From NCBI GenBank assembly GCA_022486935.1, contig JAKVJO010000014.1, positions 1 to 33,869 of the forward strand: 33,869 nucleotides of DNA. Reading direction: 5' to 3'. The translations under genes were made by a program, and so were the position numbers. Positions 1-33,869 of this stretch are shown here, one piece after another. This stretch comes from Solobacterium sp. Lineage in GTDB: Bacteria; Bacillota_I; Bacilli_A; Erysipelotrichales; Erysipelotrichaceae. Every line of letters starts with the position of its first letter. The stretch's first letter is position 1. The notes below the pieces were generated by a model that made no database searches, had not been told where the DNA came from, and worked only from the letters and a program-made list of their open reading frames with translations.

Positions 1-2
1 GT

Positions 3-62
3 ACGGCAGGAACTGCCGAAACTGCAGTGGAATACACTGGAAAGCCTGTGGACATGATGTAA
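3..62 (+). CDS. 3' tail of a CDS that begins before the window (product not identifiable)
   Basis: Open frame from the window edge reading ...TAGTAETAVEYTGKPVDMM* with TAA at 60-62; too short to identify. Confidence 0.3.
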   Translation, partial: TAGTAETAVEYTGKPVDMM

Positions 63-166
63 GACGAAGACGGGTGGTGCGAACTGCCCCAAGCTTCGCT
101 GTTGTGGTTGAAACAGGAAGCTCGGCTTTTCAATAGCCGAGTGGTTCACTACAGAGGTACAGGGAT

Positions 167-913
167 ATGCTGAAAGAAGAACGCCAACGGAAAATCATGA
201 ATGAGCTGTACAGTTCAGGAAATGTCATTGTAGATGCACTGGCAGAACAGTTTCATACCTCGCGGGATACGATCCGCAGGGATCTGAATGAACTGGAAGA
301 GCAGGGCATTCTCAAACGGGTGTATGGCGGGGCAATTCCCTGGAAGATGGAAACACCGGCAGTTGACCAGCGCATGTATGTGGGCCGGGATGAGAAGTAT
401 GTCATCGCCCAGAAAGCGATCGGCATGTTGAAACCGCACTCGCTGATTGCCATCGACGGCGGCAGTACGAATGCCATCTTCGCGTCATTGATTCCGCTGA
501 GCTGTGCACTGCAGGTTGTCACCAACAGTTTCCCGGTTGCTGAAGAACTGAAGAAGCGTCCGCAGATTGAAGTGATCTTTCTGGGCGGCAGGTACAATAA
601 AACTTCAGACAGTTCTGTCGGGGAAGCGGCTCTGCAGCAGCTGTCCAATTATTACTTTGACCAGTGTTTCCTCGGCCTGTACGGCATTGATCCAAAAGTC
701 GGGGTATCGGTGCCGGCTCCCTATGAAGATGAAGTGCCGCTGAAACAGGCGATTGTCGCCTCATCGAAAGAAGTGAACTTCATGTGCGTTTCCAGCAAAC
801 TGGGACTGTCTACAAATTATGTGGTATGCGGGTGTGACCAGGTCAGTCAGGTGATCTGCGGCAGGACACTGACTGCCCATGAGAAGCGGAATTACCCGGT
901 CCGTTTCATCTGA
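167..913 (+). CDS. DeoR/GlpR family transcriptional regulator
   Basis: N-terminal HTH (VDALAEQFHTSRDTIRRDLNELEEQGILKRVYGGAI) and DeoR C-terminal sensor domain (AIDGGSTNAIFASLI..., VTNSFPVAEEL). Confidence 0.93.
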   Translation: MLKEERQRKIMNELYSSGNVIVDALAEQFHTSRDTIRRDLNELEEQGILKRVYGGAIPWKMETPAVDQRMYVGRDEKYVIAQKAIGMLKPHSLIAIDGGSTNAIFASLIPLSCALQVVTNSFPVAEELKKRPQIEVIFLGGRYNKTSDSSVGEAALQQLSNYYFDQCFLGLYGIDPKVGVSVPAPYEDEVPLKQAIVASSKEVNFMCVSSKLGLSTNYVVCGCDQVSQVICGRTLTAHEKRNYPVRFI

Positions 914-1227
914 GTATCAAGCCCTTGTATCAGGCATTGATAAACGTTCGCCACTGATTGTTATTCCTTGCAATTTTCTCATAATCTTCACCGTATGTTC
1001 AGATTTGTCCGGTAAGATGTAACTGTCTTCGAAAGAAGGCATTATCTTCCTCATTTTCCCTCTGAAAATTGAGCAAGATGTACGAAAGTGGAGCCTGATG
1101 CCAGCAGACTCCATTTTCATTTTCAAAGAGAACTTTGATTCCCCAAGCATGAAAATAGTCAAGACCTGCAATTTCTCTGGTTTATGGTAAGATAAGCAGG
1201 CATCAGGGAAGGAGTATTTAAAATAAT

Positions 1228-3531
1228 ATGAATGAAGAGATTGTTAAGGCCATAACAGCCAGTCTTAAGGTCGGCATCGGACAGGTGCAGAATACACTGG
1301 CACTGCTGGAGGAAGGCAATACCGTACCATTTATTGCCCGTTACCGTAAGGAAGCCACGCATGGCCTGGATGAAGAACAGATTCTATATATCCAGAAACA
1401 GTATGAATACCAGGTAAAACTGGCAGAGCGCAAGGAGAACGTCCTGAAGCTGATTGCCGAACAGGGCAAACTGACAGAAGAACTGACCAAGGCAGTCAAC
1501 GACTGCACCAAGCTCTCCCAGGTAGAGGATCTCTACCGTCCGTATGCACAGAAGAAAAAGACCCGTGCAGCAGTTGCCATCAAGGCTGGCTTACAGCCGC
1601 TGGCTGACTGGATGCTGGCACTGCCGGAAACCGGCGATCTGAAGGAAGAAGCCGGCAAGTACGTCAATGAAACGATCAAGACTGCAGAGGATGCCATTCA
1701 GGGCGCACAGGATATCATCGCTGAAGTCATCAGTGATGATGCCAAACTGAGATGGGCATTCAAAGATACGATTAACCAGGCAGGTGTTCTGGTAACCAAA
1801 AAGAAGAAAGATGCCGTGGATGAGAACAAGGTCTATGAGATGTACTATGACCGCTCTGAACGGGTATCCCAGCTGGCGGATCACCGCATCATGGCAATTG
1901 ACCGTGCTGAAAAAGAAAAAGTCATCAGTGTCTCTTTCACCTTTGATGAAGAACATCTGGAAGCGGAAGCCGCAAAGAAACTGCTCAAGGGTCAGAAGAC
2001 CTGTGTAGAAGCAGAGATCACTGCTGCAGTGAATGATGGCTGTGACCGTCTGTTATTCCCGAGTATTGAACGTGAGATTCGGAGTGATCTCTCTGACCGT
2101 GCCCAGGGCAAGTCCATTGAAGTATTCTCCATGAACCTGGAGAAGCTGCTGCTTCAGCCGCCACTGAAGGGCAGAGTTGTCATGGGATTTGACCCGGCAT
2201 TCCGTACCGGCTGTAAGCTGGCGGTACTGGATGCGACCGGCAAAGTGCTGCACATTGACAAGATCTTCCCGACCAAGCCGAACATTGACCTGGAAGGTTC
2301 GAAGAAGACCATGCTCAATCTGATCAAAACCTATCATGTTGAGATCATTGCCATCGGTAATGGCACTGCATCCCGTGAGTCCGAGAAGTTTGTCACGGAT
2401 CTGATCCATGACAACAATCTGGATGTCAGCTATGCCATTGTTTCTGAAGCAGGCGCATCGGTGTATTCCGCTGGCGATATCGCAAGAGCGGAGTTCCCGG
2501 ATCTGCATGTCGAAGAACGTTCTGCCGTCTCGATCGGCAGACGTCTGTTGGATCCGCTGGCTGAGCTGATCAAGATTGATCCGAAGTCCATCGGTGTAGG
2601 CCAGTACCAGCATGACCTGCCGGAGAAACAGCTGACAGAGCGTCTGGATGAAGTGGTCATGAAAGCAGTCAACCGCACCGGAGCCGACTTGAATACTGCA
2701 TCGCCGGAACTCTTGATGCACATTTCCGGATTGACCAGCGCAACTGCCAAAGAGATCGTCAATTACCGCAATACCAATGGTAAATTCACAGACCGCCAGC
2801 AGCTGCTGAAAGTCAAGAAACTGGGACCGAAGGCATTCACCCAGTGCGCAGGCTTCCTCAGAATTGTCGGCGGAGACAACCCGCTGGATGAAACATCCAT
2901 TCACCCGGAGAGCTATGGCGTTGCTGAGAAACTCATGCACGCATGCGGAATTACCAAGCTTGGTGAGACCGACGCACAGTTTGCAGAAGACAAGACCAAA
3001 GATCTCGGTGTTGATTCCTATACGCTGAAAGATATTGAAGAAGCGATCCGTCAGCCGCTGCGTGACTACCGTGATCAGTTCCAGGGTGCTCTGCTCAAGA
3101 GTGATATCCTGGAGATCAAGGATCTGCATGTCGGCGATGAACTGATGGGCACGGTACGCAATGTCGTCGACTTCGGCGCATTCGTTGATATCGGACTTCA
3201 TGAAGATGGATTGGTACATGTATCACACATGTCCATGAAGCGTATTACCCAGCCTTCAGAAGTTGTTTCTGTCGGCGACATCGTCAAAGTATGGGTCTAT
3301 GGCATTGATGAGGAAAAGGGCAGAGTACAGCTCAGCCTGCTGCCGATCAAGGATATTGAATCAAGAGATGCCGCACTGAAGGAAGCACGCAAGAACCGTC
3401 ACGGTAATGGCAATAACCACGGCCGTCCGGACCGTTCCCGCAATAACCGCCCGCAGCCCAAACAGCCGGAAAAGGTTACGATGGAAGATGCTTCCGCAAG
3501 ACTCATGGCAAGATTTGGATCCAAGCACTGA
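1228..3531 (+). CDS. tex: Tex family RNA-binding transcription accessory protein with C-terminal S1 domain
   Basis: 767 aa; FIARYRKEATHGLDEEQI, GFDPAFRTGCKLAVLD, HhH region (NTASPELLMHISGLTSATAKEIVNYRNTNGKF) and S1 motif (GTVRNVVDFGAFVDIGLHEDGLVHVSHMS). Confidence 0.97.
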   Translation: MNEEIVKAITASLKVGIGQVQNTLALLEEGNTVPFIARYRKEATHGLDEEQILYIQKQYEYQVKLAERKENVLKLIAEQGKLTEELTKAVNDCTKLSQVEDLYRPYAQKKKTRAAVAIKAGLQPLADWMLALPETGDLKEEAGKYVNETIKTAEDAIQGAQDIIAEVISDDAKLRWAFKDTINQAGVLVTKKKKDAVDENKVYEMYYDRSERVSQLADHRIMAIDRAEKEKVISVSFTFDEEHLEAEAAKKLLKGQKTCVEAEITAAVNDGCDRLLFPSIEREIRSDLSDRAQGKSIEVFSMNLEKLLLQPPLKGRVVMGFDPAFRTGCKLAVLDATGKVLHIDKIFPTKPNIDLEGSKKTMLNLIKTYHVEIIAIGNGTASRESEKFVTDLIHDNNLDVSYAIVSEAGASVYSAGDIARAEFPDLHVEERSAVSIGRRLLDPLAELIKIDPKSIGVGQYQHDLPEKQLTERLDEVVMKAVNRTGADLNTASPELLMHISGLTSATAKEIVNYRNTNGKFTDRQQLLKVKKLGPKAFTQCAGFLRIVGGDNPLDETSIHPESYGVAEKLMHACGITKLGETDAQFAEDKTKDLGVDSYTLKDIEEAIRQPLRDYRDQFQGALLKSDILEIKDLHVGDELMGTVRNVVDFGAFVDIGLHEDGLVHVSHMSMKRITQPSEVVSVGDIVKVWVYGIDEEKGRVQLSLLPIKDIESRDAALKEARKNRHGNGNNHGRPDRSRNNRPQPKQPEKVTMEDASARLMARFGSKH

Positions 3532-3543
3532 AACTGAACGAAG

Positions 3544-3579
3544 AGAGCCATCCACGTTATATGGACAGCTCTTTTTTTC
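3544..3579 (+). terminator. Rho-independent terminator downstream of tex
   Basis: Stem AGAGC...GCTCT with inner TCCA/TGGA, followed by TTTTTTTC, just after the tex stop. Confidence 0.75.
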
Positions 3580-3606
3580 TGTACTCTGAATTGTGATTGA
3601 CGTGTT

Positions 3607-4953
3607 TCAGGCAAGCAGGTATGGCATGAACAATGTTGCCAGGCCCAGGAAGATGAAGAAGCCCAGCACATCGGTAGCGGTTGTCAGAAAAATCGTTGAG
3701 GCAATTGCCGGATCCCAGTGCAGCTTTTTGATCGTAACCGGGATCAGGAAGCCGCAGACAGAAGAGACCAGCAGGTTTCCGATCATGGCAAGAAAGACAA
3801 TCAGGCCAAGATAGAAGTTGCCATAGAACGGCCAGACAATTGCGGCAGTCACTGCACCGCAGGCAGCACCGTCAATCAATCCCAGTGCGATTTCCTTCAG
3901 GAATGGCTTCTTGCAGTCATCCCAGGAGAGTTCTCCCTGGGCAAGTCTTCTGACCAGAATGGAAACAGTCTGGGTGCCTGCGTTGCCGCCCATGCCGGAG
4001 ACGATTGTCATGATCGCAGACAGCGCAACGACTTTGGAAATGGTATCGGAGAACAGGTCAACAGTAAATGACGCAAGGAATGCAGTGGCCAGATTGATCA
4101 GCAGCCAGGGAAGGCGCATGCGGACAGATTCGCCCAGAGTGGTATCGAGACTCTCTTCCCTGGAAACGCCGCCCATCTGCAGCATATCTTCATCAGATTC
4201 CTGAATGATGACATCGATGACATCATCGACGGTGATGATACCGAGGATGACTTTCTTCTTGGACACCACCGGGATGGCATTCAAGTCATAACGGGAAACG
4301 AGTCTGGCGACCTGTTCCTGGTCTTCTTCCGGTTCCACGCTGATGACACTGGATTCCATGATGGTACTGATACTCTGGGTACGGGATGTACTCAGAAGGA
4401 TCTTCAAGTCAACGCTGCCAACCAGCTGCCGGCTGTCGTTGACGACATACAGTGTTTCAATGACTTCTGTCTTCGGGCCGATCTGGCGGATCTTATCCAG
4501 CGCCTGGCCAATGGACAGGTCCTGGCGCAGTGCCATGTAGGCAGTGGTCATAATACCGCCGGCACTCTCTTCCGGATATTTCAGCAGGTCTGTGATGATT
4601 TTCCGGTCGCCGGACTTCATCAGGTTGATGACTTCTTTCCGTCTGCCTTCCGGAAAGTCGCCCAGCATATCGACGATATCATCTTTCTGCATGTAACCAA
4701 AGGCAATTAAAAGACGCTTGTTATCCAGCGTATGGGCAATCCGGATTCTCAGGTCGTCGTCGGCTTCTTCTGTCAGGGTGGCCAGATCATCGTCATCCAT
4801 CAGTGTGGTGACCTGATCCAGTTCTTCTTCACTGTAATCAGTGATCAACTGGGCAAAGTCGATCGGTTCCATGGACTCATAGAACTGGCGGAATTCATCC
4901 GCGCTGCCATGGTCGATAATCTCTTTTAAAATGTCTTCTCTGTTTTCTTCCAT
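3607..4953 (-). CDS. mgtE: Magnesium transporter MgtE (N domain, tandem CBS, membrane domain)
   Basis: 448 aa; AGGIMTTAYMALRQDLSIGQALDKIR, CBS pair (NAIPVVSKKKVILGIITVDDVIDVI), membrane motif GMGGNAGTQTVSILVRRLA. Confidence 0.96.
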   Translation of the reverse strand: MEENREDILKEIIDHGSADEFRQFYESMEPIDFAQLITDYSEEELDQVTTLMDDDDLATLTEEADDDLRIRIAHTLDNKRLLIAFGYMQKDDIVDMLGDFPEGRRKEVINLMKSGDRKIITDLLKYPEESAGGIMTTAYMALRQDLSIGQALDKIRQIGPKTEVIETLYVVNDSRQLVGSVDLKILLSTSRTQSISTIMESSVISVEPEEDQEQVARLVSRYDLNAIPVVSKKKVILGIITVDDVIDVIIQESDEDMLQMGGVSREESLDTTLGESVRMRLPWLLINLATAFLASFTVDLFSDTISKVVALSAIMTIVSGMGGNAGTQTVSILVRRLAQGELSWDDCKKPFLKEIALGLIDGAACGAVTAAIVWPFYGNFYLGLIVFLAMIGNLLVSSVCGFLIPVTIKKLHWDPAIASTIFLTTATDVLGFFIFLGLATLFMPYLLA

Positions 4954-5040
4954 GGCGGCACCCCGCTTTCTGTCTCATCTATTTTAAACGCTGGCCGGTA
5001 GGAGTACACGCAAAAAGATCATGAGATTCAAATTATTTTT

Positions 5041-5370
5041 TCAAAGGAAGATCAACTGCACCAGTAACATGTAGACAATCGTTCCTGCCGCAATGGATCC
5101 AAGCATATTCCGCCACTTCAGATGCACTGCCACCGTAACGCTTATAGCGATCAGTTCTGGCAATCCATAAGAGCCGGAAGTGAAGCTGACATTCTTCAGG
5201 CAGTACACCACCAGCATGGCAAAGATCGCAGAAGGAAGGGCTTTGCCAAGATACGTCACATAGGATGGGGTAGTGCGGTTCTCACGGAAGATGAGAAACG
5301 GCAGAAAGCGGGTGGTCATGGTTGCCAGGGCACACAGGCCGATCGTAATAATCTGTTGCGTCAGGGTCAT
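5041..5370 (-). CDS. azlD: AzlD family branched-chain amino acid transport protein
   Basis: 109 aa hydrophobic protein with [10 protein letters not shown] and [19 protein letters not shown]; overlaps the upstream azlC stop by ATGA. Confidence 0.88.
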
Positions 5371-6083
5371 GGCCGTTCCACACTCCGTTCTTCAATCGGT
5401 TTGCGCAGTGCGGTCAACAGGAGAAGAATCACGCACATGGTGGGAATGAGAAACTGGTCTTTGCCAAACAGCACCAGGCAGATGATCGCTGCCCCAAAGC
5501 CGATCCAGGCAGAAAGATGTGATTTCTCCTTGAGAAACTGTTCCAGGAAAATGACTACAAACATGGCAGTCATCACAAAGTCGAGTCCCTTGGTATTGAA
5601 GGTAAGCAGCGAGCCAAGCAGGCCGCCGATCAATGCGCCGGATACCCACCAGCACTGATTCAAAAACGTGACCCAGAAGTAGAACCAGCCATGATCGATT
5701 CCTTCCGGTATCTCTGTACTGCAGTTGATGGAGAAGGTCTCATCACACAGCGCAAAGATCAGATACCACTTCTTCTTTCCGGTGCCCTTGTATTTATCCA
5801 GCATGGCAATGCCATAGAAGAGATGCCTTGCCTGGATCATCAGTGCAGTGAGGAATACCTGCAATGGGGCAAATGGGGATACCAGCATGGTCGCAATGAC
5901 ATACTCCAGTGAACCTCCATATACCACCAGGGCAGTCAGAAACGGATACCAGAAGGAGAATCCCTTCAGGTTCATCATCAGACCATAGGCGATGGCGAGA
6001 AATTCAAAGCCGGCCATGATCGGCAGGGTATGGGGAAAGGCTGCTTTCAAGGCATCCAGCTTGATGTGCTTCGTTGATTTCAT
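5367..6083 (-). CDS. azlC: AzlC family ABC-independent branched-chain amino acid exporter
   Basis: 238 aa; [58 protein letters not shown]. Confidence 0.9.
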
Positions 6084-6122
6084 ATGAGAATATTTTGACC
6101 TTCCTGCCGTGGTGCGTCAATC

Positions 6123-6155
6123 AAAAACCCCGCACAGCAGGCTGCCATGCGGAGC
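6123..6155 (-). terminator. Rho-independent terminator downstream of the pyridoxamine kinase gene
   Basis: Minus strand reads CCGCATGGCAGCCTGCTGTGCGGGGTTTTTG: stem CCGCA/TGCGG with inner CAG/CTG, then a T run. Confidence 0.65.
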
Positions 6156-6162
6156 AATACAG

Positions 6163-6993
6163 TTAACCGAGCCGTTTGACCAGGTAGGGGATTGCCTGTT
6201 CAAAGTTGACGCCGTAGGTGTTGTGATCCGGTTCCTGCAGTGTCACTCTGATGCATTCGCAGACATAGTCTGTCGCAATGCGCAGTGATTCTTCCATGCC
6301 CTTGTCCCTGATCAGAGCGCCGAAGAAGGAGCTGGCCCAGATATCGCCGGTGCCGTGGAAGTGCTGCGGCAGTTCTTCACTGTAGTACTGGAAGTACTTG
6401 TTTTCCTGTTTGTTGTAGGCATAGATGCCAAGCTTGCCCGGTTCAAGGGAGATGCCGGTCAGTACAGCAATATTGGATCCAAGATCAGTCAGCTTCTGCA
6501 GTGTTTCCTGGACGTAGGTTTCATCATAGCCGGATGCGACATATGGCTGATGTAACAGATAGGAAGCTTCTGTGAGGTTAGGGCAGATGATATCTGCCTT
6601 GCCGCAGAGTTTGGCCATGGAGTCAGCGAACTTCTGATCAAAGCCGACATACAGGGCACCGTTGTCTGCCATGCATGGATCAACGAGGATTGTGCTGTTC
6701 TTGCCGAACTGCTCAAACAGCGATGCCGCAAGATCCAGCTGTTCAAAGGAGCCAAGGTAGCCGGTATAGATTCCGTCAAACGTGAAGCCTTCCTGTTTCC
6801 AGTGATTCATGATCGGCTTGATCTCGCCGGTCAGATCATGGAAGGTAAAGTTCTTGAACATGGTGTGGGTGGATAATACGGCAGTGGGAATCACTGCGGC
6901 TTCAACGCCCTCAGCAGAGATGATCGGCAGTGCTACCGTCAATGAGCACTTGCCGACACAGGATACATCCTGAATTGTTACTATCCGTTTCAT
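6163..6993 (-). CDS. Pyridoxamine/pyridoxal kinase (PdxY-like)
   Basis: 276 aa; MKRIVTIQDVSCVGKCSLTVALPIISAEGVEA, DGIYTGYLGS, VDPCMADNG, HGTGDIWASSFFGALI. Confidence 0.9.
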   Translation of the reverse strand: MKRIVTIQDVSCVGKCSLTVALPIISAEGVEAAVIPTAVLSTHTMFKNFTFHDLTGEIKPIMNHWKQEGFTFDGIYTGYLGSFEQLDLAASLFEQFGKNSTILVDPCMADNGALYVGFDQKFADSMAKLCGKADIICPNLTEASYLLHQPYVASGYDETYVQETLQKLTDLGSNIAVLTGISLEPGKLGIYAYNKQENKYFQYYSEELPQHFHGTGDIWASSFFGALIRDKGMEESLRIATDYVCECIRVTLQEPDHNTYGVNFEQAIPYLVKRLG

Positions 6994-7030
6994 TTTATCA
7001 GTACAGTCCTTTCTTCGGGTATACCCAAGG

Positions 7031-7057
7031 ATTATAACATTGCACCTGCGGTATAAT
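7031..7057. promoter_or_regulatory. Divergent promoter region between pyridoxamine kinase (-) and nucleoside kinase (+)
   Basis: TATAAT at 7052-7057 on + and its complement (ATTATA, 7031-7036) on -; -35 boxes not convincing. Confidence 0.45.
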
Positions 7058-7098
7058 GGGCTTACGTTATCCAGATATGAAAGGACTCAAATAAAAAT

Positions 7099-8757
7099 AT
7101 GAAAATAACAGTGCAGACCAGGGACAATGAACCTGTCGTCATGGAATATGATCATCCGGTAACCGCAGAAACGATTATCCGGGATTATTCAGGCAGTCTG
7201 CCGCATGAAATACTGGCATGCCGGATCAACAACTATGTATCAGAACTGGATGAGATGATCTCCTCTGACTGTGTGCTGGACCTGTTGGACATGCGGGATA
7301 ACTCTGCCAGCATTACCTATGAAGTTTCATTGACCCTGCTTTATATCAAGGCGGTGCATGATGTGCTTGGCAAAGACGTCAAGGTTACTATTGCCAATTC
7401 CCTGTCCAAGGGATTCTTTACCCAGATCCATACCGGCGGACTGACTGATGATACTGCAAAGGCCATTGAGCAGGATATGAAACAGCTGGTGGAGAAGAAT
7501 CTTCCGATTGAGCGCGTCACCGCAACCAGAAGACAGATGCTGGAGAACCTGAAGGACGGCAGCGATCCGGCCATGTTGCGGCTGGTCAAGGACGCACCGG
7601 ATCTAACTTCCGCAAGAAACTGCCGGCTGGGTGATGAGTCCGGTTTCTTCTATCACAGTATGGTCCCCTCAACTGGCTATCTGAAATGGTTTGAAGTGCG
7701 GCGTTACAAGAATGGCTTCCTGCTGAGATTCCCGCAGACCTCCAGCCCGGATGCCCTGCCGGAATACCGTGAACAGAAACTGCTGTATGAACAGTTCTCC
7801 CAGGCAACCAGATGGGACCGGGTTATGGGTATTGAAGATGCCAGCGGGCTGAATGAACTGGTACTGAAGGATGACTACAAGGATGTTATCCTGCTGTCTG
7901 AAGCACTGCATGAAAAGCGGATTGCCGAACTGGCAGAGTCCATCCGTCAGTCAGGCAAGCGCATGATCCTGATTGCCGGTCCTTCTTCATCCGGCAAGAC
8001 TTCCTTTGCCAAGCGCCTGTGCATCCAGCTGAGAGTCATTGGATTAAAGCCGCTGTATCTTGGTACAGATGATTTTTTCCTGGAACGGGAAGAGACACCG
8101 GCAGATGAACACGGCGACCGCAACTATGAAGATCTGAGTGCACTGGATATCAATCTGTTTGCCGAGGACATGACGGCACTGCTGAAGGGAAAGAAAGTGG
8201 ACCTGCCGGAATATGATTTTCTGATTGGCAAGAAGGTGTACGGAAAGCGGATTACTTCAATTGAGCCATGTCAGCCGATTGTCATTGAAGGCATCCATGG
8301 CCTGAACCCAAAACTGACGGAAGTGATTCCGGATGATCAGAAGTTCCGGATTTACATCAGTCCTCTGACCCAGCTGAACATTGATGACCATAACCGGATT
8401 CCGACTACTGACGCAAGAATGCTGAGAAGGATTGTGCGTGACTACCAGTTCAGGGGATACAGTGCAGCCGCAACGATTCACAGCTGGCCAAGTGTCAGGG
8501 CCGGGGAACGGAAGAACATCTTCCCGTTTACCGATCAGGCAGATGCGTCCTTCAACTCCTACTGTCTGTATGAACTGGCAGTGCTGAAGAAGTATGCCGA
8601 GCCGCAGCTGAAGAAAATCACCCCGGATCAGCCGGAATACCCGGAAGCCCAGCGCATGCTGGAGTTCCTCGCATTCTTTGTGGCAATCCAGGATGACTCG
8701 ATGATTCCAAACAATTCCATTATGAGAGAGTTCATCGGCGGCAGCGTACTGCTGTAG
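7099..8757 (+). CDS. Nucleoside (uridine) kinase-like P-loop protein with N-terminal TGS/threonyl-tRNA synthetase-like region
   Basis: 552 aa; TGS-like N-terminus, Walker A IAGPSSSGKTSFAKRL, LYLGTDDFFLEREETPADEHGDRNYEDLSALD, IVIEGIHGLNP. Confidence 0.9.
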   Translation: MKITVQTRDNEPVVMEYDHPVTAETIIRDYSGSLPHEILACRINNYVSELDEMISSDCVLDLLDMRDNSASITYEVSLTLLYIKAVHDVLGKDVKVTIANSLSKGFFTQIHTGGLTDDTAKAIEQDMKQLVEKNLPIERVTATRRQMLENLKDGSDPAMLRLVKDAPDLTSARNCRLGDESGFFYHSMVPSTGYLKWFEVRRYKNGFLLRFPQTSSPDALPEYREQKLLYEQFSQATRWDRVMGIEDASGLNELVLKDDYKDVILLSEALHEKRIAELAESIRQSGKRMILIAGPSSSGKTSFAKRLCIQLRVIGLKPLYLGTDDFFLEREETPADEHGDRNYEDLSALDINLFAEDMTALLKGKKVDLPEYDFLIGKKVYGKRITSIEPCQPIVIEGIHGLNPKLTEVIPDDQKFRIYISPLTQLNIDDHNRIPTTDARMLRRIVRDYQFRGYSAAATIHSWPSVRAGERKNIFPFTDQADASFNSYCLYELAVLKKYAEPQLKKITPDQPEYPEAQRMLEFLAFFVAIQDDSMIPNNSIMREFIGGSVLL

Positions 8758-8761
8758 ACAA

Positions 8762-9292
8762 TCAATGATCAGTATTACCGTGAGACTGCAGGTGCGCCTG
8801 CAGTTTTTCTCTGAATGGATAATAGATCAGACAGCCGATCAGCCCTCCAAGAGTGTTGGTGATCACATCAGAGATATCAGCCACCCGGTAACTGCTGAGC
8901 AGGGGCTGGATCAGTTCAATGCAGAGACTGAGCAGAAATGTTATAGCGATCGTCTTGGAAAACTTCTCATTGAATAACAGCGGATAGAAGAACCCGAGCG
9001 GGATCATCATGATGATATTCAGGATGACATCCTGTGTTGCATTGGCGTGATTCTCCACAATATCAATGAAGGGTGACATATTCATCGGCTGGTAGCTGTG
9101 ACGGAAGATGTTGGGCAGGGAACATAAAACCGGCATGAGTGTTTCATACAGCACCATGCATAAATAAAGATAGAAGATCGTATTGAGGATCAGGCGGATG
9201 CGGGGCAGATGTTTCCATTTTGGCAGGAACACCAGAAAATAGAGAACAGCCAGAACTGCAAAGTCCACCAGGCACATTGTCAGTTTGTTCAT
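8762..9292 (-). CDS. VanZ family membrane protein
   Basis: 176 aa; MSPFIDIVEN, DVILNIIMMIPLGFFYPLL, IELIQPLLSSYRVADISDVITNTLGGLIGCLIYY. Confidence 0.88.
   Translation of the reverse strand: MNKLTMCLVDFAVLAVLYFLVFLPKWKHLPRIRLILNTIFYLYLCMVLYETLMPVLCSLPNIFRHSYQPMNMSPFIDIVENHANATQDVILNIIMMIPLGFFYPLLFNEKFSKTIAITFLLSLCIELIQPLLSSYRVADISDVITNTLGGLIGCLIYYPFREKLQAHLQSHGNTDH
8785..8808 (+). terminator. Terminator of the nucleoside kinase gene, inside the 3' end of the opposing VanZ CDS
   Basis: ACTGCAGG-TGCG-CCTGCAGT followed by TTTT; 8-bp perfect stem, 4-nt loop. Confidence 0.8.
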
Positions 9293-9380
9293 TGCCCGTT
9301 AATCATATCATCCAGCGCGTTCTTAATCGTTCTCTAATCAAATCTTCAGGAAAAATTCAGGTTTGCCGAAACGGCGGACA

Positions 9381-9394
9381 ATGAAGCGCTTACA
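9381..9394. promoter_or_regulatory. cre-like (CcpA) sequence upstream of the GT2 gene
   Basis: ATGAAGCGCTTACA resembles the palindromic cre consensus with a central AAGCGCTT; no other support. Confidence 0.25.
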
Positions 9395-9535
9395 GTGCCT
9401 AGAATACGCCACATACGCATGGATAAAGGACTTCCGGCTGTCCTGTGCAGGGATTGACTTCAATGTTGAATGGACCTAAATTACATCATGTCTCTATTGT
9501 GTTGATTTGATGAAAGTTTAAGGAGGCAGACACGT

Positions 9536-10825
9536 ATGAAGTTCCTGAATACATTTATGTGGTTCAATGCGACGGTTGTCATTATCATGACAGCAGCGTA
9601 CTTATATCAGGCCGTTTACATGTTCATTGGATTCAAGAAACGGCATGTAGAAGAAACGCCGGAAGCGAAGGTCAATCATCGCTACGCGGCATTTATCAGT
9701 GCCAGAAATGAAGAGGGTGTCATCGGGGAACTGATCGACAGCCTGAAGAAACAGAAGTACCCGAAAGAACTGTTTGATATCTATGTGCTCGCAGACAACT
9801 GCACGGATCGTACGGCAGAAGCTGCCAGATGCCACGGTGCCAATGTCTTTGAGCGTCAGGACAAAGAACTGGTCGGCAAGGGCTATGCACTGGATTACCT
9901 TTACAAGAAGGTAGTGGAATTCAAGGGCGACGATTACTATGATGCGTTCATGGTATTCGATGCGGATAACATCGTTGAAGAACACTTCGTCAGCGAGATG
10001 AACAAGACATTCGACACCGGCAAATATGATGCCATTACCTGTTACCGCAACTCCAAGAACTTCGGATCAACCTGGCTGAGTGCAGCTTATTCCATCTGGT
10101 TTCTGAGAGAAGCACGCTATGTCAATTATCCAAGATCACTGCTCGGGACAACCTGCATGATTTCCGGTACCGGATTCCTGGTATCAGGAAAGATCATGAA
10201 GAAGAACGGCGGCTGGCCGTATCATCTGCTCACGGAAGATATCCAGTTCTCAGTCAACTGTGCACTGGATCAGAATATGATCGGCTATTGCGACCGGGCA
10301 ATGGTATATGATGAGCAGCCGACAACCTGGAAACAGTCATTCAAACAGAGACTGAGATGGTCCAAGGGCTTCTATCAGATTGACGGGCAGTATGTCGGTT
10401 CTCTGATCAAAGGATCTGTATCCAGATCCAATAAGGGATTCCGCCTTGGCTGCTATGATGTTCTGATGACCGTGCTTCCTGCTGTATTCCTGACACTGGC
10501 AGTATTTGGGATCAACATCTGGGTATTCTGCACAGCAGGCTCGATGCCATACTACGTCAGACTGCTGTTCCGTCAGGAAGCGTTCCGTTATCTGTCACTG
10601 GCAGTGTTTGATTACTACCTAGGTATGATCATCATCGGTGTACTGACAATCACCACTGAGTGGAAGCGGATCCCGGCAACCAGCTGGGAGAAGATCAAGT
10701 ATCTCTGGATCTTCCCGCTGTTCATCGCATCCTATATTCCGATTACCCTGAAAGCACTGTTCTGCAAGGTCGACTGGCAGCCGATCCAGCATAACTCCGC
10801 AAAGGTATTTGGGGAAAATATCTGA
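9536..10825 (+). CDS. Family 2 glycosyltransferase, membrane-associated
   Basis: 429 aa; AAFISARNEEGVIGELIDSLKKQKYP, VFDADNIV, TEDIQFSVNC, QRLRWSKGFYQ (QXXRW), multiple TM segments. Confidence 0.93.
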   Translation: MKFLNTFMWFNATVVIIMTAAYLYQAVYMFIGFKKRHVEETPEAKVNHRYAAFISARNEEGVIGELIDSLKKQKYPKELFDIYVLADNCTDRTAEAARCHGANVFERQDKELVGKGYALDYLYKKVVEFKGDDYYDAFMVFDADNIVEEHFVSEMNKTFDTGKYDAITCYRNSKNFGSTWLSAAYSIWFLREARYVNYPRSLLGTTCMISGTGFLVSGKIMKKNGGWPYHLLTEDIQFSVNCALDQNMIGYCDRAMVYDEQPTTWKQSFKQRLRWSKGFYQIDGQYVGSLIKGSVSRSNKGFRLGCYDVLMTVLPAVFLTLAVFGINIWVFCTAGSMPYYVRLLFRQEAFRYLSLAVFDYYLGMIIIGVLTITTEWKRIPATSWEKIKYLWIFPLFIASYIPITLKALFCKVDWQPIQHNSAKVFGENI

Positions 10826-10834
10826 GTCATCTCA

Positions 10835-10867
10835 ATCATCGGACTTCAAACAGCCCGGTGATTTTTT
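10835..10867 (+). terminator. Terminator downstream of the GT2 gene
   Basis: ATCATCGG...CCGGTGAT followed by TTTTTT. Confidence 0.75.
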
Positions 10868-10886
10868 GCGCGCTGAGCAAAAGAAA

Positions 10887-10913
10887 CCTGCAGGCATGTG
10901 CTATGCCTGCAGG
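10887..10913 (-). terminator. Probable terminator for the ABC operon, overlapping the CDS 3' end
   Basis: Perfect 10-bp stem CCTGCAGGCA/TGCCTGCAGG with a 7-nt loop containing the stop codon; minus strand continues GTTTCTTTTGC. Confidence 0.7.
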
Positions 10914-12556
10914 GATGGGATTTCGATTGTCCTTGTTTCCTTGACTGCTTCATTGAGACGGTGGGAGATGGAGATGACTGTTCTGCCTTTGGATGCTTTA
11001 TTCAATGCCAGCAGGACACAGGTTTCAGTTGCACTGTCGAGGTTGGCGGTAATTTCATCCAGTAACAGGATCTTAGGCTTTGCGGCAATTGCCCGGGCAA
11101 TGGAGAGCAGCTGCAGCTGTCCTTCTGAGAAGGATGCCTGCTCAAACGGGGTATCAAATCCCTTTGGCAGATGTTCCAGTGCATCATCGAGGTAGACCAG
11201 CTTTGCGGCTTTGATCGCATCTTCCCCGGAGATATCAGGATCAAACAGTGTGATCTGATCAAGGATGGTGCCGGTTACCGGATGGAAGCTCTGTTCCACA
11301 TAGCCAAACAGTTTGCGCTTGGCGGAATCCGGGATCTCGGCAGCGTTCATGCCGTGGATTTCTGCAGTGCCGTTCTGCGGCAGATAGAGGCCCAGCAGCA
11401 GGCGGAAGATCGTGCTCTTGCCGGCACCGGTGCGGCCGATGAAGGTGACTGCTTCACCATCTTTGATGGCAAAGGAGAGACCGTGAAGAATGATGCGGTT
11501 CGGGTTATAGCCGAAGGTGACATTGTCAAAGCTGATGCATGGTTTCCTGTCATCTTCTTCCGGCATGGTTTCAGGAACCGTGCGTTCAGGTTCATCCAGG
11601 AATTCGTTGATGCGTTTGACACCGGCAACAGCTGACTGGATACTCTGGATCTCCATACCGATGGACTCCAGCGGATCAAACACTTTATTGACATAGGCAA
11701 TGATCGCAACAGCAGTGCCGACACTGAGTCCAAACAGATTCTGGAATGTTCCGCCGGATGCCGCAAAGATCATCATGACTGCAATGACTCCGGCACTGAC
11801 AACATTGACGATCGGGGAGTAGATGGCATCGAAGAAGTTGGAGCGGTCGGTAGCCTGATAGCTGTCATCGATGTAGTCGTCATAGCGGTCCTCCATGTGT
11901 TTTTGTACATGGAAGGAACGGATCATACGGATGTTGCGGATCGTTTCAGGAATGTGGTTATTCACTCTGGCGATGGCCTTGCGGTTATCCATCTGTGCCT
12001 TAAGCATCCGTTTCTGGAATGCCCTGGTCATCAGGAATAACAGCGGTGTCACAATGATCATCAGGATGCCCAATCCAAGGCTCTTGGTAAAGATCACAAT
12101 CAGGATGGAGATGACCTTGCAGGCATCTGCGAACATCGAGACGATGCCGTCAGTGAACAGGGTATCGACGGTATCAACGTCATTGACGAACCTGGAAGCG
12201 ATCTCACCGGACGGGTGGGCAGTCAGATACGATGCCGGCATACGCTCCAGTTTGGCATCCAGTTCACTGCGTAAGCCATGGGTGATCTTCTGGCCGAGCT
12301 TGGTGATCATGGCATTCTGTCCTGCCTCCAGAAAACCAGAGACAGCGATCAGGATGAAATACAGCATCGCTGCACCAAAGGCAACGCTTCTGGTATTGCT
12401 GAGATCATCAACGATGGATTCCAGCACCAGCGGGGGATACAGGGAAGTGATGACGGCACCGGCGATTGCGATCAGTGTCATGGCACACATCCACGGATGT
12501 GATTTCAGAATCCGTTTGAGTACCTGCATCAAGTGATTGTCAGTGTGCTGCATCAA
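10901..12556 (-). CDS. ABC exporter half-transporter (TMD+NBD), consensus Walker B, degenerate signature
   Basis: 551 aa; Walker A GRTGAGKSTIFR, signature FSEGQ, Walker B ILLLDE, H-loop ISHRL. Confidence 0.94.
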   Translation of the reverse strand: MMQHTDNHLMQVLKRILKSHPWMCAMTLIAIAGAVITSLYPPLVLESIVDDLSNTRSVAFGAAMLYFILIAVSGFLEAGQNAMITKLGQKITHGLRSELDAKLERMPASYLTAHPSGEIASRFVNDVDTVDTLFTDGIVSMFADACKVISILIVIFTKSLGLGILMIIVTPLLFLMTRAFQKRMLKAQMDNRKAIARVNNHIPETIRNIRMIRSFHVQKHMEDRYDDYIDDSYQATDRSNFFDAIYSPIVNVVSAGVIAVMMIFAASGGTFQNLFGLSVGTAVAIIAYVNKVFDPLESIGMEIQSIQSAVAGVKRINEFLDEPERTVPETMPEEDDRKPCISFDNVTFGYNPNRIILHGLSFAIKDGEAVTFIGRTGAGKSTIFRLLLGLYLPQNGTAEIHGMNAAEIPDSAKRKLFGYVEQSFHPVTGTILDQITLFDPDISGEDAIKAAKLVYLDDALEHLPKGFDTPFEQASFSEGQLQLLSIARAIAAKPKILLLDEITANLDSATETCVLLALNKASKGRTVISISHRLNEAVKETRTIEIPSLQA

Positions 12557-14303
12557 GATCGCCTCCTTCCGTCTGCCGGTGATACAGATCCTGGTAATCA
12601 GGACTGTTCTTCATTAACTGTTCGTGATAGGATACGGTGACTTTACCGTCTTCCAGGAATAATACCTGATTGAATTCAGGAAAGTGTCTCAGCCGGTGGG
12701 AGATCAGCAGGATGATGTGATCATTCCGGATTTCTTCGAGATGGTTCATGATGATATCTTCCGTCTTTGGATCGACTGCCGAGAACGGATCATCCAGCAC
12801 CAGCACATCGCCAGCATGGGCAAGTGTTCTTGCCAGGGCAGTTCTTGCCTGCTGACCGCCGGACAGCTGCACGCCAGCCGAACCGGCCGGGGTATCAACA
12901 CCCTGCGGCATATCCAGCACTTCTTCTTTCAGCCGTACTTCATCCAGATAAGGAAGCGGATCAATGGATTCACCAAGGCATACATTCTCACGGATGCTGT
13001 CACTCATCAGCTGCGGCTCGTGTCCCATGTAGGATACCAGCCGGCTCTTCTCATAGGGATTCAGGAAGTTGAATTCATGACCGCCGATCTTGACTGATCC
13101 GCTGTAGTGCGTTTCATCAATCAGCAGTTTGCCCAGGGCAGACTTGCCACAGGCCACCGGACCGGTAATGCCGATGATCTCACCGGGCTTTGCGTGAAAG
13201 GATACATGTTCCAGCACTTCTGTCCCATTGGGCCAGGTGACATTCACATCATCCATGGAAAGATCTGACGGGGTATCCAGATCCAGGGAAGAATTCTGAT
13301 CGGTGGACTGATACTCTTTCAAAAGCGGCTGGATACGGGCCCAGGATACCTGTGCCTTCTGTACTGCATTGAACAGCTTTGCGGCATGGGATGATTTTGT
13401 AGAGAGTTTGGTAAAGCAGGACAGGAAGGTCGTGAATGCGGCAATGTTCCAGGAAGTCCAGCCAGTGCCCATGACATTGCGGGCACCGAAGTACAGGATG
13501 AGCACGGTACCGGCCATGGCAATGACGTTATAGATCGGCTGCATGCTCGCTTCAAAGATGTTGGCGGAGACTGCCTTCTGTTCATAATCTGAAAGATGTG
13601 TCTCATATGCCTGATCACGGTTTTTCTCAACCCCGTTGACCCGGTAGGTAATCGCATTGGTGACCCGGTCCATGGTTGCACTGTTCAGTCTGGACGCACT
13701 TTCCTTATAGGCGGCACTGGCTCTTGCGATCAGCCCCTTGAGGAAGTTGGCAATCAGATAGGCCAGCGGGGTAAATGCACAGGACAGTAATGCCAGCTTC
13801 CAGTCATATCCAATCAACATGGCGAGGTAGGCAATCATGACTACACCGGTATCGAAGATTTCGGTGATGAACTTCCGGATTCCTTCCACACAGGCATCAA
13901 CGTCAGAGACTGCTTTGGTCATGACGGAGCCAAGACCTTCATTCTGCAGTTCTTCCGGTGTCATGTTGACCAGCGAGTTATACAGCATATGCCGCATGTT
14001 GCGGGAGGTGTCATTGGCAAAGCGGCGGACAAAGAACCGCTTCAATGCCCGGCTCAGCTGGACTCCGATGATGACAATGATATAAGTGATGGCCAGGGAG
14101 AACATGCTTGCGGCAGTGCTGGATCCGTTGAAGATATCCAGCAGCTTCTGGGCGAGCAGTCCTTCGTAGTATGGCCCGGCAGTCATGCCGACATTGTAGA
14201 TAATGCCGGTCACGGAAATAATCAGCAGGTTCTTCCATTCCAGCTTCACGTAGGAAAGGATCCGGTTGGGATGTTCTACTTTCTCGACTCTGGTGCAGCT
14301 CAT
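12540..14303 (-). CDS. ABC exporter half-transporter (TMD+NBD), canonical signature, degenerate Walker B; start MSCTRVEK
   Basis: Walker A GPVACGKSALGK, LSGGQQARTALARTL, Walker B VLVLDD; start at 14303 gives an ATGA overlap with the upstream marR, whereas the longer ORF start overlaps that gene. Confidence 0.93.
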   Translation of the reverse strand: MSCTRVEKVEHPNRILSYVKLEWKNLLIISVTGIIYNVGMTAGPYYEGLLAQKLLDIFNGSSTAASMFSLAITYIIVIIGVQLSRALKRFFVRRFANDTSRNMRHMLYNSLVNMTPEELQNEGLGSVMTKAVSDVDACVEGIRKFITEIFDTGVVMIAYLAMLIGYDWKLALLSCAFTPLAYLIANFLKGLIARASAAYKESASRLNSATMDRVTNAITYRVNGVEKNRDQAYETHLSDYEQKAVSANIFEASMQPIYNVIAMAGTVLILYFGARNVMGTGWTSWNIAAFTTFLSCFTKLSTKSSHAAKLFNAVQKAQVSWARIQPLLKEYQSTDQNSSLDLDTPSDLSMDDVNVTWPNGTEVLEHVSFHAKPGEIIGITGPVACGKSALGKLLIDETHYSGSVKIGGHEFNFLNPYEKSRLVSYMGHEPQLMSDSIRENVCLGESIDPLPYLDEVRLKEEVLDMPQGVDTPAGSAGVQLSGGQQARTALARTLAHAGDVLVLDDPFSAVDPKTEDIIMNHLEEIRNDHIILLISHRLRHFPEFNQVLFLEDGKVTVSYHEQLMKNSPDYQDLYHRQTEGGDLDAAH

Positions 14304-14770
14304 TTCAGATTCTCCTTTTCCACCATTGCCTTCAGATGCGGAAATCCGGCAATGGACTCTTTCTTTGATTTCTGGTACAGCGGTTCCAGCAGCTGCACAA
14401 ACAGTCTGCGGTCTTTGACACTCATGTCTTTCAGCAGCCACTCATAGTACATGGACTCCACTGACGATTTGGATGTCTTGAGATGATCTGCTTTCTTTGT
14501 GGCATAGAGCAGCTGGCTTCTGGCGTCCTGTGGGTTGTCCCTGCGTGTCAGATAGCCCTTGTGCTCCAGCGCGGCAGCCCGTCTTGCGCAGGCTCCCTTA
14601 TCCAGCCCAAGCAGTTCACGTACCTTTGCCTGGGTGATGCCCGGGTTATGGCGCACGGCATGAATGAAGTCGAACTCGGCAGTGCCGATGCCTTCCTCTT
14701 TCAGGGTGCGGGCTGTAAATTTACTGACCTCCCGGGCAATCTTGGTCATTTCCCGTTTTGTTTCATCCAT
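14300..14770 (-). CDS. MarR family transcriptional regulator
   Basis: 156 aa; winged-HTH RHNPGITQAKVRELLGLDKGACARRAAALEHKGYLTRRDNPQDARSQLLYAT; ATGA-coupled to the ABC genes. Confidence 0.88.
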   Translation of the reverse strand: MDETKREMTKIAREVSKFTARTLKEEGIGTAEFDFIHAVRHNPGITQAKVRELLGLDKGACARRAAALEHKGYLTRRDNPQDARSQLLYATKKADHLKTSKSSVESMYYEWLLKDMSVKDRRLFVQLLEPLYQKSKKESIAGFPHLKAMVEKENLK

Positions 14771-14787
14771 GGCTTACCCTCCGGATA

Positions 14788-14821
14788 GATGTAATATCAA
14801 CTAAATAGATGATAGTACATC
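14788..14821. promoter_or_regulatory. Possible MarR operator/promoter region between divergent marR and rhomboid genes
   Basis: GATGTA...TACATC inverted repeat enclosing TATCAACTA, which resembles a MarR-type half-site. Confidence 0.35.
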
Positions 14822-14927
14822 CAAATTGCAGAGTCAACGGAATCAACCGGAGAAAGTGAAACTCTCTTTGGCTGCTTTCACCTATTCTTCATGTAAATCC
14901 TGTATGATATTCACCGGAGGATTTTCT

Positions 14928-15491
14928 ATGTCTTATTTCTATGTATTGAAATACAGACCGGTGACCCTGATCGTCATGGTTATCTGTGTCGTGAATTTTA
15001 TCCGGATCCATTCCGGCGGATATAACGAGAATGACAATGCAGTTCAGTGCGGTGCGTTCTTCCGCTCTTCGATTGAATGCGGGCAGTGGTACCGTTTTCT
15101 GACAACCGGCTTTGTGCATATCCAGGTATGGCATTTCCTCATGAACATGGTGGCACTGTACAACCTGTCATGGCTGGAAGGGTATCTTGGCGAAGTGTGG
15201 TTTACCGTGATCCTGCTGGGCAGTGTCATTGCCGGCAGTGCGGTGCAGTATAAATGGTCCAATACGTTTTTCTCGGTCGGTCTTTCCGGCGGACTGTATG
15301 GATTGATGGCGGCAGAGTTTGTGCTGTTTCTTGCGATGGGCATGTTCTCAAGCGGTGCTTACCTGAGTTCATTTCTCAGAACGCTGGTATTGAACCTGCT
15401 GATCAACTTCATGCCTGGCATTGCCTGGCAGGCACATGCGGGCGGTGCGGTATTCGGAGCAGTCATGGGGATTTTGATCCTGCTGATATGA
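14928..15491 (+). CDS. Rhomboid family intramembrane serine protease
   Basis: MSYFYVLKYRPVT start; WYRFLTTGFVHIQVWHFLMNM, catalytic GLSG in VGLSGGLYGLMA, catalytic His in AHAGGAVFGAVMG. Confidence 0.92.
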   Translation: MSYFYVLKYRPVTLIVMVICVVNFIRIHSGGYNENDNAVQCGAFFRSSIECGQWYRFLTTGFVHIQVWHFLMNMVALYNLSWLEGYLGEVWFTVILLGSVIAGSAVQYKWSNTFFSVGLSGGLYGLMAAEFVLFLAMGMFSSGAYLSSFLRTLVLNLLINFMPGIAWQAHAGGAVFGAVMGILILLI

Positions 15492-15558
15492 GCGGAAATA
15501 ATGCTTGAAATTCATGCATGACAGGCACAGGATTATACGTGATATGGAGGATTGCTGA

Positions 15559-16419
15559 ATGAAGAATATTGGATATTACGACGGTCAGCTTGGACCGCTG
15601 AGTGAAATGAAAGTTCCGATGCTGGATCGGGCACTGTACTTTGGCGATGGCGTCTATGATGTGGCAATTTCGTATGACAACCGGATCTTCGCACTGGAAG
15701 ATCATCTGGACCGGTTCTATCATTCCATGGAACTGATGAAGATGAAGTTCCACCTCTCACGGGAAGAGCTGACAGCAGAACTGAAGAAGTGCATGCTTGC
15801 GGCTGACTCTGACAAGGGACTGATTATCTACTGGCAGTCTTCCAGAGGATGTGCAACACGGGATCATACCTTCCCGGAACATGTGAATCCGTCACTGATG
15901 ATTATGGTGACAGAGTTCAAGCCGCTGGATTACAGCGTACCGATGAAACTGATGACAGTAGAAGACACGAGATTCTTCCACTGCAATATCAAGACACTGA
16001 ACCTGATTCCGAATGTCATGGCGGCAGAAGAAGCCAAGCAGGCAAACTGCGGCGAAGCAATCCTGCACCGCGGCAATCAGCTGACAGAGTGTGCGCACAG
16101 CAGTCTTCTGATTCTCAAGAACGGAACACTGATCGGACCGAAACTGAATGAACTGATCCTGCCGAGCATTTCCAGAAAGCACAATTTTGAACTGGCAAAG
16201 CAGCTTGGCATTCCGACCGAATCCAGAGATGTGACCATGCAGGAAGTATGGGACGCAGATGAAGTGCTGGTATGCAGCACTGCCAAACTGATTGACCATG
16301 CGGATACCCTGGATGGCAAGCCGGTCGGCATGAAAGATCCGGATACCTATCACAGACTGCAGGATGCCTACTTTGCAAGAATCAAGGCAGAGTGCGGCTA
16401 CGAACCGATCAAAGGCTGA
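15559..16419 (+). CDS. Class IV aminotransferase, probably D-amino acid aminotransferase
   Basis: 286 aa; MLDRALYFGDGVYD, IKTLNLIPNVMAAEEAKQANCGEAIL, LTECAHSSLLILKNGTL. Confidence 0.9.
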   Translation: MKNIGYYDGQLGPLSEMKVPMLDRALYFGDGVYDVAISYDNRIFALEDHLDRFYHSMELMKMKFHLSREELTAELKKCMLAADSDKGLIIYWQSSRGCATRDHTFPEHVNPSLMIMVTEFKPLDYSVPMKLMTVEDTRFFHCNIKTLNLIPNVMAAEEAKQANCGEAILHRGNQLTECAHSSLLILKNGTLIGPKLNELILPSISRKHNFELAKQLGIPTESRDVTMQEVWDADEVLVCSTAKLIDHADTLDGKPVGMKDPDTYHRLQDAYFARIKAECGYEPIKG

Positions 16420-16451
16420 ATTGAAATTCAGCATGGAGGGAAAGGAGACTT

Positions 16452-16937
16452 ATGACATCACGCAGCGAGACATTGCAGCAGCTGGTCGCTTTGAAGCGCA
16501 GCAATACTGAGGAGTATCATAAGTATCTTTCCAAGCCGAGAGAATATTATCCCGGCGAGAAGATGTACATGCGGGAAGCCCACGTCATCATGGCAATCGG
16601 CCTGGACGGACTGGACAGCCTTGGTGTGCTGGCAGAACAGCTGGGCGTTACCATGGGTGCTGTTTCCCAGCAGCTGGCCAGACTGGAAGAGAAGGGCTTT
16701 ATCAAACGGGTACAGATGCCGCAGGACAAGCGGCAGTATTCCGTGAAACTGACTGATAAGGGCAGAAAGTTCTACGATCTGCATAAGCAGTATGATCAGG
16801 AAAACTATGCCAGGGTACTGCCGATGTTCAAGGAATTCTCTGAACAGGACCTTGAAGTGATCATGAAATTCGAAGAGAAATTCCGTGAATTCATTGACCT
16901 TGCAAACAAGGAAGTCGGCACTGACGATAACTATTGA
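16452..16937 (+). CDS. MarR family transcriptional regulator
   Basis: 161 aa; GVLAEQLGVTMGAVSQQLARLEEKGFIKRVQMPQDKRQYSVKLTDKGRKF. Confidence 0.9.
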   Translation: MTSRSETLQQLVALKRSNTEEYHKYLSKPREYYPGEKMYMREAHVIMAIGLDGLDSLGVLAEQLGVTMGAVSQQLARLEEKGFIKRVQMPQDKRQYSVKLTDKGRKFYDLHKQYDQENYARVLPMFKEFSEQDLEVIMKFEEKFREFIDLANKEVGTDDNY

Positions 16938-16943
16938 GGAATG

Positions 16944-16971
16944 ACCGCTCAGACTGGGCGGTTTTCTTTTT
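16944..16971 (+). terminator. Terminator after the aminotransferase-marR pair
   Basis: ACCGCTC AGACT GGGCGGT followed by TTTCTTTTT. Confidence 0.8.
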
Positions 16972-16984
16972 GCCTGAACAGGGA

Positions 16985-17012
16985 TTGACAAATAAACTTA
17001 AGCACCTAAAAT
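16985..17012 (+). promoter_or_regulatory. Sigma-A type promoter for the MalY/PatB-like gene
   Basis: TTGACA - 16 nt - TAAAAT. Confidence 0.6.
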
Positions 17013-17068
17013 AAAATCATCAGTGCAGTATTTTTTGTTCATCATGATTCATCAAAATTAAGGGGGTA

Positions 17069-18262
17069 ATGGATATGAGTATCAATTTTGACCGTCATAT
17101 CGACCGTAAATCAACCAGTGATCTGAAGTGGCATACAAGTCTTGTCAAAGGATATCTGAACGTCGATATCAGTGAAGACATGATTCCGATGTGGCTCGCA
17201 GATACGGACTTTGCCTGTGCACCGTGTATCCAGAAGGCACTGCACGATCGTGTCGACAAGGAAATCTATGGCTACTGCGCACCGATGAAGCCATTCTATG
17301 ATGCGGTCTGCTGGTGGCAGAAAGAACGCTTTGGTGTTGAGACAGATCCATCCTGGATCACCATGTGCCCTACCGTGGTATCTTCCATCAATGTGGCAAT
17401 CCGTGCCTTTACCAACGAAGGCGATGGCGTCATCATCCAGCAGCCGGTATATGATCCATTTGCGACAATTGTGAAGCGCACAAAACGCAGGGTTGTCGAC
17501 AACGGACTGAAACTGGAGAATGGCAGATATGTCATGGATTATGAACTGCTCGAACAGCAGGCATCTGATCCGAACACCAAAATGATTGTCCTGTGCAGCC
17601 CGCACAATCCGGTGGGCCGGGTATGGGAGAAAGAAGAACTGAAGCGTCTCTGTGAGATCTGTGTACGCAACCACGTACTAATTGTCTCAGATGAGATTCA
17701 CGCAGATATTGTCTATGAAGGCCATGTACATACTTCCATTCTGAATGTTGATCCGGCTTACCGTGATCAGATGATCCTCTTGTCTGCACCGGGCAAGACG
17801 TTCAACATCCCGGGACTGAAGACCGGCTATGCCATCATTCCAGACAAAGATCTGCACCATGCATTCAATGAGACACAGCTGGATATGTCACTGGATGTGC
17901 GCAATACATTCGCACTGGAAGGACTGCAGGCAGCCTATTCACCGGATGGTGAAGCCTGGATGAAAGAAGAACTGGCATATCTTCAGCACAATGTGGAAGT
18001 GATCAAAAACTTTCTGAAGGACGAGATGCCGGAAGTGACCATGATTGAACCGGAAGGGACATTCCTCTGCTGGCTGGATTTCAAGAAACTTGGTTACAGC
18101 GATCAGGAACTGATGAAGCGGATCATTATCGATGCGGCAGTGGTATGTGTACCTGGTCCCTGGTTTGGTAATGGCGGTCAGCAGCACCTCCGTCTCAATA
18201 TCGGAGTGCCGACAGATCTTCTATTGGAAGCGCTGAATCGGATCAAAACAGCAATCCAGTAA
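17069..18262 (+). CDS. MalY/PatB family PLP-dependent aminotransferase / cystathionine beta-lyase (C-S lyase)
   Basis: 397 aa; MIPMWLADTDFACAPCIQKAL, VLCSPHNPVGRVW, VSDEIHADIVYEGH, PLP Lys motif LSAPGKTFNIPGLKTGYAI. A start six nt downstream is also possible. Confidence 0.92.
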   Translation: MDMSINFDRHIDRKSTSDLKWHTSLVKGYLNVDISEDMIPMWLADTDFACAPCIQKALHDRVDKEIYGYCAPMKPFYDAVCWWQKERFGVETDPSWITMCPTVVSSINVAIRAFTNEGDGVIIQQPVYDPFATIVKRTKRRVVDNGLKLENGRYVMDYELLEQQASDPNTKMIVLCSPHNPVGRVWEKEELKRLCEICVRNHVLIVSDEIHADIVYEGHVHTSILNVDPAYRDQMILLSAPGKTFNIPGLKTGYAIIPDKDLHHAFNETQLDMSLDVRNTFALEGLQAAYSPDGEAWMKEELAYLQHNVEVIKNFLKDEMPEVTMIEPEGTFLCWLDFKKLGYSDQELMKRIIIDAAVVCVPGPWFGNGGQQHLRLNIGVPTDLLLEALNRIKTAIQ

Positions 18263-18290
18263 TTGACATACATGCACCAGGGGATATAAT
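18263..18290 (+). promoter_or_regulatory. Strong sigma-A type promoter for the C26/APC/DUF5058/M19 operon
   Basis: Perfect TTGACA, 16-nt spacer, perfect TATAAT; the -35 starts immediately after the MalY/PatB stop codon. Confidence 0.8.
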
Positions 18291-18328
18291 TTTCACAATT
18301 TATAATCTGGCAAAGGAAGATTGTCATT

Positions 18329-19048
18329 ATGAAACCTAAGATAGGCCTGATCGATCAGGGGACAGATTCATTGCTCAGAAGATACATGCGCTATCGTTAT
18401 CAGTATGCATTGAAGAAAGCCGGAGCTGATTTCATCATGCTCAAAGCAGTTGAAACAGAAGACGAAGCACTTGCGAATCTGAAGGAATGCTGCGGACTGG
18501 TGATTCCCGGCGGGCCGGATATCAACCCCGAACTGTATGGAGAACAGCCAAAGGAATCAAGCCATGTCAGTGCACCGATCCGTGATATCTCTGATCCGCT
18601 GTATCTCAAGGCGGCACTGTCATTGAAGCTTCCGATCCTTGGAATCTGCCGCGGCTGCCAGCTGCTCAATGTGTATTACGGAGGAACGCTGTATCAGGAT
18701 ATTCTGCAAGACGCCAAAGGACATCATCTGACACATATGCAGCCGAAGGGATTCCGGAAGAAAGTACATCAGGTCAGTGTCAAACCGGACACCCTGCTGT
18801 ATCGACTTGCCGGAAGGTCCATGATCGGTGTCAATACAATGCACCATCAGGGAATCCATGAAGTCGGCAAAGGACTGACCGTATCCGGAATCAGTGAAGA
18901 CGGAATCGTTGAGGGAATTGAAGTTCCGGGCAGTGAATTCATCCTTGGTGTGCAGTGGCATCCGGAGCATCTGACACCGAAAGACGAAGTATCAAAGCAG
19001 CTGTTTGCAGGATTTGTAACAGAGTGCGAAAGGGGTGCGGCAAAATGA
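18329..19048 (+). CDS. Gamma-glutamyl hydrolase-type class I glutamine amidotransferase-like protein (peptidase C26)
   Basis: 239 aa; VIPGGPDINPELYGE, nucleophile motif LGICRGCQLLNVYYGGTLYQD, catalytic GVQWHPEHL. Confidence 0.92.
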   Translation: MKPKIGLIDQGTDSLLRRYMRYRYQYALKKAGADFIMLKAVETEDEALANLKECCGLVIPGGPDINPELYGEQPKESSHVSAPIRDISDPLYLKAALSLKLPILGICRGCQLLNVYYGGTLYQDILQDAKGHHLTHMQPKGFRKKVHQVSVKPDTLLYRLAGRSMIGVNTMHHQGIHEVGKGLTVSGISEDGIVEGIEVPGSEFILGVQWHPEHLTPKDEVSKQLFAGFVTECERGAAK

Positions 19049-20421
19049 AGGGTAAATCAGGAAAGCAATTGGGCGTAGGGGATCTGATTCCATTTGCGAT
19101 CGGCAACTGTGTCGGCGCAGGCATCTTTGTCTATATGGGCCTTGGTGTCAAATACACCGGGCGCTCACTTCCATTGGCACTGGTACTGGCCAATGTCGTC
19201 ATGCTGTTTGCATATGCATACAACACGCTGATGGCAGGAACGTTTGCACTGAGCGGCGGTAAGTACGCCCAGGGTGCGGTGCTGCAGCCGCCGGTGATTG
19301 CCGGTGTGTATGCCATCATGAATCTCATCAAGAGTCTGGCCATTGCCGGATATGCCATTTCTGTTGTGAATTATGCATCGTATGTATTCCCGGGAATTAC
19401 ACCTTATACCAAGTTGATTGCCATCGGAATACAAACGCTGTTCTTTGCGCTGACCTTCAAAGGCACCAAGCTGATGTCCAAGATCAACATCATCATGGTT
19501 GGCATCCTGATGGTGGCGCTGTGCATCTTCATTGCCGTTGGTCTGCCGCAGGTAGATTTCAGTTCACTGTCACTCACCAGACCGGATTCATTCTCCGGCG
19601 GTGTCATGGGATTCCTCAGTGCAATCGCTGTCATGGGCTTTGCCTGTGAAGGAAGCACCATCATTGTTTCCTATGCGTCAGAGACCAAAAAGCCAACCAG
19701 GACAATTCCGATTGCCATTCTGATCAGCACAGCCATCATCGCTGTTATCTACTTCCTGATGTCTCTGGTCGCTGTCGGTGTTCTGCCGATTGAAGAGATT
19801 GCCGGTCAGAGCCTTGCAGTCGTCGCAAAGGAAATCTTCAGTTATCCGGTATTTGCAATCTTCATTATCTGCGGTGCATGTTTCGCCATTGCAACATCAC
19901 TGTTTGGACTGATCGCTTCACTGAAATATCCGATTCTTTCCACAGTAGAAGATGGCTGGCTGCCGGAAGTGGTTGGCAGTAAGACCAAGGATGGATATCC
20001 ATGGTTCATCATGCTGGTCATGTATATCGTTGCGGTTGTCCCGATCATCACTGACATGAGTCTCAACCAGATCGCATCCTATCTGCAGATTCCGTTTATG
20101 ATTCTCTGCATTCTGAATAACGTTCTCTTCCTGCAGATTCCAAAGAAGTATCCGGAAGCCTGGAAAAAGAGCTTCTTCCACATGCCGATGCCGTGTCTTT
20201 ATATCGTGATCGGTCTCTCCCTGCTCTGCGACGCACTGGTTGCGTTTGCACTGTTCTCTACCATTGAAGCAGGTGATCAGATCATCATTGTAGTAATGGT
20301 GCTTGTCATATTTGCCTACAGTTATTTCCGCTACAAGTCAGGTAAGGTAACAATGAAGTCCCTGGAAGAAGCCCGTCGTCAGGCACTGGACGAAATCCAG
20401 GAAACTTCTCAAGAGGGCTGA
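19045..20421 (+). CDS. APC superfamily amino acid permease
   Basis: Start MKGKSGKQLGVGDLIPFAIGNCVGAGIFVYMG; about 12 hydrophobic segments; ATGA overlap with the upstream gene supports this start over the 18955 ORF start. Confidence 0.9.
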   Translation: MKGKSGKQLGVGDLIPFAIGNCVGAGIFVYMGLGVKYTGRSLPLALVLANVVMLFAYAYNTLMAGTFALSGGKYAQGAVLQPPVIAGVYAIMNLIKSLAIAGYAISVVNYASYVFPGITPYTKLIAIGIQTLFFALTFKGTKLMSKINIIMVGILMVALCIFIAVGLPQVDFSSLSLTRPDSFSGGVMGFLSAIAVMGFACEGSTIIVSYASETKKPTRTIPIAILISTAIIAVIYFLMSLVAVGVLPIEEIAGQSLAVVAKEIFSYPVFAIFIICGACFAIATSLFGLIASLKYPILSTVEDGWLPEVVGSKTKDGYPWFIMLVMYIVAVVPIITDMSLNQIASYLQIPFMILCILNNVLFLQIPKKYPEAWKKSFFHMPMPCLYIVIGLSLLCDALVAFALFSTIEAGDQIIIVVMVLVIFAYSYFRYKSGKVTMKSLEEARRQALDEIQETSQEG

Positions 20422-20457
20422 CAGTCACCAGACCAGGTGAGAAGGAGAATTTCAAAA

Positions 20458-21186
20458 ATGAATGATGCATTGCAGCTGGCCAACAGTCCAATCATGTGGT
20501 TCTTTGCCCTGCTGATCGTGGGAGCGGCGATTACTGAAGCCGTGCTCATCTTCAACCTCGCAAGGAAGTACATCCATCAGACAAACCTGCTGACCAGAGA
20601 AGAGACCATGACCTGCCTCAAGACAGGCGGCGTGGTATCTGTAGGACCTGCCCTATCTATCTTCGTCATCGCCCTCAGCATGATCTCCATGCTGGGTGCA
20701 CCATTCACACTCATGCGTATTGGCATGATCGGTTCTGCAAGTACAGAACTGACTGCAGCCGGTATCGGTGCAGAAGCTGCCGGTGTCAGTCTTGGCATGG
20801 AGCCGCTGACCGGAACAGCCTTCACTGCTGCCCTGTGGACCTGTGCATTTATGAGCTGCGGCTATCTGATCTTTGTGCCATTGGTTACCCGCGGTATCGG
20901 CAAAGCACTCAACCGTGTCATTGTACCGGCAGAAGGGAAAAAGCAGTCCTGGCTTGCATGGGGACTGAGTGCACTTCTTCCATTTCTGATCTTCGTTGCA
21001 TTATCCTACATCCAGGTATCCAAGAGTATGATCCATCTGATCAGCTTGCTGATTGCTGCAGTGTTGATGATCCTGCTGAATGTCCTTGCCGGGAAGCTGG
21101 ATAAGAAGTGGCTGCGTCAGTGGGCAATGTGCTTCTCGGTGCTTGGCGGAATTGTTGTCGGCGGCGTGCTGAACGTGCTGCTGTAG
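20458..21186 (+). CDS. DUF5058-like polytopic membrane protein (function unknown)
   Basis: Start MNDALQLANSPIMWFFALLIVG after AGAAGGAG; TGGVVSVGPALSIFVIALSMISMLGAPFTLMRIGMIGSASTELTAAGIGAEAAG. Family assignment is from memory. Confidence 0.7.
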   Translation: MNDALQLANSPIMWFFALLIVGAAITEAVLIFNLARKYIHQTNLLTREETMTCLKTGGVVSVGPALSIFVIALSMISMLGAPFTLMRIGMIGSASTELTAAGIGAEAAGVSLGMEPLTGTAFTAALWTCAFMSCGYLIFVPLVTRGIGKALNRVIVPAEGKKQSWLAWGLSALLPFLIFVALSYIQVSKSMIHLISLLIAAVLMILLNVLAGKLDKKWLRQWAMCFSVLGGIVVGGVLNVLL

Positions 21187-21199
21187 GAGGGATAATACA

Positions 21200-21754
21200 A
21201 TGAGTGAACAGAATCAGACTGCCGTAAACGCAGAAGAACTCTACGAGAAACAATACATCCCGAAGGTCCATCGCATTGGAACTGCAAGCATGCTGCTGAT
21301 CCTGGTACTGAGTTTCGTGCCGGCAGTATACTTCTCCTTCTTCAAGGGATTGAATCCCGGTATGCAGGTCATTGCCAAAGCGGCCGCTACCATGATCGGC
21401 CTGGAAATCTTTACCTGGATCCTGGAGCCGACACTGTACTTCCCGATGCTCGGAATCACCGGTTCCTATATCAGCTTTGTTGCCGGCAATATTACCAACA
21501 TGCGTGTGCCCGCCGCAACCGCTGCCCAGACGGCAGTTGATGCCAAGGTCGGAACACACAAGGCAGAATTCGCCGGTGTACTGGGAATCATCTCATCTGT
21601 TGTTGTGAACTTTATTGTGCTGATCATTGTCGTTGCCTTCGGAAGTCTGATTATCTCCGTTCTTCCCCAGGCAATTACGGACGCACTGAATTATGCACTG
21701 CCAAGCGTTTATGGCGCGTTGCTGGTGACTTTTATCGTAAGACTCAAGAGGTGA
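21200..21754 (+). CDS. Small polytopic membrane protein, probable partner of the DUF5058-like protein (function unknown)
   Basis: 184 aa, about 4-5 hydrophobic segments, motif GITGSYISFVAGNITNMRVPAATAAQTA; tightly spaced between the DUF5058-like and dipeptidase genes. Confidence 0.75.
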   Translation: MSEQNQTAVNAEELYEKQYIPKVHRIGTASMLLILVLSFVPAVYFSFFKGLNPGMQVIAKAAATMIGLEIFTWILEPTLYFPMLGITGSYISFVAGNITNMRVPAATAAQTAVDAKVGTHKAEFAGVLGIISSVVVNFIVLIIVVAFGSLIISVLPQAITDALNYALPSVYGALLVTFIVRLKR

Positions 21755-21758
21755 GCGT

Positions 21759-22756
21759 ATGACACCGTATGTCGACATGCACTGCGATACCCTGATGCAG
21801 GCATGGCTGAAACACAAGAAAGATATTGATCACTTCCCCAAAGCAATGGTAGATGTGGAACGTCTTGAACAGGGGAATTCACTGGCCCAGTTCTTTGCGG
21901 TCTTCATGCCGCCGGTCACACTGAAAAAATACATGGGACCGTTCTTCCCAAAAGATGACGTCTACATTGATAAACTGCTGAAGATCTTTGAGACAACCAT
22001 GCAGGAACATTCAGATACAATCGCTCCATGCCGTACATATTCAGAACTGGAAAGCAATCGCAGTGCCAAACGCATTTCTGCCATTCTGACATTGGAAGAC
22101 GGCCGGGCAGTTGATTCAAAGATGGAAAAACTGGATGACTACTTCAACCGGGGAATCAGACTGATCTCACTGACCTGGAATCAGCCGAACTGTTTTGGCA
22201 ATCCAAACTCCTCTGATCCTGAACTGATGCAGAAGGGTCTGACTGAGTTTGGCAAAGATGCTGTAAAGCATATGCAGGAACTCGGCATGCTGGTAGATGT
22301 ATCACATCTGTCAGATGGCGGATTCAATGATGTGGCAGAACTGTGCAGCGGACCATTTGTCGCTTCGCACTCCAACTGCCGGGCATTAAGCTTCCATTCC
22401 CGGAATATGACAGATGACATGATCCGTACGCTGGCATCTCATGGCGGAGTCATGGGCGTCAACTTCGGACCGCAGTTTCTGACTGATGATCCTAAATCAA
22501 AGGAAAGCACAATCCCGCTGATTGCTGCTCAGCTGCGACACATGATTGATGTGGGCGGTGTAGAGTGGGCGGTGTAGAGTGTGCGGCAATCGGTACAGAC
22601 TTTGATGGAATCAGCGGCAATCTTCAGATCGCATCTCCAAACGATATGCCCAAGCTGTTTGAATCACTGGCAGTCAGTGGATTCACTGCAGATGAGATTG
22701 AGCATATTGCCTGGAAGAATACCTGCAGGGTCATCAAAGACGTATTTCCAGAATAA
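21759..22756 (+). pseudogene. M19 membrane-type dipeptidase (renal dipeptidase family), frameshifted by a 14-bp tandem duplication
   Basis: ORF 21759-22577 (MTPYVDMHCDTLMQAW..., ILTLEDGRAV, FVASHSNCRAL, GGVMGVNFGPQFL) stops at 22575-22577 right after the duplication; ORF 22565-22756 continues the family (GGVECAAIGTDFDGISG...). Removing one 14-bp copy restores one frame. Confidence 0.88.
22553..22580 (+). repeat. Exact 14-bp tandem direct duplication (GGGCGGTGTAGAGT x2) inside the dipeptidase gene
   Basis: Read directly: GTGGGCGGTGTAGAGTGGGCGGTGTAGAGTGTGCGG. Confidence 0.98.
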
Positions 22757-22784
22757 ATAGATATTGCCTGTACAGGTATGAGAG

Positions 22785-22808
22785 GGCTGTTCTTCGGAAC
22801 AGCCTTTT
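22785..22808 (+). terminator. Terminator of the C26/APC/DUF5058/M19 operon
   Basis: GGCTGTTC-TTCG-GAACAGCC followed by TTTT; UUCG tetraloop. Confidence 0.9.
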
Positions 22809-22909
22809 ATACGATTCGATGATATTTGATCAAGGATCATCCAATCTGTTAGTCAAATGTTAGGCTGGGTTGAATCATTGGTCTTTTTTCCCTGTTGCGC
22901 AAGAAAGCT

Positions 22910-22951
22910 AAAGAAAAGCTCATACGCCGCATTGTTATGCGATATATGAGC
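22910..22951 (-). terminator. Terminator downstream of tRNA-Pro
   Basis: Minus strand GCTCATA TATCGCA TAACAA TGCGGCG TATGAGC followed by TTTTCTTT. Confidence 0.8.
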
Positions 22952-22962
22952 GATCGACCTAA

Positions 22963-23039
22963 TGGTCGGGATGACGGGATTCGAACCCATGACCTCTTCG
23001 TCCCGAACGAAGCGCACTACCAAGCTGTGCAACATCCCG
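22963..23039 (-). tRNA. tRNA-Pro, anticodon CGG, with encoded CCA
   Basis: Minus strand CGGGATG TT GCAC AGCTTGGTA GTGC G CTTCG TTCGGGA CGAAG AGGTC ATGGG TTCGAAT CCCGT CATCCCG A CCA; full cloverleaf, anticodon loop T-T-CGG-G-A. Confidence 0.95.
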
Positions 23040-23129
23040 CTTTTCAGCATGTATGATTATAACAAATACTTTCAATAAAAGATATAGAGAATTTGAAAGG
23101 AATTTTGCAAAAAATATGGGGCTTTGTGA

Positions 23130-23777
23130 CTACTCCGGCTGTCCGATCCAGCCTGATTCCACTTTTTCGGTGATTGGGCTGCTGCATAGATCGCAGAGTA
23201 CTTCATAAGTGATTGCAGTGCCATCTGCGCCGGCTTTGAGTGCGAGCTCTGCTTCTTCGGCATTGCGGATACTTGCGGCCAGGATGAACGGCGGTTTCTC
23301 GATCCGGTCATACAGGGCGCGGGTATCTCTCAGCTGCTGCAGCATATCTGTGCCGCTGTCAGTTCCCCTGTGGATAAATGGGGAGATTGCCCAGGCACCG
23401 CTCTTGGCAGCTATATAAGCCTGCCCATAGGTGAACATGGCAGTCGCGATGCATTTGATATCTTCGTTGGCCAGGATACGGATTGCGGCCATGCCCTGTG
23501 GGGTAGAAGGAATCTTGACGCCTACCCGGTCAGAGAGTGCGCAGCATGCGTACGCAGTATCGACAATGTCCTGTGTCTCTGTACGGTTGACGGAAGTGAA
23601 CATGAACAGTTCCGGATCCAGATCGAGAAGATGCTGGGTATACTCCACTTCACTCAGTCCGCTGCCGAATGACTCTGCCAGCAATGATGCGTTGGTCAGG
23701 ATTCCCTTGACGCCGAGTTTCTTGGCCTGCGGCAGTACTTCCTTGATATTTGGCTGCAATGCGATAAGCAGTTCCAT
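23130..23777 (-). CDS. Transaldolase / fructose-6-phosphate aldolase-like protein (TalC/FSA type)
   Basis: Start MELLIALQPNIKEVLPQAKKLGVKGILTNASLLAES; Schiff-base Lys motif GVKIPSTPQGMAAI; AMFTYGQAYIAAKSGAWAISPFIHR. Confidence 0.88.
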   Translation of the reverse strand: MELLIALQPNIKEVLPQAKKLGVKGILTNASLLAESFGSGLSEVEYTQHLLDLDPELFMFTSVNRTETQDIVDTAYACCALSDRVGVKIPSTPQGMAAIRILANEDIKCIATAMFTYGQAYIAAKSGAWAISPFIHRGTDSGTDMLQQLRDTRALYDRIEKPPFILAASIRNAEEAELALKAGADGTAITYEVLCDLCSSPITEKVESGWIGQPE

Positions 23778-23861
23778 GATGTATACTCCTTTATCTGTCC
23801 TGCATACCATAGCAGGAAAGAGGGCAAATGAAAAGCGGCAGAGTGTGCCGCCCTTCAAGAT

Positions 23862-24782
23862 TCAGCCCTTGATGTAATGGAATGCATTCTGGGCAGCGAT
23901 TGCACCGTCATTGCATGCAGTCACGACCTGACGCAGCTGCTTGACGATACAGTCACCTGCCGCATAGATACCAGGTACAGATGTTTCCATCTTTTCGTTG
24001 ACCTGTACAAAGCCGCGGGGATCCAGAATGTTCAGATCTTTCGCAAATGAGGTGGAGGCGTCAGCGCCGATGTAGGGGAAGACACCCTGGGTTTCATAGG
24101 AAGTGACTTCATCGGTATCGACATTCTTCAGTGCAATGCCGGTTACCTGATTGCCATCGCCTTCAACTCTGACCGGTACATGTTTGCGGATGACTTCCAC
24201 TTTGTCGGTGGCCATCAGTTTTTCCTGTACCGCTTCATCTGCCCGGAAGACATCCCGGCGGATGACAACTCTGACAAGATCAGCGAACTGGGTCAGATAG
24301 GCAGCTTCTTCCAGTGCGGAATTGCCGCCGCCGATCACGGTGATGATCTTGTGCTTGAAGAATGCACCATCGCACACGGCACAGTAAGAGACCCCATGAC
24401 CGGTATATTCTGTTTCGCCCGGGATGTTCATCTTGCGCTCGACGGTGCCGGTCGCAATGATGACAGTCCTTGCAGTCACAGAAGAGCCATCTTCCAGTTC
24501 AACCGTTTTGTGGGTATCTTCTGATTTGATGTTTTTCACATTGCCATAGAGATAGGACACATTCAGACTGGTGATCTGTTCATACATCTTCATGGCAAGG
24601 TCAGCGCCGTTGATCTTCAGAAAGCCGGGGTAGTTTTCAATCTCGAATGTTTTGACAATCTTTCCGCCCGGGGCACCTGACTCAATGATGCCGACAGAAA
24701 GACCTGCCCTTGCGGCATAGACTGCTGCAGTCATACCGGCCGGGCCGGCACCGATGATTGCGGTATCAAACTGAATATCCAT
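23862..24782 (-). CDS. trxB: Thioredoxin reductase (FAD/NAD(P)-dependent)
   Basis: 306 aa; IIGAGPAGMTAAVYAARAGL, CxxC in SYCAVCDGAFF, VIGGGNSALEEAAYL, GIYAAGDCIVKQLRQVVTACNDGAIAAQNAF. Confidence 0.94.
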   Translation of the reverse strand: MDIQFDTAIIGAGPAGMTAAVYAARAGLSVGIIESGAPGGKIVKTFEIENYPGFLKINGADLAMKMYEQITSLNVSYLYGNVKNIKSEDTHKTVELEDGSSVTARTVIIATGTVERKMNIPGETEYTGHGVSYCAVCDGAFFKHKIITVIGGGNSALEEAAYLTQFADLVRVVIRRDVFRADEAVQEKLMATDKVEVIRKHVPVRVEGDGNQVTGIALKNVDTDEVTSYETQGVFPYIGADASTSFAKDLNILDPRGFVQVNEKMETSVPGIYAAGDCIVKQLRQVVTACNDGAIAAQNAFHYIKG

Positions 24783-24803
24783 GAATAACTGTTCTCCTTT
24801 TGC

Positions 24804-25985
24804 TCAGATCAGTGTCTGCACTGATTCAGCAGATGCGTGCTGCTGAACTGCATTGTTGAGTTCCTTCATGTGTGCCAGGTCATTGATCAGGATGACTCCG
24901 CAGAGTGCTCCTTCTTTGACATAGCCAATCCGGTACGTGTTCTGATCTGAATTTCCTGACTCTATTGTATCGTAATGGACGTTGGGATCCGAGCCCTGAT
25001 CGCCTGCCGCAAACAGGGTCATGCCAAGACCGAAGAAGGTCAGTGCACCGTCAATACCGTGGTATTCCTCATTGCCACCGGCCGCATTGATTCCGGCTGT
25101 CGTTCCTTCTGCAATTGCCTGGGACCACAGGGCATAGTTGATTCCCTGATACTGGGCGCAGTCACCGCAGGCATAGAGATCTTCGATGTTGGTTTCTGCT
25201 TTGGCGTTGATGACGATCGCACGCTCAACGGTGACACCGGCATCTTTTGCCAGTTGGACATTGGCCCGAACACCGGCCGACACCAGAACGAGATCTGCGT
25301 CATAGCTGCCGGTTTCTGTCATGACTGTCATGCCTGTATCTGTTTCTTTGATTTCAGTGATTTTGACACCGGTATGAAGTTCAAGACCTTTGGCTTCAGA
25401 TAATCTGGATACCAGTGCCGAGGCTTCTTCATCCAGCTGACGCGGCATCAGGCGCGGTGCTGCTTCAAGAACGGTAACACGCTTATGGCACTGCAGCAGT
25501 CCCCAGGCCGCTTCCAGGCCCAGTACACCGCCGCCAATGAGCACGGCTGTTTCGTGATCCTGCATGATGTCCTGGATTGCCTTGACATCTTCAATGGTAC
25601 GGATGGTCTTGACGTGTTTGAGATCATGGCCGGGAATCGGCGGCACAAAGCAGGTGGAACCCAGTGCATAGATGCACTTGTCATAGTGCACTTCAGTTCC
25701 ATCACCCAGTGTTACGTTATGGGCAGAAGGACTGATTGCCCTGATGTCTGTATTGGACTTCAGATCAATTCTGCGTTCGCTGTACCAGTTTTCCGGGTGA
25801 ACCAGGATCTGGTCTGCAGAAAGATCAGCCTTGTTCAGTGACTTGGTCAGCTGCGGGCGGTAATAGGGATAGTGGGGATCTTTGGACAGGACTGTGATGG
25901 TTCCATCCGGGTCTTTGGAACGGATTGCTTCGGCTGCTGAGATACCGGCAATGCCGGCACCGAGAATGACATATGATTTGCTCAT
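24804..25985 (-). CDS. FAD-dependent pyridine nucleotide-disulfide oxidoreductase (NADH:rubredoxin reductase / NirB N-terminal-like)
   Basis: Start MSKSYVILGAGIAGISAAEAIR; YPYYRPQLTKSL, AVLIGGGVLGLEAAWGL, DLYACGDCAQYQG. Confidence 0.88.
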   Translation of the reverse strand: MSKSYVILGAGIAGISAAEAIRSKDPDGTITVLSKDPHYPYYRPQLTKSLNKADLSADQILVHPENWYSERRIDLKSNTDIRAISPSAHNVTLGDGTEVHYDKCIYALGSTCFVPPIPGHDLKHVKTIRTIEDVKAIQDIMQDHETAVLIGGGVLGLEAAWGLLQCHKRVTVLEAAPRLMPRQLDEEASALVSRLSEAKGLELHTGVKITEIKETDTGMTVMTETGSYDADLVLVSAGVRANVQLAKDAGVTVERAIVINAKAETNIEDLYACGDCAQYQGINYALWSQAIAEGTTAGINAAGGNEEYHGIDGALTFFGLGMTLFAAGDQGSDPNVHYDTIESGNSDQNTYRIGYVKEGALCGVILINDLAHMKELNNAVQQHASAESVQTLI

Positions 25986-26101
25986 AGAGTACCTTCTTTC
26001 AAGTGATCTTTGATAATCCCATTCTAGAATCAAAACCCGAAACAGGACAAATGAAATGCCCAACCGTGATACGATAGGGATAGCGAAGTACAGGGGGAGT
26101 T

Positions 26102-26581
26102 ATGTCAGAACTGGATCGGCTTCATTTCTGCACCATGGAATCACCTGTGGGACCACTGCGTATTGAAGAAGACGGCATGGGGATTACTGCTGTCACGTAT
26201 CTTGATGCCGGTGAGCGTGTGGGAATTGCGCCCAGGGGTGCACTGCAGAAACAGGCAGTGAAAGAACTGGAACAGTATTTCAAGGGAACCAGGAAAGAAT
26301 TTGATCTGCCGCTGTCCATGAAGGGAACGGAATTTCAACTGGATGACTGGACTGCACTGATGCAGATACCGTATGGGGAAACATGCAGCTATCAGGACAT
26401 TGCCATTGCGATCGGTAAGCCGAACGCATGCCGGGCAGTTGGCATGGCCAATCATGTCAATCCGATTTCCATCATTGTTCCATGTCACCGGGTGATCGGA
26501 AAGAACGGCAGACCGGCAGGTTATGGCGGCGGGCTGGAAAAGCAGGCATATCTGCTTGAACTGGAGAAAAACAACAAATGA
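26102..26581 (+). CDS. Methylated-DNA--[protein]-cysteine S-methyltransferase
   Basis: 159 aa; IPYGETCSYQDIAIAIGKPNACRAVGMANHVNPISIIVPCHRVIGKNGRPAGYGGGLEKQAYLLELE, active-site PCHR. Confidence 0.95.
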   Translation: MSELDRLHFCTMESPVGPLRIEEDGMGITAVTYLDAGERVGIAPRGALQKQAVKELEQYFKGTRKEFDLPLSMKGTEFQLDDWTALMQIPYGETCSYQDIAIAIGKPNACRAVGMANHVNPISIIVPCHRVIGKNGRPAGYGGGLEKQAYLLELEKNNK

Positions 26582-27777
26582 GTAAATCTCATCCCAGACA
26601 TCTGAAGAAGTGGGTACTGGCAGTACTCATTGTGATTGCAGTTGCGGCGGCAGGAACCATAGGCTGGCGCCTCTATGAACGTGGCCAGACCCCGCAGGAA
26701 ACTGCAGCGGCAATTACACCGACTTCAACTTCGACTCCCGAACCGACACCGGAAGTATCTTCGTTCAGTCTGTTTATGAGCGGCGACGGCCTGATTCACG
26801 GAACCGTCTGGATGGATGCCCAACAGAGTGATGGCTCATATGATTTTCACAATATCATGGAGAACATGGGGACACTGTCGCAGGGATATGATCTCGTCTA
26901 TTACAACCAGGAAACAATCCTGGGCGGAACGGAACTTGGCCTGAGCGGCTATCCAACGTTCAACAGTCCGCAGGAGTTCGGCGATACGATGGTGGACCTT
27001 GGGTTCAATCTCGTCTCCACCGCAAACAATCATTCCCTTGATAAAGGAGAAACCGGCATTGACCGTTCCACCTCCTACTGGAAGAAACAGGCAGAGACCA
27101 GTCATACGGTCATGGCAGGCACATACAATTCACAGGCGGACCATGATGACTTACCGGTCTATGAAGTCAACGGCATCAGCTATTGTTTCCTGTCATGGAC
27201 GTATGGCTGTAATGGCCTGGAGCCGCCGGCCGGCAAGGAATACCTGGTGAATATCTACAGCGGTCATGAAGAAGAACTGCTGAACCAGATCAGACAGGCC
27301 AAAGCCAAAGCAGATGTCGTGCTGGTTGCCATGCACTGGGGCACAGAGTATGACGATGAAGCCAATGAAGAACAGAAGACACTGGCACAGGAAATGGCAG
27401 ATGCCGGTGCGACTGTGATCATTGGCTGTCATCCGCATGTCATTGAACCGATTGAGTATCTGAATAACGGTACATCCATTGTGTATTATTCCCTCGGAAA
27501 TATGGTCAGTGCCCAGGATCAGCTGCCGCGGCTGATTGGCATGGTCGGCGGGATCACCATCACAAAAACAACAGTGAATGGCGAAAGCACCATATCACTG
27601 TCGGATGCCAAAGCAGATCTGATCTATACGTACTATGAACACTTCACCAACTTCAAAGTGATTCCGTTCAAGGATCTCGATGATGTCCATCTTCCGGATC
27701 ATCAGGCTATCTATGATCAGTACTCAAAGAAGATCACGGAGTATGATTCTTCCATTCAGGTCGGCGGATTTGAATAA
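26578..27777 (+). CDS. CapA family protein (PGA_cap metallophosphoesterase-like), membrane-anchored
   Basis: 399 aa; N-terminal TM, Thr/Pro-rich linker, SGDGLIHGTVW, FNLVSTANNHSLDKGETGI, VLVAMHWGTEY, VIIGCHPHVIEPIEY, YYSLGNMVSAQ. Confidence 0.92.
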   Translation: MSKSHPRHLKKWVLAVLIVIAVAAAGTIGWRLYERGQTPQETAAAITPTSTSTPEPTPEVSSFSLFMSGDGLIHGTVWMDAQQSDGSYDFHNIMENMGTLSQGYDLVYYNQETILGGTELGLSGYPTFNSPQEFGDTMVDLGFNLVSTANNHSLDKGETGIDRSTSYWKKQAETSHTVMAGTYNSQADHDDLPVYEVNGISYCFLSWTYGCNGLEPPAGKEYLVNIYSGHEEELLNQIRQAKAKADVVLVAMHWGTEYDDEANEEQKTLAQEMADAGATVIIGCHPHVIEPIEYLNNGTSIVYYSLGNMVSAQDQLPRLIGMVGGITITKTTVNGESTISLSDAKADLIYTYYEHFTNFKVIPFKDLDDVHLPDHQAIYDQYSKKITEYDSSIQVGGFE

Positions 27778-27785
27778 ATATGCAT

Positions 27786-28934
27786 TCATGATGAGTGCTT
27801 TGGGGAACGACTGCTCTGCAGTACATTGATAAACACCGTGATCAGGACGGCTGCTGTTACATACGGCGCCGTCTTCTTTGCCAGTGCCTTCTTGTCGTAT
27901 TTTGGCAGGGCGGTAACTGTGGATCCTTCAAACTTCAGGATGGCTTCCTTGGTGCTGCGGTCTGTCTTCAGAATGGAACCCAGAAACTGCAGTGACTGAT
28001 GGAAACGATGCTCATGGAGCTTGCTGAAGCGGTCTGCTCCGCCGGCCCCAAGGGAACGGAAGAAGTCCTGCACAAAGGAACGCCGCTGTGCTTCGGTGGT
28101 GCTGTTGATCCATCTGCGGAATACTTCACTGACATAGACGGATTCCGGATCGAGCTTCTCTGCGGTCTTGAAGTGATCTCCCTCAATGATCCAGCTGTTG
28201 GGATCATGCTGAAGAAAGCGTCTGGCGGTGCTGCAGACAATCTTGAACGGTTCTTTGCGGTCATAGAGAAAACCAACTACGGCATACTGCGGCCGATAGC
28301 AGATGAGCCTGGTGCGGATGGAATCATAGCGCTCTGCCTGGAAGGCAGTCGGGGAAAGACCCGGTCCATCAAAGTTGTAGATTCGGCGGATCCGGATACG
28401 TACTTCAAAGGACTGCATCACAGCCGCATACACAGCCAGTAAGCCGCCCTTGGAGTGACCGCCGACATACAGCGGGGCATCCGGGTATTCCATGGCAATA
28501 CGGTGCAGGTAGTCCAGTGCCCGGTTTTCTCCCGGTGAGACTTCGTAACTGGTGCGGAAGGCATCCTGCCAGCCGACCAGCGTATCATCTGCACCGATAT
28601 AGGTGACATAGACGGACCCATCCGGCAGGTGAATGGCAATGGACGCATACTGGGTGGCATTCTCATTGTCAAAGACATGTTCATAATCGGAAAGCTGCCA
28701 GTCTTTGAAGCGGAGTGAATCTCCGAATGCTTTCAGCATGTCCGGGATGGTTCCGTGTTTGACAAAGTAGCGGTCTGCACAGTCTTCCATGGTGATGGAT
28801 TGAACAGAAGACGGCACCAGTCCATTCAGGTTCAGATAGATCAGCTGGGTCAATACCAGACTGTCCACATCATTAAAGGATTCTGCAGTTAAGGGATTGA
28901 CTGCGTCATTGATATACTGGATAAATGTGCTCAT
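27786..28934 (-). CDS. DUF2974/Mbeg1-like alpha/beta hydrolase
   Basis: Start MSTFIQYINDAVNPLTAESFNDVDSLVLTQLIYLNL; TYIGADDTLVGWQDAF, nucleophile motif YVGGHSKGGLLAVYAA, NFDGPGLSP. Confidence 0.85.
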   Translation of the reverse strand: MSTFIQYINDAVNPLTAESFNDVDSLVLTQLIYLNLNGLVPSSVQSITMEDCADRYFVKHGTIPDMLKAFGDSLRFKDWQLSDYEHVFDNENATQYASIAIHLPDGSVYVTYIGADDTLVGWQDAFRTSYEVSPGENRALDYLHRIAMEYPDAPLYVGGHSKGGLLAVYAAVMQSFEVRIRIRRIYNFDGPGLSPTAFQAERYDSIRTRLICYRPQYAVVGFLYDRKEPFKIVCSTARRFLQHDPNSWIIEGDHFKTAEKLDPESVYVSEVFRRWINSTTEAQRRSFVQDFFRSLGAGGADRFSKLHEHRFHQSLQFLGSILKTDRSTKEAILKFEGSTVTALPKYDKKALAKKTAPYVTAAVLITVFINVLQSSRSPKHSS

Positions 28935-28973
28935 GGAGATCCCTTCTTTCCTGTATCCATTGTATGACGAAAT

Positions 28974-28999
28974 GAAAAAAGCTGCGGAATTCCGCAGCC
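28974..28999 (-). terminator. Terminator downstream of the GlsB-like gene
   Basis: Perfect palindrome GCTGCGGAATTCCGCAGC (28981-28998) followed on the minus strand by TTTTTT. Confidence 0.8.
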
Positions 29000-29013
29000 A
29001 GTGTGAATCATAC

Positions 29014-29259
29014 TTACTTTTTCTTGATGAACTTGTTGTACAGCCAGATGACCAGGACTGCACCGAGAATGCCGATGATGCAGGAACCGATGATATTGGA
29101 TGCGTGGATGCCGATCAGTCCGCCGACCAGTCCGCCGACAAAGGAACCGATTACACCGAGAATCAGATTCATGATCAGATTGGAGCTATCGTTTCCGAGA
29201 ATGGAATTGGCACCCCAGCCGGAGATCAGACCTACAATAATTGCGTAAATGAAACTCAT
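29014..29259 (-). CDS. GlsB/YeaQ/YmgE family (transglycosylase-associated) stress response membrane protein
   Basis: 81 aa; MSFIYAIIVGLISGWGANSILGNDSSNLIMNLILGVIGSFVGGLVGGLIGIHASNIIGSCIIGILGAVLVIWLYNKFIKKK. Confidence 0.9.
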   Translation of the reverse strand: MSFIYAIIVGLISGWGANSILGNDSSNLIMNLILGVIGSFVGGLVGGLIGIHASNIIGSCIIGILGAVLVIWLYNKFIKKK

Positions 29260-29281
29260 GATTTTATCCTCCTCATTGCAA

Positions 29282-29298
29282 TTTGACTACTGGTCAAA
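29282..29298. promoter_or_regulatory. Inverted repeat TTTGAC-TACTG-GTCAAA upstream of the GlsB-like gene
   Basis: Perfect 6+6 bp dyad, 23 nt before the glsB start codon; operator or leader hairpin. Confidence 0.4.
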
Positions 29299-29417
29299 CG
29301 CAAGATTATTCTAGCACAGTCCATGAGAAATACAACGGGGCGGATTCAATTATGAAAATCTTAAGATTTGTTTCAGAAATGTGATGTAAGAATATGACAA
29401 AAGTACAGATAACCGCA

Positions 29418-29445
29418 TTGACATTGCACTTTGACCTGTTAATAT
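29418..29445 (+). promoter_or_regulatory. Sigma-A type promoter of the his operon
   Basis: TTGACA - 16 nt - TAATAT located just upstream of the T-box leader. Confidence 0.7.
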
Positions 29446-29453
29446 AAGGTCAA
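29431..29453. promoter_or_regulatory. Perfect inverted repeat TTGACCT-N9-AGGTCAA overlapping the his -10 box
   Basis: TTGACCTGTTAATATAAGGTCAA; 7+7 bp dyad centred on the -10/start region, typical placement for a repressor operator. Confidence 0.55.
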
Positions 29454-29708
29454 GCAAACGCAGAGAAGAGAACATGCGGGTGTCAGTGAATGCTCTTAGA
29501 GAGTTCCCACACTGGTGAAAGGGAATGGGCAGTCCGATGATCCGTCACATCTTGGAGCGGCTTTCCGGAAATGGAAAGACGGCAGTGCCCGTTAGAAGCA
29601 CAGGAGTTGCAGGACTCTATGAGGCTGAAGCCGTGAGACAGCAGCGAAATCAGGTGGAACCACGTTATGAAGTTGATGACGTCCCGATATGGGGGCGCTT
29701 TTTTTGTA
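29454..29708 (+). ncRNA. T-box riboswitch leader, histidine-specific (specifier CAC at 29546-29548)
   Basis: Distal Stem I signature AGAGAGTT...CTGGTGAAAGGGAA, specifier region CACATCTTGGAGC, T-box AGGTGGAACCACG at 29652-29664, terminator CGTCCC-GATATG-GGGGCG followed by a T run; located directly before hisZ. Confidence 0.93.
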
Positions 29709-29721
29709 AACAGGAGGACTT

Positions 29722-30684
29722 ATGAGTGATATTCGAATTCCCCAGGGTATGCGGGATCTGATCCCGGAAGACTGCTGGAAGAAAGAACAGCTGAAGAACA
29801 GGATTGAAGAAGTGTTTGAGCGGTATGGCTATGCCAAGATTGAAACACCGGAGATTGAGTACTATGAAACCTACCGGACCGCATTCGGCCAGCTCCATGA
29901 TGAAGAGATGTACAAGTTCTTCGATCCAAGCGGAGAAGCACTGACCCTGCGGATTGATATGACGGTTCCGATTGCCAGAGTCTGTGCAACCAGATACCTG
30001 AATGCCAGACCGCCATTCAAATTCCGCTACTGTGCAGACGTCTTCAAGGTACGGCATACCTTTGCCGGCAAGCGCAGCCAGGTGACTGACTGCGGTGTTG
30101 AACTGATCGGCGAGGATTCTGCTTCAGATCTTGAAGTGCTGAAGTGCGCACTGGAAGTGATGGGCAGTCTCGGTGTGGATTACCAGCTGGAAATCGGCAA
30201 CTCGGATTTCTTCCGCAAGGCATGCCGTCAACTGAACATCAATGACCATGACATGGATATCCTGGCTGATCTGGTTGACCGCAAGGCACTGCCGGAACTC
30301 AATGAAGCTGCCGAAGCCATGGGCATCAAACAGCCGGAGTTCTTTGAAGCGCTGCCGCTCTTGAATGGTGCAGGTGCGCTGGAAGAGGCAGAGCGGATCA
30401 GCTTCTCAAAGGAACTGAGGCAGGAAGTTGAAACGTTGAAACAGCTGGATCAGCAGCTGAATGCACTGGGATATGGAAAGCATCTGCTGTTTGACTTCGG
30501 CAAGGTGCCGCATCTGAACTACTATACCGGCATCATCTTTGAAGGATATGTCAGCGGCGTCGGTGTCGGTGTCCTGTCCGGCGGCAGATATGATTCACTG
30601 CTGCAGAAATTCGGAAGAGATTTACCGGCATGCGGATTCAGCGTCAAGCTGGATTACCTGCTGGATGCGGAGGTGAACTTATGA
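29722..30684 (+). CDS. hisZ: ATP phosphoribosyltransferase regulatory subunit
   Basis: 320 aa class II aaRS-like; PQGMRDLIPEDCWKKEQLKNRIEEVFERYGY, LRIDMTVPIARV, FSGGRYDSL-like LSGGRYDSLLQKFG; first gene of the his operon. Confidence 0.93.
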   Translation: MSDIRIPQGMRDLIPEDCWKKEQLKNRIEEVFERYGYAKIETPEIEYYETYRTAFGQLHDEEMYKFFDPSGEALTLRIDMTVPIARVCATRYLNARPPFKFRYCADVFKVRHTFAGKRSQVTDCGVELIGEDSASDLEVLKCALEVMGSLGVDYQLEIGNSDFFRKACRQLNINDHDMDILADLVDRKALPELNEAAEAMGIKQPEFFEALPLLNGAGALEEAERISFSKELRQEVETLKQLDQQLNALGYGKHLLFDFGKVPHLNYYTGIIFEGYVSGVGVGVLSGGRYDSLLQKFGRDLPACGFSVKLDYLLDAEVNL

Positions 30685-31313
30685 GTCTGCAGATTGCGCT
30701 GACCAAGGGAAGATTGGAAGAGTCAGCCGTAAAGATGCTCGGCAGCTGCGGGTATGGAACAGAGAAACTTCAGAACAAGGGAAGGGCACTCGTCTTTCAG
30801 GATACGAAGAAAGACATCCGCTACTTCCTGGCCAAGGCCAATGATGTCATCACCTATGTGGAACACGGTGTCGCAGATATCGGCATTGTCGGAAAAGATA
30901 CGCTGCTGGAAGGCGGCCATGATTACTACGAACTGCTGGATCTCGGCATTGGAAAATGCCGCTTCATCCTGGCAGGTCTGCCGGATCATGATCCGCTGAA
31001 GAAAGTCGGCCATCTGAGAATCGGCACCAAGTATCCCAATGTGACCAGGACCTACTTCCGGAACAAGGGACTGGATCCGGAGATCATCAAGATCGATGGT
31101 TCGGTGGAACTTGGACCGCTGCTGAATCTCTGTGATGCGATTGTGGATATTACCGAGACCGGAACTACTTTGAAAGAGAACGGGCTGATCATCTATGATG
31201 AAGTGTGTCAGATCAGCGCCAGAGTTATCGTAAACAAGGCGAGCTTCAAACTGAAGCGCGACGAAGTCATGCAGGTGATTGAAGACCTGAAGAAAGCGGG
31301 AAAAACATGCTGA
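30681..31313 (+). CDS. hisG: ATP phosphoribosyltransferase, short form
   Basis: Start MSLQIALTKGRLEESAVKML; VEHGVADIGIVGKDTLLE, ITETGTTLKENGL; ATGA overlap with hisZ. Confidence 0.96.
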   Translation: MSLQIALTKGRLEESAVKMLGSCGYGTEKLQNKGRALVFQDTKKDIRYFLAKANDVITYVEHGVADIGIVGKDTLLEGGHDYYELLDLGIGKCRFILAGLPDHDPLKKVGHLRIGTKYPNVTRTYFRNKGLDPEIIKIDGSVELGPLLNLCDAIVDITETGTTLKENGLIIYDEVCQISARVIVNKASFKLKRDEVMQVIEDLKKAGKTC

Positions 31314-32593
31314 AAGAAATCGACAGAAACGATCCGCAGGCACTGCGGGAATATCTCGACAGCCGGACACCGGAGATCAATGCGGATGTACTGGTCAAGG
31401 TGACGGAGATTCTGAAAGACGTGAAGGAAAACGGCGATGCGGCATGCCGGAAGTATACAAAACAGTTTGACGGTGTGGATGTGGAAGAATTCCGGGTTGG
31501 CGCAAAGGAACTCGATGAAGCGATTGCCAAATGTGATCCGGCATTCTGCGATGCGATGGAACGGGCAAAGAAGAATATTGAGTTTTTCCACAAAGCACAG
31601 ATCCAGCAGTCCTATCTGCAGCAGAAAGAATACGGCATCTATCTTGGCCAGCGTGTCATTCCACTGGCGGGTGTCGGCATCTATGTACCGGGCGGCAGGG
31701 CACAGTATCCAAGCTCTGTACTGATGAATGCAATTCCGGCAAAGGTGGCAGGCGTGAAACGGATCGTCATGGTCACGCCGCCGGACAAAGAAGGACATAT
31801 TCACCCGAACATTGCCTTTGCGGCAAGACTGGCCGGGGTTACCGATATCTACAAGATCGGCGGTGCCCAGGCAGTTGCGGCACTGGCGTATGGCACAGAG
31901 TCCATTCCTTCGGTTGACAAGATTGTCGGCCCTGGCAATATCTTTGTCGCAGCGGCCAAGAAACTGGTCTACGGCAAAGTGGATATCGACATGATTGCCG
32001 GTCCGTCCGAGATCCTGGTTGTGGCAGATGAAGGGGCTGATCCTATCTGTGTATCGGCAGATCTGCTGTCGCAGGCAGAACATGATCCGATGGCATCTGC
32101 GATCCTGCTGACCACTTCCAGAACACTGCTGGATCAGGTCAATGTGGAACTGCAGAAACAGACCGCAGTGCTGCCCAAGAAAGAAATCATTGAAGCCAGT
32201 CTGAGAGATTATGGAAAGTCCATTGTCTGTGACTCCATTCCGCAGTGCATTGAGTTCGCCAATGCGATTGCCCCGGAACATCTTGAACTGCAGGTCAGAG
32301 AACCGATGACCTGGCTGAACAGTGTGACCAATGCCGGCTCTGTATTCCTTGGCTATGATACCTGTGAATCGATCGGCGACTACTTCGGCGGCACCAACCA
32401 TGTCCTGCCGACCGGCGGTACGGCAAGATTCTCCAGTGCCCTGGGTGTGGATGCGTTTATCAAGAAGTCTTCGTTTTTGCACTATAGCAGAGAGGCAGTG
32501 AATGCCTATGGAGAATACATCATCAAGATGGCAAAGGAAGAACACCTGGATGCCCATGCCAATGCCGCAAGAGTCAGGATGGACAACAAATGA
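31307..32593 (+). CDS. hisD: Histidinol dehydrogenase
   Basis: 428 aa; GIYVPGGRAQYPSSVLMNAIPAKVAGV, KIGGAQAVAALAYGTESIP, IAGPSEILVVAD, HVLPTGGTARFSSALGVD. Confidence 0.97.
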   Translation: MLKEIDRNDPQALREYLDSRTPEINADVLVKVTEILKDVKENGDAACRKYTKQFDGVDVEEFRVGAKELDEAIAKCDPAFCDAMERAKKNIEFFHKAQIQQSYLQQKEYGIYLGQRVIPLAGVGIYVPGGRAQYPSSVLMNAIPAKVAGVKRIVMVTPPDKEGHIHPNIAFAARLAGVTDIYKIGGAQAVAALAYGTESIPSVDKIVGPGNIFVAAAKKLVYGKVDIDMIAGPSEILVVADEGADPICVSADLLSQAEHDPMASAILLTTSRTLLDQVNVELQKQTAVLPKKEIIEASLRDYGKSIVCDSIPQCIEFANAIAPEHLELQVREPMTWLNSVTNAGSVFLGYDTCESIGDYFGGTNHVLPTGGTARFSSALGVDAFIKKSSFLHYSREAVNAYGEYIIKMAKEEHLDAHANAARVRMDNK

Positions 32594-33615
32594 AACAGGT
32601 GATGGAATATCAGGCGGCCAGTACAGAAGGAATCCGGCTGAATGCCAATGAGTCCTCGCTGAATCTCAGCGAAGAAATCCGCAGTGAGATCGCTTCAGCT
32701 GTCATGGGCATTGAATACAACCGCTACCCGGATGATGAAGAAACAGAACTGCTGAATGCCTACGCAGAAGTCTCAGGCATGAAAGCGGAAGAACTGCTTG
32801 CCGGCAATGGCAGTGACCAGATGCTTGGCCTTTTGATTGGCCACTATCTTGGCAAGGGAAAGACACTGCTGACCCTGGATCCGGATTTCTCCATGTATGA
32901 CTACTATGCCAGTGCCTATGAGGCAGATGTCAAAAAGTATGACACCAATGATGACGGCAGCTTCGATATGGAAGACTTCATTGAATATGCCAAAGATCTC
33001 AAACCGGATATGATTCTTTTCTCCAATCCGAACAATCCGACCGGCTGGCTGGTATCACAGGAAGAACTGGAACAGCTGGCAAAGGCATTCTGCAAAATCC
33101 CGGTCATCGCGGATGAAGCGTATATTGAGTTTGCAGGGGTGCCATCCTGTGCACCGCTGGTCAGAACGTATGAAAACTTCTTTGTGACAAGAACCCTGTC
33201 CAAGGCTTACAGCATGGCCGGGGTCAGAGTCGGCTTTCTGATCGGCAATGTAAAACAGATGCGCATCCTGAAGGCATCGAAGGTTCCCTATGCACTGAGT
33301 GCAGTATCCATGGTCATTGCCAAAGTGGTGCTGAAGCATGCGGCGGAGTTTCAGACTGCCGCAAGCGCGACCATACAGCGCAGGGAAGCGATGCTTGAGA
33401 AACTTTCATCCATGGAACGGGCAGAGTTCTATCCGTCCAATACCAACTTCATCTTCGGAAGATCCGATGATAAACAGGAACTGCTGGACCTCTTTGAAGA
33501 AGCCGGTATTACCATCCGCAACTATGACAATGACAGTTTCCGTATTACCATTGGAACAGAAGCAGAAAACAAGGCAGTGCTGAAGGTGCTGCAGGAATTT
33601 GAACAGGAGGGCTGA
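32590..33615 (+). CDS. hisC: Histidinol-phosphate aminotransferase
   Basis: 341 aa; [73 protein letters not shown]. Confidence 0.95.
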
Positions 33616-33617
33616 AC

Positions 33618-33869
33618 ATGCGTACAGCAGAACTCGAACGGGATACCAACGAAACAAATGTAAAATGCACACTGAATCTGGATGGGACCGGCAAGACAAC
33701 GATTGATACCGGCGTGGGCTTCTTCAACCACATGCTGACACTGATGGCATTCCATGGCGGATTTGATCTCGACCTGATTGCCAATGGCGATCTGGATGTG
33801 GATGACCACCATACCATTGAGGACTGCGGCATTACGCTGGGCAGTGCATTCAAGGAAGCACTTGGCGAC
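33618..33869 (+). CDS. hisB: Imidazoleglycerol-phosphate dehydratase, 5' part (continues past the window end)
   Basis: [84 protein letters not shown]. Confidence 0.95.

Follow-up and report, generated by a model that had tools for sequence, protein, structure and literature searches.

The M19 dipeptidase gene at positions 21759-22757 contains an exact tandem duplication of 14 bp, at which its reading frame breaks. The question raised by this locus is whether the break reflects a true loss of the gene, a reversible switch, a split that the cell still uses or an error of the assembly. The window, that is, the whole stretch of DNA analysed (33,869 nucleotides), corresponds to positions 1-33869 of contig C14, part of a draft assembly of 80 contigs which amounts to 1.73 Mb and is 62% complete.

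The unit GTGGGCGGTGTAGA is found twice, exactly and in tandem, at 22551-22578. Sequence inspection and repeat search placed the first copy at 22551-22564 and the second at 22565-22578, the latter followed by GTG at 22579-22581 (all + strand). The earlier note had located the duplication at 22553-22580, which is the same repeat in another register. The exact run of period 14 extends over 31 bp (22551-22581), and 3′ of it the first eight bases of the unit recur as a near copy, with GTGTGCGG instead of GTGGGCGG. TRF assigned 2.6 copies to this 14-bp repeat, with the top score in the window. Among 100 order-3 Markov simulations of the window, none gave an exact tandem duplication whose unit was 14 bp or longer, and thus the duplication is not due to chance. 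Since the run length equals 2 × 14 + 3, the duplicated unit is bounded by a shared 3-bp microhomology, GTG. The exact direct copy and the shared GTG place the lesion among the microhomology-bounded tandem duplications that are typical of slippage, and they support the single slippage-type event proposed for this site.

The upstream frame (21759-22577, + strand, 272 codons) stops at TAG 22575-22577, after ...MIDVGGVEWAV, exactly as had been read from the letters alone, and the M19 match resumes in the −1 frame. In detail, the Pfam match covers profile positions of about 6-264 in the first frame and then 258-318 (of 319) in the −1 frame. Both parts exceed the PF01244 cut-off of 26 bits, with 215.8 bits for the N-terminal part (E=1.1e-63) and 49.9 bits for the C-terminal part (E=3.3e-13), and so the assignment of the gene to the M19 dipeptidases stands. 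The out-of-frame part (22556-22756, + strand) encodes 66 amino acids and a stop. With one copy deleted the gene reads through as ...MIDVGGVECAAIGTDFDG, which follows directly from the sequence.

The N-terminal part includes the motifs of the metal-site region, namely DMHCD at 6, LEDG at 112, SHSN at 203 and FHSRN at 212; the HxD, the Glu and the two His motifs are presumably the metal ligands. The GTDFDG motif, whose Asp we take to act in catalysis, is encoded within the last 66 or so codons and is therefore out of frame. The first Asp of this motif is invariant in all full-length relatives (78 of 78, with lengths of 307-349 aa); in 3id7, a bacterial renal-dipeptidase homologue, it aligns with the D of GGDYDG. 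The frameshift sits just before this conserved motif, in agreement with its reported position near the active-site region. With GTDFDG out of frame, this is a broken M19 gene and not an intact member of Peptidase M19. No further M19 gene was found in the assembly, which is 62% complete.

Both parts might still be used, either by ribosomal frameshifting or by a restart followed by complementation of the two fragments. A GTG codon at 22565 does open the downstream frame just before the upstream stop. However, no in-frame slippery heptamer of the form XXXYYYZ was found in the overlap, as would be expected for programmed −1 frameshifting, and this makes recoding unlikely. The split is also unique to this genome and its form is seen in no relative. 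Recoding and restart were thus rejected as scarcely credible.

The relatives of the gene indicate which state came first. In all 105 related loci that carry both halves of the gene, these lie in a single frame (105/105), and only the copy of the window is shifted. The junction in the aligned relatives has one copy of the unit, with conserved spacing. In the search of the family, 195 out of 273 genomes gave an M19 match, and the matches listed are long open frames without stops. A same-species or close M19 orthologue was not found among 70 genomes of the genus and 273 of the family, the best match being ~50% identical. Judging from these single-frame, one-copy relatives, the one-copy state is ancestral, as the earlier note had assumed, and the duplication is derived and seen in this assembly only. 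Orthologues had also been suggested as a means of finding an allele with two copies fixed among relatives; none of the relatives examined has the repeat, that is, the two-copy allele is not common to them.

Apart from the duplication the gene is intact, and the claim that it shows no other decay was confirmed. All 12 C-terminal columns that are conserved in >85% of the relatives are kept (12/12), and the idC-idN value of the gene (−0.038) is within the range of the relatives (mean −0.022, sd 0.026). A gene intact elsewhere, with downstream conservation as in its relatives, is an indication that the lesion is either recent or artefactual. Recent pseudogenization and assembly error are the two live explanations of the duplication.

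In the case of an assembly error, the real genome would have one copy, and the second would come from joined contig ends or strain variants whose overlap was not collapsed. A draft of 80 contigs and 62% completeness makes a local error of this kind a serious rival. The single copy in all relatives and the full conservation of the remaining gene are also what an error would leave behind, and many reported bacterial pseudogenes are in fact assembly errors (PMC11017572). On the other hand, ordinary short reads are longer than the repeat run of 31 bp and ought to have resolved it.

The genome at large, sampled as stretches that sum to 1.17 Mb, also speaks against an error, as the sampled sequence has no Ns. 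The M19 gene was the sole split gene in the 218 kb of it that had homologues in the relatives retrieved; it was recovered by 91 queries and served as the positive control of the split-gene test. The zero splits of a narrower run are explained by its queries, which came from two genomes only and covered 154 kb. Across the whole 1.17 Mb, no exact tandem duplication with a unit of 10 bp or more, other than that in M19, was seen to split a gene; the remaining exact tandem repeats of this size class were in frame or at sites without an evident gene. With no other split gene in the 218 kb and no other frame-breaking repeat seen in the 1.17 Mb, the assembly is not generally frame-broken, and general frame decay was rejected. 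A chimeric contig was considered as well and set aside: the composition of the window is the most typical among the 61 sampled pieces, and the Tex gene of the contig matches the genus. An error confined to this junction is the minority explanation, distinctly less probable than a real mutation.

Among the repeats of the sampled genome, an exact 28-bp tandem repeat was observed on contig C8 (L165, 18927-18983), with an additional near copy just downstream. Its unit, GTATGCCCCATGTATATGGGGGTGAACC, includes a near-palindrome and the site has no evident long gene.

The reading that we favour, and hold to be rather probable, is an ordinary recent loss-of-function frameshift allele of the strain or population, and on the evidence above the duplication allele seems to be real. 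Its source would be slippage during replication or a comparable event at a microhomology. The nascent strand would have re-annealed 14 bp back at GTG and thus produced a single recent tandem duplication; we infer this from the sequence, and a re-pairing over three bases is what is expected of a slipped strand. After the shift of frame, translation would end at codon 272 instead of running on to about codon 327, with loss of the C-terminal end that holds the invariant GTDFDG. The truncated dipeptidase would very probably be inactive. Being exact and in tandem, the repeat might, like any other of this type, be lost again at a low rate, but no sign was seen of its being kept as a switch. The mutation per se is of little weight, since short tandem duplications commonly break genes.

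The neighbourhood of the gene is the more interesting lead. Upstream of M19, there are genes for a MarR regulator, a C-S lyase, a C26 peptidase, an amino acid permease, a DUF5058 protein and a small membrane protein. The C-S lyase gene (17069-18262) is of the PatB family (NCBIfam TIGR04350, 419.8 bits, cut-off 340). It is followed by the genes of a gamma-glutamyl hydrolase-type C26 peptidase (18329-19048; PF07722, E=1.3e-56), of the permease (18955-20421, with the true start probably further in; PF13520, E=6.4e-41) and of the DUF5058 membrane protein (20437-21186; PF16481, E=6.5e-44). The small membrane protein gene (21200-21754) is without a Pfam family and recurs beside DUF5058 and M19. Before the C26 gene run, a putative sigma-70-type promoter matches the consensus perfectly (TTGACA-16-TATAAT, 12/12, 18263-18290), and a near-perfect match (11/12) is located at 16985-17012, before the C-S lyase gene. 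A hairpin with a short T-rich tail at 22781-22808 (fold −17.9 kcal/mol, z=−6.0) is a likely intrinsic terminator, which the terminator scan omitted because its T-run rule was missed. The genes from the C-S lyase to M19, the perfect promoter match and the hairpin are on the + strand. The likely terminator would make M19 the last gene of the operon, and its loss should for this reason be without effect on the upstream genes.

The DUF5058, small membrane protein and M19 genes are found together in at least 10 of 80 distant loci, and at least five of these also have a C-S lyase; the flanks of the distant loci span at most 4 kb, so both counts are lower bounds. The loci with DUF5058 and the small membrane protein near M19 (L033, L034, L041, L043, L047, L051, L058, L068, L098 and L099) belong to distant Bacillota, including Lachnospiraceae, Oscillospiraceae, Solobacterium and others. 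The two membrane proteins are candidates for a two-part transporter of peptides or amino acids. In the literature search, no paper naming DUF5058 was found. From the genes that recur around it, cysteine-containing peptides or conjugates are suggested as the substrate class of this uncharacterized protein and its small partner.

The origin of the operon may be a horizontal one. The run of C-S lyase, C26, permease, DUF5058, membrane protein and M19 genes (17069-22757) is patchily distributed within the genus. The member of the genus whose Tex protein is closest (89% identical) carries an M19 that is just 47% identical and no DUF5058 match, and the best DUF5058 within the genus is 38% identical. 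By comparison, the DUF5058 and the small partner of the window share 67% and 70% identity, respectively, with their counterparts in a draft genome from the Lachnospiraceae. This contrast makes a horizontal acquisition possible.

That the operon serves to take up and degrade cysteinyl peptides or conjugates is a working hypothesis only, drawn from the gene content. The breakdown of Cys-Gly conjugates in Staphylococcus hominis proceeds by a dipeptidase and then a PatB-type C-S lyase (PMC11742315), and the operon would follow the same logic of dipeptidase plus PatB-type lyase. The dipeptidase of S. hominis is PepV, an M20 enzyme, whereas that of the window is an M19. Within the M19/renal dipeptidase family (PDB 3id7, 3neh and 1itq), the likeness is that of a sequence family, and the conserved C-terminal columns are all present in the DNA. 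The difference from these enzymes is that the open frame of the window is without the C-terminal GTDFDG part.

The earlier note had also raised an on/off switch, in which reversible gain and loss of the 14-bp unit would turn the dipeptidase off and on. An exact non-triplet tandem repeat in a coding frame is reversible in principle. However, the site shows no variable-copy repeat tract, with a single copy in all relatives examined. In addition, two copies are the minimal number, the product is not a surface structure but a metabolic enzyme, and the one assembly gives no sign of mixed alleles. Phase variation is thus not supported and is improbable. Still less likely is the wider claim of a population-level switching, through this reversible duplication, of the dipeptidase step in a peptide-sulfur catabolic operon of an Erysipelotrichaceae-like bacterium.

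Slipped-strand contingency loci, such as the homopolymer of kpsC in the E. coli K96 capsule (PMC13410964), resemble the M19 lesion in that slippage within simple sequence repeats changes the frame. They are homopolymers or many-copy short repeats, whereas the M19 site has two copies of a 14-mer and no conserved repeat in its relatives. The closest precedent is in pneumococcal capsule genes, where spontaneous duplications are reported to drive phase variation (Waite et al. 2001, 2003; cited in PMC8406281 and PMC4022640). The type 3 capsule locus, cap8E/wchA and tts share with the M19 lesion a direct duplication internal to the frame that inactivates one enzyme, with no pre-existing repeat array. 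Phase variation is reported for the capsule genes, whereas the M19 case is a peptidase gene in one assembly with no sign of mixed alleles. If both copy numbers were present in the population, duplication-based switching would reach beyond capsule genes, to an enzyme of metabolism in an uncultured bacterium.
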